Source of the DNA: Caldicellulosiruptor saccharolyticus DSM 8903
GTDB taxonomy: Bacteria; Bacillota; Thermoanaerobacteria; Caldicellulosiruptorales; Caldicellulosiruptoraceae
NCBI RefSeq assembly: GCF_000016545.1
Contig: NC_009437.1
Coordinates: 1,937,394-2,001,393 of the forward strand
DNA length: 64,000 nucleotides
Reading direction: 5' to 3'
This document shows, piece after piece, positions 1-64,000 of the stretch; within the stretch, counting starts at the first letter, position 1, and each line of letters opens with the position of its first letter. The notes under the pieces are model-generated. The model did no database searches. It was given only the letters and a program-made list of their open reading frames with translations, and was not told where the DNA came from. The translations under genes were made by a program, and so were the position numbers.

Positions 1-1
1 A

Positions 2-67
2 AAGAAACCTTGGGAAGAGATTTTAAAGATGTTCTTTGCTACAGGTAAGAATATGTACGAAACATAG
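2..67 (+). CDS. 3' end of an unidentified gene (partial)
   Basis: A reading frame open from the left edge gives 21 residues ending in ATGKNMYET before a TAG stop at 65-67. The composition looks protein-like (PWEEILKMFFATG), but it is too short to assign to a family. The gene begins outside the window. It could also be a chance open frame or the tail of a decayed element. Confidence 0.3.
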   Translation, partial: KKPWEEILKMFFATGKNMYET

Positions 68-319
68 CTTATTATTCTTGAATTTACAAACACATTGATG
101 ATGAGAAAATAAGGGAAAAGTGATGTCACAATCTTTTGTGCCCACAAGAGTATGGATGTTTTGGTTGTTTCAATGATTGCATGAGGATTTAAGAATATAC
201 ATACAAAGTAAAGTAGACATAAAATAATTATGGTAAAGTTATATATGGTTTTCAAAAACAAACGACCTCAGAAGTTCATAAATGTCTATTAAAAATTCTA
301 TTATTTTTTGGAGGTAAAG
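68..319. other. Intergenic gap, no supported gene
   Basis: About 250 AT-rich bases between the partial left-edge frame and the patatin-like gene. I see no convincing open frame, hairpin or sigma-A promoter with correct spacing. The GGAGG at 310-314 is the ribosome binding site of the next gene. Confidence 0.4.
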
Positions 320-1078
320 ATGAAAAAAGTATCAGTTGCCCTTGGATCTGGAGCAATGAGAGGATTTGCTCATATTGGGGTAATAGAGATTTTGGAAAAG
401 GAGTTTGAGTTTGAAGCATTTTCAGGTTGTAGTATTGGCGCTGTAATAGGTGCTTTTTATTGTTTAGGATATGATTTGACGTTGATTTATAAAATTGCAA
501 GAGAGATGAGAAATGATATATTGATAGACTTTAAAATCAAAAAAAACGCTCTTATCTCTGGCAAAAATATAGAGGAGATATTGAAGATTTTTTTGAGGGA
601 TAAAAAGTTTAGCGATTTGAAATATCCATTTTATGTTGTGGCAACAGACCTATTGCGAGGGGAAGAGGTTGTTTTCAAAGAAGGAAGTCTGTATGACGCA
701 GTTAGGGCAAGTATATCAATTCCAGGGATTCTTCCACCTGTTAAATTAAATGATATAGTTTTAGTAGACGGTGCGGTCGTGGACAAGGTGCCAGCAAAGG
801 TCTTAAAAGAAAACCGACATGGATTTATAATTGGTGTGGATGTTTCTGGCAAGAGCACCAAAAAAGAGCCAAAAAATATTTTTGAAATGATAATGACAAC
901 AATAGACATCATGGGTGAGGAAATTTTTAGGCTAAAACAAAATTATATTGACTATCTTATAAAGATTGATCTTGACGATATTAATCCTTATACACTTGTT
1001 GACATATATAAAGCATACAAAAGAGGAAAGGAAAGAGCAAAAGAGGCAGTTGATCACATAAAAAAACTACTCTCTTGA
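320..1078 (+). CDS. Patatin-like phospholipase family protein (RssA/YlbK type)
   Basis: A 252-residue cytoplasmic serine hydrolase of the bacterial patatin family, probably an acyl-lipid hydrolase; the substrate is unknown. Visible motifs are the oxyanion-hole loop GSGAMRGFAHIG near residue 10, the nucleophile elbow GCSIGAVIGA near residue 38 (a GxSxG variant), and the catalytic Asp in DGAVVDKVPA near residue 150. Together these make the Ser-Asp dyad complete. The ATG at 320 is preferred because GGAGG lies 5 nt upstream; a TTG at 308 would overlap that site. It converges on tmcAL with a 12-nt 3' overlap. In Bacillus the homologue ylbK also lies close to ylbM, so the pairing is conserved. Confidence 0.85.
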   Translation: MKKVSVALGSGAMRGFAHIGVIEILEKEFEFEAFSGCSIGAVIGAFYCLGYDLTLIYKIAREMRNDILIDFKIKKNALISGKNIEEILKIFLRDKKFSDLKYPFYVVATDLLRGEEVVFKEGSLYDAVRASISIPGILPPVKLNDIVLVDGAVVDKVPAKVLKENRHGFIIGVDVSGKSTKKEPKNIFEMIMTTIDIMGEEIFRLKQNYIDYLIKIDLDDINPYTLVDIYKAYKRGKERAKEAVDHIKKLLS

Positions 1079-2269
1079 GGGAATATATATTGGGTGCTGC
1101 TTAAATTCCAACTGGAGGTATTTATGATACTCTTTGTATTTTAATGCATGAATTTGAGAAGCCCTTATCTCTAATTCGAGAAGACTGTTATACTCAGGAT
1201 TTTTCATAATATAGCTGTCAAGCTTTGTAATGTACTTTACTTTTTCCTTGATACTATTTAAATACCTTTTGCCTCTGCTATTGAACCCTAAAACTCGTAT
1301 ATATGGCTTTGTAGAAAGAAGCGTTTTCTGATTTACTTTGCTATCTACAAGACAGTGGATTAATATTCTCTGAAGTCGAGTAAGTGTGTATCTTTTTGTC
1401 TTTACTTTTGAAAGAAGGTCTTCGAGACTGCTTGAACTAAAAATGTGTTTATAAAACCTATTTTCAAGACCTTCTTTTACATCAAACTGCTCTTTTAGAA
1501 AATCCTTATAAACTATTGCTCGATAGAGAAAAAACTCAAAAAAATCATTGAGGCTAACAGGACCTCTTCCACTTTCGATCTCTTCCATTAAAACTTGATA
1601 GGAAAATGGAGGCATTTTATCCCTGATGAGCTCTAAGTTATTTATATTTTGCCTGATTGCTGTTGCTGAGCAAAAACTGCCACTTCCTAAGTTTGGGTCA
1701 TTATAAAGGCTCCCAACTCTTTTTATTGTCAGTGGTTCTATCTTTGAATTTGTTCTCAAAATCCATTTAATATACTCAACACCAAGTATATTATTTGGTA
1801 AAAATTCAATATCTTCTTTGCTTACCCTTTTTAATGCAAGTTCACGTGCTTTTGGGAATGAATGTCCTTCTTTTAAATAAATTTTCAAATACTTTTTAAA
1901 TTCATCTTCTTCAAAAGCCAAATGCATTGCTATCTTTTTTAAAAGACTTATATCTCCCGCTTCTGAGCCAAATACTACCCAGTTTACGCCTAAGCTGTTT
2001 AAGATAGAGATTGCACCGTAGGCAAAAACTTCAGCACTGTTACAAGCATACGCAAATGGAAGTTCAAAAACCACATCCACACCATTTAAAAGTGCCATTT
2101 TAGTTCGTGCCCATTTATTGACAATTGCAGGTTCTCCTCTTTGTATGAAGTTTCCACTCATCACGGCAACAACAACATCTGCCCCTGTTATTTCTTTTGT
2201 TTTTTGTAAATGGTACAAATGCCCATTATGAAAGGGGTTGTATTCGACAATTATTCCAGCAGCCTTCAA
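1067..2269 (-). CDS. tmcAL: tRNA(Met) cytidine acetate ligase TmcAL (YlbM)
   Basis: A 400-residue protein, full family length, that in Bacillus makes N4-acetylcytidine at the wobble position of elongator tRNA(Met) from acetate and ATP. The N-terminus has the nucleotidyltransferase motif NPFHNGHLYH (HxGH) right after GIIVEYN. Further conserved stretches are VAVMSGNFIQRGEPA and the SATAIRQ segment (ISSTxIR-like) near residue 200. The start is a TTG: the frame is closed by TGA just upstream, and a GGAG lies about 13 nt before it, which is rather long. The upstream gap holds promoters for both directions. Confidence 0.9.
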   Translation of the reverse strand: MKAAGIIVEYNPFHNGHLYHLQKTKEITGADVVVAVMSGNFIQRGEPAIVNKWARTKMALLNGVDVVFELPFAYACNSAEVFAYGAISILNSLGVNWVVFGSEAGDISLLKKIAMHLAFEEDEFKKYLKIYLKEGHSFPKARELALKRVSKEDIEFLPNNILGVEYIKWILRTNSKIEPLTIKRVGSLYNDPNLGSGSFCSATAIRQNINNLELIRDKMPPFSYQVLMEEIESGRGPVSLNDFFEFFLYRAIVYKDFLKEQFDVKEGLENRFYKHIFSSSSLEDLLSKVKTKRYTLTRLQRILIHCLVDSKVNQKTLLSTKPYIRVLGFNSRGKRYLNSIKEKVKYITKLDSYIMKNPEYNSLLELEIRASQIHALKYKEYHKYLQLEFKQHPIYIPSRE

Positions 2270-2390
2270 TTTAAGTCAAAGCACTCCTTTTCCTTTGAGG
2301 TAAAGTCTTAAAAAGATAATATCAGAAAAGTTTTTTACAAACAAGAAAGATTTTAAGAGTATAATTTTAAATATAGAAAATGGTTTGAGT

Positions 2391-2419
2391 TTGACAATAA
2401 AGATTTTCATCTGATAAAC
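2391..2419 (+). promoter_or_regulatory. Probable sigma-A promoter of the bcd-etfBA operon
   Basis: A perfect TTGACA at 2391-2396 is followed after about 17-18 nt by a weaker -10 (TAAACT at 2415-2420, or the overlapping GATAAA). It lies 40 nt upstream of the acyl-CoA dehydrogenase start, in the gap divergent from tmcAL. Confidence 0.5.
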
Positions 2420-2460
2420 TATCAAAAAAAGCTATTTAAAAATAGGGGGCGAAAGTTTAA

Positions 2461-3606
2461 GTGGATTACTTCTTAAGTGAAGAGCAAAAGGTTATAAAAA
2501 GATTGGCAAAGAGGATTTCTGATGAGGTCATATCAAAGGTAGCAGGCAAATACGATAAAGAAGGAATATTTCCAAGAGATATATTAGATTTGTTAGCATA
2601 CACTGAGCTAACAGGTGTTTACATTCCAAAAGAGTACGGTGGCTTTGGTGGCGGTGTGATGGAGATGTGTCTTGTTGTTGAAGAACTTTCAAGAAACTGT
2701 GCAGGGATAGCTGTGTCATATGCAGCTTCTGCTTTGGGTGCATATCCAATAATGCTTTATGGAACACAGGAGCAGAAGGAAAAGTATCTCACAAAGATTG
2801 CCAGAGGTGAGGCAATTGCTGCATTTGCTTTGACAGAGGCTGATGCAGGAAGTGATGTCAGCAATATTAAGACAGTGGCCGAAAAAAATGGGGATTTTTA
2901 TATCTTAAACGGAAACAAACACTGGATAACAAACGGTGGTGAAGCTGATATCTATGTTGTGTTTGCAGTAACAGATAAATCAAAAGGACCACGAGGTATT
3001 TCAGCGTTTATTGTAGAAAAAGGATATGAGGGCTTTTATTTTGGCAAGAAAGAAGACAAGATGGGAATTAGGGCATCTTCTACTACTGAACTTGTGTTTG
3101 AAAATTGCAAAGTACCAAAAGAGAACCTATTGGGAAGAGAAGGCACGGGATTTATTATTGCAATGAAAACATTTGACAGAACAAGGCCAGGTGTTGCTGC
3201 GATGGCTGTTGGAATTGCACAGGGGGCATATGAACATGCATTAAAGTATGCAAAAGAGAGGGTACAATTTGGTCAGCCTCTTTCGTCATTCCAGGCAATT
3301 CAGCACATGCTTGCTGATATGTACATAAATATTGAAGCTGCAAGGGCCCTTTTGTACTCTACATGTAAGATGATTGACAGTGGTGCAAAAGACTATACAA
3401 AAGAGTCTTCTGCCTGTAAGGTGTTTGCATCAGATGTAGCTATGAAGGTCACAATTGATGCTGTTCAAATCATGGGTGGAAACGGGTACGTAAAGGATTA
3501 TCCTGTTGAGAAGATGATGAGAGATGCAAAGGTGACTCAGATATTTGAAGGTGCTAATCAGATTCAAAGAAATATTATTGCATCTGAGATTGTAAAAGAA
3601 TTATAA
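2461..3606 (+). CDS. bcd: Acyl-CoA dehydrogenase (butyryl-CoA dehydrogenase type)
   Basis: A 381-residue FAD flavoenzyme of the short-chain acyl-CoA dehydrogenase family that oxidises acyl-CoA to enoyl-CoA, or works in reverse. It shows the family signatures [12 protein letters not shown] near residue 120 and [20 protein letters not shown] near residue 335. The catalytic Glu sits in [11 protein letters not shown] near the C-terminus. The GTG start follows AGGGGGCG. etfB and etfA come directly after, so the electron partner is the ETF encoded with it. The other genes of a butyrate or beta-oxidation pathway (thiolase, crotonase, hydroxyacyl-CoA dehydrogenase) are not in the window. The exact chain-length specificity is therefore not established. 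Confidence 0.85.
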
Positions 3607-3624
3607 AAAGAGGTGGAAAAAGGT

Positions 3625-4413
3625 ATGAAGATTCTTGTTTGTGTTAAGCAGATAATAGACCCGGATAAAATAGAATATAGTCCCATCACCAAAACAGTAA
3701 AGAGAAATCCTCAACATTTGATGAACAACCCAGCCGATTTGAATGCACTTGAGTTTGCCTTGAGGATAAAAGATACATTTCCTGATTCTCGAGTGTATAC
3801 ACTTAGCATGGGTGCTTTAGAATGCAAGGAAAGAATTAAAGAACTTGTTGAGCTTGGCGTTGATGAAGCAATTCTTTTAAGTGACAAAAGGCTTGCAGGT
3901 TCTGATGCGTCAGCTACATCTTATGCACTCTCTTGTGCAATTGAAAGTTTAGGAAAGTTTGATTTGATACTTTGTGGTGAGCATTCGCTTGACGGTGAGA
4001 CATCTATTGTTCCACCCCAACTTGCTGAGTATTTGAGAATCTGTCATCTGACATCTATAGTTGATATAAAACCTAAGGATCAAAATACACTTGAAGTTGT
4101 AAAGAAAATTGAAAATACCTTGGTAAGGTTTGAGGTAAAACTTCCTGTATTGCTCTCGGTTAAAAAAGATAGTAATTCTGTAAGATTTCCAAAACTAAGT
4201 TTCATGATAAGAGCACTTTTATATGAGCCTAAGATTCTAAGCTTAGATAGTTTAAAAAATGTAGATGTTAAAAGAATAGGACTTGACGGCTCAAAAACAG
4301 CTGTGGATGAATTTGAAGAAGAAAAGATAGAAAACTTTAGTTGTGAGATTTTTGAACAAGGTAGTTTCAAAGAGATTGAGTGTATAGTTGATGCAGTATT
4401 GAAATATATCTAG
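3625..4413 (+). CDS. etfB: Electron transfer flavoprotein subunit beta
   Basis: A 262-residue ETF small subunit that pairs with EtfA and carries electrons to or from the acyl-CoA dehydrogenase encoded just upstream (18-nt gap). The N-terminus MKILVCVKQIIDP and the NPADLNALEFALRIKD segment near residue 35 are typical. Around residue 110 the stretch LILCGEHSLDGETSIVPPQLAEYL matches the family nucleotide-binding signature. The ATG at 3625 is chosen over a GTG at 3613 because the family begins with MKI and the AAAAAGGT lies just before it. Whether this ETF bifurcates electrons cannot be read from the motifs I checked. Confidence 0.88.
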   Translation: MKILVCVKQIIDPDKIEYSPITKTVKRNPQHLMNNPADLNALEFALRIKDTFPDSRVYTLSMGALECKERIKELVELGVDEAILLSDKRLAGSDASATSYALSCAIESLGKFDLILCGEHSLDGETSIVPPQLAEYLRICHLTSIVDIKPKDQNTLEVVKKIENTLVRFEVKLPVLLSVKKDSNSVRFPKLSFMIRALLYEPKILSLDSLKNVDVKRIGLDGSKTAVDEFEEEKIENFSCEIFEQGSFKEIECIVDAVLKYI

Positions 4414-4455
4414 TGTTTATAAAATTCAATACGTCAAGGGGGTTATAAGAAGTAA

Positions 4456-5451
4456 ATGGAATATACAATATTTGTACCTGTTATTTTCAAAGAGGATAAA
4501 CTTCAAAAGGTCAATTCACTTTTATCTCTTATTGAGAGCAAGGTTAGTAAACAGAAGAAAATAATAGTAGGGATATATACAAATACATTTTTGGATGAGG
4601 TTTTGATAAATCAGTTAAAACTTTTTGATGACTGTCAGGTTTTTATATATCCAAATAGTAACTTTAGTTTTTATGAAGGTCCATACATTGAGGCAGTTAC
4701 AAAAAGTATAGAAGAGTTCAAACCTCAGATGGTGGTAGCACTTTCAGATGAGTTTATGAAGTCAGTTTTGGCAAGGGTTGCAGCAAGGTTTTCAGCAGGC
4801 TTTGCAGTTGATTGCTTTGACATACAGTTTGACGAATCATTTGAAAAGTTTATCTTTTTAAAGCCTGCATATGGTTCAAATATAAATGCTAAAATCTCTA
4901 TAAAGGACTCTCCTATTACATTCGTTACCATAAAATCCAAAAGTGGTATTGAATGCTTATATAAGAGCCCAAAAAATGTTGGAATTTCTAGGAAACAAGT
5001 AGAAATTGAAAATAAAGCTGGTCAGATTAGCTTTATAGAAAAAATTGTGATTGAAACTATTGATAACAAACTTGAAAGTGCTAAAATAGTTATTGGTGTC
5101 GGGAGAGGAATTAAAGACAAAGAAAATCTAAAGTATGCTTTTGAGCTTGCAGATCTTTTAGGTGGTGCAGTTGGTGTTACACGACCTCTTGTTGATTTGG
5201 GATGGGCTGACAAAGAGCTTCAGATTGGACAGAGCGGCAAGATTATCTCTCCTGATGTTTATTTTGCATTTGGTATATCAGGTGCTGCTCACCACATCTG
5301 TGGAATTGGAAAGCCAAAGCTCTTGATTGCAGTAAATAAAAACAAAGATGCAGAGATATTTAAAATTGCAAACTATGGAATTGTAGCAGATGCAACACAA
5401 ACTATGAAGTCTTTTATTAGAGTGTTTAAAGAGAGGTTGGAAAAGTGTTAA
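4456..5451 (+). CDS. etfA: Electron transfer flavoprotein subunit alpha
   Basis: A 331-residue ETF large subunit. The C-terminal FAD domain shows VIGVGRGIKDKENLKYAFELA near residue 215, then GGAVGVTRPLVDLGWADKELQIGQSGK, and the FAD-contact segment SPDVYFAFGISGAAHHICGI near residue 275. In the last motif the usual GAIQH reads GAAHH. The N-terminal domain is divergent but of normal length. It is third in the bcd-etfB-etfA operon after a 42-nt gap, with AAGGGGGTT as ribosome binding site. No ferredoxin-like extension is present, so the subunit is of the simple two-domain type. Confidence 0.87.
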   Translation: MEYTIFVPVIFKEDKLQKVNSLLSLIESKVSKQKKIIVGIYTNTFLDEVLINQLKLFDDCQVFIYPNSNFSFYEGPYIEAVTKSIEEFKPQMVVALSDEFMKSVLARVAARFSAGFAVDCFDIQFDESFEKFIFLKPAYGSNINAKISIKDSPITFVTIKSKSGIECLYKSPKNVGISRKQVEIENKAGQISFIEKIVIETIDNKLESAKIVIGVGRGIKDKENLKYAFELADLLGGAVGVTRPLVDLGWADKELQIGQSGKIISPDVYFAFGISGAAHHICGIGKPKLLIAVNKNKDAEIFKIANYGIVADATQTMKSFIRVFKERLEKC

Positions 5452-5477
5452 AGCAAGTGAAATAGTGGAGGAATACG

Positions 5478-6359
5478 ATGAAAAAAAGGGCACTTTTGGT
5501 TTTATTATTGATTTTTATTTTATTGTTTTCGGCTTATTATTCTTTGATAAATACACAAGAAAGTTTTTGGCAAAACAATCTGAAAGAATTTTTGGCTAAG
5601 GATGTTTGCACCTTATTCTTTTTAGACGTCGGGCAAGGCGACAGCATATTAATAAAATCTCCAGAAAATAGATTTATTTTAGTAGACTCAGGACCAAACA
5701 CTGCTGAAGAGAGGATTTTAAAAATTTTTAATATCTTAAATATAAAGACCTTTGACATGATAATTGCCACACACCCGCATGAAGATCATATTGGAAACAT
5801 GGACAAAGTAATATCAAACTTTGGTGTTAAAAAGTTTTATACCATAGATAAGACCACAAATACTCAAACATTTGAAGATATGCTAAAGGCACTCAAAGAA
5901 AAAGGTCTAAAGATAAATATTGTAAGGCCATATGATAGAATCTCAATAAATGGTATTTTGCTTACATTTTTATCTCCATTAAAAGATTACGAAGATTTAA
6001 ACGACTCAAGTGTTGTGACAATGGTAGAGTTTGCAAAAAGAAGAGTCCTGCTCACTGGTGATATTTCAAAAGTTGTAGAATATGATATGATAAGAGCAAA
6101 TGAAGATGTTAGAGCTGATGTTTTAAAAGTTTCTCATCATGGAAGCTATGCTGCAACAAGCAATATTTTTCTTAAGCAAGTAAATCCCCAGCTTGCGGTA
6201 ATAAGTGTTGGGAAAGATAATCCATATGGTCATCCTCATGACTCCACGTTGGAGAGATTGAAAAATTATCGCATAAAGGTTTTAACAACAATGGACAATG
6301 GTAATATTGCAGTTATAATCTCACCAGATGGAAGTGTAAAAGTCTTAACAGAAAGGTAG
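5478..6359 (+). CDS. ComEC/Rec2-like metallo-beta-lactamase domain hydrolase, membrane-anchored or exported
   Basis: A 293-residue protein with an N-terminal hydrophobic segment (residues 3-22) and an external metallo-beta-lactamase fold. Motifs run in order: LFFLDVGQGDSILI near residue 46, the metal cluster THPHEDHIGNMD near residue 97 (HxHxDH), GDIS near 195, KVSHHGSYAATS near 213, and GHPHDSTLERL near 252. These match the soluble beta-lactamase-like half of ComEC, with none of the ComEC channel helices. It sits just before the polysaccharide genes with an 18-nt gap to the Wzz-like gene. A role in phosphoester or nucleic-acid hydrolysis outside the membrane is inferred from the family. Confidence 0.8.
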   Translation: MKKRALLVLLLIFILLFSAYYSLINTQESFWQNNLKEFLAKDVCTLFFLDVGQGDSILIKSPENRFILVDSGPNTAEERILKIFNILNIKTFDMIIATHPHEDHIGNMDKVISNFGVKKFYTIDKTTNTQTFEDMLKALKEKGLKINIVRPYDRISINGILLTFLSPLKDYEDLNDSSVVTMVEFAKRRVLLTGDISKVVEYDMIRANEDVRADVLKVSHHGSYAATSNIFLKQVNPQLAVISVGKDNPYGHPHDSTLERLKNYRIKVLTTMDNGNIAVIISPDGSVKVLTER

Positions 6360-6376
6360 AAAGGAGAAAAACACGA

Positions 6377-7162
6377 ATGAATGAGATTTTTAAAAAGAGA
6401 ATAAAAGAACTTGTGGCAATTGTACTTATTTTCATGATATTGTCGCTTGTAGTTGTGCAGTTTTTCACAAGAACTCTTTGGACTGCTGAGATAAATCTCA
6501 GACTTGATAATAACCTTCTAAATCCACTGAGTTTTAATATGTCTTCTCCGTCTATTTCAAACATTGTACAAGGTCTGTATTCCAATATTACATCTATTGA
6601 TTTGAATAAAGAATATTTAGAAATGGTAGCATTAAACCCACCTTTTATAGATTATGTAACCAGCAAATATGGAGAAGATGAGAGATTTGGTGTGTTTGTT
6701 GAGCCAAAGGCATCAAAAAGTGGGGTAAATTATATTGTTGTTAAAGCGGTTGCCGATTCTTCTGCTGAAGCAGAGAATATGCTAAATAAGTACATGGATA
6801 GCCTAAACAAGAAAGTTTTAACAGACTTAAAAAATAGGTCTGATGCTGCTCAAAAGCTTTTAAATGAACTTTTAAGGGAAAGACAAAAGTATGACAAGCT
6901 AAAATTAACAACAGCTGAACAGGAGCAGTATAGTCAAATTTCATCTGCTATAAACCTAATAAAATGGTTTAATGAGAATTATAATAAAGTGGTTGATTTA
7001 AAAAGTGCCATAGATGAATATGGCAGACTCAAGATATATGAGTCAGCAGGTAGCAAGTTTGAAAAGGCTGTAAGAGTTGTCGCTGGAACCTTTGCAGGAG
7101 TTATAATAGCAGTTTTGTATGTCATTTTTAGAGAAAGAAGATATATACTTTCTAAGCTGTAA
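6377..7162 (+). CDS. Wzz/YveK-like polysaccharide co-polymerase (chain-length) protein
   Basis: A 261-residue protein with the Wzz topology: a membrane helix near residues 12-30, a long outside region rich in charged helices (about 90-225, including a stretch dense in Lys, Glu and Gln that could form a coiled coil), and a second helix near 232-252 followed by a short basic tail. There is no tyrosine kinase domain. Sequence conservation is weak, so the call rests on topology and on its place at the head of the polysaccharide locus. It likely sets the chain length of the polymer made by the downstream Wzy-like proteins. Confidence 0.65.
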   Translation: MNEIFKKRIKELVAIVLIFMILSLVVVQFFTRTLWTAEINLRLDNNLLNPLSFNMSSPSISNIVQGLYSNITSIDLNKEYLEMVALNPPFIDYVTSKYGEDERFGVFVEPKASKSGVNYIVVKAVADSSAEAENMLNKYMDSLNKKVLTDLKNRSDAAQKLLNELLRERQKYDKLKLTTAEQEQYSQISSAINLIKWFNENYNKVVDLKSAIDEYGRLKIYESAGSKFEKAVRVVAGTFAGVIIAVLYVIFRERRYILSKL

Positions 7163-7199
7163 TAACAAAAATAATATTTTACGAATGGAGATGAAAAAA

Positions 7200-8309
7200 A
7201 TGATATCTCTAATTGACCTAAAACGACAGTATACAATGTTGTCAAATGAGATAAGGGAGGCTATAACCGAGGTTTTGCAAAGTGGCCAGTACATACTGGG
7301 GTCAAAGGTTGCGGAATTTGAAAAAAGGTGCAGTGAATATTTAAATGTTAAGCACTGCATAGGCGTTGGCAATGGGACAGATGCTTTAGTGATAGCACTT
7401 GAGAGTGTAGGTGTGGGAAATGGTGACGAGGTAATTACAACACCATTTACTTTTTTTGCAACAGCAGAAGCTATTGTAAGAGTTGGAGCAAAACCAGTTT
7501 TTGTTGATATTGATCCACTTTCTTACAACATAAACCCTGAGGAGATTGAGAAGAAAGTTACACCAAAAACTAAAGCAATTATTCCTGTACATATATTTGG
7601 CCAGGTATGTGATATGGACAAGATATTAGAAATAGCAAAAAAATACAACTTATGTGTCATAGAAGATGCGTGCCAGGCTTTTGGAGCAGAATACAATGGC
7701 AAAAAAGCAGGGACTATTGGTGATGTTGGATGTTTTTCGTTCTTCCCAACAAAGAACTTGGGTGGTTTTGGAGATGGTGGTTTAATTGTAACCAATGATG
7801 ATGAGGTTGCAGAAAAAGCAAGGATGCTTCGCCAGCACGGGTCAAAGAAGAAATACTATAATGAACTTATTGGGTTCAACAGTAGGCTTGATGAAATTCA
7901 AGCTGCTATTTTGCTTGTAAAATTAAAATACATAGATGATTGGAATAAAAGAAGATCTGAGATTGCACAAAGGTACAATCAAGGCTTAAAACTTGATGGC
8001 TTAATCACGCCTGCAAAGACAAATAATTGTGAAAGAGGACATATTTACCATTTGTATGTCTTACAGCATGAAAGACGTGATGAGCTTATTAAGTATTTAT
8101 CACAAAAAGGGATTGCAACAGGCATATATTATCCTGTACCGCTACATTTGACAAAGGCTCTGCAGTTTTTAGGGTATAAAGAAGGAGACTTTAAAGTGGC
8201 AGAAGAGGTCTGTAGAAAGTCATTTGCCATTCCAATGTTTCCAGAACTTACAGAGGAGGAGATTGAATTTATCATCTCCTCAATAAATGAATTTGGAGGG
8301 AGTATATAA
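7200..8309 (+). CDS. DegT/DnrJ/EryC1/StrS aminotransferase (WbpE-like)
   Basis: A 369-residue PLP-dependent sugar aminotransferase. It shows the family order GVGNGTDAL near residue 58, the FGQVCDM segment, EDACQAFGAEYNGKKAGTIGD near 155, and the PLP lysine in SFFPTKNLGGFGDGG near 180. HIYHLYVLQ and GIATGIYYPVPLHL near 315 complete the fold. The ATG at 7200 is chosen because GGAG lies about 8 nt upstream; a longer frame opening at 7119 would overlap the Wzz-like gene. It is followed by dehydrogenase, oxidoreductase and acetyltransferase genes that together match WbpA/B/D. The likely reaction is therefore amination of UDP-3-keto-GlcNAcA at C3. Confidence 0.85.
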   Translation: MISLIDLKRQYTMLSNEIREAITEVLQSGQYILGSKVAEFEKRCSEYLNVKHCIGVGNGTDALVIALESVGVGNGDEVITTPFTFFATAEAIVRVGAKPVFVDIDPLSYNINPEEIEKKVTPKTKAIIPVHIFGQVCDMDKILEIAKKYNLCVIEDACQAFGAEYNGKKAGTIGDVGCFSFFPTKNLGGFGDGGLIVTNDDEVAEKARMLRQHGSKKKYYNELIGFNSRLDEIQAAILLVKLKYIDDWNKRRSEIAQRYNQGLKLDGLITPAKTNNCERGHIYHLYVLQHERRDELIKYLSQKGIATGIYYPVPLHLTKALQFLGYKEGDFKVAEEVCRKSFAIPMFPELTEEEIEFIISSINEFGGSI

Positions 8310-9622
8310 TGAATGAGGTTGCAAAACAGCTTTTAAAAAAGATTGAGGAAAAGACAGCGGTGATTGGTGTTGTTGGGCTTGGATATGTGGGACTGCCTTT
8401 GGCTGTTGAAAAAGCAAAAGCGGGGTATAAAGTAATTGGATTTGATATACAGCAAAAGAGAGTTGACATGGTAAACAAAGGGCAGAATTACATCGGAGAT
8501 GTTGTTGACAAAGAGCTTGAACAGCTTGTCAAAGAAGGGAGAATATTTGCAACAACTGACTATAGCAAGATTGCAGAGGTTGATGCAGTTGCTATTTGTG
8601 TTCCAACCCCGCTTGACAAATATAAACAACCAGACATTTCGTATGTTGTAAACTCAACAAAAGAGATTGCAAAATACCTACACAGAGGTATGCTTGTAGT
8701 TTTAGAAAGCACAACATATCCTGGGACAACAGAAGAGGTTGTAAAACCAATCTTAGAAGAAAGTGGACTTGTGTGTGGTCAGGACTTTTTCTTAGCCTTT
8801 TCACCTGAGCGTGTTGACCCTGGAAATAAAGTGTATAATACTAAGAATACTCCTAAGGTTGTGGGTGGAGTTACCCCAACATGTACAGAAATTGCTGCAC
8901 GGCTATATGAAAATGTTCTGGAAGGCGAAGTTTTTAGGGTAAGTTCACCAAAGGTTGCAGAGATGGAAAAGATTTTAGAAAATACATTCAGAAACATAAA
9001 TATTGCACTTGTAAATGAAATGGCTATTTTATGTGAAAGAATGAACATTGACATTTGGGAAGTAATTGAAGCAGCAAAGACAAAGCCGTATGGTTTTATG
9101 GCGTTTTATCCTGGACCTGGCCTTGGCGGTCATTGCATACCAATTGACCCGTTTTATCTTACTTGGAAGGCACGTGAGTATGACTATCATACAAGGCTTA
9201 TTGAAATTGCTGGCGAGATAAATAACTACATGCCAGAATATGTTGTTGAAAGGGTTATGAAAATACTGAACAAATTCAAAAAACCACTGAATGGTTCAAA
9301 AATACTGGTGTTAGGTGTTGCGTATAAAAAAGACATTGATGATATAAGAGAGTCACCTGCTTTAAAGGTAATTGAAAACTTTGAAAAGGAAAATGCGATT
9401 GTAGAATATAATGATCCATATGTTCCAAGTTTTACTTATAAAGGAAAGCAATATACATCAGTGGATTTTACAGCTGAGACTCTTGGTCAATATGACATTG
9501 TTGTAATTACAACTGATCATTCTAAGTATGACTATCAGTTTATAGTGGACAATGCGAAGCTTATATTCGATACGAGAAATGCTACAAAGGGAATTAAATC
9601 AGAAAAGGTATACAAACTATAA
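8309..9622 (+). CDS. UDP-N-acetylglucosamine 6-dehydrogenase (WbpA/WecC-type nucleotide sugar dehydrogenase)
   Basis: A 437-residue NAD-dependent enzyme that oxidises a UDP-hexose to the uronic acid in two steps. It has the Rossmann loop GVVGLGYVGLPLAVE near residue 20, FDIQQKRV, the PTPLDKYKQPD loop near 95, and FSPERVDPGN near 165. The catalytic Cys lies in GPGLGGHCIPIDPFYL near 270, and the C-terminal domain has GVAYKKDIDDIRESPA. The GGHCIPIDP form and PERVDPG are typical of the UDP-N-acetyl sugar branch. Its ATG overlaps the preceding stop by one base, with GGAGGG upstream, so it is translationally coupled. It would supply UDP-GlcNAcA to the next enzymes. Confidence 0.87.
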   Translation: MNEVAKQLLKKIEEKTAVIGVVGLGYVGLPLAVEKAKAGYKVIGFDIQQKRVDMVNKGQNYIGDVVDKELEQLVKEGRIFATTDYSKIAEVDAVAICVPTPLDKYKQPDISYVVNSTKEIAKYLHRGMLVVLESTTYPGTTEEVVKPILEESGLVCGQDFFLAFSPERVDPGNKVYNTKNTPKVVGGVTPTCTEIAARLYENVLEGEVFRVSSPKVAEMEKILENTFRNINIALVNEMAILCERMNIDIWEVIEAAKTKPYGFMAFYPGPGLGGHCIPIDPFYLTWKAREYDYHTRLIEIAGEINNYMPEYVVERVMKILNKFKKPLNGSKILVLGVAYKKDIDDIRESPALKVIENFEKENAIVEYNDPYVPSFTYKGKQYTSVDFTAETLGQYDIVVITTDHSKYDYQFIVDNAKLIFDTRNATKGIKSEKVYKL

Positions 9623-9640
9623 GTTTTTGGAGGATGAAAT

Positions 9641-10765
9641 ATGGACAAGCTTAGAATTTGCTTAGTTGGATGTGGGCGAATATCGTTCAAGCATGCAGAA
9701 GCTTATGCCAACAACTTTGACAGCTTAGAAGTTGTTGGATTTTGCGATTTGATTGAAGAAAGAGCCCAAAGGACCAGACAAAAATATTATCAGCTTTTAC
9801 AAAGCAAAGGGATTGAAATAAAAAAAGAAATTCCAATATATACCGATTATATTAAGATGTTGAAAGAGCAAGACACTGATATAGTTGATATTGCTACATT
9901 CAGTGGCTGTCATGCCCAGCAAACGCTTGTAGCGCTTGATTTTGGTAAGCACGTGGTTGTTGAAAAGCCTATGGCACTTTCTATTGATGATGCAGACAAA
10001 ATGATTCAAAAGGCAAGGGAAAAGAAAAAGGTTTTGGCGGTATGCTTACAAAATAGATTCAACAAAAGTGTGCAGAAGTTAAAAAAGACAATTGAAAGTG
10101 GCAAGTTTGGGAAAATTCTTTACGGTGTTGCGAACATAAGATGGAACAGAAACAATGAGTACTATAAACAAGATGCTTGGCGTGGTACATGGGAACAAGA
10201 TGGCGGGGCGCTTATGAACCAGTGTACACATAACATAGACCTTCTACAATGGATTATAGATTCTGACGTTGACGAAATTTATGGAGATATTGAAACATTT
10301 TTGCGGCCAATTGAAGCAGAAGACACAGGTTTTGCTTTGTTGAGATTTAAAAATGGTGCGCGTGGTATTATAGAGGGTACAACATGTGTATGGCCGTCTA
10401 ATTTAGAAGAGACGCTTAGTATTTTTGGTGAGACAGGTACAGCTGTGCTTGGGGGCACGTCTGTTAACAAGATTGTTGTGTGGCGTGTTCCAGAGGAAGA
10501 TGAGAAAGAGGTAATAGAGAAGTTTGCTGAAAATCCTGATAATGTATATGGATTTGGACACACACATTTATTTAGAGATGTAATTGAAGCTATAAAATCT
10601 GGACATGACCCGCTTGTGACAGGTGAACAGGGAAAAAGGTCGCTTGAGATAATCTTAGGAACATATAAATCTGCTATTGAAAAAAGGCCTGTGAAATTTC
10701 CACTTGGCAGTTTCTCGACGCTTGATGTAAAAAAAGAATATGAAAGGCAGAGACTTGGGAAATGA
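9641..10765 (+). CDS. Gfo/Idh/MocA family oxidoreductase (WbpB-like 3-dehydrogenase)
   Basis: A 374-residue NAD(P)-dependent sugar oxidoreductase. The N-terminal Rossmann motif reads RICLVGCGRISFKHAEAY, and the family EKP motif is VVVEKPMALS near residue 105, with the catalytic Lys. The substrate-domain segment GGALMNQCTHNIDLLQWI is near residue 188 (the WbpB/WlbA-like DxxxH region). GGAGG lies 7 nt before the ATG. Between the WbpE-, WbpA- and WbpD-like genes its expected job is oxidation of UDP-GlcNAcA at C3 to the keto sugar that the aminotransferase then uses. Confidence 0.85.
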   Translation: MDKLRICLVGCGRISFKHAEAYANNFDSLEVVGFCDLIEERAQRTRQKYYQLLQSKGIEIKKEIPIYTDYIKMLKEQDTDIVDIATFSGCHAQQTLVALDFGKHVVVEKPMALSIDDADKMIQKAREKKKVLAVCLQNRFNKSVQKLKKTIESGKFGKILYGVANIRWNRNNEYYKQDAWRGTWEQDGGALMNQCTHNIDLLQWIIDSDVDEIYGDIETFLRPIEAEDTGFALLRFKNGARGIIEGTTCVWPSNLEETLSIFGETGTAVLGGTSVNKIVVWRVPEEDEKEVIEKFAENPDNVYGFGHTHLFRDVIEAIKSGHDPLVTGEQGKRSLEIILGTYKSAIEKRPVKFPLGSFSTLDVKKEYERQRLGK

Positions 10766-11502
10766 GGTATATAAGTGACAGTGCTAAGATAGGCAGTAAT
10801 GTTGAGTTTGGGTATTTTGTTGTAATAGAAGATGATGTTGTCATTGGAGACAACTGTAAGATTGGCCACAATGTTGTTATAAAAACTGGAAGTATAATAG
10901 GAAACAACGTAGAAATATCGGATGGCACGATTATAGGAAAGTTTCCTCAAAAGGCTTTGACAAGCAAGACAACTGAGGATGTAACATTTCCACCGGCGTT
11001 TATAGAAGATGGTGTAAAGATTGGTGCAAACTCTATTGTCTACAGAGGTGCTCACATTTGCAAAAATGTCTATATTGCAGACCTCGTGACAATAAGAGAA
11101 AATGTAAAGATAGGTGAATATACAATTATCGGAAGAGGAGTTAGTATTGAGAATAAAACTACCATTGGAAGCTATTGTAAAATAGAGACAAACGCGTATA
11201 TCACAGCAATTTCAGATATTGAGGATTGGGCTTTTATTGCGCCTTGTGTTGTTACATCAAACGACAATTTTGCAGGAAGAGGCAAGGACAGAATAAAGTA
11301 TTTTAAGGGTGTGACAGTGAAGCGTGGCGGGAGAATTGGCGCAAATGCAACAATTTTGCCTGGCAAAGTGATTGGTGAAGAAGGATTTGTGGGTGCTGGT
11401 AGTGTTGTGACAAAAGATGTAAGGCCACGCAAGATAGTTGTTGGAAATCCTGCAAGGGAGCTTAGAGATGTACCAAGTGATCAGCTTCTTGAAAACCAGT
11501 AA
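10762..11502 (+). CDS. Left-handed beta-helix acetyltransferase (WbpD-like N-acetyltransferase)
   Basis: A 246-residue hexapeptide-repeat transferase. The chain is dominated by [LIV]G-x4 repeats (SDSAKIGSNVEFG, VVIGDNCKIGHNVVI, GSIIGNNVEI and on to the C-terminus), which form a left-handed beta helix. A loop near residues 53-75 and the GRGVSIENKTTIG segment interrupt it. The C-terminal GRIGANATILPGKVIGEEG and AGSVVTKDV motifs are shared by WbpD/WlbB enzymes. Its ATG overlaps the previous stop by 4 nt. It would acetylate the 3-amino group to give UDP-2,3-diacetamido-2,3-dideoxyglucuronic acid. The substrate is inferred from context. Confidence 0.85.
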   Translation: MRYISDSAKIGSNVEFGYFVVIEDDVVIGDNCKIGHNVVIKTGSIIGNNVEISDGTIIGKFPQKALTSKTTEDVTFPPAFIEDGVKIGANSIVYRGAHICKNVYIADLVTIRENVKIGEYTIIGRGVSIENKTTIGSYCKIETNAYITAISDIEDWAFIAPCVVTSNDNFAGRGKDRIKYFKGVTVKRGGRIGANATILPGKVIGEEGFVGAGSVVTKDVRPRKIVVGNPARELRDVPSDQLLENQ

Positions 11503-12664
11503 AACTGAAATTATTTTGAGTATAATAGGGATAGTTTTATTTCAGATTGTAAGGTTTTCTTATATACCTTTTTATCTTTTTCTGTTATTTATCATTACTT
11601 TAATACTCTACTATTATAAACCAAAGTTAAAATTTGAATTTATTGACCTCATACCTTTGTTTTTTTACATTGTAATGCTTTTACTTTCAACTTTATTTTT
11701 TAAAAATGTTATAGATAAAAACAAAGCTATTTTAGGTATATTAAATGCTTTTGTCATTCCAGCTCTGTTTTATATCTTGTTTATTCTAGCTGACGACAAC
11801 CTTTTGTATCGAACTAAAAAAGTTTGGCTTTGCATATTTGTTATAGCTTCAATAGTCTGTGTATTTGAATACTTATATTATTTGTTGTTCAGAACTTATA
11901 AAGAAAGGACAATTTCGATTTTTTTCAATCCTAACATCTTTGCGTTCTTTTTAGTAATGGTTTATCCCTTTATATTGAGCTTTTTAAAGAGCGATAGGCT
12001 GAAGATAGGAGGGACCCTCGTTATATTTTTAGAGATTTTGCTCTCTGGATCAAGGACGGGCTTTTTGGTCTTTCTCTTTGAGGCGGTCCTTATAAACATA
12101 AAACTTGTTCGCAAAAATATAGGAAAGCTTTTTATGGGTTTGAGTTTGATTTTGTGTTTGTTCTTACCTAAGATTATTTATAGAATTCCGAGAGTTTCTG
12201 ATATATACAATACAAAAAATGCGGTGGGACAGAGAATCTTTGCAATAGAGTTTGTTCTAAATTACTTTAAGCACAAAAATCTATTTGAAGGAATAGGAGC
12301 AGGGCAATTTGAAAGTCTGTTTAGAAGTTTGAAACCACCTGGGATTGTCTTGCTTCGCTCAGCCCATAATTTATTTTTAAATGCTCTTATTGAATATGGT
12401 ATAATAGGATATGGGATGTTTATTTTTTTAGTATATTTTCTTGTCTTTGTTTCTACATTTAATATTGCGAGGTCAAACGAAGATTCTGATTGGATGGTAT
12501 TTGTTGGTCTGATTTCTATCACGATATTCCAAATGTTCGACATGGCTGAGATAACAAACGTGAGAATGATGGTTGTAAACTTGATTTATGTTTATTATAT
12601 AGCTTTGATTTTACGAAAATTTAGAAGGTGGAGACAAAAGGATGAACAAGCCTTTTCATCTTAG
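11468..12664 (+). CDS. O-antigen ligase/polymerase-like membrane protein (Wzy/WaaL family), copy 1
   Basis: A 398-residue integral membrane protein with roughly ten hydrophobic helices. Family marks are NPNIFAFFLVMVYPF near residue 155, the LLSGSRTGFLVFLFE segment near 195, GAGQFESLF near 280, and the outside-loop motif AHNLFLNALIEYGIIGYG near 300, whose His-Asn pair is typical of the O-antigen ligase Pfam family. The ATG at 11468 has GGGAG 7 nt upstream and overlaps the acetyltransferase gene by 35 nt. A paralogous protein follows directly. Which of the two polymerises repeat units and which ligates the chain cannot be decided from sequence. Confidence 0.8.
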   Translation: MYQVISFLKTSKTEIILSIIGIVLFQIVRFSYIPFYLFLLFIITLILYYYKPKLKFEFIDLIPLFFYIVMLLLSTLFFKNVIDKNKAILGILNAFVIPALFYILFILADDNLLYRTKKVWLCIFVIASIVCVFEYLYYLLFRTYKERTISIFFNPNIFAFFLVMVYPFILSFLKSDRLKIGGTLVIFLEILLSGSRTGFLVFLFEAVLINIKLVRKNIGKLFMGLSLILCLFLPKIIYRIPRVSDIYNTKNAVGQRIFAIEFVLNYFKHKNLFEGIGAGQFESLFRSLKPPGIVLLRSAHNLFLNALIEYGIIGYGMFIFLVYFLVFVSTFNIARSNEDSDWMVFVGLISITIFQMFDMAEITNVRMMVVNLIYVYYIALILRKFRRWRQKDEQAFSS

Positions 12665-13928
12665 ATTGAAACAGGAATATTTGCCATTTTTTATATACCT
12701 CACTTTTTTGGCCAGTTTTTTTGGCAGTACACTTGCGTATCCTCGTTTGAGTTATCTTTTTTTATATAGGATATTTTTAGGATTTTTATTTGTACTGATT
12801 TGCATAGATATAATCTTAAATAGGGTTGAGGTAAAAAGGTTTTTGAATTTTTCTTCGTATTTTTTAGTCGGATGGAGTGCCTATTCTCTCCTTAGCTTTT
12901 TATGGGCACAGGATATTAAAAGTGCTCTTCGCGACCAGGTATTTTTAACGGTAAATATCGTAGTTATTTTAATTTTTATGTATTACTCGAACTACATAAG
13001 ATGGAATGTTTTAGAAAACATTATTTTGTTCTCATATGTAGTAAACATTCTGGTTGGATACTGGGAGGTTATAACAGATAAACATCTTTGGACATCCAAA
13101 ATTCCTCTATATAACTTACACAGAACACCATCAACCTTTTTTGCAAACCCAAACGATTTTGCTACTTATTTGGTGTTGTATCTACCGTTTATTTTGAATT
13201 TTATTGTACGTGAAAAGCTACTAACTCTTAAGAAAATAGTAGCTTTAACTGTAACTTTGTTGTCAGTGCCTCTTTTAATACTTACCACGAGCAGAGCAAA
13301 TTATATAGGTTTTGTTTTAGCTTTAATAGTATACTTTTTGTTAATTAACAACTCAGAACGAAGGGAATATTTGAAGCATGCGTTTGTCATTTTCTTATTT
13401 TTAATAGTTCTCATTGGTTTTAAGTTGGACTTTGGTTTTTTGAGCAAAATAGGAGGGATGATTGCAACCCAACTGTCTTCGCTTTCTGATTTTTCAACAA
13501 GTTCACTTACATCAAATGTGAGAAGAGAACTTTTGATTGTGTATGGTCTTTCATTTTTGTATGACTATCTTTTCTTGGGTGTTGGAGCAGGAAACAGCAG
13601 AGTTTTGATGGAAAAGGTAAGACAGTATACTGTAAACGTGGAACTTCATAATTGGTTTTTAGATGTGCTCGTATGTTATGGTTTAATTGTTTTTGCACTC
13701 TATGTAATTTGGATTTTTTATGTAATATACAAACTACTACACGTTAAAGGTTCAAACAATAAATTAAAATTGCCAGCAGTTTCAACAATAGCTTCACTTG
13801 CTGCATTTGGTATCTCAAGCATAAGTTCGTCAAAGATGATAGAGATGAGGATTATGTGGTTTTTGTTTGCACTTGCACTTTTTATAATAACAAGTCCACA
13901 GGAGGACAAAGGAGAGCCAGAAAATTGA
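12642..13928 (+). CDS. O-antigen ligase/polymerase-like membrane protein (Wzy/WaaL family), copy 2
   Basis: A 428-residue membrane protein with about eleven hydrophobic helices and the same landmarks as its upstream neighbour: FFANPNDFATYLVLYLPF near residue 165, LTTSRANYIGF near 220, GVGAGNSRVLME near 310, and LHNWFLDVLVCYGLIVF near 335. It overlaps copy 1 by 23 nt and has GGTGGAG before the ATG. The match in motif order shows a shared fold, but the sequences are too different for a recent duplication. Two such proteins in a row suggest a division of work between polymerisation and transfer. Confidence 0.8.
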   Translation: MNKPFHLRLKQEYLPFFIYLTFLASFFGSTLAYPRLSYLFLYRIFLGFLFVLICIDIILNRVEVKRFLNFSSYFLVGWSAYSLLSFLWAQDIKSALRDQVFLTVNIVVILIFMYYSNYIRWNVLENIILFSYVVNILVGYWEVITDKHLWTSKIPLYNLHRTPSTFFANPNDFATYLVLYLPFILNFIVREKLLTLKKIVALTVTLLSVPLLILTTSRANYIGFVLALIVYFLLINNSERREYLKHAFVIFLFLIVLIGFKLDFGFLSKIGGMIATQLSSLSDFSTSSLTSNVRRELLIVYGLSFLYDYLFLGVGAGNSRVLMEKVRQYTVNVELHNWFLDVLVCYGLIVFALYVIWIFYVIYKLLHVKGSNNKLKLPAVSTIASLAAFGISSISSSKMIEMRIMWFLFALALFIITSPQEDKGEPEN

Positions 13929-15022
13929 AAAAGGTATTAGTTTTGTCATCTGCACATCCTTGGGACGATGAAAGAGTGTTTAATAAAATTGCAAAGAGTT
14001 TAAAAAAAAGGTATGAAACAGTTTTATGTGCCGTAGCAGAGGATGATTTACAGGTTGTAGACGGTATAAAAATCTACGGATTAAAAAAGCTATCGAGAGC
14101 AAAAAGGTATAAAAATTATTCAAAGATTATAAGGATAGTAAAAGAAGAAAAGCCAGACATAATTCATTTTCACGATCCAGACCTTTTGCTTCTTGCTTTA
14201 TATTTTAAGTTGATACTCAAGAAAAAAGTTATATACGATGTTCATGAAGACTACTCCTTAGCGTTTAAGGACCGCGAGTATTTACCAAAACTTTTAAGAA
14301 ACCTTTTTTCTTCTATTTTTAATCTCTTTGAAAAAAATGTGAGTAAATTATTTGATGGTGTGGTTGTTGTCACTGAGGACATTTTTAATAAATTCAATTG
14401 CAAAAATAAGGTTATATTAAAGAACTTCCCAACTATTGATATGTACGAAAAAAGGGAGGAGTATAACTTAGATGGCACAATAAATCTTGTTTATATTGGA
14501 AGTGTATCATATCAGAGGGGAATTACAAATTTAATTTTAGCGGTAAAAGATTTGCAAAATCTTAATATAAAGTTAGATATTGTAGGACCTGCCGAAAGCA
14601 GTAATTATTTTGAAGAAATAAAGAAATTTGAAAATGAAAAGATAAAAATTTGGGGAAGAGTGCCCAAAAGCTGTGTTCCTGATATTTTGAAGAATGCACA
14701 TATTGGGTTTGTTACTCTTTTGCCATTGAAACGGTATTTGACATCACTTCCACTCAAACTTTTTGAATACATGGCGGCAGGTGTGCCTATAGTTGCTTCG
14801 AACTTTGAGCTGTGGGAAGGTATAATTGAAAGTAGCAACTGTGGGATTATTGTTGATCCTACGGATATTGAGCAGATTAAAAGTGCTATTTTGTATTTTT
14901 ATAACAATCGTCAAGAGATTATAAATAAAGGACAAAATGGATATAGCGCTTTTATTGAGATGTACAATTGGTCAAAAGAAGAGGAAAAACTATTCGATTT
15001 TTACAAAAGGATTGTAGGTTAA
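13925..15022 (+). CDS. Glycosyltransferase, GT4-like (GT-B fold)
   Basis: A 365-residue glycosyltransferase without membrane segments. The N-terminal domain begins KKVLVLSSAHPWDDERVF and has IIHFHDPDLLLLAL near residue 80 and VIYDVHEDYS near 103. The donor domain has NLVYIGSVSYQRGI near 190, IWGRVP near 240, and the nucleotide-sugar clamp LKLFEYMAAGVPIVASN near 280, with the E-x7-E type glutamates partly kept. The start is a TTG at 13925 that shares TTGA with the previous stop and has GGAG 10 nt upstream; the longer frame from 13856 lies inside the upstream gene. It presumably adds a sugar to the lipid-linked repeat unit. Confidence 0.82.
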   Translation: MKKVLVLSSAHPWDDERVFNKIAKSLKKRYETVLCAVAEDDLQVVDGIKIYGLKKLSRAKRYKNYSKIIRIVKEEKPDIIHFHDPDLLLLALYFKLILKKKVIYDVHEDYSLAFKDREYLPKLLRNLFSSIFNLFEKNVSKLFDGVVVVTEDIFNKFNCKNKVILKNFPTIDMYEKREEYNLDGTINLVYIGSVSYQRGITNLILAVKDLQNLNIKLDIVGPAESSNYFEEIKKFENEKIKIWGRVPKSCVPDILKNAHIGFVTLLPLKRYLTSLPLKLFEYMAAGVPIVASNFELWEGIIESSNCGIIVDPTDIEQIKSAILYFYNNRQEIINKGQNGYSAFIEMYNWSKEEEKLFDFYKRIVG

Positions 15023-15055
15023 AACATTTAAAATGGCGGGGAAGGGAGATAAGTT

Positions 15056-16396
15056 TTGGGTATGGGGAAAATACTAAAAAACAAACTATTAATCATTTTA
15101 ATAAGTGCAGTTGTGGTTCTTGGGGGCATATTAGGGTATTTGTACAAGATATTTATAATTGATGCAAAACACATTGAAAAGGTTTTTGTTAAAAAAGTGC
15201 CGGCAAAAAGTAATAAAGCACAAGTTAAGTACCCATTTGACGAAAATAGTGTCAATGTGTTAATTATTGGACTTGACAAGGCAAGTAATCGCAGTACATA
15301 TGATTTGCACAGAACGGATACAATCTTATTTTTAAACATAAACTTTAAAGACAAGAAGGTAAAAGGTATTTCTATCCCACGAGACACCTTGACTGAAATA
15401 TACAAGGTTGGTAAGTGGGACAAGATAAATAGTGCATTTGGCTATGGGGGAGGAGAGAAGGAAGAAGGTTTTTTTTACACAATGGAGACTGTTAGCAAGC
15501 TATTAGGTGGTATGCCAATTGAGTACTATGTAGGCTTTGACCTTGATGCAGTAAGAAAAGTTGTAAATATCTTAGGTGGGGTCTATGTAAATGTTGAGGT
15601 TCCAGTAAAAGTGAAGACAAAATGGGTTAACATAGATTTAAAGCCTGGGTATCAGAAATTAAATGGTATTGAAACGCTTTACTACGCTCTTTGGAGAAAA
15701 ACCCCAGGTGGTGATATTGACCGTATTAAAAGAGACAAAGAACTTATTCTTTCGGTTTTTGAACAGTTAAAAGAAAGTAACAAAATAATAACTCTTCCAG
15801 AGATATACTGGAAAATAAGACGACATTTTTATACAAATTTATCTCTTCAACAGATAACATCTTTGGCCTATTTTGCACAGAATATGAAAAAAGAGGACAT
15901 TGTATTTGAAAGTATTCCTGGCGATTATTTTAACTACATGGGAGTAAGTTACTGGAAGCCTGATTATGAAGGAATAAAGAAGCTCGTTAAGGATTTATTT
16001 GGATATGATATAGAAATTGACCTTAAGATGCCAGAGAAATATAAATACGCAAGAAGAATTATTGTAAAGGCCAAAAAGGAGAATAATATAAGTTATAGCC
16101 ATACAAATAAGTCTTATAGTACTGAAAGTAGCCAAAATCAGAACAGTCAAAGTAACTCGGAAGTAAATTTAGTACAGAAGCAGACTGAAACTATAGAAAA
16201 CAGCACGCAAAGCTCAAGTCCATTTGATGCGCAATGGAGAAATAGTAGTGAGGACACTCAAACTTTGCCACCTGAAAATGACAGCCAAACTACTCAGGGC
16301 ACTCAGCAGCAACAAGCTACAACTGAATCTGAAATTCAAGTCGATACACCGTCTACTTCTTCAGATGTAGTTTCAAATGTATATGGTGGAAGGTAG
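15056..16396 (+). CDS. LytR-CpsA-Psr (LCP) family cell-wall polymer ligase
   Basis: A 446-residue protein that moves a lipid-linked polymer onto peptidoglycan. It has a membrane anchor at residues 9-30 and the LCP domain from about 65 to 300. Key motifs are VNVLIIGLDKASN, the HRTDTILFLNINF strand with the conserved Arg-Thr-Asp-Thr, GISIPRDT near 105, and the DRIKRDKELI segment near 222. Residues from about 345 on form a low-complexity tail rich in Gln, Ser, Thr and Asn. The TTG at 15056 has GGGAG 7 nt upstream; an ATG at 15062 is the alternative. As last gene of the polysaccharide run, it is the likely ligase for that polymer. Confidence 0.87.
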   Translation: MGMGKILKNKLLIILISAVVVLGGILGYLYKIFIIDAKHIEKVFVKKVPAKSNKAQVKYPFDENSVNVLIIGLDKASNRSTYDLHRTDTILFLNINFKDKKVKGISIPRDTLTEIYKVGKWDKINSAFGYGGGEKEEGFFYTMETVSKLLGGMPIEYYVGFDLDAVRKVVNILGGVYVNVEVPVKVKTKWVNIDLKPGYQKLNGIETLYYALWRKTPGGDIDRIKRDKELILSVFEQLKESNKIITLPEIYWKIRRHFYTNLSLQQITSLAYFAQNMKKEDIVFESIPGDYFNYMGVSYWKPDYEGIKKLVKDLFGYDIEIDLKMPEKYKYARRIIVKAKKENNISYSHTNKSYSTESSQNQNSQSNSEVNLVQKQTETIENSTQSSSPFDAQWRNSSEDTQTLPPENDSQTTQGTQQQQATTESEIQVDTPSTSSDVVSNVYGGR

Positions 16397-16409
16397 AAAA
16401 AAGATATTT

Positions 16410-16438
16410 TTGACAAAAACTTTTTAATTAGATATACT
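16410..16438 (+). promoter_or_regulatory. Sigma-A promoter of the carD gene
   Basis: TTGACA at 16410-16415 and TATACT at 16433-16438 are separated by exactly 17 nt. The pair starts 14 nt after the LCP stop codon and 29 nt before the carD ATG. It therefore separates the polysaccharide operon from the next transcription unit. Confidence 0.7.
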
Positions 16439-16466
16439 TTATTATGTAAAGTTATTGGGAGATGTC

Positions 16467-16988
16467 ATGGGGTGGCAAAGAATGTACAAAGTGGGAGATA
16501 CCATAATACACCCTTTGCATGGAGCAGGAGAGATAGTTGAGATAGTGGAGGAAAAGGTATTTGACAATGTTCAAAAATACTATGTTGTGAGGATTTTATA
16601 TAACGGGATGAAGATCTTAGTACCTGTCAATAGTGCTGCTGAGATTGGTATTCGCAATGTCATTTCTGAAGAAGAGGCAAACAAGGTGTTTGAGCTTTTA
16701 AAAGACAACAATTTCAAGGTTGACATAAATAATTGTGGCAATTACAACAAGCGGATTAGAGAAAACCAGCAAAAGCTAAAGAGTGGGAATATTTATTGTG
16801 TTGTTGAAGTTTTGAAAATGCTTGCAGCAAGAGAAAAGGTAAAAGGGTTATCAACAAACGAAAAGATGATGTTTAACAATGCAAAACAGATTTTGGTAAG
16901 TGAGCTTGGACTTGCAAAAGGACTTGATATGGAAGAGGTTGAAAAAATGGTAGATAGCATTCTTTTTGAGCTTGAGACAGCAGAATAA
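16467..16988 (+). CDS. CarD family transcriptional regulator
   Basis: A 173-residue protein. The N-terminal half (MYKVGDTIIHPLHGAGEIVE through VPVNSAAEIGIR) is the RNA-polymerase-interaction domain shared by CarD and the transcription-repair coupling factor. The C-terminal half is helical (LKSGNIYCVVEVLKMLAARE, SEKMMFNNAKQILVSEL-like), as in CarD/CdnL, which stabilise open promoter complexes. The ATG at 16467 has GGGAG 5 nt upstream; a TTG at 16455 overlaps that site. It has its own promoter and may be co-transcribed with the DUF624 gene that follows. Confidence 0.85.
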   Translation: MGWQRMYKVGDTIIHPLHGAGEIVEIVEEKVFDNVQKYYVVRILYNGMKILVPVNSAAEIGIRNVISEEEANKVFELLKDNNFKVDINNCGNYNKRIRENQQKLKSGNIYCVVEVLKMLAAREKVKGLSTNEKMMFNNAKQILVSELGLAKGLDMEEVEKMVDSILFELETAE

Positions 16989-17001
16989 GGGGGCTATTTG
17001 T

Positions 17002-17904
17002 GTGGCTGGATTTTTTGGATTTTTTGATTATACAAAGCCTGGGCCAGGAGTGCCAGAAGATCTTCCACCAAAGTCAAAATTTATAGTGTTTTTTGAAGTA
17101 CTTGCACGTAAGTTTTGGAAGCTTTGTTGGCTAAATATTCTCTATTTTCTTGTATCGCTTCCAATATTAGCGATATTATATTTTATGATTGGGAGTTATT
17201 TATTGCCTATAATAGAGTCAGTTACAAAGGGCGTTCAAAGTGCAAAGGATGTTCAAACATTGCAGTCTTTTTTGATGACAGCTTTGAGTCTTCTACTTCT
17301 AAGTGGTTTTATGGTTTTTGGAATAGGACCGACAACTGCTGGCTTTACCTATATTGTTAGAAACTTTGCAAGGGAAGAGCATGCGTGGGTTACAAGTGAC
17401 TTTTTTGAGCACTTGAGAAAAAATATAAAAGAGGGCTTTATAAGCTTTATTGTAGATATATTAGTCATATTTGTGTTTTCTGTTAGTATAAGATTTTACT
17501 CATATCAGAGTATAAAGTACCCAAGCGTTGGCATTATAAAATACTTCTTAATATTTACCTTTTTAGTTTATCTCATGATGCATATTTACATCTATCCGAT
17601 GATGGTGACATATAATCTCAAGGTAAGGCATATATACAAAAACGCATTTATCTTTACAATATTAAAGCTTCCTCATACAATAGGTATGTTTTTATTGATG
17701 ATCGGAGTATGGGTAATACCATTTTTGCTACTGTTTGTGACAAAATTCCTTCTTGTTTTACTACTCTATCCTCTCATTTGGGTAAGCATCTTGGGTCTTA
17801 TGCAAAACTTTTATACAAATTACGTATTTGGAATATATTTGAATCCTCAAAAACAAGAAGAGCAAACTGAAAATAAAAGTGATGACAAACACGAGGATAA
17901 TTAG
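17002..17904 (+). CDS. DUF624 (YesL-like) membrane protein
   Basis: A 300-residue membrane protein opening with GFFGFFDYTKPGPGVPED, the typical start of the DUF624 family. Five or six hydrophobic segments follow, at about residues 38-60, 88-112, 150-168, 180-205 and 225-270, and the tail is charged (EEQTENKSDDKHEDN). The function of the family is not established; members often sit near sugar-uptake genes, which is not the case here. The start is a GTG at 17002, behind AAGGGGG. The longer frame from 16966 overlaps carD and lacks a binding site. Confidence 0.75.
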   Translation: MAGFFGFFDYTKPGPGVPEDLPPKSKFIVFFEVLARKFWKLCWLNILYFLVSLPILAILYFMIGSYLLPIIESVTKGVQSAKDVQTLQSFLMTALSLLLLSGFMVFGIGPTTAGFTYIVRNFAREEHAWVTSDFFEHLRKNIKEGFISFIVDILVIFVFSVSIRFYSYQSIKYPSVGIIKYFLIFTFLVYLMMHIYIYPMMVTYNLKVRHIYKNAFIFTILKLPHTIGMFLLMIGVWVIPFLLLFVTKFLLVLLLYPLIWVSILGLMQNFYTNYVFGIYLNPQKQEEQTENKSDDKHEDN

Positions 17905-17911
17905 ATATAAT
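17882..17911 (+). promoter_or_regulatory. Probable promoter of rplY
   Basis: A clear TATAAT at 17906-17911 lies just after the DUF624 stop, with ATGACA at 17882-17887 and an 18-nt spacer. The -35 is imperfect, so read-through from upstream may also contribute. Confidence 0.45.
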
Positions 17912-17959
17912 AAAATACGTTAAACTACACGTATATCAAAAGAAGGGAGGTACATCTTT

Positions 17960-18571
17960 ATGGAACCAGTGCTTGTCTACAATAAGCGAGAGACTTTTAC
18001 TAAAAGTAACTTAAACAAGCTCAGAAAAGAAGGATATATCCCTGCTGTTGCATATGGTGATGACATAAAGAGCCTTCCAGGTTATGTTTCTAAAAAGGAG
18101 TTTGAAAAGTTATATAAACAAAAAGGATTAGCTGGAAAGATAAAAATTTTGATTGATGGAAAAGAAAGAACTGCACTTATAAAAGAGGTTCAAACTCACT
18201 ATGTAAAAGGGAATATTATCCATGTAGATTTTCAGATACTATCTGAGAACAAACCTATTTATGTTGAAGTACCAATTGTCTTTGAAAATGCAGAGATATT
18301 AAAGTCAAGAGGGCTCGTGTTACAAAGACAGATAGATACAGTAGAGATAGAAGGACTTCCAAAGGATATTCCTGAACACTTAGTAATTGACCTTATGGAG
18401 TATGAAAAACCAACAGCTATAAAATTAAGAGATATAAAGCTTCCAGAGGGTATTAAGATAACAGAAGATTTGGATGAGGTTGTTGCAGTAATTGATGTAA
18501 GCGAGATCACAGAAGAGCCAGAGACAGAGGAGAAGAAAGAAGAGGGGGCTTCTTCTGTTTCGAATAGTTAA
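17960..18571 (+). CDS. rplY: 50S ribosomal protein L25, long (Ctc/TL5) form
   Basis: A 203-residue 5S rRNA-binding ribosomal protein of the Ctc/TL5 type. It has the N-terminal L25 domain (residues 1-90, with SNLNKLRKEGYIPAVAYG near 15 and HVDFQ near 90) and the C-terminal beta-domain (about 95-185). It ends in a Glu-rich acidic tail, TEEPETEEKKEEG. A strong GGGAGGT lies about 9 nt before the ATG. The gene is single, with a terminator directly after it. In Bacillus Ctc is a general stress protein; stress control here is not shown by the sequence. Confidence 0.92.
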   Translation: MEPVLVYNKRETFTKSNLNKLRKEGYIPAVAYGDDIKSLPGYVSKKEFEKLYKQKGLAGKIKILIDGKERTALIKEVQTHYVKGNIIHVDFQILSENKPIYVEVPIVFENAEILKSRGLVLQRQIDTVEIEGLPKDIPEHLVIDLMEYEKPTAIKLRDIKLPEGIKITEDLDEVVAVIDVSEITEEPETEEKKEEGASSVSNS

Positions 18572-18578
18572 AAAAGAA

Positions 18579-18616
18579 GGGACTGAGAGGCAGGTCTTTT
18601 CTCTCAGCCCCTTTTC
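18579..18616. terminator. Bidirectional rho-independent terminator between rplY and argH
   Basis: GGGACTGAGAG at 18579-18589 pairs with CTCTCAGCCCC at 18601-18611 (one mismatch) and is followed by TTTTCTGTTTT. On the minus strand the stem is followed by a run of T from the AAAAAA at 18570-18575. It can thus serve rplY and the convergent argGH operon. Confidence 0.75.
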
Positions 18617-18633
18617 TGTTTTGGGGTTTATAT

Positions 18634-20022
18634 TCATTCGTAAGCTCTCAAAAATTCTTTTAAATTTTCAATTTGCTTTTTTACAAGTTCAGGTGAGGTG
18701 GCACCATAGCTTTTACGCCTTTTAATACAGTTTTCGAGGCTTATAAACTTGAAAACATCTTCTTCAATTTTATCACAAAATCTTTTAAACTCTTCTGTAG
18801 AAAGCTCTTCTAATGATTTATTGTTTTCAATACAGTACTTTACAATATTTCCCACAACAAAATGAGCATCTCTAAAGGCTACGCCTTTTGTTACCAAGTA
18901 ATCGGCAAGGTCTGTTGCATTGATAAATCCAGATTTGCAAGCCAAAAGCATATTTTCTTTGTTTACTTTCAAAGTCTTTAATATTTCATTTACAATTATC
19001 AAACTCTTTTCAGCAGTATCGATAGAATCAAACAAGAATTCTTTGTCTTCCTGCATATCTTTATTATAGGAAAGTGGTAAAGCTTTTAAAACTGTCAAAA
19101 GTCCAATTAGGTTTCCAAACGTTCTTCCTGTCTTACCACGTATAAGTTCGAGTGCATCAGGATTTTTCTTCTGTGGCATTATGCTGCTGCCAGAACAAAA
19201 TGCATCATCAAGTTCAATGAATCTAAACTCATCGGTATTGAATATAATAAAATCTTCCGCAAGCCGAGAAAGATGCATTTGAAGCATAGCTATATTAAAA
19301 AGCATTTCTAAAATAAAATCTCTGTCAGAAACTGTATCTATACTATTTTCTGTAACTCCGTCAAATTCAAGCTGATCTGCCACAAAAAATCTATCTATAT
19401 CGAATGTAGTTCCTGCAAGTGCAGCACTGCCAAGTGGATTTAGGTTAATTGAGATAAAGTTTTGCCTAAATCTTAAAAGATCTCTTTTTAGCATCTGGGC
19501 ATATGCTAAGATGTAATGTGAGAACAACACTGGCTGAGCTTTCTGAAGGTGAGTAAATCCTGGCATAATTGTGTCTATATTTTCTTCTGCTAATTTTATA
19601 ATAGTATCTATTAAATTTTTTATCAGCTCTTGTAAATAGAGATTTTTTTCACGACAAAAAAGCCTTTCGTCAAGTACCACCTGGTCGTTCCTACTCCGAG
19701 CCGTGTGGACCTTCTTTCCAACCTGTCCTATTCTCTTTATTAGCTCTTTTTCAATCAGCATATGGACATCTTCATCAGACATATCAAACTCAATTTTTCC
19801 TTCTTTAAAGTCATTTAATATTTCATAAAGTGTGTTTACAATTAGTTTGCCTTCATCTTCAGGTATAATATCACATTTTGAGAGCATCTTCACATGGGCA
19901 ACAGAGCCCATAACGTCATACTCAAAGAGGTTAATATCAACCATGATAGAAGCATTGAACTCATCAAATATCCTTGCTGTATCTTTTGAGAACCTACCCT
20001 GCCACAGTTTAATCTGAATCAC
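18634..20022 (-). CDS. argH: Argininosuccinate lyase
   Basis: A 462-residue cytosolic enzyme for the last step of arginine synthesis, splitting argininosuccinate into arginine and fumarate. The N-terminus [17 protein letters not shown] near residue 108, [11 protein letters not shown] near 155, and the fumarase-superfamily signature [16 protein letters not shown] near 280 (the catalytic Ser is in this loop) are all intact. The GTG start overlaps the end of argG by 14 nt, which points to coupled translation. It forms an argGH operon read from the ArgR-controlled promoter upstream of argG. Confidence 0.94.
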
Positions 20023-21226
20023 CCGCCTTCTTGTTCACCATTCCGAATACCTTCAAAGGTAAGCCAAACAAGTTTATAAATCCTTCTGCATCTTTTTGAT
20101 TATACATCTGGTCTTCTTCAAATGTTGCAAGGTCTTTGATGTACAGTGAATTTGGTGATTTTGAACCAGCAGAGTAAATATTACCTCTGTACAACACAAG
20201 TTTTACTGTACCATTTACAACTTCTTGGGTTTTGTCAACAAATGCTGAAAGTGCTTCTCTTAAAGGTGAGAACCAAAGCCCATCATAAACAAGTTCAGCA
20301 AATCTGATAGCTACCATCTCTTTAAAGTGTAAAGTTGCTCTGTCAAGGCAAAGATATTCTAATTCTCTATGAGCATAGTGCAAGATTGTCCCGCCAGGTG
20401 TTTCATACACGCCACGCGATTTCATTCCCACAAGCCTATTTTCAACTATGTCAACAATGCCAATTCCATGTTCTGCTCCTTTTTTATTTAAATACTTCAA
20501 AAGTTCAACACAATTCATTTCTTTGCCATTTATCTTAATCGGAACACCTTTTTCAAACTCTATTTCTATAGTTTCTGGCTCATCATTTAATGAAAAAGGA
20601 TTTTTTATAATCATTAACACTTTTTCAAAATTAGGCATGTTCCAGGGATCTTCCAACTCAAGTCCTTCATGCGACAGGTGCCATATATTCCAATCAGTAC
20701 TGTAACTTTCTTCTTTTTTGAAAGGAATATCTATTCCTTTTTGGGCAAGGTAATTTAACTCGTCTTCACGTGATTTTAAGTTCCACATTCTCCAAGGAGC
20801 AATTATTTTTATATTTGGCATAAGTGCCTTTATTGTCACCTCAAATCTTACCTGGTCATTACCTTTGCCTGTGGCACCGTGAGCTATTGCATCAGCATTT
20901 TCCTTTTTAGCAATCTCAACAAGCCTTTTTGCAATTAGCGGTCTTGCCATTGACGTGCCAAGAAGATATTTTCCTTCATAAACTGCACCAGCTTTTAGAG
21001 TAGGGAATATATATTCCTTTACAAATTCCGCTTTGGCATCTTCAATATAAACCTTTGATGCACCAGTTTTATAGGCTCTTTCTTTTATGGTCTCAAAGTC
21101 ATCTTCTTGGCCAACATCCACTACAACTGCAATGACCTCACAGCTGAAGTTTTCTTTTAGCCATGGTATTATAACAGATGTATCAAGCCCGCCTGAATAA
21201 GCAAGGACTACTTTGTTAAGTTGCAT
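20009..21226 (-). CDS. argG: Argininosuccinate synthase
   Basis: A 405-residue enzyme joining citrulline and aspartate with ATP. The ATP P-loop is [17 protein letters not shown] near residue 10. Other conserved parts are [18 protein letters not shown] near 90, [15 protein letters not shown] near 115, and [14 protein letters not shown] near 175. The ATG at 21226 has GAGGGG 8 nt upstream; a TTG two codons earlier is too close to that site. It is first gene of the argGH operon, under the promoter and ARG box described separately. Confidence 0.94.
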
Positions 21227-21260
21227 CTTCAATTCCCCTCACTTAATTGATTTTTATTAA

Positions 21261-21289
21261 ATTATACACCCAAATGAATAATTATTCAA
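21261..21289 (-). promoter_or_regulatory. argGH promoter
   Basis: Reading the minus strand, TTGAAT (21289-21284) and a perfect TATAAT (21266-21261) are separated by 17 nt. The -10 lies about 35 nt upstream of the argG ATG. Confidence 0.7.
21275..21288. promoter_or_regulatory. ARG box: likely ArgR/AhrC operator
   Basis: TGAATAATTATTCA is a perfect 14-bp palindrome and fits the ARG-box consensus TGAATWWWWATTCA exactly. It covers the -35 hexamer and part of the spacer of the argGH promoter, so a bound repressor would block polymerase when arginine is plentiful. argR itself is not in the window. Confidence 0.8.
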
Positions 21290-21377
21290 CAGTTCTTTCT
21301 TTAATTTTCTTGAGATTTAAAAGGATTTATTTTATTATAATATCTTAGATATGCTTATAAACTCAAGGAGTTTTTAA

Positions 21378-21968
21378 ATGAAAGTAGCTATCTTTGGTGG
21401 AACATTTAATCCTATTCATATAGGACATTTGATTATGGCACAGTATGTTAAAAATTTTTCTGAGGTTGACAGAGTTATCTTTGTACCCAATGGTGTACCA
21501 CCGCATAAAAATGTTGATATCGCATTGCCTGAAGACAGATTTGAAATGGTAAAACTTTCAATTGAAGATAATCCAGACTTTGAAATAAGCGATTTTGAAA
21601 TAAAGAATAAAGAGCCGAGCTGGACTATAAATACCTTAAACTACTTTGCCACCTCTTATGAGAAAGTGTATTTCATACTAGGAAGCGACAATCTTTTTGA
21701 AATTATAAAATGGTACAGGGCGGAAGAGATTTTAAAAAAATTTCCTATTATTGTTTTGCCAAGAGAGAGGAATACAACTTTGATAAGAAGACAAATTGAA
21801 GAGCTTGGTATACAGTTTAGTGCAAAAATGGTTCTGATAGATATGCCTATTATTGACATTTCTTCGACAGAGATTAGAAGACTGATAAGAGAGAATAAAA
21901 GCATAAGATATATGGTGCATCCAAAAGTGGAAGAATATATAATAAGAAAGGGGCTTTATAAAGAGTGA
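21378..21968 (+). CDS. nadD: Nicotinate-nucleotide adenylyltransferase
   Basis: A 196-residue NAD biosynthesis enzyme that adenylates nicotinate mononucleotide. The nucleotidyltransferase motifs are VAIFGGTFNPIHIGHLI at the N-terminus (GxFxPxHxGH), FVPNGVPPHK near residue 38, and DISSTEIRRLI near 160 (ISSTxIR). AAGGAG lies about 8 nt before the ATG. It heads an apparent operon nadD-yqeK-LCP-rsfS-leuS with overlapping or short junctions. The nadD-yqeK-rsfS order is conserved in Firmicutes. Confidence 0.93.
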   Translation: MKVAIFGGTFNPIHIGHLIMAQYVKNFSEVDRVIFVPNGVPPHKNVDIALPEDRFEMVKLSIEDNPDFEISDFEIKNKEPSWTINTLNYFATSYEKVYFILGSDNLFEIIKWYRAEEILKKFPIIVLPRERNTTLIRRQIEELGIQFSAKMVLIDMPIIDISSTEIRRLIRENKSIRYMVHPKVEEYIIRKGLYKE

Positions 21969-22543
21969 ATATTGATACAATCAAAGAGAAACTGAAAGAA
22001 CTTTTGGATGAGCAAAGGTTTGTCCATTCACTTGGGACAATGGACTGTGCAATGATGTTAGCCAAAAGATTTGATGAAGATGTCCAAAAGGCGATGATTG
22101 CAGGGCTTGTTCATGACTGTGCAAAGTGCCTCAAAAAAGAAGAGTTGTTGAATTGTGCTTTCAAATCTGGTATAGTTATAGATAACATAATGATAAGTCA
22201 GCCAGAGCTTTTACACGGCCCGGCAGGATATTATCTTGCAAAGGAACTTTTTGGAATTTATGATAGTGATATATTGAACTCTATAGCCTATCATACGACA
22301 GGAAGAGAGAATATGACGAAATTAGAAAAAATTATCTATGTTGCTGATTTAATTGAACCATCAAGAAAATTCAAATCGGTCGAGCTTATTAGAAAGAAAT
22401 CATTTGAGGATCTTGACAAGGCAGTAGTTATGGCCATGGACAACACTATCAAGTATGTAATTGAAAAAGGCGGGCTTATACATCCTTCTACTATTTTTGC
22501 AAGAAATCAGTTAATTCTCAAAGAAAGCGGGGAAGACAGTTGA
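21965..22543 (+). CDS. yqeK: YqeK-type HD domain phosphohydrolase (symmetrical Ap4A hydrolase)
   Basis: A 192-residue HD-domain metal hydrolase; characterised YqeK proteins cleave diadenosine tetraphosphate symmetrically to two ADP. Metal ligands are visible in RFVHSLGTMDCAM near residue 17, AGLVHDCAKCL near 46 (the HD pair), and HGPAGYYLAKE near 80. The GTG start shares four bases with the nadD stop, so the two are coupled. The neighbours nadD and rsfS support the assignment. Confidence 0.88.
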   Translation: MNIDTIKEKLKELLDEQRFVHSLGTMDCAMMLAKRFDEDVQKAMIAGLVHDCAKCLKKEELLNCAFKSGIVIDNIMISQPELLHGPAGYYLAKELFGIYDSDILNSIAYHTTGRENMTKLEKIIYVADLIEPSRKFKSVELIRKKSFEDLDKAVVMAMDNTIKYVIEKGGLIHPSTIFARNQLILKESGEDS

Positions 22544-23751
22544 AGAGGATACGACTTAAAAAACAGGCAAAGATATTTTTAAGTTCTTTTCTGATAACAG
22601 TGGCTATTGTGCTTATGGGTATCTTGGCAACTGCGTTATATATAAAACAAACAAAAACACTTCCTCCCATTTTGAGCAATATTATTGAAAAGGTAACAAA
22701 CACTGAGCCTGCAAATGTTGAAGACAAGCTTCCTATGAACATTCTTGTTCTGGGAAGTGACGAAAAGCAGGGTGGAAGGTCAGATACAATAATGCTTGTT
22801 CATATACAAAAAGACTTTCAACCAATTGTAATTTCAATACCAAGAGATACAAGAGTAAAAGTTGAGGGGATAAAAGGGTATTCAAAGATAAATGCTGCTT
22901 ATGCTTATGGAAAATCAAAGCTTGCTGTAAAAACAGTAGAGGATATTCTTGGTATAAAGATTGACAAGTACGTGGTTGTAAACTATGAGGCTGTTGAAAA
23001 GATAGTAGATTTGGTTGGCGGTGTTGATGTTGAGGTACCATTCCACCTTTATTATGTTGACACAACACCTGGCAAAGAGCTTTATATTAATATCCCTGCT
23101 GGTCTTCAGCATCTTGATGGCAAAAAGGCTGTGGAGTTTTTGCGCTGGCGACACAATTCAAATGGCAAAGAATATGGTAGAGGTGGCGATTTAGGACGCA
23201 TAGAAATGCAAAGAAAACTTTTATATGCCCTCATTGAAAAGATGCTAAAACCACAAAACATAGTAAGACTTCCACTAATTGTCCAGACAGTTTCTAAATA
23301 TACTGACCATAATTTCACTAAAAATGAAATAATGTGGTTTATACAAAATGTTGGAAAGTTCAATACACAAAATATCATGATGACAATCTTACCAGGGTAT
23401 CCTAAGTATATTGACAGAGTCTCTTATTACATCTTAAATGAAGAAAAATGTAGAGCTTTAATTGATGATTTAAATGAACCTGAGGTGTTAAAAGATAGTA
23501 TGAAGATAAAAATCTTATCAAAGTCGTTTGATGATAAAGCAACCCAGCTTAAAAATGACCTTGAGTCAAAAGGGTATTCAAATGTTAATCTTGGAAGGGT
23601 AAGTAAGCTTGAAAGCAGCGAGGTTGAGTTAAAAAGAGTAAATAGAAAATACTTAGAGTTATTAAAAAATGACATTGACCTTTCCACTTATCAAGTTGTA
23701 TATTCTCCTGATTACAGCGACAAATTTGATGTGTATATTAAAGTTAAGTAA
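22540..23751 (+). CDS. LCP family cell-wall polymer ligase with C-terminal LytR_C domain
   Basis: A 403-residue protein with a membrane helix at residues 12-35 and an LCP catalytic domain from about 65 to 220. Motifs are MNILVLGSDEKQGGRSDTIMLVH-type with RSDT, VISIPRDTRV near 105, and the GRIEMQRKLL segment near 215. A C-terminal LytR_C-like domain covers about 318-400 (KIKILSKSFDDKATQLKNDL onward). The TTG start shares TTGA with the yqeK stop. It is a second LCP protein in the window but lacks the Gln/Ser/Thr tail of the one at 15056. The substrate polymer is unknown; its place in the nadD-rsfS operon is common in clostridia. Confidence 0.87.
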   Translation: MKRIRLKKQAKIFLSSFLITVAIVLMGILATALYIKQTKTLPPILSNIIEKVTNTEPANVEDKLPMNILVLGSDEKQGGRSDTIMLVHIQKDFQPIVISIPRDTRVKVEGIKGYSKINAAYAYGKSKLAVKTVEDILGIKIDKYVVVNYEAVEKIVDLVGGVDVEVPFHLYYVDTTPGKELYINIPAGLQHLDGKKAVEFLRWRHNSNGKEYGRGGDLGRIEMQRKLLYALIEKMLKPQNIVRLPLIVQTVSKYTDHNFTKNEIMWFIQNVGKFNTQNIMMTILPGYPKYIDRVSYYILNEEKCRALIDDLNEPEVLKDSMKIKILSKSFDDKATQLKNDLESKGYSNVNLGRVSKLESSEVELKRVNRKYLELLKNDIDLSTYQVVYSPDYSDKFDVYIKVK

Positions 23752-23777
23752 ACTAAAAAAGGGGTGACAAAATTAAA

Positions 23778-24104
23778 TTGGAAAAGATACTTCAAATTGT
23801 AAGGATTCTTAGTCAAAAAAAAGCTCAAGACATTGTAGTTTTGGATATATCAAAGCTTACAATAATAGCAGATTACTTCATAATATGCAGCGCTTCAAAT
23901 ATCCAGCATGTCAAGGCACTTGTTGACGAGATAGAAGAAAAGTCTCCTGCTGATATCCTCAGAATTGAAGGAAGAGAAAGTTACAGATGGGTTGTTGTTG
24001 ATTATGGAGATGTAATTCTTCATATTTTCCATGAAAAGGAAAGAGAATTTTATAATTTAGAAAGACTATGGATAGATGCTCCAAAGGTGGAGATAGCAAT
24101 CTAA
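23778..24104 (+). CDS. rsfS: Ribosome silencing factor RsfS (Iojap/YbeB family)
   Basis: A 108-residue protein that binds L14 of the 50S subunit and blocks subunit joining in slow growth. Family stretches are KAQDIVVLDISKLTIIADYF, the ICSASNIQHVKALVDEI helix near residue 38, and the signature YRWVVVDYGDVILHIF near 73, followed by REFYNLERLW. A GGGGTG lies before the TTG start. It is in the expected place after yqeK and just upstream of leuS. Confidence 0.93.
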   Translation: MEKILQIVRILSQKKAQDIVVLDISKLTIIADYFIICSASNIQHVKALVDEIEEKSPADILRIEGRESYRWVVVDYGDVILHIFHEKEREFYNLERLWIDAPKVEIAI

Positions 24105-24150
24105 CTTTTTTTAAAGTACTCAAAAGATAAGATTCATGGGGGTATGTTTG

Positions 24151-26604
24151 ATGGAATACAATTTTAGAGAAATTGAGAAGAAATGGCAGCAAAAGTGGTT
24201 TTCACAGAACAAGTACAAAGTTACAGAAGACAGTCCAAAACCAAAGTATTACGTGCTTGAGATGTTTCCATATCCTTCGGGGAAACTCCATATGGGACAT
24301 GTAAGAAATTATTCAATTGGAGATGTTTTTGCAAGATTTATGAGACTTAAGGGATATAATGTACTGCATCCAATGGGCTGGGATGCTTTTGGACTGCCTG
24401 CAGAGAATGCTGCTATTAAACATGGAATTCATCCTTCTGATTGGACTTGGTCAAACATTGAGAACATGAAAAGGCAGCTAAAAGAGCTTGGTATAAGTTA
24501 TGACTGGGACAGAGAAGTTGCTACATGCCACCCTGACTATTATAAATGGACACAATGGATGTTTTTGCAGTTTTACAAAGCTGGACTTGCATACCGAAAA
24601 AGATCTTATGTTAACTGGTGCCCGTCTTGTGAAACAGTTCTGGCAAATGAACAAGTTGTAAATGGAAGGTGCGAAAGATGTAAGTCTCTTGTTGGTAAAA
24701 AGGACTTAGAACAGTGGTTTTTTAGAATAACCAAGTATGCAGAAAGGCTCCTTCGCGATATAGATAAACTTGATGGTTGGCCGGAGAAAGTCAAGATTAT
24801 GCAGAAGAACTGGATTGGAAGAAGTGAAGGGGCAGAGATTGAATTTGAAATAGACGGTCTTGGTAAGAGAATAAAAGTGTTCACAACAAGACCTGATACA
24901 CTTTTTGGTGTGACATACTTGGTTTTGGCGCCAGAACATCCACTAACAAAAGAGATAATTGCAGGAAAACCACAAGAGAAGGAATGTCTTGAATTTATTG
25001 AGAAGATGCAGTATCTAAATGAAATTGAAAGGACGTCAACAGAGACAGAAAAAGAAGGAAGATTCACAGGTGGGTATGCTATCCATCCCCTGACAGGGAA
25101 AAAGGTACCCATTTACATTGCTAATTATGTTTTAGTAGACTATGGAACAGGTGCGGTAATGGGTGTTCCTGCTCATGACCAAAGAGACTTTGAGTTTGCA
25201 AAAAAATATAACCTGCCAATAAAGGTTGTTATCAAAGGTGATGGAGTTGACATACAAAATCTTCAAAGTGCTTATGAAGGGGAAGGAGTTTTAATTAATT
25301 CGGGTGAGTTTAACGGACTAAAAAATACAGAGGCTATGAAAAAGATTACAGAATACCTTGAGAAAAATGGTTATGGCAAGGCTTGTGTCACTTATAAATT
25401 AAGAGATTGGCTAATTTCTCGTCAGCGTTATTGGGGTGCACCAATTCCTATTGTATACTGCGATGACTGTGGAATTGTACCTGTTCCAGAAGAGGAGTTG
25501 CCGGTACTTTTGCCGTACAATGTGGAGTTCAAGCCAACAGGCCAGTCGCCACTTGCTTATTGTGAGGAGTTTGTAAATACAACCTGTCCAAAATGTGGAA
25601 AGCCCGCAAGAAGAGAAACTGATACAATGGATACCTTTATATGTTCATCTTGGTACTATTTTAGATATACAGACCCAAAAAATTCTGAAAAACCATTTGA
25701 AAAGTCGCTTGTGGATTATTGGCTTCCTGTTGACCAATATATTGGCGGAGTTGAACATGCTATACTACATCTTTTATATTCAAGGTTCTTTACAAAAGTG
25801 CTTTACGACCTGGGCTATATATCATTTGAAGAACCATTTAAGAATCTTTTGACCCAAGGTATGGTATTAAAAGATGGTGCGAAGATGTCAAAATCTCTTG
25901 GTAACATTGTCAGCCCTGAAGAGATAGTTGAAAAATATGGAGCTGATACAGCAAGGTTATTTATCCTTTTTGCAGCGCCACCAGAAAGAGACTTAGAGTG
26001 GTCAGACCAGGGCGTTGAGGGATGTTTTAGATTCTTAAATAGGCTCTGGAGGCTTTACATTGAGCTCAAAGATAAGCTTTCGGACAGTAGTTTGCCAGGT
26101 CAGTCTGAACTTGATGATGAGCTAAATTACAGGCTAAATTACACCATAAAAAAGGTTACTGAGGACATAGGCGAGAGGTTTAATTTCAATACTGCAATTA
26201 GTAGTATAATGGAGCTTTTGAACTTCTTATATGACTATAAAGAAAAAGGCAGTTTAAATAGAGAACTAATTTTGAAAACACTAAAGAACTTTTTGATTTT
26301 AATATACCCATTTACACCTCATATAGCATGTGAACTGTGGGAGATTATGGGATTTGAAGGGGACATCGAAGATGTTTCATGGCCTGAATATGATGAAAGT
26401 GCGCTTGTTAGAAAGAATGTTGAAATAGCTGTTCAAATAAATGGCAAAGTTAGAGCAAGGTTTGACGTTCCAGTTGATATCTCTGAAGAGGAACTGAAAC
26501 AGAAGATCATGAATAATGAGAAGATTAAAACTCTTTTGGAAGGAAAAGAGATTGTGAAGTTTATATATGTTAAAAATAGACTTGTTAACATTGTCATAAA
26601 ATAA
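24151..26604 (+). CDS. leuS: Leucine--tRNA ligase
   Basis: An 817-residue class I aminoacyl-tRNA synthetase of full bacterial length. The ATP motifs are [11 protein letters not shown] near residue 41 (HIGH) and KMSKSLGN near 578 (KMSKS). The CP1 editing domain carries [13 protein letters not shown] near 250 and [15 protein letters not shown] near 340. A zinc-finger-like insertion is present ([21 protein letters not shown]). The ATG at 24151 has GGGGGT 6 nt upstream; an ATG at 24136 would place that site inside the gene. No T-box leader is present in the 46-nt gap after rsfS, so control is probably through the operon. Confidence 0.95.
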
Positions 26605-26605
26605 A

Positions 26606-26645
26606 AAAAAGAGGGTCAAGCTTGAGGACCCTCTTTTTATTTTAG
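26606..26645. terminator. Bidirectional terminator between leuS and the carboxypeptidase gene
   Basis: AAAAAGAGGGTC at 26606-26617 pairs perfectly with GACCCTCTTTTT at 26627-26638, with a 9-nt loop. The A and T tracts on the two sides make it work in both directions, for leuS and for the convergent carboxypeptidase gene. Confidence 0.85.
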
Positions 26646-27995
26646 CTTTTTGTTTGGAAATGAAGAAAAGTCTATTGTCTTTGTTGACCTTAATTTGAGT
26701 TTTACTCTTTTTCTTCTAAGTCTTATTATAGTTGCTATTGCAAAAATAACTATTAATACTACAACAACTAAGAGAAAATCAAATAAAATCTTCATTCCTT
26801 TTACAAGTCCTTTTTTTACGGTATGTATGACCGTTGTAATTTTTGGCTGAGGAATGTAACTTTCATATGAGAATATAGGGATTGAGGAAAGCAAGTTACC
26901 AGCACTGTAAATATATACATTTCCGATTACTGTATCCTTGTTTATCGGCGGTTTAATGTCTTTTAAAAAGGTTATACGGTAAGTAATATCTTCTGAATTT
27001 GTATTTTGATTTTTTAACACATAAAATGAAGATTTGATATAACCATCAATCCATTTTTTATTGACCTTGTCCACCATTACTTTTCCAATGATCTGATTTT
27101 GTTTAAACAGCTCTTCTTTTCTGAAATTGTTAAAACCATAGTCGAGAAGTTTAATTGCGTCAGCAAAAGCGTCGTCTGAGGATAGAATAACTGCAATAAG
27201 ATCTATATCATCTTTTTTAGCAGAGGCAATCAAACACCTTTTTGCTTGAGCAGTGTAGCCTGTTTTCATACCATTTGCATATGGATAGTAGTATTTTGAG
27301 TTTTTACGTAAAAGCTTATTAATATTGTATATAATCTGCCAATCAGGTTTTTTGTGCATAGAAGCTGTCGTAATTTTATATTCAACTGTTGACACAATCT
27401 TTCTCAAAGTTTCATTTTTATAAGCTTGCCGGGCAATTAAGCTCAAGTCATAAGCTGTTGTATAATGTTGTGGATTGTGAAGCCCACTTGGATTTACAAA
27501 GTGTGAATCCTTTGCACCAATATTTTGAGCAAACTGGTTCATTTCTTTAACAAACTCTTGTATGCTGCCAGATATGTTTTCAGCAATCACATTAGCAGCG
27601 TCGTTTGCAGAAATTAAAAGCATTGCATATAGTGCGTCTTGAAAGGATATTGTTTCGCCTTCATTAAGGTAATAACTGCTGCTACCAGGCTCTATCATAA
27701 TGGCATTTTTAGAAACTTTGAATAATTTGTCAAGGTCTTTTTCCTTCGAGAGTGCAACAAGGGCTGTTAGGATTTTGGTTGTGCTTGCTGGAAAGCACCT
27801 TGAGTTTGGATTCTTTTGAAAAAGTATTTGTCCTGTATTTGCTTCAATAAGAATTGCTGACTTAGCATTTATATCCGATAATAAGGTATTACTTTCTTCT
27901 TTCGAATAAACCGGTACTGGTATAAATAAAATTAAGAAGATTAGTAAAGCAATCCTCAAGGAATTAAAAGATACCGTTTTAGATTTTTGTGTCAT
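26637..27995 (-). CDS. D-alanyl-D-alanine carboxypeptidase (DacF/PBP5-like), membrane-anchored
   Basis: A 452-residue penicillin-binding protein that trims the terminal D-Ala from peptidoglycan stem peptides. It has a signal/anchor segment near residues 12-30, the SxxK motif in FPASTTKILTALVAL near 72, SxN in LISANDAANVIAE near 128, and KTG in NGMKTGYTAQAKRC near 245. The C-terminal part from about 300 is the PBP5 beta-domain. A transmembrane helix at about 400-428 follows, with a very basic tail (RLRRKRVKLKLRS). That C-terminal helix replaces the amphipathic anchor of classic PBP5. A promoter on the minus strand precedes it. Confidence 0.88.
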   Translation of the reverse strand: MTQKSKTVSFNSLRIALLIFLILFIPVPVYSKEESNTLLSDINAKSAILIEANTGQILFQKNPNSRCFPASTTKILTALVALSKEKDLDKLFKVSKNAIMIEPGSSSYYLNEGETISFQDALYAMLLISANDAANVIAENISGSIQEFVKEMNQFAQNIGAKDSHFVNPSGLHNPQHYTTAYDLSLIARQAYKNETLRKIVSTVEYKITTASMHKKPDWQIIYNINKLLRKNSKYYYPYANGMKTGYTAQAKRCLIASAKKDDIDLIAVILSSDDAFADAIKLLDYGFNNFRKEELFKQNQIIGKVMVDKVNKKWIDGYIKSSFYVLKNQNTNSEDITYRITFLKDIKPPINKDTVIGNVYIYSAGNLLSSIPIFSYESYIPQPKITTVIHTVKKGLVKGMKILFDFLLVVVVLIVIFAIATIIRLRRKRVKLKLRSTKTIDFSSFPNKKLK

Positions 27996-28043
27996 TAAAA
28001 CATGATGCCTCCTTTAAAAAACTTTGATATGTATGATAAAATA

Positions 28044-28073
28044 AGTATATATTATATAGGCAAATTAAGTCAA
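28044..28073 (-). promoter_or_regulatory. Probable promoter of the 26637-27995 carboxypeptidase gene
   Basis: On the minus strand, TTGACT (28073-28068) and TATACT (28049-28044) are separated by 18 nt and lie about 50 nt upstream of the ATG. An alternative TATAAT closer to the -35 has poor spacing. Confidence 0.5.
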
Positions 28074-28128
28074 TTGTGAACATTTCTATGCGTTATTTTG
28101 TGTTTGACTGAAGAAGGAAGGTGAAATT

Positions 28129-28773
28129 GTGGTTTTGCTCTCAAAAAGAGAAAAGATAATGATTGCCATAATTGTAGTACTCCTTCTGCTGAACATATTT
28201 CAATATGTGACACATACAAATACAAGTGAAAATCTTGGTCAGCAAATAAAGCTTGATACACAGGCAATAGATGAAGAGAGTCAAGAAAAGGTAGATGTGC
28301 AAACAGATAAAACTTATGAACAACAAAAGTGTGTGGTGTATGTCTGTGGCAATGTAAAAAAGCCTGGGGTTTATGAGCTTTTTAGCGGTAGCAGAGTGAA
28401 CGATGCAATAGAGGCAGCTGGTGGCGTTTTACCAAACAGTGATATGAATAGCTTAAACCTTGCTGAGAAGATCCAGGATGGACAGAAGATTTACGTTCCT
28501 AAAATTGGTGAGATGCAAACTCAGAGCAATCTGTCTTCTGAGGTAGCACAAAACAGTACAAGTTCGTCAGGCCAAAGTGGTAAGATAAATATTAATACCG
28601 CATCAAAAGAGGAGCTAAAAACTCTTGATAGAATAGGTGATAAACTTGCGGAAAGGATAATAGAATATAGACAAGAACATGGTCCGTTTAAAAGTATAGA
28701 AGAAATAAAAAATGTAAATGGCATAGGGGATAAGATATTTGAAGCTATTAAGGATTCTATCACAGTTCAATAA
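28129..28773 (+). CDS. comEA: ComEA-type DNA receptor (SLBB plus helix-hairpin-helix)
   Basis: A 214-residue membrane-anchored DNA-binding protein of the competence machinery. It has an N-terminal helix at residues 9-26, a hydrophilic linker rich in Gln and Glu, and an SLBB domain at about 65-125 (VYVCGNVKKPGVYELFSG, AIEAAGGVLPNSD, DGQKIYVPK). A Ser-rich linker leads to a double helix-hairpin-helix at 150-212 (INTASKEELKTLDRIGDKLA, VNGIGDKIFEAI). The GTG start follows GGAAGGTG. The stop codon TAA at 28771-28773 falls in the 15-bp direct repeat of the adjacent insertion sequence, yet the reading frame is intact. No comEC or comEB follows. Confidence 0.88.
   Translation: MVLLSKREKIMIAIIVVLLLLNIFQYVTHTNTSENLGQQIKLDTQAIDEESQEKVDVQTDKTYEQQKCVVYVCGNVKKPGVYELFSGSRVNDAIEAAGGVLPNSDMNSLNLAEKIQDGQKIYVPKIGEMQTQSNLSSEVAQNSTSSSGQSGKININTASKEELKTLDRIGDKLAERIIEYRQEHGPFKSIEEIKNVNGIGDKIFEAIKDSITVQ
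28759..28773 (+). repeat. Left 15-bp direct repeat (target-site duplication) of the insertion sequence
   Basis: ATCACAGTTCAATAA at 28759-28773 is repeated exactly at 30032-30046, on either side of the mobile element. It includes the last codons and the stop of comEA. Confidence 0.8.
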
Positions 28774-29866
28774 GGTACGTGGTGAAGACATATTTACCAC
28801 CAAATTTATTACAGAACAGAGAATAGAAGGTGCCTACTTTTTTCATAATATCCTCAAGAAGTAATGTAGGAAATTGAAATATATGGGAGGAGACCAGAGA
28901 TTTTGAAGCTATGAATTTTTCGAATGGTGTCCTCCCGTTCATTCCTTTACCATTATGAGGTCTGAAAAAGTTCCATGTATCTTGCCATTTCTGGGCTCTT
29001 TGAATAAATTCATCTTTTGTTTTACATCTTTCAGCATGAATCATTAAAAAATACTCATCATCAGCTCTATGTGAATTTTCAATTATACCCATTAAATGCT
29101 TTGCTTTTGGTGGAATAGGATTTAGTTCTACACCCAAAAATGACAGCATCTCATTCCACTGCTTTAACTTTCTTTCGCTTCCTCCACAAAATTCTGCTCC
29201 ATTGTCTAATCGGATCTTTATTATATTTCTTACATTATGAGTTCTTAACCATAATGCAACTAAGGATATGAACATAAATCCAAAAGCGGATGAAAGTTCG
29301 TAAGAATAGGCTGTAAATCTTGTTCTTGTTGCAACATCTATTATGTTCCACTCATAGCAAGGCAAATTGTATCTTTTCATATGTTCATATACCTCCTTGG
29401 GAAGACTTTCTTTGTCTAAAAGATGTTTTGTATCAAGCTGAAATTCAGAAAATGGGATAAGAGTTTCATAATCGTATAGACTTCTTTCACCTTTTTTTGT
29501 TCTTTTTGTTTTTCGAGCTACAGAGTTTCTTCTAAGAATTGACTTTATTGTGTTTTCACTTATTTTGATACCATATTTTCTGAGAAGATAAAAAGACAAA
29601 CGTCTATATCTAAAACCAGTTTTTTTAGACTCTTCGACAATAAAATTTTCGAGTTCAGAAGAAAGCTTTTTGGGAGAAGATTTAGGTTTTTTTGATTTAT
29701 CTTCAAGAGGACCGTAGACAGCTCTTCTTACGGTATGTCTTGATACACCTAATATTTTAGCAGTTTTTGATACGTTTTTGTTATTTGATTCAAAGACTTT
29801 TCGAACTAATTCTCTAGCTTTTTGAGGGGATATTTTTCTTAGTTCGTGGTATGATATAATATTCAT
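28760..29866 (-). CDS. DDE transposase (IS481/IS1202-like integrase core)
   Basis: A 368-residue transposase. The N-terminal helix-turn-helix reads SKTAKILGVSRHTVRRAV near residue 35, followed by a basic linker and a second DNA-binding region (YRRLSFYLLRKYGIKISENT, near 90). The integrase core has the acidic triad in SEFQLDTKHL (about 145), IKIRLDNGAEFCGG (about 228) and GIIENSHRADDEYF (about 265). The ATG at 29866 is chosen because GGGAGG lies 10 nt upstream. The frame runs past the element end: the last four residues, LIEL, and the TGA stop lie in the target duplication. The gene therefore overlaps comEA tail to tail by 14 nt. It looks intact. Confidence 0.85.
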   Translation of the reverse strand: MNIISYHELRKISPQKARELVRKVFESNNKNVSKTAKILGVSRHTVRRAVYGPLEDKSKKPKSSPKKLSSELENFIVEESKKTGFRYRRLSFYLLRKYGIKISENTIKSILRRNSVARKTKRTKKGERSLYDYETLIPFSEFQLDTKHLLDKESLPKEVYEHMKRYNLPCYEWNIIDVATRTRFTAYSYELSSAFGFMFISLVALWLRTHNVRNIIKIRLDNGAEFCGGSERKLKQWNEMLSFLGVELNPIPPKAKHLMGIIENSHRADDEYFLMIHAERCKTKDEFIQRAQKWQDTWNFFRPHNGKGMNGRTPFEKFIASKSLVSSHIFQFPTLLLEDIMKKVGTFYSLFCNKFGGKYVFTTYLIEL

Positions 29867-30031
29867 AGTAGGCTGTCCTCCCATCCTGGTAGTTTTTCTA
29901 TTTTTCTTTTGAATATTAGATTACACTTTTTAATTATATCAAACAGGAGGGAGGCAGCCTCAACTCTTTTTATGAAATTTTCTTCTTCGTACATTCTTTC
30001 GCTGTGGTAAATATCTCTACACCTATTCGAG
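28774..30031 (-). mobile_element. Insertion sequence with a DDE transposase, 15-bp direct repeats and imperfect inverted ends
   Basis: A 1258-bp element bounded by identical 15-bp direct repeats. Near its ends are inverted repeats: GGTGAAGACATATTTACCAC at 28781-28800 matches the complement of 30004-30023 in 18 of 20 positions. They sit 7 and 8 bp in from the direct repeats, so the exact tips are uncertain by a few bases. It holds one transposase gene on the minus strand. The unusually long target duplication resembles the IS1202/ISTde1-like group from general knowledge; that family name is an inference. Confidence 0.85.
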
Positions 30032-30046
30032 ATCACAGTTCAATAA
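30032..30046 (+). repeat. Right 15-bp direct repeat (target-site duplication)
   Basis: Exact second copy of ATCACAGTTCAATAA. It ends four bases before the -35 hexamer of the yceD promoter, so insertion left that promoter untouched. Confidence 0.8.
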
Positions 30047-30050
30047 AGAA

Positions 30051-30079
30051 TTGACAAAACTAAAATAAAAGTTTATAAT
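30051..30079 (+). promoter_or_regulatory. Sigma-A promoter of yceD-rpmF
   Basis: Perfect TTGACA at 30051-30056 and perfect TATAAT at 30074-30079 with a 17-nt spacer, 30 nt before the yceD ATG. It is among the strongest-looking promoters in the window. Confidence 0.85.
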
Positions 30080-30109
30080 ACAACCGTTATGATATGAGGT
30101 GACTTAAAG

Positions 30110-30631
30110 ATGAGATTAGATGTATCAAAACTAAAATCACATGGTGATTCAGAAGAATTTGAATTTTGTGAAACATGGGAAAAGATAGAATTCAGGGGTG
30201 ATACCTTATTCTTTGTTGAACCAGTTATTTTTTATGGGATTGCAACAAAGAAAGGGAATGTAATTGAGGTAAGTGGTAATATCAGAACAAAACTTAAGAC
30301 AACTTGTTACAGATGTACGGAGGATGCTTTCATTGAGGTTGATGTTCCATTTTATGAAGAATATTCGAACAAAGTAGAAGTTCGAGATGATGATGTAATT
30401 CAATTTGAAAATGAGGTAATAGAATTTGATGAAAATGTCATTGCAACCATTGTATTATATCTTCCAATGAAGTATTTATGTAAAGAAGACTGCAAGGGGT
30501 TGTGCCCTATTTGCGGTACCAATCTCAATTTCAATTCGTGCTCATGTGAAAAGAATGAGATTGATCCAAGACTGAGCGTTTTAAAAACACTCATAAACGA
30601 ACTTGACACAGATGAAAAAAAGGAGGTGTGA
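30110..30631 (+). CDS. yceD: YceD/DUF177 family protein (23S rRNA accumulation factor type)
   Basis: A 173-residue protein of the DUF177 family, found with rpmF across bacteria and linked to 23S rRNA accumulation in plants and Escherichia coli. Conserved parts are the central CYRCTEDAFIEVDVPF strand near residue 66 and the C-terminal cysteine-rich segment CKEDCKGLCPICGTNLN near 125, which with CSC nearby looks like a metal site. GAGGTGA precedes the ATG. The next gene, rpmF, starts a few bases downstream of its stop, the classic yceD-rpmF pairing. Confidence 0.88.
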   Translation: MRLDVSKLKSHGDSEEFEFCETWEKIEFRGDTLFFVEPVIFYGIATKKGNVIEVSGNIRTKLKTTCYRCTEDAFIEVDVPFYEEYSNKVEVRDDDVIQFENEVIEFDENVIATIVLYLPMKYLCKEDCKGLCPICGTNLNFNSCSCEKNEIDPRLSVLKTLINELDTDEKKEV

Positions 30632-30636
30632 AAAAG

Positions 30637-30813
30637 TTGGCTCAACCAAAAAGAAGATGGTCAAAGCAAAGAACGCATAAGCATAGAGCAAATTGGAAAA
30701 TTGAGGCGCCAAATCTTGTTGAGTGTCCACAGTGCCACGAGATGAAACTTCCACATAGAGTTTGTCCAAGTTGTGGGTATTATAAAAACAGAAAAGTAGT
30801 AAATGAAGACTAA
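30637..30813 (+). CDS. rpmF: 50S ribosomal protein L32
   Basis: A 58-residue ribosomal protein starting (M)AQPKRRWSKQRTHKHRAN, with a zinc ribbon made by CPQC near residue 28 and CPSC near 41. The TTG at 30637 fits the family N-terminus and has AGGAGGTG about 10 nt upstream; the GTG at 30628 overlaps that site. The intact four cysteines place it in the zinc-containing class of L32. A terminator follows at once. Confidence 0.95.
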   Translation: MAQPKRRWSKQRTHKHRANWKIEAPNLVECPQCHEMKLPHRVCPSCGYYKNRKVVNED

Positions 30814-30816
30814 TCG

Positions 30817-30850
30817 AAATAGCCCTGAGTGGATTTTCAGGGCTATTTTT
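30817..30850 (+). terminator. Terminator after rpmF
   Basis: AAATAGCCCTGA at 30817-30828 pairs perfectly with TCAGGGCTATTT at 30837-30848, with an 8-nt loop and a T run continuing to 30850. Confidence 0.85.
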
Positions 30851-30922
30851 ACTTATGAAAAAAAGATATTTTAATTTTTATTAAAAATGTGATAAATTAA
30901 AGTGCAAAGGGTGAACTTTCTC

Positions 30923-31522
30923 TTGCAAAAGAAAAAAATAAGAAAGATAATTGGAATTAGAAGAAGACTGATAAGTAATTTTCAAAAGTTGCATCTTGAT
31001 ATATTAGTCTACTTAAACTTAAAGAAATTTCTCTCAAAGTTAAACTTTAATACAGTGTTTGTATATATGAGCTTGCCATATGAAGTTGATACAAGCAGGA
31101 TTATAAATTACCTTTCTGTAAAAGGTAAAAGGATTTGTGTGCCCAAAATTGTTGACAAGATCAGAATGATTGCTGGAGAGTATAGAAAAGATGGCAAACT
31201 AAAAAGAAACAGGTTTGGGATTCTTGAACCAAAAGAAACTATAGAGGTAAATCCATCTGATATAGACGTTTGTATAATTCCTCTATTAGCCTTTGACCAA
31301 AATTTAAATAGAATAGGATTTGGCAAAGGGTATTATGACAGGTTTCTAAAAGAGGTGGGGCCATCATGTTTAAAGGTTGGGGTAGCGTATCATTTTCAAA
31401 AAGTACCAAAAATTCCTTCTGAAAGACATGATGTTAAGCTTGATGTTATTGTGACAGATAGATTTATTTTGACAAGAGAAAACAAATATAGGGGAGAATA
31501 CAATGAGAAGGATACTACTTAA
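30923..31522 (+). CDS. 5-formyltetrahydrofolate cyclo-ligase
   Basis: A 199-residue ATP-dependent enzyme turning 5-formyl-THF into 5,10-methenyl-THF. The N-terminal basic helix is KKKIRKIIGIRRRL. The PLLAFDQNLNRIGFGKGYYD stretch near residue 125 contains the family signature with the ATP/folate-binding Gly-Tyr-Tyr-Asp, and the end VKLDVIVTD is typical. The start is uncertain: TTG at 30923 has AAAGGGTG about 11 nt upstream, while GTG at 30902 lacks a binding site. The 3' end overlaps the next gene by 20 nt. Confidence 0.85.
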   Translation: MQKKKIRKIIGIRRRLISNFQKLHLDILVYLNLKKFLSKLNFNTVFVYMSLPYEVDTSRIINYLSVKGKRICVPKIVDKIRMIAGEYRKDGKLKRNRFGILEPKETIEVNPSDIDVCIIPLLAFDQNLNRIGFGKGYYDRFLKEVGPSCLKVGVAYHFQKVPKIPSERHDVKLDVIVTDRFILTRENKYRGEYNEKDTT

Positions 31523-32576
31523 AAATGCCAAGGAGAATATGGTGCTTGCAAAAGACATATACAGTGAGGATGGGAAAGTTTTAGTGGCTTCAGGTCAGAA
31601 ACTTACAAACAATATGATAAAGAGGCTAAAGGATTTTGGTGTGTATGATATATACATCGTGGATGACAACATTGACATAGTTGAAATAGAGGATGTTATT
31701 ACAAAGGAGATTAAAGAAGAAGCATTTAAGGTAGTGAATACTGCTTTCAGCGCAGAGTATATCAATACACAAGAGATTACCCCTGAGATAAAAGTACTTG
31801 TTAGCAAGATAATTTCTCAACTTCTTGAGCAAAAAGAAGTTATACTAAACCTTTGTGATATCAGGACAGTTGGAAACTATACCCTTTTTCACTCACTTAA
31901 CACTACCATCTTTTCTCTTCTTGTTGGAATAAAGCTAAATTATGACTATGACAAATTGCTATCCCTTGGAATGGGTACTTTGCTGCATGATATAGGTAAA
32001 GTAAAAATTCCAAGAAATATATTAAATAAAAGAGGACCGCTTCAGGAAAAGGAATACGAAATGATTAAAATGCACACAATTATGGGGTATGATATCTTAA
32101 ACTCTGAGTACAAATTTGACCAACATGTATCTGAAATTGCTCTTTATCATCATGAAAGACTGGATGGAAGCGGTTATCCTTTTGGGAAGACAAGAGATGA
32201 GATACCACAAACGGCCAAAATTGTTGCTGTTGTGGATGTATTTGATGCATTGGTAAGTGACAGGGAGTTCAGAAAACGATTAAAACCTCATATGGCAATT
32301 GAATACCTATTGAATTCATGTTCGACTCACTTTGACAGCTATATAGTATCAAAATTTGTTACATTTATATCATTATTCCAAGTTGGAACACCTGTGATTT
32401 TGAACACAAGAGAAAAGGGTATTGTAGTACATAACAATCCAAGATTTCCATCTCGCCCTATTGTGAGAATCTTTTATGATAGTGAAGGTAGAAAACTTCC
32501 GTATAAAAAAGATATAGATTTGGCATTAAATTTTCACTATTATATAGTGGATGTTTTAGAAGATATAGAACTTTAA
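31503..32576 (+). CDS. HD-GYP domain protein (probable c-di-GMP phosphodiesterase)
   Basis: A 357-residue protein. An N-terminal DUF3391-like region (residues 1-60, KENMVLAKDIYSEDGKVLV) precedes an HD-GYP catalytic domain at about 115-280. Metal and GYP motifs are GTLLHDIGKVKIP near 160, MHTIMGYDIL near 190, and HHERLDGSGYPFG near 218. All the residues needed for c-di-GMP hydrolysis are present. No receiver or membrane domain is attached, so the input signal is unknown. GGGGAG lies before the ATG. Confidence 0.87.
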   Translation: MRRILLKNAKENMVLAKDIYSEDGKVLVASGQKLTNNMIKRLKDFGVYDIYIVDDNIDIVEIEDVITKEIKEEAFKVVNTAFSAEYINTQEITPEIKVLVSKIISQLLEQKEVILNLCDIRTVGNYTLFHSLNTTIFSLLVGIKLNYDYDKLLSLGMGTLLHDIGKVKIPRNILNKRGPLQEKEYEMIKMHTIMGYDILNSEYKFDQHVSEIALYHHERLDGSGYPFGKTRDEIPQTAKIVAVVDVFDALVSDREFRKRLKPHMAIEYLLNSCSTHFDSYIVSKFVTFISLFQVGTPVILNTREKGIVVHNNPRFPSRPIVRIFYDSEGRKLPYKKDIDLALNFHYYIVDVLEDIEL

Positions 32577-32599
32577 AGGCAAGAAAGGTGTAAAATAAG

Positions 32600-35500
32600 A
32601 TGAGCTTTGTCCATCTTCATGTACATACAGAGTATAGTTTGCTTGACGGAGCGGTTCGTATAGAGAGTTTATTTGAAAGAGTAAGACAGCTCAATATGCA
32701 CAGTATTGCGATAACAGACCATGGTGCAATGTATGGTGTTGTCGACTTTTACAAGGCAGCAAAAGAAAACGGGATAAAGCCTATTATTGGCTGTGAGGTA
32801 TATCTTGCTCCACGTTCACGTTTTGATAAAGAACCAAATATTGACAATGATATTCACCATCTTGTGCTTCTTGCTATAGACAATGAAGGGTATAAAAACC
32901 TTTCAAAAATTGTCTCAATTGGATTTGTGGAAGGCTTTTATTATAAGCCAAGAGTTGACAGGGAAATACTTTCAAAGTATTCAAAAGGCTTGATTGCGCT
33001 AACAAGCTGTCTTGCTGGGGAGATACCGAAATTTATTCTCAGAGACCAAAAAGAAAAACTAATGGATGCAATTGGTTTTTACAAGGATGTCTTTGGTTGT
33101 AATTTTTACTTTGAACTTCAATATCACGGGATTGACGAGCAAAGGTTTGTGAATAGTGAACTTATAAGACTATCCAAGAAATATCAAATTCCTGTTGTTG
33201 CCACAAATGATGTGCATTATCTAAAAAGGGAAGACAGAGAGATTCATGACATATTACTTTGCATTCAAACAGGGAAAACAATACATGATAGTAACAGAAT
33301 GGAGTTTCCTACAAGTGAGTTTTATCTCAAATCTGCTCAAGAGATGGAAGAAGTATTCGGATATATTCCTGAGTCACTTAAAAATACTTTGGAAATTGCA
33401 GAGAAATGTAATGTTGAATTCGAATTTGGGAAGATTAACCTTCCTAAATTTCAGTTGCCAGAAGGAAAATCTGATGCATTTGAGTATCTTAAGGAATTAG
33501 CATTTGCCGGGTTTGAAAAAAGATATTCCAAAGAAAACAAAGCTGCATATGATAGGCTTTTAATGGAATTAAATGTAATCAAAGATATGGGCTTTACTGA
33601 ATACTTTTTGATTGTTCATGATTTTATCAACTATGCAAAGCAGAATAATATAATGGTGGGGCCTGGGCGAGGGTCTGCTGCAGGAAGCATTGTTGCATAT
33701 TGTCTGGGGATTACAAATGTTGACCCCATCAAGTATAACCTCCTTTTCGAAAGATTTTTAAACCCCGAAAGAGTATCTATGCCTGATATTGACATTGACT
33801 TTTGTTATCAGCGAAGGCAAGAGGTTATAGACTATGTTACTAACAAGTATGGAAAAGACAAAGTGAGCCAGATTATAACATTTGGTACAATGGCAGCAAG
33901 AGCCTCAATAAGAGATGTTGGAAGGGTACTTGGTGTACCATATGCACAAGTTGATGAAATTGCAAAGATGGTACCTTTTTCACCAGGTATGACAATTGAT
34001 AAGGCGCTTGAAGTAAATCATGACCTTAAAAAGATTTATGAACAAAATGAGACTGTCAAAAGAATAATTGACACTGCAAGAAGCATTGAGGGAATGCCAC
34101 GCCACACTTCTGTTCATGCAGCAGGGGTTGTTATATCAAGTTGTCCTATAACTGATTTAGTACCTTTGGCAAGGACAGAAGATGCCATAGTTACTCAATT
34201 TCCAATGACCACCTTAGAAGAACTTGGTCTTTTAAAGATGGACTTTTTGGGTTTGAGGACTCTTACTGTTATTCAAAATACCTTAGAGCTTATAAAAAAA
34301 CATCGCAAGATTGAAATTGACTTAGACAAGATTGACTATAATGACAGGAGTGTCTACCAATTCATTTCTGAAGGAAATACAAATGGAGTGTTCCAGCTTG
34401 AAAGTAGTGGTATGAAACAGTTTATGAAAGAGTTAAAACCAGAAAACTTAGAGGATATAATAGCAGGTATATCTCTTTTTAGACCTGGCCCAATGGACCA
34501 AATACCAGTGTATATTCAAAATAAAAACAATAAGGAAAAAATAGAATATCTGCATCCTAAACTTGAGCCAATTTTAAACGTCACATATGGATGTATTGTC
34601 TACCAAGAGCAAGTTATGCAAATATTTAGAGAACTCGCAGGTTATTCACTTGGAAGGGCGGACTTGGTAAGACGTGCAATGGCAAAGAAAAAGGCTGACA
34701 TTTTAATGGAGGAGAGGGACAGGTTTATTGAAGGCGCTGTGGCAAATGGCGTTGATAGACAGACAGCTGAGAAGATATTTGAAATAATCGAAGACTTCGC
34801 AAGCTATGCATTCAATAAATCTCATGCAGCAGCGTATGCCATTTTAGCATATCAGACAGCTTACTTAAAAAAATACTTCACAATTGAGTTCATGACAAGT
34901 TTGATAACCAGTGTAATGAACTCAAACGAAAAGGTTGGAATGTATATTGAGGAGTGCAGAAGGTTTGGAATTTCAATTTTACCACCTGATATAAACAAGA
35001 GTAGTTATGATTTCACAATTGAGGGAAATAGTATTAGATTTGGCTTGAGGGCAATTAAGAGCTTGGGTGAAAATGTAATTTCTCATATTTTGAAAGAACG
35101 TGAGCAGAATGGAGAATTTAAAGATTTGTATGATTTTGTAATGAGAGTGGATACTAATACAGTGAATAAAAGAATTATTGAGAACTTAATAAAAAGTGGT
35201 GCTTTCGATTTTACTAAAATAAATAGAAATTCATTATTAGCCTCTGTAGAAGATATTCTAACAATTAAACAGTCTCAAAAGAAAAATGCAAACCAAATTA
35301 CATTTTTTGAGATTTCAGACGACCAAACAAAGATCTTTTCTTATAAAGACCTTCCTGAACCAACAACTGAAGAACTTTTGCAAATGGAAAAGGACACAAT
35401 AGGAATTTACATAAGTGGTCATCCACTTGAAAAGTATGGAGATTTAATTTCAAAATACAACGTTGTAAGTTTAGCTGAACTTTCTAACATGACAGAAGAT

Positions 35501-36025
35501 GATGAATATAAGTACCAGCAAATTCTTGTCTGTGGGATATTAAAAGAAGTGAAAATTAAGCTGACCAAAAATAATCAAACAATGGCGTTTGCTAAAATTG
35601 AGGATTTGACAGATACTTTAGAGGTTTTGTTCTTTCCAAGTGTTTATGAGAAGTATTCGCACTTGATTAAAGAGAATACGATTGCCTTGATTGAAGCCAA
35701 AGCTACATTTAGAGAGGACGAGGGTGTTAAAATTGTTGCACAAAAAATAGATAGACTAGGCGAAAAAGTACAAACATTATCTTCTCAAAGGAATTCCAAT
35801 AAAGCAATTGCAATAAAAACAGATGAAGACTCTATTTTAAAATCTAAAAAGTTTACCTCATTTGTCAGATTCTTTACTGGCAGTTCAAAAATCATTCTTT
35901 ATTACAAGCAAAAAAGACTTGTTTCAAAATCAAACATGGGCATAGATATAAATCCTACTGTAATACAGCAGCTCAAAGAGTGGTTCGGTGAAGAAAATGT
36001 GTGGCTTGAAGATTTAGATTCTTGA
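32600..36025 (+). CDS. dnaE: DNA polymerase III subunit alpha (DnaE type)
   Basis: An 1141-residue replicative polymerase without a built-in exonuclease, so DnaE and not PolC. It has a PHP domain at the N-terminus (HLHVHTEYSLLDG, ITDHGAMYG, NDVHYL). The polymerase palm has GPGRGSAAGSIVAYCLGIT near residue 355 and the metal aspartates in MPDIDIDFC near 395. Fingers follow with RPGPMDQIPVY near 628 and FNKSHAAAYAILAYQTAYLK near 740. A helix-hairpin-helix and an OB-fold (about 985-1060) lie near the C-terminus. Full length for the family. In organisms with PolC, DnaE extends primers on the lagging strand. Confidence 0.95.
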   Translation: MSFVHLHVHTEYSLLDGAVRIESLFERVRQLNMHSIAITDHGAMYGVVDFYKAAKENGIKPIIGCEVYLAPRSRFDKEPNIDNDIHHLVLLAIDNEGYKNLSKIVSIGFVEGFYYKPRVDREILSKYSKGLIALTSCLAGEIPKFILRDQKEKLMDAIGFYKDVFGCNFYFELQYHGIDEQRFVNSELIRLSKKYQIPVVATNDVHYLKREDREIHDILLCIQTGKTIHDSNRMEFPTSEFYLKSAQEMEEVFGYIPESLKNTLEIAEKCNVEFEFGKINLPKFQLPEGKSDAFEYLKELAFAGFEKRYSKENKAAYDRLLMELNVIKDMGFTEYFLIVHDFINYAKQNNIMVGPGRGSAAGSIVAYCLGITNVDPIKYNLLFERFLNPERVSMPDIDIDFCYQRRQEVIDYVTNKYGKDKVSQIITFGTMAARASIRDVGRVLGVPYAQVDEIAKMVPFSPGMTIDKALEVNHDLKKIYEQNETVKRIIDTARSIEGMPRHTSVHAAGVVISSCPITDLVPLARTEDAIVTQFPMTTLEELGLLKMDFLGLRTLTVIQNTLELIKKHRKIEIDLDKIDYNDRSVYQFISEGNTNGVFQLESSGMKQFMKELKPENLEDIIAGISLFRPGPMDQIPVYIQNKNNKEKIEYLHPKLEPILNVTYGCIVYQEQVMQIFRELAGYSLGRADLVRRAMAKKKADILMEERDRFIEGAVANGVDRQTAEKIFEIIEDFASYAFNKSHAAAYAILAYQTAYLKKYFTIEFMTSLITSVMNSNEKVGMYIEECRRFGISILPPDINKSSYDFTIEGNSIRFGLRAIKSLGENVISHILKEREQNGEFKDLYDFVMRVDTNTVNKRIIENLIKSGAFDFTKINRNSLLASVEDILTIKQSQKKNANQITFFEISDDQTKIFSYKDLPEPTTEELLQMEKDTIGIYISGHPLEKYGDLISKYNVVSLAELSNMTEDDEYKYQQILVCGILKEVKIKLTKNNQTMAFAKIEDLTDTLEVLFFPSVYEKYSHLIKENTIALIEAKATFREDEGVKIVAQKIDRLGEKVQTLSSQRNSNKAIAIKTDEDSILKSKKFTSFVRFFTGSSKIILYYKQKRLVSKSNMGIDINPTVIQQLKEWFGEENVWLEDLDS

Positions 36026-36048
36026 TTTTTAGGCATTTTTGTTATAAT
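36022..36048 (+). promoter_or_regulatory. Possible promoter of mtrB
   Basis: Perfect TATAAT at 36043-36048 preceded by TTGATT at 36022-36027 with a short 15-nt spacer. The -35 overlaps the dnaE stop codon. Confidence 0.45.
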
Positions 36049-36073
36049 ATTTGAAAAGAGGTGAGAAACAATA

Positions 36074-36319
36074 ATGAACGAAAATTTATACGAGTACAAG
36101 AATGGTGACTATATAGTAGTAAAAGCGTTGGAGAACGGAGTAAATGTAATAGGTCTTACAAGGGGAAAAGACACAAAACTTCACCATACTGAAAAATTGG
36201 ACAGTGGTGAGGTATTGCTTGCCCAGTTTACTGAGGTGACCTCAGCAATAAAGGTAAGAGGCAAGGCAGAGATTTACACCAAATTTGGGGTTGTGATTTC
36301 AGAATCCCAAAATAAATGA
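36074..36319 (+). CDS. mtrB: trp RNA-binding attenuation protein TRAP
   Basis: An 81-residue protein strongly matching Bacillus TRAP, the ring of eleven subunits that binds tryptophan and then GAG/UAG repeats in trp leaders. Core stretches are [40 protein letters not shown] and [17 protein letters not shown]. The RNA-contact triad is present as K41, K60 and R62, matching Lys37, Lys56 and Arg58 of Bacillus. The tryptophan-pocket threonine and glutamine segments are kept. GAGGTGAG precedes the ATG. No trp genes or anti-TRAP are in the window; the neighbours are dnaE and a small DUF2007-like gene. Confidence 0.92.
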
Positions 36320-36335
36320 TTTAGAAGGTGTTTTT

Positions 36336-36527
36336 ATGTGGGAAGTTGTATATATAACCTCCAACAGTGAAATAGCAAATAAAATAAAAGAAGAATTAGA
36401 AAAGGTGGGAATACTTGCAAAGGTTAAAGCAATTTCGCAAGAGGGGCAAGAAGGGTATTTTGAGATTATTGTTCCTGAGACAGATGTCAATGAAGCACAT
36501 AACATAATTATTGAAAAAGGATTCTAA
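36336..36527 (+). CDS. Small DUF2007-like protein
   Basis: A 63-residue protein with the pattern of the DUF2007 putative signal-transducing domain: WEVVYITSNSEIANKIKEEL (strand-helix), then LAKVKAIS and YFEIIVPETDVNEAHNII. It is a ferredoxin-fold-like beta-alpha-beta unit with no catalytic residues I can identify. The ATG follows AAGGTG after a 16-nt gap from mtrB, and pfkA follows after 24 nt. Function unknown. Similar short proteins are sometimes labelled glutamate decarboxylase in databases, which the sequence does not support. Confidence 0.65.
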   Translation: MWEVVYITSNSEIANKIKEELEKVGILAKVKAISQEGQEGYFEIIVPETDVNEAHNIIIEKGF

Positions 36528-36551
36528 ATTTTACAGAAAGGGGTATTGTAT

Positions 36552-37520
36552 ATGCCAGAAGTGAAGACAATAGGAGTGCTCACAAGTGGCGGAGATGCAC
36601 CTGGAATGAATGCAGCTATAAGGGCTGTTGTGAGGACAGGAATTTACTATGGTTTTAGAGTGATGGGTATAAGGCGCGGATATAATGGGCTAATAGAAGG
36701 CGATATATTTGAAATGAATTTAAGGTCAGTGTCTGATATAATTCAGCGTGGTGGAACAATACTTTTGACTGCGAGGTCTCCAGAGTTTATGACAGAAAAC
36801 GGGCTGAAAAAAGCAGCTTCTATGTGCAAAATATTCAAGATTGATGCTCTTGTAGTAATTGGTGGAGATGGATCTTTTAGAGGGGCAAGAGATTTGAGCA
36901 AATTTGGAATAAATGTAGTGGGTATTCCTGGTACAATTGACAATGACATTGCATGTACAGATTATACAATTGGTTTTGACACTGCTTTAAATACTGTACA
37001 AGATGCAATAAATAAGATTAGAGACACAGCCACCTCTCATGAGAGAGTCAGCATATTAGAAGTAATGGGAAGACATGCAGGCTACATTGCACTTTATAGT
37101 GGTATTGCAGGTGGTGCTGAATCCATTGTAATACCTGAAAAGGGTTTAGATAAAGATGAGATAATAAGAAGAATTATTGATGGTAAGAACAAGGGAAAGC
37201 TTCACAATTTAATTATCTTGGCAGAGGGAATTGGTGGGGCAACAGAACTTGCAAAAGAGATTGAAGAGGCAACAGGAATTGAAACAAGAGCAACAATTTT
37301 GGGTTATATACAAAGGGGTGGCTCACCAACTGCATATGATAGAGTTATGGCAAGCCTTATGGGTGCAAGAGCTGTTGAAGTAATAAAAGAAGGAAAGAAG
37401 AACAGGATAATTGCCCTAAAAGATGGAAAGATTGTTGACTATGATATTGACGAGGCGCTTTCTATGCAAAAGAGCATTGACGAGTACATGTATGACTTGG
37501 CTACAATCTTGTCTTTATAA
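36552..37520 (+). CDS. pfkA: ATP-dependent 6-phosphofructokinase
   Basis: A 322-residue glycolytic enzyme. It shows [19 protein letters not shown] at the N-terminus, [11 protein letters not shown] near residue 100, the catalytic [20 protein letters not shown] near 122, and [10 protein letters not shown] near 168. The Gly at the GGDGS position marks the ATP-dependent kind, in contrast to the Asp of pyrophosphate enzymes. The ATG at 36552 has AAAGGGG 8 nt upstream. It is paired with pyk 21 nt downstream, an operon found in many Firmicutes. Confidence 0.94.
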
Positions 37521-37541
37521 GAAGTTGTGGAGGTTTTAAAG

Positions 37542-39293
37542 TTGAGAAAGACAAAGATAATATGTACATTAGGGCCGGCAACCAATTCAGAAGAGATTAT
37601 AAGAAAGCTCATTGAAAATGGAATGGATGTTGCAAGGCTTAATTTTTCACATGGCACCCACGAAGAACATAAAAAGAAGATTGATATGATAAAAAAGATA
37701 CGAGAAGAGCTTGATAAGCCAATTCCAATTCTGCTTGATACAAAAGGTCCAGAGATTAGGATTGGTTTTTTCAAAGACGGTAAGGTTGAGCTAAAAGAAG
37801 GACAGAGATTCACACTCACAACCGAAGAAATATTAGGAAATGAAGAGATTGTGAGCATAACTTACAAAGAACTTGTTAAAGATGTTAAGCCGGGTGATAA
37901 AATATTAATTGACGATGGACTAATTGAGCTTGTTGTTGAAGACAAGACAGACAAAAATATAATCTGCAAGGTAAAAAATGGTGGTATTTTGACAAATCAA
38001 AAGGGAGTAAACGTACCAGGAATACCAATAAGACTACCTGCACTGACCCAAAAAGACAAAGAAGACATCCTCTTTGGAATTGAAAACGATGTTGACTTTG
38101 TGGCAGCTTCTTTTATAAGAAAAGCAAGTGATGTAGTTGAAATAAGAGAATTTTTAAATAAACACAATGGCAAAGACATTTTGATAATAGCAAAGATAGA
38201 AACTCAAGAAGGTGTTGCAAACTGTGATGAGATAATAAGAGTTGCTGACGGAATTATGGTTGCGAGAGGAGATTTGGGAGTTGAACTTCCATTTGAGGAA
38301 GTGCCGCTTGTGCAAAAGATGCTCATTGAAAAATGTTATAAAGCAGGAAAGCCAGTAATAACTGCAACCCAAATGTTAGAGTCAATGATAAGAAACCCAC
38401 GCCCAACAAGAGCAGAAGTCAGCGATATTGCAAATGCAATTTTTGATGGAACATCTGCAATAATGCTCTCTGGCGAGACAGCTATGGGCAAGTATCCTGT
38501 TGAAAGTGTTGCTACAATGGCAAAGATTGCCGAAAGGGTAGAAAGTCAAATAGACTATGTCAAAAGATTCCAATCCCAAGTATTTGACATGCCAGTAAAT
38601 GTTACAAATGCTATATCTCATGCTACCTGTACAACTGCGCATGATCTTGGAGCAAAGGCAATCATCACTGTGACAAAGTCAGGCAACACAGCAAGAATGG
38701 TGTCAAAATTCAGACCTGCCTGCCCAATTATAGCAACAACACCGTGCGAGAAGGTAAGAAGACAGCTCAATCTTTCATGGGGTGTTTATCCTTTTTTGGC
38801 AGAGTATAAAGACTCTACAGATGATATCTTTGACCATTCGGTGGAGATTGCTGTTAAATCAAAGATTGTTAAAAATGGTGATTTGGTTGTAATAACAGCA
38901 GGTGTGCCAGTTGGTGTAAGTGGCACTACAAATATTCTCAAAGTTCATGTTGTTGGTCATGTGCTTGTTGAAGGAAGAGGCTGGGGAAGTGGGAAGGTGA
39001 CAGCAAGAGTATGTGTTGCAAAAAATCTTAATGAGCTCAAGCAAAATTTTGAAGATGGAGATATTATTGTCACAACGCAGACAACCAATGAGTTTATTCC
39101 TTATATGAAAAGAGCAGCTGGAATAATAACAGAAGAAGGCGGGCAAAATTCTCATGCGGTGATTGTTGGGGCAGCTTTGGATATTCCTGTTATAACCGAT
39201 GCTAAAAACGCTTTAGAGATACTTAAAAATGGTATTGTTGTTACGATGGATGCACAAAAAGGACTTGTCTTTAGTGGAGAACTTAAAAATTAA
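37542..39293 (+). CDS. pyk: Pyruvate kinase with C-terminal PEP-utiliser domain
   Basis: A 583-residue enzyme making pyruvate and ATP from phosphoenolpyruvate. The barrel has TKIICTLGPA, NFSHGTHEEH, LDTKGPEIR, the active-site IAKIETQEGV near residue 220 and MVARGDLGVELP, and TATQMLESM near 275. After the allosteric domain (to about 470) there is an extra swivelling domain of the PEP-utiliser type, ending around GIITEEGGQNSHAVIVG. That arrangement is typical of Bacillus and clostridial enzymes of about 585 residues. The TTG at 37542 has GGAGG 8 nt upstream. Confidence 0.94.
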   Translation: MRKTKIICTLGPATNSEEIIRKLIENGMDVARLNFSHGTHEEHKKKIDMIKKIREELDKPIPILLDTKGPEIRIGFFKDGKVELKEGQRFTLTTEEILGNEEIVSITYKELVKDVKPGDKILIDDGLIELVVEDKTDKNIICKVKNGGILTNQKGVNVPGIPIRLPALTQKDKEDILFGIENDVDFVAASFIRKASDVVEIREFLNKHNGKDILIIAKIETQEGVANCDEIIRVADGIMVARGDLGVELPFEEVPLVQKMLIEKCYKAGKPVITATQMLESMIRNPRPTRAEVSDIANAIFDGTSAIMLSGETAMGKYPVESVATMAKIAERVESQIDYVKRFQSQVFDMPVNVTNAISHATCTTAHDLGAKAIITVTKSGNTARMVSKFRPACPIIATTPCEKVRRQLNLSWGVYPFLAEYKDSTDDIFDHSVEIAVKSKIVKNGDLVVITAGVPVGVSGTTNILKVHVVGHVLVEGRGWGSGKVTARVCVAKNLNELKQNFEDGDIIVTTQTTNEFIPYMKRAAGIITEEGGQNSHAVIVGAALDIPVITDAKNALEILKNGIVVTMDAQKGLVFSGELKN

Positions 39294-39311
39294 TTATTGG
39301 GGTAATAGAAG

Positions 39312-39728
39312 ATGATAGAGACAGACCTTGTTGTAAGGTATGCCGAAACAGACAAAATGGGGATTGTCCATCACTCGAACTATTTTGTATGGTTTGAGGT
39401 TGCAAGAACCGAGCTTATAAAAAAGGTAGGCATTTCATATTCCGAGATTGAAAATAACTTAGGTGTATATTTGCCTTTAATAAGCTGCGGGTGCGAGTTC
39501 AAAAAACCTTGTTTTTATGAAGAAAGAGTGAAGGTTAGTGCAAGGGTTAATAATTTGACGCCTGTGCGAATAAAATTCTATTATGAAGTTGTGAAAGACC
39601 ATGTTGTGTGTGCAATAGGATATACTGAACATGCCTTTGTTGACAAAAACTTTCGACCTATAAATCTTGAGAAGAAGCACAAAGAACTTTTCAATTTGTT
39701 CAAGACCTTATTGGAAGAAGATATGTAA
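39312..39728 (+). CDS. Acyl-CoA thioesterase, YbgC/FadM-type hotdog fold
   Basis: A 138-residue 4HBT-family thioesterase. The N-terminal part VVRYAETDKMGIVHHSNYFVWFE includes the family motif with the catalytic Asp region (YAETDKMG, usually Y-x-D-TDxxG). Here a Glu-Thr-Asp sequence is seen, and HHSNY forms the turn before the long helix. It is close after pyk (18-nt gap) and probably read with it. The substrate is not predictable. Confidence 0.82.
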   Translation: MIETDLVVRYAETDKMGIVHHSNYFVWFEVARTELIKKVGISYSEIENNLGVYLPLISCGCEFKKPCFYEERVKVSARVNNLTPVRIKFYYEVVKDHVVCAIGYTEHAFVDKNFRPINLEKKHKELFNLFKTLLEEDM

Positions 39729-39741
39729 TATTTAAAATTAT

Positions 39742-39771
39742 TTGACACACCTCAAATAGCTGAGTTATAAT
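39742..39771 (+). promoter_or_regulatory. Promoter of rpsU
   Basis: Perfect TTGACA at 39742-39747 and perfect TATAAT at 39766-39771 with an 18-nt spacer, 55 nt before the rpsU ATG. Confidence 0.8.
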
Positions 39772-39826
39772 AATACCATAATCCCAAGGTTATGTTTTAG
39801 AGCCTGGTTTGAGGGGAGGGAAATTG

Positions 39827-40003
39827 ATGTCAGAAGTAAGAGTCGGTGAAAATGAATCACTCGATAGTGCCCTCAGGAGATTTAAAAAGAAATGTGCAGA
39901 GGCTGGGGTGTTAGCAGAGCTCAGGAAAAGAGAGCACTATGAAAGCCCAAGCGTAAGGAGAAAAAAGAAATCAGAAGCAGCACGCAGGAGAAAACGCAGA
40001 TAA
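39827..40003 (+). CDS. rpsU: 30S ribosomal protein S21
   Basis: A 58-residue very basic ribosomal protein: [20 protein letters not shown] near the start and a tail of [15 protein letters not shown]. The ATG at 39827 follows GGGGAGGG; an upstream start at 39809 would cover this site. It has its own strong promoter and is followed by yqeY after 17 nt, the usual rpsU-yqeY order in Firmicutes. Confidence 0.95.
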
Positions 40004-40020
40004 TTTAGGAGGCGTTGTAA

Positions 40021-40470
40021 TTGAGCCTTAAAGAAAAGCTATTGGAAGATTATAAGTCTGCTATGAAAGACAAGGACGTCGTGAGAAAAAATGTAGTTGG
40101 TATGGTAAGAGCTGCAATATTGCAGTTTGAAAAAGATAACAAAGTTGTGCTTGACGACAGTGGCGTTCTGAATGTCATTGCAAAAGAAATTAAAAAGAGA
40201 AAAGACAGCTTGCCTGAATATATAAAAAGTGGAAGACAAGACTTGATTGATGATCTAAATAGAGAAATTGAGATATTGCAATCTTATCTTCCGCCTATGC
40301 TCAGCCAAGAAGAGTTGGAAAAGATAGTGCTTGATGCGATAGAAAAAGTAAAACCTTCTGGGATGAAGGATATGGGTAAGGTTATGCAAGAGGTAATGCA
40401 TAAAGTAAGTGGCAGGGCAGAAGGTAAGGTTGTTAGTGAAATTGTAAAAAAGCATTTGTCAAAAATGTGA
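40021..40470 (+). CDS. yqeY: GatB/YqeY domain protein
   Basis: A 149-residue stand-alone YqeY domain, related to the tRNA-binding tail of the amidotransferase subunit GatB. The two-helix-bundle layout is visible: SLKEKLLEDYKSAMKDKDVVRKN, then the KRKDSLPEYIKSGRQDLIDD segment near residue 62, then YLPPMLSQEELEKIV near 90 and the SGMKDMGKVMQEV helix. GGAGG lies 8 nt before the TTG start. The role is unproven; conserved pairing with rpsU suggests a link to translation. Confidence 0.88.
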   Translation: MSLKEKLLEDYKSAMKDKDVVRKNVVGMVRAAILQFEKDNKVVLDDSGVLNVIAKEIKKRKDSLPEYIKSGRQDLIDDLNREIEILQSYLPPMLSQEELEKIVLDAIEKVKPSGMKDMGKVMQEVMHKVSGRAEGKVVSEIVKKHLSKM

Positions 40471-40480
40471 AAAAAGCGTG

Positions 40481-40520
40481 AAAAAGTGGTTCTCTTTGAG
40501 AAAAGGGGACCACTTTTTTG
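40481..40520 (+). terminator. Terminator after rpsU-yqeY
   Basis: AAAAAGTGGT at 40481-40490 pairs with ACCACTTTTT at 40509-40518. The stem can be extended inward by four G-C or G-T pairs and is followed by T. Confidence 0.8.
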
Positions 40521-40590
40521 TTATAAAAAGATATGAGTATAAATAAAATAAAGGTGAAGATGTTTATTTTCAAGTGAAAGTGGTTTGTCG

Positions 40591-40884
40591 ATGAAGAAGT
40601 CAAAGACCTTAAAAGAGGTAATACAAGCCTCTCAAGTTCCAAGAGAGATAATCACAAATGAGCCGAGAATTACACTTATTGGAGAAGATGAGGTAGTAGT
40701 AGAGAATCACAAAGGACTTATATTGTATGAAGAAGGTTTAGTTAAGATAAATACGGTAAGGCATCCGCTTTATATTAAGGGGAGTGGTCTTCTAATCAAA
40801 AAAATGGATGAAGAGGTAATGGTGATTAGTGGAAGAATAAGATCAATTGAGTATATAAGCTTAAATGAGGAGAAGGAAAAGTAG
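40591..40884 (+). CDS. yqfC: Sporulation protein YqfC
   Basis: A 97-residue YabP/YqfC-family protein made in the mother cell in Bacillus sporulation. The body is a series of short beta strands: PRITLIGEDEVVVENHKGL, LYEEGLVKINT, IKGSGLLIKKMDEEVMVISG, ending with the basic RIRSIEYI. This matches the length and layout of YqfC. The ATG at 40591 is preferred over a TTG two codons upstream. It starts a run yqfC-yqfD-phoH-pgpH-ybeY-dgkA whose order is conserved in endospore formers. Confidence 0.85.
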   Translation: MKKSKTLKEVIQASQVPREIITNEPRITLIGEDEVVVENHKGLILYEEGLVKINTVRHPLYIKGSGLLIKKMDEEVMVISGRIRSIEYISLNEEKEK

Positions 40885-40885
40885 G

Positions 40886-42028
40886 ATGTTTGCAAATCAG
40901 CTAATCTTAAAAGTAGAAGGTGAGAATCTAAACAAGTTTTTAAACATGCTTGTATTCAATAAAGTTTTGCTGGATATTAGGGAAAAAGGACAGAATTCAT
41001 TGGTTATTGTAGTGTATTTAGCCGATTTCAAGAAAGTAGTAAATATTGTCAAGAGAACAAATTCAAGAATTCACATCTTAGAAAAAAGAGGAATTTATTT
41101 TTTGATAAGAGAAATAACTACTTTCAAGCTTATTTCTATTTTGTTTTGTATCTTATTACTCTTTTTGTTCAGCCTTTTTATATTTGATGTAAAGATAAAA
41201 TCTCATGACTCTAATAAATTAGTAGATGATAAAATAGTACAAACACTAAAAAACTACAATATAAAGCCATTTACATTAAAGATGAAGATTGACCAAGAAA
41301 AGCTTTCAAAGAAGCTTCTTGCAGATTTGGAAGAGCTAATGTGGGTAAAAGTTAAAAAAGAAGGTGGACTGTTGATAGTAGAGTATGTAAAAAAAGAAGA
41401 AGGAGATTTAAAAAACAAATGGGGTAAAATTTTTGCGAAAAGTAGTGGAGTTATACAAAAATTGATACTAAAGTCAGGGAATGCTCTTGTCAAGGAAGGC
41501 GATACAGTAATCGCAGGACAACTTCTTATTGATAACAGGGTTGTTACAAAAGATGGGAATGAATACTATGAAGATGCAATAGCAGAGATAGTTGCAACAA
41601 CTTTTTATTCAGTATCTCGAGACTTTTCTTTGCCTGCATATCAAAAGGTCTATACATCACAAAAAAAGGTTCCATTTATTGTAATTGGTAAACATGAGTT
41701 TATACCAAAAATTGTAGTTACTAATAATGAGAATTGTGATAAAATTAAAATAAGAGAGTATAAACTTTTTATTGTTCCAATTCGAGTAGGTATATATGAA
41801 ATAAAAAGGTATGAGTTAAAAAAACATATAGTTAATTTGGAGGAGATAAAAAGGGAGTTAATAAAAAGGTGTAATGATAATTTTAAAAAGATTACTTTGG
41901 GTAAAAAAATTCAGAGTATTGTTAAAGTGAAGACATATTTTAAGATTAAAAAGGTGAAAAGTGAAGTAAAGGAAATAAAATGTATAAGAGATTATGAGTG
42001 TTTAGAAGATATTACTTTGAAAAAATAA
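40886..42028 (+). CDS. yqfD: Sporulation protein YqfD
   Basis: A 380-residue membrane protein of spore formers. Its cytoplasmic N-terminus is about 85 residues, a single strong helix lies near 87-110 (LISILFCILLLFLFSLFIF), and the outer domain starts like FtsQ/POTRA (NYNIKPFTLKMKIDQEKL). A beta-rich core follows, with ALVKEGDTVIAGQLLI near 205, as in YqfD. The ATG at 40886 follows AGGAGAAGGA; an ATG at 40865 that overlaps yqfC is possible but lacks a binding site. The molecular role is not established. Confidence 0.87.
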   Translation: MFANQLILKVEGENLNKFLNMLVFNKVLLDIREKGQNSLVIVVYLADFKKVVNIVKRTNSRIHILEKRGIYFLIREITTFKLISILFCILLLFLFSLFIFDVKIKSHDSNKLVDDKIVQTLKNYNIKPFTLKMKIDQEKLSKKLLADLEELMWVKVKKEGGLLIVEYVKKEEGDLKNKWGKIFAKSSGVIQKLILKSGNALVKEGDTVIAGQLLIDNRVVTKDGNEYYEDAIAEIVATTFYSVSRDFSLPAYQKVYTSQKKVPFIVIGKHEFIPKIVVTNNENCDKIKIREYKLFIVPIRVGIYEIKRYELKKHIVNLEEIKRELIKRCNDNFKKITLGKKIQSIVKVKTYFKIKKVKSEVKEIKCIRDYECLEDITLKK

Positions 42029-42047
42029 GAAACGTAGGAGGGTAAGC

Positions 42048-43028
42048 TTGTTGGAAGAAAGATTAATCTCAACTGTCAGTATTGAGGACACAAAGGATTT
42101 TTGGAATATCTTTGGTGAGTTTGACTCTAAGGTCAAAACATTAGAAGAGCTTTTAAATGTAAGTATAGTTTTTCGCGACAACGCAATAAAGATTATCGGA
42201 AACAATCCAGAAAATATCAAAAGGGCAGAGAAGACAATAAAGATTTTACATGATATGGAAAAGAAAAAAATGGACATTGATGAGCACACAATAAGGTATG
42301 TTATTGAGACATTAGAAGATGAAGAAATAAGAAAATTAGAAGATGAGGTTATATTTATCACACACCGAGGAAAACAAGTAAAGCCCAAAACATTAGGGCA
42401 AAAAAGATATATTGATGCTATAATGAACAACACAATTGTGTTTGGAATTGGACCTGCAGGAACAGGAAAGACATATTTAGCTATGGCCATGGCTGTTTAT
42501 TATCTTAAAAAGAAAGAGATAAGCAAGATCATCCTAACAAGACCAGCGGTTGAAGCAGGCGAAAAGTTAGGGTTTTTACCAGGCGATTTGCAAACAAAGG
42601 TTGACCCTTATTTGCGACCAATTTATGATGCACTGCATGATTTGATTGGTACAGAAGCCTATCAGAGGTATATGGAAAGAGGAATTATAGAGGTTGCTCC
42701 GCTTGCATATATGCGCGGTAGAACCTTGGACGATGCTTTTATTATTTTAGATGAGGCCCAAAACACAACCTCTGAGCAGATGAAGATGTTTTTGACACGT
42801 CTTGGATTTGGCTCAAAAGCGGTCATAACTGGCGACATAACCCAGATTGACCTGCCAAGTGGTGTTGAGTCTGGGCTTGTTCAGGTGACAAAGATATTAA
42901 GAGACATTGAGGGAATTGAATTTGTGTTTTTGACATATCAAGATGTTGTGAGACATCAACTTGTTCAGAAGATTATAAATGCATACAATAGGTATGAAGA
43001 AAAACGAAAGGAGAAACAAAAGGCTTAA
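42048..43028 (+). CDS. PhoH-like ATPase
   Basis: A 326-residue cytoplasmic NTPase. An N-terminal KH-like RNA-binding region (residues 20-75) precedes the PhoH domain with Walker A GIGPAGTGKTYLAMAMA near 133, RPAVEAGEKLGFLPGDLQ near 165, and Walker B FIILDEAQNTTSEQMKMFL near 233. AGGAGGGT lies 5 nt before tandem TTG codons; either may start. It is adjacent to yqfD and ybeY, the standard place of ybeZ/phoH. An RNA-linked ATPase role is inferred from the KH part and the ybeY neighbour. Confidence 0.9.
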   Translation: MLEERLISTVSIEDTKDFWNIFGEFDSKVKTLEELLNVSIVFRDNAIKIIGNNPENIKRAEKTIKILHDMEKKKMDIDEHTIRYVIETLEDEEIRKLEDEVIFITHRGKQVKPKTLGQKRYIDAIMNNTIVFGIGPAGTGKTYLAMAMAVYYLKKKEISKIILTRPAVEAGEKLGFLPGDLQTKVDPYLRPIYDALHDLIGTEAYQRYMERGIIEVAPLAYMRGRTLDDAFIILDEAQNTTSEQMKMFLTRLGFGSKAVITGDITQIDLPSGVESGLVQVTKILRDIEGIEFVFLTYQDVVRHQLVQKIINAYNRYEEKRKEKQKA

Positions 43029-43029
43029 A

Positions 43030-44544
43030 ATGTTACAGAACTCCCAGAAATGGCATAGCAGAAGAAAGATTTATCTTTGTCGCATGGTGTCATTTAGCTC
43101 TTTTTTTATTGTTTCCATGATATTGATATTAACGTCAAATAGAAAAAGTCAAGATTTTTTGTTTGGCAGAATTTTTACATTTTTAAAAATTAGTACAAAT
43201 TATCATAATAACGTACAAATAACCAAAGATTTTATAGGAATATTATTACTTCTTCTAATTTTAGTTCTATTTTTGAGTGTGTATTTTTATCTTTTTGAAA
43301 GAGAATTTATAAACAGCTGCAATGATATGATAGCAGTAAGTACAGTTTTGATTTTAAACTTACTTTTGGTAAAATTTCTTATTCCAATTCCCGCATTTGC
43401 AATCCCAGCCTTTATGGGGATTGTTTTAATTTCTCTCTTGATCGATGTAAGGATTGCAATTGTAATCAACATTGTTGTATCGATTATTACATTGTTAGTT
43501 GTAGGAGACAAAAATTTTGATTTTGCTCTTTATCTTTTTATAGGTGGGAGTCTAAGTTCAATTGTTTCGCACAAGATTCAAAGTAGAATTCAGTTTATAA
43601 GTCATGGTTTTTTATCAAGCTTAATCTCAGCCCTTTTTGTTTTGGCAATTGAACTTGTCTATCAAACTGATGGGGAAATGATTTTATATAATTCAATAAA
43701 CTCCTTTGTTGGAACAGCGCTTTCATTTGTGCTCGCGTATGGTACTCTCCCTATATGGGAATACATCTTTGACTATGCAACACCAATTAGACTTATGGAA
43801 CTTTCAAATCCTAACCATCCATTGTTAAAAAGGTTACTATTAGAAGCTCCTGGTACGTATCATCACAGCTTAATTGTGGGGAATTTAGCAGAAGTTGCCT
43901 GTGAAGCTGTTGGTGGAAATTACCTCTTAGCACGAATAGGTGCTTATTACCATGATATTGGAAAATTGAAAAGACCATTTTATTTTAAAGAAAATCAAAT
44001 TGTAGAGGAAGACCCTCACAACAAAATATCACCAACTCTTTCTGCACTTATTATAACATCTCACACAAAAGATGGTGTTGAAATAGGCAAGGAATATAAA
44101 TTGCCTAAGCAGGTGTTGGATATAATAAGGCAGCACCATGGAACTACAAAGGTGGCTTTTTTCTATGGCAAGGCTTTGACACAAAATCAGCAAGTTAGTG
44201 AACAAAAGTTTAGGTATGAAGGTCCTGTCCCCCAGAGCAAAGAAGCGGCAATCGTTATGCTTGCAGACTCTGTTGAGGCGGCGGTAAGAGCACTATCATC
44301 GCCAACACCACAGCTGATTGAAAGTACTATAAGAGGGATAATTTATGAAAAACTTATGGACGGCCAGTTAAATTCAAGCAGTTTGACATTTAAAGAGTTA
44401 GAAACTATTTGTGAGAGTTTTATTAAAGTATTGACAGGTGTTTTCCATAAAAGAGTCAGTTATAATTTAGTTGATGACACTACAAATAAAATGGAAGAGG
44501 TGGTAAGCAGAAGTGAAAATTATCATTCAAAATCAGCAGGATAA
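43030..44544 (+). CDS. PgpH-like 7TM HD-domain cyclic di-AMP phosphodiesterase, short form
   Basis: A 504-residue membrane protein with a C-terminal HD domain. A first helix (about 18-36) is separated by only some 40 residues from the next one (about 68-92). Several further helices reach about 250, and the HD domain runs from about 265 to 450. Metal motifs are EAPGTYHHSLIVGNLAE near 277, ARIGAYYHDIGKLKRP near 308, and IRQHHGTT near 372. Classic PgpH/YqfF proteins have about 200 or more extracellular residues after helix 1 (7TMR-HDED domain); that sensor is missing here. The ATG at 43030 starts one base after the phoH stop. Confidence 0.85.
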   Translation: MLQNSQKWHSRRKIYLCRMVSFSSFFIVSMILILTSNRKSQDFLFGRIFTFLKISTNYHNNVQITKDFIGILLLLLILVLFLSVYFYLFEREFINSCNDMIAVSTVLILNLLLVKFLIPIPAFAIPAFMGIVLISLLIDVRIAIVINIVVSIITLLVVGDKNFDFALYLFIGGSLSSIVSHKIQSRIQFISHGFLSSLISALFVLAIELVYQTDGEMILYNSINSFVGTALSFVLAYGTLPIWEYIFDYATPIRLMELSNPNHPLLKRLLLEAPGTYHHSLIVGNLAEVACEAVGGNYLLARIGAYYHDIGKLKRPFYFKENQIVEEDPHNKISPTLSALIITSHTKDGVEIGKEYKLPKQVLDIIRQHHGTTKVAFFYGKALTQNQQVSEQKFRYEGPVPQSKEAAIVMLADSVEAAVRALSSPTPQLIESTIRGIIYEKLMDGQLNSSSLTFKELETICESFIKVLTGVFHKRVSYNLVDDTTNKMEEVVSRSENYHSKSAG

Positions 44545-44989
44545 ATATCAAATAGATGAGAGCATTTCCAAGATAATAGAAGATTCGGTATTGAATACAT
44601 TGAAGATTTTTATGGATGACGAAAACTATGAAATTAGTGTAATGATTGTTGATAATCAATTTATAAAAGAGCTAAACAAACACTATAGGAGTATAGACAA
44701 AGAAACTGATGTGTTATCATTCCCTATTTTTGAGTTTAAAAATGGAGAGCTTCAGGAAGATATAGCAATTGTAGAAGAGGAAATTCCACTTGGAGATATT
44801 GTAATCTCAATTGAAAAGGCTTATGAACAAGCAAAAGAGTTTGGACACTCTGTTGAAAGAGAGATTGCGTATTTGACTGTCCACTCGGTATTGCACTTAT
44901 TGGGCTTTGACCACATAGAAGAAGAGGATAGAATGCTTATGAGAAAATATGAAGAAATGGTTTTAGAGGGTATGGGGTTGACAAGATGA
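44513..44989 (+). CDS. ybeY: Endoribonuclease YbeY (rRNA maturation factor)
   Basis: A 158-residue zinc-dependent RNase for 16S rRNA processing. The zinc motif HSVLHLLGFDHIEEEDRML near residue 123 is the full HxxxHxxxxxH signature. DKETDVLSFPIFE near 62 and LGDIVISIEKAYEQA near 94 are also typical. The GTG start overlaps the pgpH-like gene by 32 nt, and its stop overlaps the next start by 4 nt. Confidence 0.93.
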   Translation: MKIIIQNQQDKYQIDESISKIIEDSVLNTLKIFMDDENYEISVMIVDNQFIKELNKHYRSIDKETDVLSFPIFEFKNGELQEDIAIVEEEIPLGDIVISIEKAYEQAKEFGHSVEREIAYLTVHSVLHLLGFDHIEEEDRMLMRKYEEMVLEGMGLTR

Positions 44990-45684
44990 AAAGAAAAAGA
45001 ACACTTCTTGAAAGCTTTGACAATGCAATAAATGGGATAATTATTGCGTTCAAGTCACAAAGGAATATGAAGATACATTTTTTAACAGCCTTTTTAGTAT
45101 TGTTTTTTACGATAGTATTTAAGCTAAACAAAATTGAAACAGTAATAATTTTGATTTGTATTGGATTTGTTATAACTGCAGAACTTATAAACACGGCGAT
45201 AGAAAATACTATTGACCTTATGGCCAAAGATTTTGAACCCAAAGCAAAGATTGCAAAAGATGTAGCAGCAGGTGCTGTTTTAGTGACTGCTCTTTTAGCC
45301 TTGACAATTGGATATTTTCTATTTTATGACAAGATGAAACTACCCTTAGAGATTACCTTAAAGCATATTAGAGGAATTTCTTTTCACGTAGTTTTTTTGT
45401 CGCTTATAATTGTGGCAATGGTAATAGTTGTCGTAAAAGCTGTCAACAAGAGGACAAAATTTATGCAAGGTGGAATGCCAAGTGGTCACACAGCTCTGGC
45501 CTTTGCAGCAGCAACTGCCATTATTATGCTTACAAATAATCTGATAATTGTTTCTTTGGCAGTCTTTATGGCATTTTTAGTTTTGGAGAGCAGAATAGAG
45601 GCAAAGATTCATACAATTTGGGAAGCAGTTGTAGGTGCAGTTATTGGTGTGCTTGTGACACTTTTGATATTCAAGATTAAATGA
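44986..45684 (+). CDS. DgkA-PAP2 fusion: undecaprenol/diacylglycerol kinase plus PAP2-like phosphatase
   Basis: A 232-residue two-part membrane protein. Residues 1-115 are a complete DgkA-type kinase (SFDNAINGIIIAFKSQRNMKIHF, then the catalytic segment ITAELINTAIENTIDLM near 66). Residues 125-232 are a PAP2-like module with GGMPSGHTALAFAAATA near 163 and SRIEAKIHTIWEAVVGA near 203. In the second module the usual first motif K-x6-RP is not evident and the last acidic residue is Glu in place of Asp. The ATG overlaps the ybeY stop by 4 nt. It likely balances undecaprenol and its phosphate. Confidence 0.85.
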   Translation: MKRKRTLLESFDNAINGIIIAFKSQRNMKIHFLTAFLVLFFTIVFKLNKIETVIILICIGFVITAELINTAIENTIDLMAKDFEPKAKIAKDVAAGAVLVTALLALTIGYFLFYDKMKLPLEITLKHIRGISFHVVFLSLIIVAMVIVVVKAVNKRTKFMQGGMPSGHTALAFAAATAIIMLTNNLIIVSLAVFMAFLVLESRIEAKIHTIWEAVVGAVIGVLVTLLIFKIK

Positions 45685-45697
45685 GAGAGGGACAACC

Positions 45698-46774
45698 ATG
45701 AAAAGGATTTTCTCAAAAGGGTTGGTATTTAATATTTGTATAATTGCAAGTGTGATAATTTTGCTTTTATCGTTGTTAGCAGGTTGCGGAAAGAAAAAGG
45801 TTTCTGTTCACAGCGATCCTGAAATCAATAAAGTGAAGCAGACTGAAAAAGAAGAACATAATAATGTAACAAGTTTTAGTTCAGATAATTACATATGCAA
45901 GCTCACAGGTGAGGTTATATATCAAAAGGACGAGCACCAGGTGATAGCAGTGATGATAAACAATGAACCTGGCGCAATCCCTCAATCTTCTTTAAATCAA
46001 GCAGAATATCTTTATGAAGCACTAATAGAAGGCGGAGCAACACGGATAATGGCAATCTACCACCATACATATCCAAAAAAAGTGGGACCAATCAGAAGTG
46101 CAAGACCTTACTTTATGCAGATAGCAAAGTCACTAAATGCATATTATGTTCACTGTGGAGGAAGTCCTCAAGCTTATAGGCTCTTTAAACAAGGTTATAT
46201 CCCTCATATTGACGCAATTTACACAGGTGGAGGAATTTTTTATAGAACATTTGATAGAAAGGCACCACATAATTTGTATTCAACAATGGAGAGTCTGATA
46301 AAGTACTTTGATAAAAAAGGGTACAAAAAACAGCAAGGTTATAAGTTTTATCCTTTAACAGACAGTGTAGTCAATAAATATACTTCAGAAAACTCAAAAG
46401 TTAAAATTCGATTTTCTGGTTGGTATTATGTTAAGTACGAGTATGACCCTGTGAAGAAGGCTTATAAAAGGTTTGTGAAAGAAAAGCCACATATTGACAA
46501 GGAAACAGGTGTTGAGCTTTTTGCAAAAAATTTGATAATATTAGTTGCTAAATATGATACAATAAAGAATGACGACAAAGGACGGCAAGAAGTAGATTTT
46601 TCTAAAGGGAAAGGATACTTACTTCAAGAAGGAAAAACTATTCCAATAACTTATACATTTGATATAAAAAACTCATTTATAATGAAAGATAATGACGGCA
46701 AAGAGATTAAGCTTCTAAAGGGTAAAACATGGTTTGAAATAGTACCTCAATATGGGGAAATAGAGATTAATTGA
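45698..46774 (+). CDS. DUF3048 lipoprotein (YerB-like)
   Basis: A 358-residue exported lipoprotein. The signal peptide has a lipobox LLAGC around residue 29, then a charged linker rich in Glu and Lys. The DUF3048 N-terminal domain covers about 55-195, with VIAVMINNEPGAIPQSSLNQ, LIEGGATRIMAIYHH and GPIRSARPYFM. The DUF3048 C-terminal domain covers about 225-355 (GVELFAKNLIILVAKY, KGKGYLLQEGK, KGKTWFEIVPQ). The biochemical role of the family is unknown. It is placed 13 nt after the DgkA-PAP2 gene and overlaps the upstream part of the next frame. Confidence 0.85.
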   Translation: MKRIFSKGLVFNICIIASVIILLLSLLAGCGKKKVSVHSDPEINKVKQTEKEEHNNVTSFSSDNYICKLTGEVIYQKDEHQVIAVMINNEPGAIPQSSLNQAEYLYEALIEGGATRIMAIYHHTYPKKVGPIRSARPYFMQIAKSLNAYYVHCGGSPQAYRLFKQGYIPHIDAIYTGGGIFYRTFDRKAPHNLYSTMESLIKYFDKKGYKKQQGYKFYPLTDSVVNKYTSENSKVKIRFSGWYYVKYEYDPVKKAYKRFVKEKPHIDKETGVELFAKNLIILVAKYDTIKNDDKGRQEVDFSKGKGYLLQEGKTIPITYTFDIKNSFIMKDNDGKEIKLLKGKTWFEIVPQYGEIEIN

Positions 46775-46788
46775 GAGGAGAGAGAATT

Positions 46789-48411
46789 TTGAAAGTAACC
46801 TTTTTAGGTGCTGCTCAAACTGTGACAGGTTCGTGTTACTATTTTGAATGTGAAGGTAAAAAATTTTTGATTGACTGTGGTATGTTTCAAGGTGGGCATG
46901 CAGAGGACGAGCTAAATTTTGAGGTATTCCCGTTCAATCCATCAGAGATTGACTTTATGATTTTATCCCATGCTCACATTGACCACAGTGGAAGAATTCC
47001 TAAACTTTATAAAGATGGGTTTAGAGGAATAATCTACACAACTGATGCAACTGTTGATTTGTGTTCCATTATGCTTCCAGACAGTGCGCATATTCAAGAA
47101 AGTGATGTGGAATGGAAGAATAAAAAAAGAAAGAGAGAAGGCAGAGAAGAGCTAAAGCCCCTTTATACCATTGACGATGCCTATGCGTGTTTAGACCTTT
47201 TCAGCGGTGTGAAGTATGAAGAGGTAATTGAAATAGATAGTAATCTTCGGTTTGTATTGAAAGATGCAGGTCATATGCTTGGCTCAGCAATAGTTGAGCT
47301 TTATATAACTGAAAATGAAAAAGAGTACAAGTTAGTGTTTTCTGGCGATTTAGGGAATAGAAACGTTCCCATTTTAAAAGACCCATCAACAATAGATGGC
47401 TGTGATTATCTTTTTATTGAAAGCACCTACGGTGATCGACTGCATGAAGATGTGGAAAATAAGTCTAAAAGGCTAATAAGAATAATTTGTGATACCATTT
47501 CAAATGGTGGTAAGGTCATAATTCCTTCGTTTGCAGTGGGAAGAACTCAAGAGATTTTATATGAAATAGCAAAGGTGCTTACTACAGGTTCTGATGAGGC
47601 AAAACTTATTCAAAGTGTTGAGATTTTTGTTGACAGTCCATTGGCTACCTCAGCAAGTGGTGTGTACAAAAAACACATAGACTACTTTGATGAAGAGGCT
47701 GCAGAGTTTATAAAAAAGGGAATTTATCCACTTGAACCTAAGAATTTGAAATTTGTCCGTACAGCTGACGAGTCAAAGATGCTAAATGACTATGAAGGAA
47801 GCTGTATAATAATCTCATCAAGTGGAATGTGCGAAGCTGGGCGAATAAAACATCATTTAAAACACAACCTTTGGAAGAAGAACAACACTATCTTATTTGT
47901 GGGGTATCAAGCCCCAAACACCCTTGGAAGAAAACTTTTAGATGGTCAGAAAAAGGTCAAGATCTTTGGTGAAGAAATTGAAGTAAAAGCAAAGATAGAG
48001 TATATCGAAGCATATTCAGGACATGCTGACAAAAACGGACTTATCAAGTGGATTGATAGTATGAAAAACAAGCCCCAACAAGTCTTTATTGTGCATGGTG
48101 AGAAAGAGTCACAAGTTGAATTTGCCCAGGAGCTTAAAAGAAACTTTGATTTTGATGTTCATATCCCTGCACGTGGCGAATTTTACGTAATAGGTCCGGA
48201 GCAGATTGTGACAAAAGACAGACTATTTTCAGAGTCGCCTTCATTTGTCAATCTCTCTATTTTGGCTCAGATTGAGGATATTGAAGATGACTTAAATAGA
48301 CTAAAAGAACACATAAAAAGTGCTTCTGTTTCACCAGAGAGGTTAAATGCTATAAACAGTAATCTTGAAGAGCTTCGATACCTTATTAGCTTAGCACTCA
48401 ATGATTATTGA
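46789..48411 (+). CDS. Beta-CASP metallo-beta-lactamase ribonuclease (CPSF-like)
   Basis: A 540-residue RNA-processing hydrolase family member. Metal motifs are MILSHAHIDHSGRIP near residue 58 (HxHxDH), DAGHMLGSAIVEL near 160, and FSGDLGN near 187. The beta-CASP part has IIPSFAVGRTQEIL near 248, SSSGMCEAGRIKHHLK near 345, and the C-terminal AYSGHADKNGL and FIVHGEKES histidines. The TTG at 46789 is preferred because GAGGAG lies 8 nt upstream and the protein then begins KVTFLGAA, as in relatives. No KH domain is attached. Confidence 0.88.
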   Translation: MKVTFLGAAQTVTGSCYYFECEGKKFLIDCGMFQGGHAEDELNFEVFPFNPSEIDFMILSHAHIDHSGRIPKLYKDGFRGIIYTTDATVDLCSIMLPDSAHIQESDVEWKNKKRKREGREELKPLYTIDDAYACLDLFSGVKYEEVIEIDSNLRFVLKDAGHMLGSAIVELYITENEKEYKLVFSGDLGNRNVPILKDPSTIDGCDYLFIESTYGDRLHEDVENKSKRLIRIICDTISNGGKVIIPSFAVGRTQEILYEIAKVLTTGSDEAKLIQSVEIFVDSPLATSASGVYKKHIDYFDEEAAEFIKKGIYPLEPKNLKFVRTADESKMLNDYEGSCIIISSSGMCEAGRIKHHLKHNLWKKNNTILFVGYQAPNTLGRKLLDGQKKVKIFGEEIEVKAKIEYIEAYSGHADKNGLIKWIDSMKNKPQQVFIVHGEKESQVEFAQELKRNFDFDVHIPARGEFYVIGPEQIVTKDRLFSESPSFVNLSILAQIEDIEDDLNRLKEHIKSASVSPERLNAINSNLEELRYLISLALNDY

Positions 48412-48416
48412 TATTT

Positions 48417-48959
48417 TCACCTTATGTCTACATTCTTTAATACAAAAAGTTTGTTGGAAAATTTGAAATAGATATTTATGGATGAGGTCTGGTAAGGTAG
48501 TGGCAGAAATTTGGCATAAAATTTTACTTTATACCCGAGAGGTTTATCTGTAGGGAAGTTTTCTATTTCATAGTACGGAATAGGGTAGAATTTTTGTTTT
48601 GTAGTTGTATCTTCGATGTAGATGTATTCAAATGCTGATTTATCAATATTTTTTCTTGCTAAATCTTCGATAATAAGTGTCAGACCAAAATAGCTTTGGT
48701 TGCCTGTAATCTGGGAATAGGTTATAAAATACTTCTCCTTTGTTATTTTTTCGAGGCTTACTTTAAGCAGTCCTATTGTTGAGAAATATTTAGACTCGCC
48801 AAAACTTAATTTTACCATCGAAGGTTCATGGTACACGTATATATGCTGATTTGAACTTCTCATAATGAAAATACTGAGGATAATGTATACAATTAAGATG
48901 ACACAAAGTATACTCACAAGCTTTGTCTTCATCTCTTTAATATGCTTAAACATGTTCAT
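48417..48959 (-). CDS. Unknown single-pass membrane-anchored protein
   Basis: A 180-residue protein I do not recognise. It has one hydrophobic helix at about residues 13-32 after a basic N-terminus. The outside domain is rich in aromatic residues and beta-prone (YVYHEPSMVKLSFGE, YFITYSQITGN, YGLTLII-like, PIPYYEIENFP) and ends KNVDIR. It lies alone on the minus strand between two plus-strand genes, with no strong ribosome binding site; ATG at 48959, 48953 or 48932 are all possible starts. Length, helix and codon use make it look real. Confidence 0.55.
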   Translation of the reverse strand: MNMFKHIKEMKTKLVSILCVILIVYIILSIFIMRSSNQHIYVYHEPSMVKLSFGESKYFSTIGLLKVSLEKITKEKYFITYSQITGNQSYFGLTLIIEDLARKNIDKSAFEYIYIEDTTTKQKFYPIPYYEIENFPTDKPLGYKVKFYAKFLPLPYQTSSINIYFKFSNKLFVLKNVDIR

Positions 48960-49028
48960 TTATATTATATTTTTTGCGACTTCTTTTTTTGCAAGTGAAT
49001 GAAATTATTTTTTGTTTGGGGTGAAAAG

Positions 49029-50174
49029 ATGAGATTCTTGGACGCAGGTGAAACACACGGCAGATGCTTAGTAGGAATTATTGAAGGATTTCCAGCAAAT
49101 GTAAAGATCAATATTGATAATATCAATAGACTTTTAGAACTTCGCCAAAGAGGTTATGGTAGAGGCAAGAGAATGGAAATAGAAAAAGACAAAGCTACAA
49201 TTCTGTCAGGTGTGAGAAACTCATATACAACAGGAGCGCCTATTACAATAATGATTGAGAACAGAGATTATGTAAATTGGCAAAAATATATGGATCCAAT
49301 TTTATGCGACACTATGACTAAAAAGGTTACTGTACCACGTCCTGGGCATGCTGATTTGCCTGGCTGTCTTAAATATGGATTTGACGATGCAAGACCTGTG
49401 CTGGAGAGGGCAAGTGCGCGTGAGACTGCTATGCGTGTTGCAATAGGGGCTTTATGTGAAGAGCTTTTGAATGTTTTTGGTATAAAACTCTACAATCACG
49501 TTGTTGAAATAGGCGGGGTCAGAATCAAAAAAGAGTATAGTACTGACGATGTAAATTTATTCGAGGAGGCGGAAAACTCTGACCTTTTTTGTATTGACAA
49601 AGAAGCTGAAAATGATATGAAGCAGGTAATAGATAGCGCAAAAGAAGCGGGAGATAGTGTTGGTGGTGTTGCTGAGGTAATTTGTAAAAATGTACCTTTT
49701 GGTCTTGGAAGTCATGTACACTGGGATAGGAAACTTGACGGACTGCTTGCTCAGGCTGTTATGAGCATCCAGTCTGTTAAAGGCGTTGAAATTGGAATGG
49801 GATTTGAAGTATCAAGAAGGTTTGGTAGTGAAGTGCATGATGAGATTTTTTACGATGATCAAAAAGGCTTTTATAGAAAGACAAACAATGCAGGTGGTAT
49901 TGAAGGTGGAATTTCCAATGGTATGGATATTGTAATAAGGGCTGCTTTCAAGCCAATTCCGACATTGTACAAGCCACTCAGAAGTGTAGATTTACAAGGT
50001 TTAAAGGAAAAAGAAGCAGCAGTTGAAAGATCAGATACTTGCGCTGTACCAGCAGGAAGTGTTGTAATGAGGGCTGCTGTAGCTTATGTATTAGCAAATA
50101 GCTTGATTGACCGCCTGTCAGGTGATTCTTTAGATATCATGATAGATAATTACAAAAGATTGTACCAGAAGTAA
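49029..50174 (+). CDS. aroC: Chorismate synthase
   Basis: A 381-residue shikimate-pathway enzyme that needs reduced FMN. Signatures are LDAGETHGRCLVGIIEGFP at the N-terminus, RQRGYGRGKRMEIEKD near residue 38, RPGHADLPGCLKYGFDDARP near 105, and ERASARETAMRVA near 128. The SDTCAVPAGSVVMRA end is also typical. The ATG at 49029 follows GGGGTG; the longer frame from 48999 lacks a binding site. It stands apart from other aromatic genes, although a TRAP gene is elsewhere in the window. Confidence 0.95.
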   Translation: MRFLDAGETHGRCLVGIIEGFPANVKINIDNINRLLELRQRGYGRGKRMEIEKDKATILSGVRNSYTTGAPITIMIENRDYVNWQKYMDPILCDTMTKKVTVPRPGHADLPGCLKYGFDDARPVLERASARETAMRVAIGALCEELLNVFGIKLYNHVVEIGGVRIKKEYSTDDVNLFEEAENSDLFCIDKEAENDMKQVIDSAKEAGDSVGGVAEVICKNVPFGLGSHVHWDRKLDGLLAQAVMSIQSVKGVEIGMGFEVSRRFGSEVHDEIFYDDQKGFYRKTNNAGGIEGGISNGMDIVIRAAFKPIPTLYKPLRSVDLQGLKEKEAAVERSDTCAVPAGSVVMRAAVAYVLANSLIDRLSGDSLDIMIDNYKRLYQK

Positions 50175-50187
50175 AAGATGGATACAT

Positions 50188-50231
50188 ACCCCCTACATTA
50201 AAAACTCAAAATAAGTTGTAGGGGGTGTTTT
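50188..50231 (+). promoter_or_regulatory. Hairpin enclosing the dacF ribosome binding site; possible terminator/RBS switch
   Basis: ACCCCCTACA at 50188-50197 pairs perfectly with TGTAGGGGGT at 50217-50226 across a 19-nt loop, followed by GTTTTTG. The 3' arm contains AGGGGGTG, the only ribosome binding site of the next gene. The structure can act as a weak terminator of aroC or hide the binding site. Confidence 0.6.
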
Positions 50232-50236
50232 TGTAT

Positions 50237-51370
50237 ATGTCCAAGAAAATCAAGTTTTCTGTTCTATTGGTTATAGTAAGTTTAAGGATTTTAAGCTATT
50301 CTAATGAATGCTATGCAGGTTTGAAATGTGACATTCAAGTCACTGCAAAATCGGCAATAGCAATAGAATGGATTACAGGCAAAATTTTATTTGAGAAAAA
50401 CAAAGATTTAAAGCTCCCTATGGCAAGTACTACTAAAATAATGACAGCGATACTGGCGATAGAAAATTGCGACCTCAACAAGGAGATTGAAATTCCTGCT
50501 CAAGCTATTGGTGTTCCTGGCTCGTCGATTTATTTAGAAAAAGGTGAAAGGCTTAAAATAATTGAGCTTTTATATGGACTTATGCTTGCCTCTGGCAACG
50601 ACGCTGCGGCTGCTTTGGCAATTAGCGTTTGCGGAGATGTTAAAAAGTTTGTTAATTTAATGAACAAAAAAGCAAAAGAGCTTGGACTTGAGAATACTAT
50701 GTTTTCCTCCCCACACGGGCTTGAAGAAGGAGAACATTACACTACCGCACATGATTTAGCACGTCTTACTGCTTATGCCATGAAAAATCAGACATTTAGA
50801 GAAATTGTAAGCACAACTCAAAAGGAAATAAGGTGGACAACAAGACCATATAGTAGAGTTTTAAAAAATAAAAACAAGATGCTAAAATCTTATCAAGGTG
50901 CAGAAGGTGTTAAGACAGGGTTTACTAAAAGAGCCGGCAGATGTCTTGTCACCTCTGCTTGCCGAGATGATTTTAGGGTTATTTGTGTTGTGCTCAACGC
51001 ACCTGATATGTGGAATGATACTAAAAAAATTCTTGATTTTGCATATCAAAATTACAAAATTCTCAAAATTGCCAGAGGAGAGATTGGTTATTTGAGAGTA
51101 AAAGATTCAAAGGAGAATTGGATAAAATTGGGGATAACAGAACAAAATATTTTTGTTTTGACAAAGGACCAGTATCCAGGTCTCAATGTTGTGATTTCAA
51201 AGAAGGTTTCAGCACCAGTTAAAAAGTATACAGAGGTAGGGAAGCTTGAGATAAAATATGACCATCAAACCTACTCAGTTCCTATTGCGACTCTTCAAGG
51301 ATGTCAGAGAAAAACCTTTTGGGACAAGTTAAAAGAGAGGTTTTTCGGGCAGAAAGCCTCTCAAAAATAA
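50237..51370 (+). CDS. D-alanyl-D-alanine carboxypeptidase (DacF/PBP5-like)
   Basis: A 377-residue secreted low-molecular-mass penicillin-binding protein, with a signal peptide at residues 1-27 ending around CYAG. Active-site motifs are SxxK in PMASTTKIMTAILAI near 61, SGN in LASGNDAAAALA near 120, and KTG in GVKTGFTKRAGRC near 222. A PBP5 C-terminal domain follows, and the end (KLKERFFGQKASQK) could be an amphipathic membrane anchor. ATG at 50237 is preferred with AGGGGGTG about 9 nt upstream; TTG at 50231 is another choice. It is the second enzyme of this family in the window; the first has a full C-terminal helix. Confidence 0.87.
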   Translation: MSKKIKFSVLLVIVSLRILSYSNECYAGLKCDIQVTAKSAIAIEWITGKILFEKNKDLKLPMASTTKIMTAILAIENCDLNKEIEIPAQAIGVPGSSIYLEKGERLKIIELLYGLMLASGNDAAAALAISVCGDVKKFVNLMNKKAKELGLENTMFSSPHGLEEGEHYTTAHDLARLTAYAMKNQTFREIVSTTQKEIRWTTRPYSRVLKNKNKMLKSYQGAEGVKTGFTKRAGRCLVTSACRDDFRVICVVLNAPDMWNDTKKILDFAYQNYKILKIARGEIGYLRVKDSKENWIKLGITEQNIFVLTKDQYPGLNVVISKKVSAPVKKYTEVGKLEIKYDHQTYSVPIATLQGCQRKTFWDKLKERFFGQKASQK

Positions 51371-51410
51371 ATTTAGCGTGGGCTTTAGCCACGCTAAATT
51401 TATTTACTTT
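51366..51410. terminator. Terminator between dacF and the HPr-like gene
   Basis: AATAAATTTAGCGTGG at 51366-51381 pairs perfectly (16 bp) with 51389-51404 across a 7-nt loop. It starts in the last codons of dacF and ends at the stop of the convergent HPr-like gene, so it serves both. Confidence 0.8.
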
Positions 51411-51634
51411 TCTATAAACGGCTCAAGCTCTTTTAATAGGTCTTCGCAATTGTCTGAATGAATCTCTACCTTAATAGGCTTGCTGAGATCAAGGCTGAAT
51501 ATGCCCATGATTGACTTTGCATCAACTACGTACCTGCCAGATGTTAGGTCAATGTCAAATGGATACTTACTAACAATGTTGACAAAATTCTTAACTGAAT
51601 CAATTGTGTTTAGTCTTACTGTTACTGTTTTCAT
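51404..51634 (-). CDS. HPr-like protein lacking the phospho-accepting histidine (Crh-like)
   Basis: A 76-residue protein of the HPr fold. The second half is clearly HPr: DAKSIMGIFSLDLSKP, with Ser41 at the position of regulatory Ser46, then VEIHSDNCEDLLKELEPFIE. The first half should contain the GIHARP active site, but reads RLNTIDSVKNFVNIVSKY with no histidine, so it cannot pass phosphate in the sugar PTS. This is the pattern of Bacillus Crh, which acts with CcpA after Ser46 phosphorylation, although the exact substitution differs. GGGAGGAA precedes the ATG. It is a single gene with its own promoter. Confidence 0.82.
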   Translation of the reverse strand: MKTVTVRLNTIDSVKNFVNIVSKYPFDIDLTSGRYVVDAKSIMGIFSLDLSKPIKVEIHSDNCEDLLKELEPFIEK

Positions 51635-51678
51635 TTTAAATTCCTCCCTTCACAACTAAAATAATACTCACATTTATT

Positions 51679-51707
51679 ATCATACATATTTTTAAGACTT
51701 AAATCAA
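51679..51707 (-). promoter_or_regulatory. Probable promoter of the HPr-like gene
   Basis: On the minus strand TTGATT (51707-51702) and TATGAT (51684-51679) are separated by 17 nt, about 45 nt before the ATG. Confidence 0.5.
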
Positions 51708-51861
51708 TTAACCTCTTACACATTTTCTATACCCTTTTTTCATTAAAAAATAACAATCCATTTTGATTTTCATAAAAAAGGCTGAAAAGCAATTATGACT
51801 CTTTATTTATTGTAAGCTAAATATTATAATATAACTTAAACATGGAGGTGAATGTTATACG

Positions 51862-53166
51862 TTGAAAATTGCTTTTTATACACTTGGGTGCAAGGTAAAT
51901 CAGTACGAAACACAGGCTATTGCTGAAACCTTTGAAAGATTGGGTTATGAGATAGTAGACTTTGACCAAGAAGCAGATATATACGTTATAAACACATGCA
52001 CAGTTACAAATGTAAGTGACAGAAAGTCAAGACAGGCAATAAAACGAGCTAAAAAGACATCACCAGATAGTATAGTTGTTGTAATGGGGTGCTATCCGCA
52101 GGTTTACCCGCAAGAGGTTCAAAAGATTGAGGGAGTTGATATAATTGTTGGTACAAGGGATAGAGAAAAGATTGTAGAGTATGTAACCGAATATTTAAAA
52201 CAGAAAAAGAAGATTTTAGCTGTTAATAATGAATATAAAAGGGATACTTTTGAAGAGTTAAAAATTTCAAGCTTTAATGAGAGGACGAGGGCTTTTATAA
52301 AAATAGAAGAAGGTTGCGAACAGTTTTGTTCTTACTGTATAATTCCATATGCAAGAGGTTCTGTTGTGAGCAGAAGCTTAAGTTCCATTTTAGACGAGGT
52401 ACAAAGACTTGCTTCAAATGGGTACAAAGAGTTTGTAATTACAGGTATTAATATCTCAGCATATGGCAAAGATTTGGATTATAAGGTTACACTTGTTGAT
52501 GTAATAGAAGAAATTAGCAAGATTGAAAAGGTAAGACGAATTAGGTTGAGTTCTCTTGAGCCAATTGTTATGAAAGAAGATTTTATAAAAAGATTAGTAA
52601 AGATAGAGAAGTTATGTCATCACTTGCATCTGTCACTTCAAAGTGGAAGTGACAAGATTTTGAAACTTATGAATAGGCACTATACAACTGATGAGTACAG
52701 ACAAATTGTAGAGATGGTAAGAGGTTATTGGAATGATGTTGCTTTTACAACAGATATTATCGTGGGTTTTCCAGGGGAGAGTGATGAGGATTTTGAAAGG
52801 ACTGTAGAGTTTGTAAAGGAGATAGGATTTTCAAGAATTCATGTTTTTAGGTTTTCACCCAAAAAAGGTACAAATGCATATAATATGCCATATCAAGTAA
52901 ATAGTGCAGAGAAAGAAAAGAGAAGCGAGATTTTAAAAAGTGTAGCAAGAAAACTTTCATTTGGTTTTCACAAAAAGTTTGAAGGGAAAATAGTGGATGT
53001 TTTAATAGAAGAAAACTCAAGCTTAGAAGGATATTTTGAAGGGTACTCGGGAAATTACATTCGTACACTTGTTCCAAAAACAGAGTCAATTAGAGTTGGT
53101 GAAATTTACAAGGTCAAGGTGAAGGAAGCTTTTGAGCAGTATGTTATTGGTGATATAATATTTTAA
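51862..53166 (+). CDS. mtaB: tRNA (t6A37) C2-methylthiotransferase MtaB
   Basis: A 434-residue radical SAM enzyme that thiomethylates t6A37 in tRNAs reading ANN codons. The MTTase N-terminal domain has FYTLGCKVNQYETQA and NTCTVTNVSDRKSRQ, with cysteines for one cluster completed by MGCYPQ. The radical SAM motif CxxxCxxC is GCEQFCSYCIIPYARG near residue 153. LHLSLQSGSDKILKLMNR near 255 and a C-terminal TRAM domain follow. The start is TTG; GGAGGTG is 13 nt upstream, rather far. TATAAT at 51825-51830 is probably its -10. pheST follows closely. Confidence 0.92.
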   Translation: MKIAFYTLGCKVNQYETQAIAETFERLGYEIVDFDQEADIYVINTCTVTNVSDRKSRQAIKRAKKTSPDSIVVVMGCYPQVYPQEVQKIEGVDIIVGTRDREKIVEYVTEYLKQKKKILAVNNEYKRDTFEELKISSFNERTRAFIKIEEGCEQFCSYCIIPYARGSVVSRSLSSILDEVQRLASNGYKEFVITGINISAYGKDLDYKVTLVDVIEEISKIEKVRRIRLSSLEPIVMKEDFIKRLVKIEKLCHHLHLSLQSGSDKILKLMNRHYTTDEYRQIVEMVRGYWNDVAFTTDIIVGFPGESDEDFERTVEFVKEIGFSRIHVFRFSPKKGTNAYNMPYQVNSAEKEKRSEILKSVARKLSFGFHKKFEGKIVDVLIEENSSLEGYFEGYSGNYIRTLVPKTESIRVGEIYKVKVKEAFEQYVIGDIIF

Positions 53167-53183
53167 AAAAGGTGGTGTTTGTT

Positions 53184-54206
53184 TTGAACATTGACATCTC
53201 AAACTTAAAAGTTCAGTGTATGGGTGAAATAGCAAATGTTAAAAATTTAAAAGAACTTGAAGAGTTTCAAATAAAGTATTTAGGGAAAAAGGGTATTGTT
53301 AAAAATATGCTAAAAGAACTCTCCACCCTCCCTTCGGACAAGAGAGCACAAGCTGGAAGACAGTTGAATGAACTGAGAGACTTTATTGAATCCCAGATAA
53401 ATGAGTTACGCAAAAAATTTGAGGAAGAGGAAAAACAAAAAAGAATACAAAAAGAGAGAATTGATGTTACAATACCAGGAAAAAGAGTGGAAGTAGGGGC
53501 AATTCATATCCTGTCGCAGGTACAAAAAGAGATTAGTGAGATATTTTTAAGCATGGGCTATGAGATTGCTGAGGGACCTGAGGTAGAGCTTGACTATTAT
53601 AACTTTGAAGCTTTGAATATTCCTGCGGACCATCCAGCGCGTGACACTCAGGATACTTTTTATATCTCAGATGATGTTTTGCTAAGAACACATACATCAC
53701 CAGTTCAGATTCGAGTTATGAAGAGCAAAAAGCCCCCAATTAAAATAATTTCACCTGGAAGAGTTTACAGATCTGATGAGGTTGATGCAACACATTCGCC
53801 TATTTTTCACCAGATAGAAGGACTTTTTGTGGACAAAGGGGTTACAATGGCTGATTTGAAAGGAACGCTTGAGGTTTTTGCAAAGAGGTTTTTTGGTGAA
53901 GAAACAAGAGTAAGGTTCAGACCTCATCATTTTCCGTTTACCGAACCATCTGCTGAGGTTGATATCTCATGTATATTTTGTGGGGGAAAAGGGTGTAAGA
54001 CTTGCAAAGGAGAAGGGTGGATTGAAATCTTAGGTGCAGGAATGGTACACAGAAAGGTTTTGGCAAATTGCGACATTGACCCAGATGAATACACAGGGTT
54101 TGCATTTGGTATGGGTGTTGAAAGGATAGCGCTGTTGAAATATGAGATTGAGGATATTAGACTTTTTTATGAAAATGACCTGAGATTTTTGAAACAATTT
54201 AGATAA
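53184..54206 (+). CDS. pheS: Phenylalanine--tRNA ligase alpha subunit
   Basis: A 340-residue class II synthetase subunit. It has an N-terminal coiled-coil arm (residues 10-90, rich in Lys and Glu). The catalytic domain follows, with GYEIAEGPEVELDYYNFEAL near 118, DTQDTFYI near 150, the motif 2 loop RVYRSDEVDATHSPIFHQIE near 190, and motif 3 GFAFGMGVERIALLKY near 305. A small CxxC-type insert (CIFCGGKGCKTCKGEGW) is seen. The TTG at 53184 has AGGTGGTG 6 nt upstream. No T-box leader fits in the 17-nt gap after mtaB. Confidence 0.94.
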   Translation: MNIDISNLKVQCMGEIANVKNLKELEEFQIKYLGKKGIVKNMLKELSTLPSDKRAQAGRQLNELRDFIESQINELRKKFEEEEKQKRIQKERIDVTIPGKRVEVGAIHILSQVQKEISEIFLSMGYEIAEGPEVELDYYNFEALNIPADHPARDTQDTFYISDDVLLRTHTSPVQIRVMKSKKPPIKIISPGRVYRSDEVDATHSPIFHQIEGLFVDKGVTMADLKGTLEVFAKRFFGEETRVRFRPHHFPFTEPSAEVDISCIFCGGKGCKTCKGEGWIEILGAGMVHRKVLANCDIDPDEYTGFAFGMGVERIALLKYEIEDIRLFYENDLRFLKQFR

Positions 54207-54241
54207 AAATTGAATTTAAGTTACAAAAGGAGTGAAGGGTT

Positions 54242-56614
54242 TTGAAGGTATCTCTTGAGTGGCTAAAAAGCCTTGTTGAGATAGACTGTTCTGTTGATGA
54301 ACTTGTTGAGAAGCTCACAATGAGTGGAACAAAAGTTGAAGGGTATGAGAAAAGACTTGATTCTGTCAAAAATGTAGTTGTTGGCAAGATATTGGATGTA
54401 TTTTTGCATCCAGAGAATCCTAATTTGTTTGTTTGCAAGGTTGATGTAAGGGAATGTGTATTGACAATAATCACCGCTGCTAAAAATATTTATAAAGGTG
54501 CTTTTGTGCCTGTCGCAAAACCTGGTGCAAGTCTGGCAAACGGCAAGGTGATTGACAAGTTAGAATTCAAAGGTGTTGTATCAGAAGGCATGCTTTGTTC
54601 CTTAGATGAGCTTGGACTGACAAGTGCTGAGTTTCCTTATGCTGATGAGGATGGAATTTTCATTATTGAAGGTATAGATGATAACAAACTTGGAGTTGAT
54701 ATAAAAGAGGCTTTAAAGATAGACGATATAATTATAGACTTTGAGATAACATCTAATAGGCCAGACTGTTTGAGTGTTGTTGGTTTAGCAAGAGAGATTG
54801 CAGCTGTTTTGAAGAAAAAATTAAAATTTCCGAACTTAAGCTATATAGAAGTTGATGACAAAATAGAGAATTATCTTGATAAAATTGAGATTCAAGATGG
54901 GAATATTTGTAGAAGGTATATTGGCAAGGTGATAAAAAATGTAAATATTGGACCATCACCTGAATGGCTTAGAAAAAGACTTATAGCCTGTGGTGTTCGT
55001 CCAATAAATAATATTGTAGATGTTACAAACTACGTAATGCTTGAAATAGGTCAGCCTCTTCATGCATTTGATTTGAGAAAAATTCATGGCAGAAATATCT
55101 TTGTGAGACTTGCAAATGATGATGAAGAGATTATTACTCTTGATGGTGTAAAAAGAACTTTGAGGCCCGTGGATATAGTAATTGCGGATGAAGATAGGGC
55201 AATTGCAGTAGCTGGTGTGATGGGTGGCTTGGAAACAGAGGTTGACGAAAATACTAAAACGGTGCTGCTTGAGTCGGCTACATTCAACCCTGCAATGGTG
55301 CGAAGAACTTCAAGGTATTTAGGTCTTAGAACAGAAGCATCAAACAGGTTTGAAAAAGGTCTTAGCCCTTACTTTGCGGAGGTTGCAATACAACGAGCAT
55401 GTGCACTTATTGAAGAAATAGGAGCTGGTGAGGTTGTAAAAGGCACAATAGACACTTATTTAGTTCCTCAGCAGCAGGTCACAGTCAAAGCCGATTTTTC
55501 GTATATAGAAAAGTTGCTTGGAGTAAGTGTACCACATGATAATGTAATTGAAATCTTAGAAAGGCTTGAAATTTTGTATGACAGCCAAAAAAATGTTTTT
55601 ATTGTTCCACCATTTAGGGTTGATATTATTGATATGGCAGATATATCTGAAGAAGTAATAAGAATCTACGGTTATGACAAAATACCCTCAAGAGTTTATA
55701 TGGGAAATGCAATCTCCTCAGGACTTACTCAAAAACAAAAGATGGTAAATGACATCAAAAGTTTCCTTGCAAATAATGGTTACTATGAGATTTATTCGTA
55801 TTCTTTTGAATCACCGAAAGTTTATGAGATTTTAAAAGGGTACAGTTTAGATGATGCTGTTAAAATTTTAAATCCGCTTGGAGAAGATTTTTCGATTATG
55901 AGAATGCAACTTTTAAGTTCAATCCTCAAAGCAATCAATCTTAATCTTTCACGAAATATCAAAGATATTAAGATATTTGAACTTGCGCCTGTGTTCAAAA
56001 AATCAAACGATAAGTTGCCAGATGAAAAGCTTGTATTGGCATTAGGAAATATTGGGCAGGACTTCTACTTTGTAAAAGGAACTTTGGAAAACCTTTTTGA
56101 TTTGCTAATGATTGAAGATGTAGAATTTTCTTCTGACCATACTAATTTAAATCTGCATCCAACGAGGTCTGCGAAAATTACATCAAAAGATAAAATAATA
56201 GGGTATATTGGTGAGGTCCATCCAGATGTTTTAAGTGGTTTTGACATTCAAGGAAGGGCAATATATGCTGAAGTTTACATTGATAAGCTTTTAGAGCTTG
56301 AAAAAAAGAAAAAGAAATATGTACCACTCCCCAGATATCCAGCTATTGAAAGAGATTATGCATTTTTGGTACCTGACGAGATTGAAAGCAGAGTAATTGA
56401 AGATGTATTTAAAAAATATGCGTCAGAGATTTTAGAAGAGTTTTATTTATTTGATGTTTACAAGGGACAGCAGATAAAAGAAGGATTTAAAAGCTATGCA
56501 TACAAAGCAGTTTTCAGATCAAAAGAAAAGACATTGTCAGACGGCGACATCTTGCCATTACAAGAAAAGATATTAGGCGAGCTAAAAAATTACAATATTG
56601 GTCTTAGGGAGTAG
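54242..56614 (+). CDS. pheT: Phenylalanine--tRNA ligase beta subunit
   Basis: A 790-residue large subunit of the heterotetramer. Domains in order are the tRNA-binding EMAP-like domain (about 40-150), the B3/B4 editing domain (about 205-380, with EITSNRPDCLSVVGLAREI near 165 just before it), the B5 domain (400-470), the inactive synthetase-like core (480-690), and the anticodon-binding FDX-ACB domain at the end (PRYPAIERDYAFLVP, DVYKGQQIKEGFKSYAY). AAAGGAGTGA precedes the TTG start. The length fits the bacterial family. Confidence 0.94.
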   Translation: MKVSLEWLKSLVEIDCSVDELVEKLTMSGTKVEGYEKRLDSVKNVVVGKILDVFLHPENPNLFVCKVDVRECVLTIITAAKNIYKGAFVPVAKPGASLANGKVIDKLEFKGVVSEGMLCSLDELGLTSAEFPYADEDGIFIIEGIDDNKLGVDIKEALKIDDIIIDFEITSNRPDCLSVVGLAREIAAVLKKKLKFPNLSYIEVDDKIENYLDKIEIQDGNICRRYIGKVIKNVNIGPSPEWLRKRLIACGVRPINNIVDVTNYVMLEIGQPLHAFDLRKIHGRNIFVRLANDDEEIITLDGVKRTLRPVDIVIADEDRAIAVAGVMGGLETEVDENTKTVLLESATFNPAMVRRTSRYLGLRTEASNRFEKGLSPYFAEVAIQRACALIEEIGAGEVVKGTIDTYLVPQQQVTVKADFSYIEKLLGVSVPHDNVIEILERLEILYDSQKNVFIVPPFRVDIIDMADISEEVIRIYGYDKIPSRVYMGNAISSGLTQKQKMVNDIKSFLANNGYYEIYSYSFESPKVYEILKGYSLDDAVKILNPLGEDFSIMRMQLLSSILKAINLNLSRNIKDIKIFELAPVFKKSNDKLPDEKLVLALGNIGQDFYFVKGTLENLFDLLMIEDVEFSSDHTNLNLHPTRSAKITSKDKIIGYIGEVHPDVLSGFDIQGRAIYAEVYIDKLLELEKKKKKYVPLPRYPAIERDYAFLVPDEIESRVIEDVFKKYASEILEEFYLFDVYKGQQIKEGFKSYAYKAVFRSKEKTLSDGDILPLQEKILGELKNYNIGLRE

Positions 56615-56623
56615 TAGAGAAAA

Positions 56624-58768
56624 ATGGAGTGGTTGAAAGAGTTAAATAAAGAGCAATTAGAGGCGGTTCTTTCAACAGAAGGACCGCTTTTAGTATTGGC
56701 CGGAGCAGGTTCTGGCAAAACAAGAGTAATCACATACAGGATTGCATATATATTGAATATGGGGTTAGCAAAACCAAGCAATATACTGGCTATAACATTT
56801 ACTAATAAAGCAGCGGATGAGATGAAAGAGCGCATAAAAAAGCTTGTAAGTGTAGAGTCTTTTGCGGAGATGTGGGTTTCTACATTTCACTCTGCATGTG
56901 CTAAGATACTTAGAATGGAAGCACATAATATAGGATTTTCTAATAACTTTGTCATATTTGACATGCAAGATAGAAATCAGCTTTTAAAAGAGTGTTTTAC
57001 AAAGCTAAATATAGATGAAGAGAAACTTGAGCTTAAGTTTGTTTCAAGACTGATCAGCAATTTCAAGAATATGTTAGTAGGCCCTTCTGATGTTTATAAA
57101 GAAGGAAATGTAGACCCACGTGTTGTTGAGGTTTACAGGCTTTATAATAAACTATTAAAAGAGTATAATGCTTTTGACTTTGACGACCTTTTGTACTATA
57201 CAATAATGCTCTTTAAAACAAACCCAGACATATTAGAAAAGTATCAGCATAAGTTTAAATATATTTTAGTAGATGAATATCAAGATACAAACCATGCACA
57301 GTTTTACTTGATTTATCTACTTTCACAAAAACACAGAAATATCTGTGTTGTAGGCGATGATGACCAGAGCATTTACAGTTTCAGGGGTGCAGATGTAAGA
57401 AACATATTAGAATTTGAGAATGTTTTCCCAGATGCGAAGGTGATAAAGCTTGAAAAAAATTATCGCTCTACAAAGACAATTTTGTCTGCTGCAAATGAGG
57501 TTATAAAGAATAACAGAAACAGAAAGCCAAAGAGACTTTGGACAGATAACAACGAAGGTGAAAAAATTTATCTTTATCCAGCATTTGATGAGGTTGACGA
57601 GGCAAATTTTGTCTCAATGTCGATAAAGAATCTGATACAAGGTGGAATAAAGCCTTCTGAGATAGGAATCCTTTATAGGACAAATGCTCAGTCGCTAAAC
57701 TTTGAAAATGCTCTTTCTTCTCATTCAATCCCTTATAAGGTTGTAGGAAGTTTGCGATTTTACGAAAGAAAAGAGATAAAGGATATTATTGCATACTTAA
57801 GGCTTATAACCAATCCCGATGACAATTTAAGTTTGTTTAGAGTTATAAATGTTCCAAAAAGGGGAATAGGACCAAGCACAGTAGAGAAGATAAAGGTTTT
57901 GAGTGATGAATATGGGATTTCTGCTTATAGGTTGTTAAAAGAAAGAGGAGACTTTGAGTTTGACAGAAGAACATATGCAAAGTTGTATGACTTTATTTTA
58001 CTTTTAGAGAGCATGAGAACTGAGGCTGAGTCAAAGTCAGTGGTTGAGGTAATTGAACTTGTGCTTGATAAGACAAAGTATATGGAGAGCTTGCTCTCAA
58101 GTAAAAATGAGGAAGATTTTCAAAGAGCCAAAAACATAGAACAGCTAATCAGTGCAGCAGCTATGTTTGAAGAAGAAAATGAAGATAAAAGTTTGCAAAA
58201 CTTTTTGAACTCAATTACCTTGAGCTTTGAAGAAGATGATGGTCAAAAAGAAGATAAAGTCATGTTAATGACAGTCCATGCTGCGAAAGGTTTAGAATTT
58301 GAAGTGGTATTTTTGACTGGTCTTGAAGAAGGGCTATTTCCTCTTTTAAGGTCAGAAGGTGAAATTGAGTTGCAAAATGAACTCGAAGAAGAAAGAAGAC
58401 TTTGTTATGTGGCAATTACAAGGGCAAAGAGATTTTTAGTTCTAACATATGCAAACAACAGAAGAGTTTTTGGCCGATTTTCTTCAAGACAAAAGTCGAG
58501 TTTTATTGATGAGATTCCAATAAAATATATCCAGCAAATATATACACCGCTTAGTATTACAAAATCTTCTGGTGCACAAAGTATTAGCAATACGGAAGAT
58601 GGTATCAAAAAGGCCTTGGCTGTTGGCGATATAATACAACACAAAAAATTTGGTATTGGAAAGGTGTTATCTGTTTCAGAGGATATGAACGAAGTATTAA
58701 TAGACTTTGAAAAGTTTGGACAGAAAAGATTACTTTTATCATATGCAAATCTCATAAAGATTGGTTGA
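56624..58768 (+). CDS. pcrA: ATP-dependent DNA helicase PcrA/UvrD
   Basis: A 714-residue superfamily 1A helicase for repair and removal of blocks to replication. Motifs are Q-motif LNKEQLEAV, Walker A VLAGAGSGKTRVITYR near residue 25, Ia ITFTNKAADEMKERI, II VDEYQDTNHAQF near 222, III VVGDDDQSIYSFRGA near 245, IV KLEKNYRST, V VMLMTVHAAKGLEFEVVF near 545, and VI RRLCYVAITRAK near 590. A Tudor-like C-terminal domain (VGDIIQHKKFGIGKV onward), which binds RNA polymerase in PcrA, ends the protein. GGAG precedes the ATG; it begins 9 nt after pheT. Confidence 0.93.
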   Translation: MEWLKELNKEQLEAVLSTEGPLLVLAGAGSGKTRVITYRIAYILNMGLAKPSNILAITFTNKAADEMKERIKKLVSVESFAEMWVSTFHSACAKILRMEAHNIGFSNNFVIFDMQDRNQLLKECFTKLNIDEEKLELKFVSRLISNFKNMLVGPSDVYKEGNVDPRVVEVYRLYNKLLKEYNAFDFDDLLYYTIMLFKTNPDILEKYQHKFKYILVDEYQDTNHAQFYLIYLLSQKHRNICVVGDDDQSIYSFRGADVRNILEFENVFPDAKVIKLEKNYRSTKTILSAANEVIKNNRNRKPKRLWTDNNEGEKIYLYPAFDEVDEANFVSMSIKNLIQGGIKPSEIGILYRTNAQSLNFENALSSHSIPYKVVGSLRFYERKEIKDIIAYLRLITNPDDNLSLFRVINVPKRGIGPSTVEKIKVLSDEYGISAYRLLKERGDFEFDRRTYAKLYDFILLLESMRTEAESKSVVEVIELVLDKTKYMESLLSSKNEEDFQRAKNIEQLISAAAMFEEENEDKSLQNFLNSITLSFEEDDGQKEDKVMLMTVHAAKGLEFEVVFLTGLEEGLFPLLRSEGEIELQNELEEERRLCYVAITRAKRFLVLTYANNRRVFGRFSSRQKSSFIDEIPIKYIQQIYTPLSITKSSGAQSISNTEDGIKKALAVGDIIQHKKFGIGKVLSVSEDMNEVLIDFEKFGQKRLLLSYANLIKIG

Positions 58769-58776
58769 GGGGAAGA

Positions 58777-59223
58777 ATGAAACAGGTCATATACGAGATA
58801 GTTACAAACAAGGCTCTGCAAGTTGGTTTTGTTAGCTGGTTTGTTGCCCAATGTTTAAAGATAATAATAACCTTCTTCATGACACACCAGATAGACTTTA
58901 AAAAGTTCATAAGCTCAGGCGGAATGCCAAGTTCTCACTCAGCGTTTGCTTGCGGGCTTTCAACTGCGGTAGGGCTTATAGATGGTTTTAGCTCAACAAG
59001 TTTTGCTATTTCATTGACATTTACATTGATTGTGATGTATGACGCAGCTGGCGTGAGAAGAGAAGCTGGCAAACAAGCACAGACCCTGAATGAGCTCATA
59101 GAAATGTACTTTTCTCCACATTACAAGCCACAGTACAAATTGAAAGAGCTTATAGGTCACAAACCTACAGAAGTGTTTGTTGGAGCACTTCTTGGCATTT
59201 TAATAGCAACTATAATGATTTGA
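58777..59223 (+). CDS. Divergent PAP2 family protein (DUF212, YuiD-like)
   Basis: A 148-residue membrane protein with helices at about 16-36, 50-72, 75-95 and 128-146. The family motif FKKFISSGGMPSSHSAFACGLS lies near residue 30-50, and RREAGKQAQTLNELIE near 90. These are typical of DUF212, which resembles PAP2 phosphatases but keeps only part of their active site. ATG at 58777 follows GAGGGGAAG. Its stop codon overlaps the -35 of the OLE RNA promoter. Confidence 0.83.
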   Translation: MKQVIYEIVTNKALQVGFVSWFVAQCLKIIITFFMTHQIDFKKFISSGGMPSSHSAFACGLSTAVGLIDGFSSTSFAISLTFTLIVMYDAAGVRREAGKQAQTLNELIEMYFSPHYKPQYKLKELIGHKPTEVFVGALLGILIATIMI

Positions 59224-59248
59224 AGCTAAAAAGAAGCTGTGGTATAAT
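59220..59248 (+). promoter_or_regulatory. Promoter of OLE RNA
   Basis: TTGAAG at 59220-59225 and a perfect TATAAT at 59243-59248 are separated by 17 nt. Transcription would begin near 59255, about 30 nt before the terminal stem of the RNA. Confidence 0.7.
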
Positions 59249-59254
59249 ATTATT

Positions 59255-59905
59255 CTGAAAACTAAATAAAAAACGTCTACAAGATGGGATAGGGTGATGC
59301 AGTATCCTAGTCAGAGTGGCTGCTTTCGAAGGCGGGCCTAAAAATCCGCCAAAGGGCACACCGATGAAGTTCCTGGTTTTGGCTTCTGACGCCCAGTCAG
59401 GGGTTGAAGCTGGGAGTAAGGGATAAGGGAGTCCTGCAATGGCATGCAGGATGGAACCCTTTTCCCGTGGAGGCTAACGCACAAAAAGAAAACTAAATTC
59501 TTTTTGTGCGTTAGTAAAACCTACCACCAGGTACATCTATAATTAAGTAGATGTGCTTGGGGTAGTGTAGCCTGCCTTGAGCGAAATAGACGGATGGCCG
59601 AATTTATGGCTCCTCTAAAAATAGGGCCCGTTTTTAGAGGAGTCTTGAGGCCTGAAATCTATTTCGCAAAAGAGGCTAGAAAGCATGCCCTCTGTCGAGG
59701 AAAGCTCCTAGGCTGTGCCGACTTTCGGCTTTACGAAGGGGATTAAAGTGCGGACTTAGTGGCGATCTGGTTGTGTGTTGGGCAACCGCACACCCAGACT
59801 TTTAAAGGGAAACCGCCTCCTGGCGACGGGAGGTAAGTTTGGGGGAAATCCTACCAGACCTTAAGCCGCAAAATTTACCCTTCGTAAAATCACCCTATCC
59901 CATAA
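59255..59905 (+). ncRNA. OLE RNA (ornate, large, extremophilic RNA)
   Basis: A gap of about 730 nt without a credible open frame, richer in G+C than its surroundings and packed with complementary segments. The outermost stem joins 59284-59298 (ATGGGATAGGGTGAT) with 59889-59903 (perfect 15 bp). Inner helices include 59432-59438 with 59445-59451, 59420-59429 with 59457-59466, 59474-59490 with 59498-59514 (17 bp perfect), 59581-59589 with 59659-59667, and 59610-59621 with 59631-59642. Size, enclosing stem and position directly before the oapA-dxs genes fit OLE RNA, which forms a membrane complex with OapA and is linked to cold, alcohol and magnesium stress in Bacillus halodurans. The 5' end is estimated from the promoter. 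Confidence 0.9.
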
Positions 59906-59956
59906 ATTTGTATACTTTCAAAGCGTAGAGATTTTTTGTATATTTGGGGAGGAAAG

Positions 59957-60505
59957 ATGGGAAGTAAAAAGACACAAACTAAAAAGTCAGAGTATTTTAA
60001 ATGGGTCATATTTTTATTTGTATTGTCCTTTTTATTGTCAGCTTCTCTAAATTACATCTCGAGTATTGTGTCTGAAAAATTACCAATTACTATATCATTT
60101 GTATTATTGCTTGTAATAATTCTTTTGGGAATTTTATTTGATATAATAGGTATAGCAGCTACTGCTGCTGATGAAGTTCCTTTTCATGCCATGGCTGCAA
60201 AAAAAGTTAAAGGAGCAAAAAACAGTATTTGGCTCATTAAAAATGCAAGTAAAGTTTCTTCGATTTGCAATGATGTAATAGGAGACATCTGTGGGATATT
60301 GAGCGGTTCGCTCTCAGCAAGTATTGTTTTCTATATTTCAAAGAATAGTAACGCTGATATTGTGTTTCTTTCACTGATTTTAACAGCAACTGTTGCCGCT
60401 CTTACAATTTCAGGCAAGGCGATTGGCAAGTATTTTGCAATCAAAAAAAGTTATGATATAGTGAAAATAAGTGGAAAAATTCTCAGCATATTTATAAAGA
60501 CATAG
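59957..60505 (+). CDS. oapA: OLE-associated membrane protein OapA
   Basis: A 182-residue membrane protein encoded just after the OLE RNA. A basic N-terminus (GSKKTQTKKSEYFKW) precedes helices at about residues 17-36, 45-70, 110-132 and 135-160. Between them lies the conserved region FDIIGIAATAADEVPFHAMAAKKVKGAK near 60-90 and a DxxxD motif in NDVIGDICGI near 110. These match what is described for OapA, which binds OLE RNA and holds it at the membrane. The ATG at 59957 follows GGGGAGG; the long frame from 59936 would cover that site. dxs follows after 19 nt, so the two are probably co-transcribed with the RNA. Confidence 0.88.
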   Translation: MGSKKTQTKKSEYFKWVIFLFVLSFLLSASLNYISSIVSEKLPITISFVLLLVIILLGILFDIIGIAATAADEVPFHAMAAKKVKGAKNSIWLIKNASKVSSICNDVIGDICGILSGSLSASIVFYISKNSNADIVFLSLILTATVAALTISGKAIGKYFAIKKSYDIVKISGKILSIFIKT

Positions 60506-60524
60506 AAGTAGGAAGTGAGATGAT

Positions 60525-62378
60525 TTGAGTATATTAGAAAAAGTAAACTATCCTGAGGATATAAAAAAGCTCAGTATATCAGAATTATATACTTTATCTG
60601 AAGAGATAAGAGAATTTTTATTATATAACATTGCAAATACAGGTGGGCATTTAGCAGCAAATTTAGGTGTTGTGGAGCTTACACTGGCACTTTTGTATAC
60701 ATTTAATCCGCCTGAGGACAAAATTGTATGGGATGTAGGTCATCAGTGCTATGTGTATAAGATTTTGACAGGAAGAAAAGAAAGGTTTGCTACTTTGCGA
60801 AAATTAGGGGGGTTGAGTGGTTTCCCAAAATCAAAAGAAAGTATCTATGACTCATTTGACACAGGACACAGTTCAACTTCTATTTCAGTTGCGTTAGGAT
60901 TTGCTATTGCTCGTGACCTAAATCACAAAGATTATAATGTAATTGCTGTAATAGGAGATGGAGCGTTGACAGGTGGGCTTGCATATGAGGGGCTTAACAA
61001 TGCTGGAAGGTATAATGGAAAGCTTCTTGTAATATTAAATGACAATCAAATGTCAATCTCAAAAAATGTTGGCGCGATTGCTAAGTATTTGTCTAAAGTT
61101 AGAACACAGCCCAGGTATTTTAAACTGAAAAAAGCTACCGATGAATTGGTTGCAAATATACCCTTTGTAGGAGAAAAACTTAATCAATTGGTAAGAAAAC
61201 TAAAAGGAGGCCTTAAATATATACTTTTTCCGGGCATGCTTTTTGAAGCTCTGGGCTTTGAGTATTATGGACCGATTGACGGACATGACATAAAGAGGAT
61301 GTGTGAAGTTTTTGAAAATGTTAAAAATTTGATAAAACCTGTACTGGTTCATATTGTCACACAGAAAGGGAAAGGATATGAACACGCTGAAAGATTTCCT
61401 GAAAAGTATCATGGTGTTCCACCATTTGACATAGAAACTGGCAATCATTTAACAGATACTATGTCCAAAAGCTTTTCAGAAGTATTAGGAGACAAGTTAT
61501 GCGAACTTGCAAAGGAAAATCAAAAGATTGTGGGAATAACTGCTGCTATGCCCGATGGAACAGGGCTTACTAAGTTTGCGAAGATGTATCCAGAGCGATT
61601 TTTTGATGTTGGGATTGCCGAAGAACATGCTGTGACATTTGCAGCAGCCCTTGCAAAGGAAGGTTTCAAACCATTTGTGGCAATATATTCTACATTTCTA
61701 CAAAGAGCATTTGATCAAATTATTCACGATGTGTGTCTGCAAAACTTGAATGTAGTATTTTGTGTAGACCGGGCAGGAATTGTTGGCGAAGATGGCGAGA
61801 CTCATCACGGCAGCTTTGATATATCTTATCTAACGTTAATACCAAACTTAACGGTGATGGCTCCAAAGGATACAAAAGAGTTTGAAATGATGTTAGACTT
61901 TGCCGCAGCTTATCATGGTGGACCTATTGCAATAAGATATCCAAGAGGAACAACTAAGATTGTGGGGGTTTATGAACCAATTTCATTTGGCAAGTCTGAA
62001 ATATTAGTAGAAGGCAGTGATTTGGCTATTTTTACAGTTGGAAGACATGTTTCAATGTTGTATGATATTATTAAAGAAAACAATTTGAATGTAACATTAA
62101 TAAATATAAGATTTTTAAAACCTTTAGATGTTGAACTTATAGAAAAAATGACAAAGACTCATAAAAAAATACTGATTGTTGAGGACAATACTGTAATTGG
62201 TGGTCTTGGTGAAAAGATAAAAGGTATTATTGCTGAAATCAATAGCCTGAATTTGGTAAAACATATTGGACTCCCAGATAAGTTCATTCAGCACGGATCA
62301 ATTAGTGAGCTTTATTCTTTACTTGGTTTGGACAAAGAGAATTTAAAAAATGTCATTATGGAGTTGATAGCAGATTGA
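60525..62378 (+). CDS. dxs: 1-deoxy-D-xylulose-5-phosphate synthase
   Basis: A 617-residue thiamine-diphosphate enzyme, the entry step of the MEP isoprenoid route. Motifs are GGHLAANLGVVELTLAL near residue 43, WDVGHQCYVYKILTGR near 70, the ThDP motif GDGALTGGLAYEGLNNAG near 145, the catalytic EEHAVTFAAALA near 366, and DRAGIVGEDGETHHGSFD near 415. The TTG start follows GGAAGTGAG. The pairing OLE-oapA-dxs-tlyA is a conserved core of OLE loci, although what links the RNA with isoprenoid genes is unknown. Confidence 0.94.
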   Translation: MSILEKVNYPEDIKKLSISELYTLSEEIREFLLYNIANTGGHLAANLGVVELTLALLYTFNPPEDKIVWDVGHQCYVYKILTGRKERFATLRKLGGLSGFPKSKESIYDSFDTGHSSTSISVALGFAIARDLNHKDYNVIAVIGDGALTGGLAYEGLNNAGRYNGKLLVILNDNQMSISKNVGAIAKYLSKVRTQPRYFKLKKATDELVANIPFVGEKLNQLVRKLKGGLKYILFPGMLFEALGFEYYGPIDGHDIKRMCEVFENVKNLIKPVLVHIVTQKGKGYEHAERFPEKYHGVPPFDIETGNHLTDTMSKSFSEVLGDKLCELAKENQKIVGITAAMPDGTGLTKFAKMYPERFFDVGIAEEHAVTFAAALAKEGFKPFVAIYSTFLQRAFDQIIHDVCLQNLNVVFCVDRAGIVGEDGETHHGSFDISYLTLIPNLTVMAPKDTKEFEMMLDFAAAYHGGPIAIRYPRGTTKIVGVYEPISFGKSEILVEGSDLAIFTVGRHVSMLYDIIKENNLNVTLINIRFLKPLDVELIEKMTKTHKKILIVEDNTVIGGLGEKIKGIIAEINSLNLVKHIGLPDKFIQHGSISELYSLLGLDKENLKNVIMELIAD

Positions 62379-63187
62379 AAAAGAGAGCAGATATTTTACT
62401 TGTTGAGAAAGGTTTTGCAGAGTCTCGCGAAAAAGCAAGGGCACTTATCTTGAGTGGAAATGTCTATGTGAACAATCAAAAGATTGAAAAGGCTGGGGAG
62501 CTAATTGATTGTAATGCTCAGATTGTAGTAAAAGAACAGCTGAAATTTGTGAGCAGAGGCGGACTTAAACTTGAAAAGGCATTGAATTTTTTTAGTATAG
62601 ATGTCTCAGGAAAAATTGCCTTAGACATTGGAGCATCTACAGGTGGGTTTACAGACTGCCTTTTGCAGCATGGTGCAAAGAAAGTTTACTGTGTTGATGT
62701 TGGCTATGGCCAGCTTGCATGGAAGCTAAGAGAAGATCCAAGAGTTGTCAATTTTGAGAAAACAAATTTTAGGTATTTTGAGAGAGAAAAGATACCTGAT
62801 AGAATTGATGTAATTGTATGTGATGTTTCGTTCATCTCATTGACGCTTATTTCACATAAAATAAAAGAGTTTATGGAAGAAGGTACTGTAGGCATTTTGC
62901 TAATAAAACCCCAATTTGAAGCTGGAAGAGAGGAGGTTGGGAAGAAAGGGGTCGTAAGGTCAAGTCAAACTCATATTCGTGTGATTAAAAAGGTGATCGA
63001 CTGTTATTTTTCCTTGGGTGTCAGCATAAAAGGCTTAACATACTCTCCTATTAAAGGTCCAGAAGGAAACATTGAATATTTACTTTACCTCAAACAAGAA
63101 GATTTACCGCAAAATGTATTAACGGAATGTAAGGTACAAGAGGTTGTCAGTGAAGCTTTTGAATCTTTGGGAGAAAAAAAAATATAA
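62375..63187 (+). CDS. TlyA-family rRNA methyltransferase (YqxC, S4 plus FtsJ domains)
   Basis: A 270-residue protein. An S4 RNA-binding domain covers residues 1-60 (RADILLVEKGFAESREKARA, LSGNVYVNN), and an FtsJ-like SAM methyltransferase domain follows. It has the SAM motif ALDIGASTGGFTDCLLQHGA near 84 and DVSFISLTLI near 148, with KPQFEAGREEVGKKGVVR near 172. TlyA methylates 2'-OH of C1409/C1920 in mycobacteria; the older name haemolysin A is a misnomer. The TTG start shares TTGA with the dxs stop, so translation is coupled. Confidence 0.9.
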   Translation: MKKRADILLVEKGFAESREKARALILSGNVYVNNQKIEKAGELIDCNAQIVVKEQLKFVSRGGLKLEKALNFFSIDVSGKIALDIGASTGGFTDCLLQHGAKKVYCVDVGYGQLAWKLREDPRVVNFEKTNFRYFEREKIPDRIDVIVCDVSFISLTLISHKIKEFMEEGTVGILLIKPQFEAGREEVGKKGVVRSSQTHIRVIKKVIDCYFSLGVSIKGLTYSPIKGPEGNIEYLLYLKQEDLPQNVLTECKVQEVVSEAFESLGEKKI

Positions 63188-63211
63188 AGACAGATGGGGG
63201 TTTTTAAAGTT

Positions 63212-63562
63212 ATGAAATTATCAAAAATAAAAGATCTCTTGAAATGTAAGGTTTTTTTTGAGCCTCAAGAGCTTTCTGAAGAAGAATTTTTGAATGCTTG
63301 TGGTTCTGATTTGATGAGTGATGTTTTAGCTTTTGTAAAGGAAAAGGTAATTCTTCTTACGGGTCTTGTCAATCCTCAGGTTATTCGTACAGCTGAAATG
63401 ATGGATATAAAAGCTGTTATAATTGTTCGTGGAAAACAACCCTCAGAAGAGATGGTAAAGTTGGCAATAGAAAAATGCATAGCTCTTTACTCCACTGACT
63501 TTCCAATGTTTCAGGCATGTGGAATACTCTATGAAAATGGGCTTGGCAAAGAAGGGTGCTAA
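63212..63562 (+). CDS. DRTGG domain protein
   Basis: A 116-residue protein with the DRTGG fold: MKLSKIKDLLKCKVFFEP, then LNACGSDLMSDVLAFVKE near residue 30, LLTGLVNPQVIRTAEMMDIKAVIIVRGK near 48, and the LYSTDFPMFQACGILYENG end. The central DRTGG signature itself is degenerate. ATG at 63212 is preferred with GGGGGT 10 nt upstream; ATG at 63194 would include that site. In clostridia such genes sit beside an HATPase and hydrogenase genes, and the next gene is that HATPase. Confidence 0.82.
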   Translation: MKLSKIKDLLKCKVFFEPQELSEEEFLNACGSDLMSDVLAFVKEKVILLTGLVNPQVIRTAEMMDIKAVIIVRGKQPSEEMVKLAIEKCIALYSTDFPMFQACGILYENGLGKEGC

Positions 63563-63566
63563 AAAG

Positions 63567-63986
63567 ATGCCGCTTACAATGGAATTTGACATTAAAGCTG
63601 GTGATTTTGTATTAGCAGGTGAAGCTTCAAGTAAGATTAAAGATACATTAAAGAAGTTGGGTGTAAAGCCTGAAGTATTAAAAAAGGTGGCCATTGTGTC
63701 GTATGAAGCAGAAATGAATATTGTGATACATTCTGTTGGTGGGGTGTTAAAAGCAATAATTTCAAAAGACAAGATTGAAATAATTGCTGAAGACAGAGGC
63801 CCTGGAATAGAGAATATTGAACTTGCAATGATGGAAGGGTACTCTACAGCCCCTGAAGAAATTAGAAACTTAGGATTTGGCGCGGGTATGGGTCTTCCTA
63901 ATATGAAGAAATATTCTGATTATTTTGAGATTGAGTCACAAAAAGGCAGTGGAACAAGGGTGTACATGGTTGTGTTCAACAAATAA
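63567..63986 (+). CDS. HATPase_c protein, anti-sigma-factor (RsbW/SpoIIAB)-like
   Basis: A 139-residue stand-alone GHKL ATPase domain. The N-terminal strand EFDIKAGDFVLAGEASSKIK is followed by the N box YEAEMNIVIHSVGG near residue 53, the G1 box AEDRGPGIENIE near 82, the G2 region FGAGMGLPNMKKYSD near 110, and GSGTRVYMVV at the end. It may act as a serine kinase or anti-sigma partner. ATG at 63567 with GAAGGGTG upstream starts 4 nt after the DRTGG gene; earlier in-frame starts at 63519-63537 overlap it. The downstream partners lie outside the window. Confidence 0.83.
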   Translation: MPLTMEFDIKAGDFVLAGEASSKIKDTLKKLGVKPEVLKKVAIVSYEAEMNIVIHSVGGVLKAIISKDKIEIIAEDRGPGIENIELAMMEGYSTAPEEIRNLGFGAGMGLPNMKKYSDYFEIESQKGSGTRVYMVVFNK

Positions 63987-64000
63987 TTTAAACTATATTA

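Follow-up and report, generated by a model that had tools for sequence, protein, structure and literature searches.

The window, a 64,000-nucleotide stretch of Caldicellulosiruptor saccharolyticus DSM 8903, encodes a 76-aa HPr-fold protein that has kept the Ser46 segment of HPr and lost its histidine loop. This serine-only HPr belongs to a family that forms a clade separate from HPr and Crh, co-occurs with hprK and, in some genomes, is the only HPr-domain protein found. Judging from these features, the protein probably serves signalling only, its Ser41 (Ser46 in HPr) being switched by HprK/P, viewed as the kinase of HPr (and Crh) in catabolite repression, and acts on a partner of its own.

The gene, its product and the predicted fold

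The gene is a minus-strand open reading frame with an ATG start, and its translated product is MKTVTVRLNTIDSVKNFVNIVSKYPFDIDLTSGRYVVDAKSIMGIFSLDLSKPIKVEIHSDNCEDLLKELEPFIEK. It lies among the following features (positions in the window):

51404..51634, minus strand: gene for the serine-only HPr-fold protein (open reading frame; PF00381, 31.4 bits; AlphaFold2 pLDDT 94.9; Ser41 equals HPr Ser46)
51491..51523, minus strand: codons of residues 38-48, DAKSIMGIFSL, the serine segment of HprK type that the protein has kept (translation)
51587..51610, minus strand: codons for NTIDSVKN (residues 9-16), the site of the HPr GIHARP loop (alignment with 35 HPr and 15 Crh rows)
51642..51651, minus strand: purine-rich ribosome-binding site GAAGGGAGGA, just 5' of the gene (sequence)
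51365..51405, no strand assigned: hairpin of 17 pairs that overlaps the stop codon of the serine-only HPr gene and has T-rich tails on either strand (terminator scan and sequence)
51862..53166, plus strand: mtaB (TIGR01579, 464.7 bits against a cutoff of 357), divergent from the serine-only HPr gene across a 227-bp gap

The hairpin is likely a terminator common to the serine-only HPr gene and the convergent D-Ala-D-Ala carboxypeptidase gene, and given its own ribosome-binding site and the hairpin at its stop, the serine-only HPr gene is probably a single-gene transcript. This agrees with the sequence-only reading, in which the gene stands alone and away from ptsI: the latter adjoins the true ptsH elsewhere in the genome. 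"Alone" holds for the transcription unit only, mtaB being a conserved divergent neighbour (75 of 84 copies at 80 loci). No regulatory RNA was found between the two genes at Rfam gathering scores (positions 50000-54500), and promoter-like sites numbered 4 against 3.3 expected. One cre-box match with a single mismatch falls at 51620-51633, but as the window holds 7 such matches against 5.5 expected by chance, it was not counted as evidence.

The protein belongs to the HPr-fold superfamily by both profile and predicted structure. It matches the Pfam PTS-HPr family (PF00381) above the cutoff of 23 bits, at profile positions 19-80 only, so that the His15 end of the profile is absent, while none of the NCBIfam HPr models was reached at its cutoff (TIGR01003, 24.1 of 47.9 bits). 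The AlphaFold2 model, built with 78 sequences, has the strand-helix order of HPr. The top Foldseek matches were all HPr structures, and VIA likewise ranked HPr first (Z up to 10.3), the matches including 1kkl, in which HPr is bound to HprK/P, as well as 1rzr and 1zvv, in which CcpA is bound to HPr or Crh.

A serine site kept, a histidine loop lost, and the distinction from HPr and Crh

The alignment comprises 83 rows of the family, 35 of HPr and 15 of Crh; the window protein appears in it under two names (L003 and WINDOW), so that 82 family rows are distinct. HPr positions 12-15 are a gap in all 83 family rows, against a histidine in 35 of 35 HPr rows, which had themselves been sorted by the GxHARP motif; the gaps indicate that the active-site loop has been shortened, beyond mere substitution. 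The sequence-only reading had described GIHARP as replaced by a sequence without histidine, and indeed no histidine precedes residue 59 of the window protein, but the loop is also about five residues shorter. Judged from the sequence, enzyme I would be chemically unable to pass phosphate to the protein, given the known role of His15 and the absence of the loop that carries it. Ten of 203 distinct members have a histidine within residues 7-16, none of them in a GIHARP motif.

The remodelling extends to HPr position 17, where the arginine has a role in the contact between HPr and CcpA. The five commonest residues of the family rows there are Asn (31), Asp (26), Glu (10), Ser (5) and Thr (3), so that Asn, Asp or Glu stands in 67 of 83, whereas Crh has Arg or Lys in 14 of 15 (R9 K5 N1) and HPr likewise has Arg or Lys. 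Also typical of the family (HPr numbering, 83 rows) are Lys20 (70), Phe51 in place of Met51 (77) and Asp54 (72).

The serine segment, said in the sequence-only reading to be well conserved, proved so: KSIMG is present in the window protein, in the segment DAKSIMGIFSLDL, and Lys45, Ser46 and Gly49 (HPr numbering) are kept in 83, 82 and 82 of the 83 rows. Ser is retained in 202 of the 203 distinct members, a count to be read with the fact that the 80 bacterial loci kept for study were found by peptide patterns containing or adjoining the Ser segment, its presence there being partly by construction. Among 97 members found without a peptide pattern, the near-invariant residues are K40 (97/97), S41 (96/97) and G44 (95/97), compared with a top-residue frequency that averages 0.61 across all columns. 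The single loss is an Asn for Ser in L124 (NAKNVDDVFSLDL; genome G355), although hprK is present there. A mirror image of the family was seen in genomes of the same class, where the HPr-type proteins L227, L229, L240 and L251 keep His15 with Arg or Lys at Ser46.

The family is widespread in gut and heat-loving bacteria, and the window gene is more than a chance open reading frame. At least 572 relatives were confirmed in a scan of species genomes, the 80 kept being 58-76% identical and coming from Clostridia in the broad sense. In the window's class, a profile search gave a member scoring at least 92 bits in 30 of 34 genomes (counted by eye); in the other four (G015, G018, G032 and G033) all matches score 25-35 bits, as ordinary HPr does. 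A maximum-likelihood tree of the 133 rows separates the family from all 50 HPr and Crh rows with a branch support of 99/94, and Crh rows are scattered at several places among the HPr rows. The split implies that the family is an old branch of its own, neither a recently broken HPr nor Crh. It is apparently uncharacterised: no recognisable description of it was found in open-licence papers, PMC4634974 has no occurrence of Crh, HPr-like, paralog, hprK mutant or S46, and the available parts of PMC10766802, PMC11212667, PMC2405797 and PMC4574613 do not name it.

The 2.97-Mb genome has three HPr-domain genes. Besides the window gene, these are the second HPr with His15 that the sequence-only reading had proposed to look for (L001; GLHARP, beside ptsI) and a Crh (L002; SSRG where HPr has HARP), preceded by what we take to be whiA. 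One EIIC adjoins ptsHI, so the organism is not PTS-free. Of the two regulators proposed alongside the second HPr, hprK is present once, intact and at full length, which removes one ground on which the sequence-only reading would have been refuted; a clear ccpA was not recovered, in that no LacI protein of the genome reached the NCBIfam equivalog cutoff (best 246 of 442 bits). Inspection of nine LacI proteins of the genome by eye against a CcpA motif left one candidate, L269, which presumably keeps the Arg of the CcpA contact with Ser-P.

In its fold, its KSIMG segment and its passing of the PF00381 cutoff, the protein is thus like HPr, from which it differs in its shortened loop without His15, the loss of Arg17, its length (76 against about 87 aa), its position away from ptsI, its score below the TIGR01003 cutoff and its separate clade. 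Like Crh, it has no His15, keeps Ser46 and is not expected to have a PTS role; unlike it, Crh retains the loop length and Arg or Lys at position 17 and branches among the HPr rows. Membership in Crh, as the label "Crh-like" would have it, was therefore rejected, for the genome has its own Crh, the family stands apart from HPr and Crh together, and Arg17 and the full loop are gone.

The protein might still function as Crh does, namely as a second or third co-repressor whose Ser-P form binds CcpA at the HPr site and brings about cre-dependent repression. The retained Ser segment would suit such a role, as would the Arg of L269. So would the available text of two papers, according to which CcpA-type control occurs in T. 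saccharolyticum together with HPr, HprK and Crh (PMC3526391) and Crh-Ser46-P docks on CcpA at the HPr site (PMC4591507), although unphosphorylated His15 is also said to contribute to HPr-CcpA binding (PMC3526391). We nevertheless regard this role as unlikely, since the genome already has a Crh from which the family splits in the tree, position 17 is mostly Asn, Asp or Glu rather than the Arg or Lys of Crh, Met51 has given way to Phe, and no CcpA scores above the equivalog cutoff. As far as the sequence goes, a CcpA partnership of the serine-only HPr is unproven.

Co-occurrence with HPr kinase, and copies in phages

In the class of G150 (273 genomes), hprK, scored above its Pfam cutoff, is found in 142 of the 143 genomes that carry the family and in 70 of the 130 that do not (Fisher p 1.7e-22, which overstates the case, the genomes not being independent). 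hprK is common in this class (212 of 273), and shared ancestry may explain part of the co-occurrence. The one exception, G591, is 95% complete and has the family and no hprK match. In a phylum-wide sample, which overlaps that of the class, the family occurs in 30 of 398 genomes, and hprK in 30 of these 30 compared with 103 of 398 overall (counts by eye). The candidate substrate is thus found with its putative kinase both in its own genome and across the class.

Among 39 hand-picked family-bearing genomes, eight have hprK and the family but no other PF00381 match: G419, G485, G502 and G533 (coded family f156), G437 and G457 (f174), G574 (f194) and G633 (f204). They are 95-99% complete and span four coded families; the absence of ptsH could stem from assembly gaps. 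HprK is of full length and has its P-loop in the three that were fetched (G419, G485 and G633). The members of G437 and G457, flagged as having an internal stop, read intact, and the other six copies keep the KS site. With no other PF00381 match, the eight genomes have neither HPr nor Crh, which leaves the family as the only HPr-domain candidate for HprK.

Because the Ser segment is kept and the family is tied to hprK, the family protein is likely phosphorylated on Ser by HprK/P. In the available part of PMC9674922, the authors, working on C. difficile, write that other HprK substrates cannot be excluded. The serine-only HPr, conserved, tracking hprK and sometimes its sole HPr-domain companion, is a directly testable candidate for such a substrate.

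A protein search of phage records returned nine members, one of them annotated as a phosphocarrier protein and six of them from isolated Enterocloster bolteae phages of about 100 kb; a scan of viral contigs added 28 loci. The sequences fetched, all from phages of Clostridia, cover six phage records (of the nine) and every one of the 28 contigs:

L277, 5001-5237 (OQ326496.2): phage member
L278-L282: the other phage loci
L283-L310: viral contigs

Members, one or more per locus, occur in all 34, and the Ser is kept throughout, its presence in the 28 contigs being partly by construction, since they were found by patterns containing or adjoining the Ser segment; the six sequences found without a peptide pattern keep it too. 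The model of a viral protein has the same layout (pLDDT 94.9). PHROGs has no family for the nine phage proteins or the window protein, giving marginal chance matches only. One viral contig (L297/L298) carries three copies (1731-1967, 4754-5002 and 5007-5249), two of them in tandem, among genes matching the FolD and thymidylate synthase families. A tree with 31 viral rows, which bears on the origin of the phage copies, has too few columns and poor support; it shows 16 label changes.

An alternative is a decoy or buffer role towards HprK/P, in which the protein would compete with HPr for the kinase and set the level of HPr-Ser-P with no partner of its own, the phage copies being counter-regulators that keep host sugar uptake open. 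That phages carry the gene, one with three copies, would fit, and so would the conservation pattern, in which conservation peaks at the Ser segment and the remainder of the protein drifts, viral copies included. Yet the eight genomes above retain the family and hprK with no HPr or Crh to protect, and the strong conservation of the further family-specific residues F17, K15, F46 and D49 points to a partner surface; we therefore hold a decoy role to be quite improbable.

Gene neighbourhood and a possible partner

The divergent mtaB neighbour, so frequent at the 80 loci, accompanies 56 of the 108 whole-genome copies scoring 42 bits or higher, a set that includes divergent members chosen on purpose, and it is not adjacent in Thermoanaerobacter-like genomes and several other groups; we read the adjacency as old synteny, not joint function. 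A phosphorylation-independent adaptor, tied for example to MtaB and tRNA modification and with a structural Ser segment, could call on this neighbour and on the Ser-to-Asn member L124 but is scarcely credible, given the lineages in which mtaB is not adjacent, the tracking of hprK by the family (142/143) and the dispensability of Ser for HPr structure, as in the S46D crystal structures 1sph and 1opd.

Most family copies have no sugar genes beside them. A single paralogue, in G421, hints at a tie to ABC-sugar catabolism. It is the last gene of a one-strand run (L265, 240-8352), its start overlapping the 3' end of the gene for a PfkB sugar kinase; the run has a LacI regulator at its head and includes a solute-binding protein, two ABC permeases, a beta-helix protein, GH32 and PfkB.

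We thus favour a signalling-only HPr-fold protein with a partner of its own, a mechanism in which HprK phosphorylation, the direction of the response and the identity of the partner are inferred. Its histidine loop being absent, the protein would take no phosphate from enzyme I, and bifunctional HprK/P would most likely phosphorylate and dephosphorylate Ser41 according to the glycolytic state. The phospho-form would then most likely dock on its target via the remodelled helix-1/helix-2 face. This target is probably not bound via the standard CcpA contacts; we place the partner outside CcpA because the His15/Arg17 side is replaced, and our best guess would be other LacI-family sugar regulators or metabolic enzymes. 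The non-CcpA partners of HPr- and Crh-Ser-P cited in the available part of PMC8004850, RbsR and GapA, are a precedent for an HPr fold with a LacI-type regulator or an enzyme as its target, although they bind HPr or Crh.

On a broader scale, we tentatively propose that Clostridia may run a second, PTS-independent output of HprK/P via a serine-only HPr of ancient origin, to which the kinase would be confined in some lineages for want of any other HPr-domain protein, and that their large phages may have acquired the gene, perhaps more than once, so as to redirect or disable the carbon-state signal of an infected host. A serine-only substrate of HprK would bear on sugar preference in gut and lignocellulose-degrading Clostridia, and the phage copies, if the proposal is true, would be a novel way for phages to influence the carbon signalling of their hosts.

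The family also varies in copy number and arrangement. A second, divergent paralogue type (DIDIYYNR or DIDVYYNR, with DAKSILGV) was seen at L156, L160 and L165 (genomes G150, G566 and G646), directly upstream of a large conserved open reading frame on the same strand. Tandem duplicates stand beside mtaB in bacterial genomes at L035, L050 and L074. At L040, L051, L056 and other Lachnospiraceae-like loci, the gene is inverted between mtaB and a further gene run, which we take by eye to encode ThiI, cysteine desulfurase, RsmE and PrmA.
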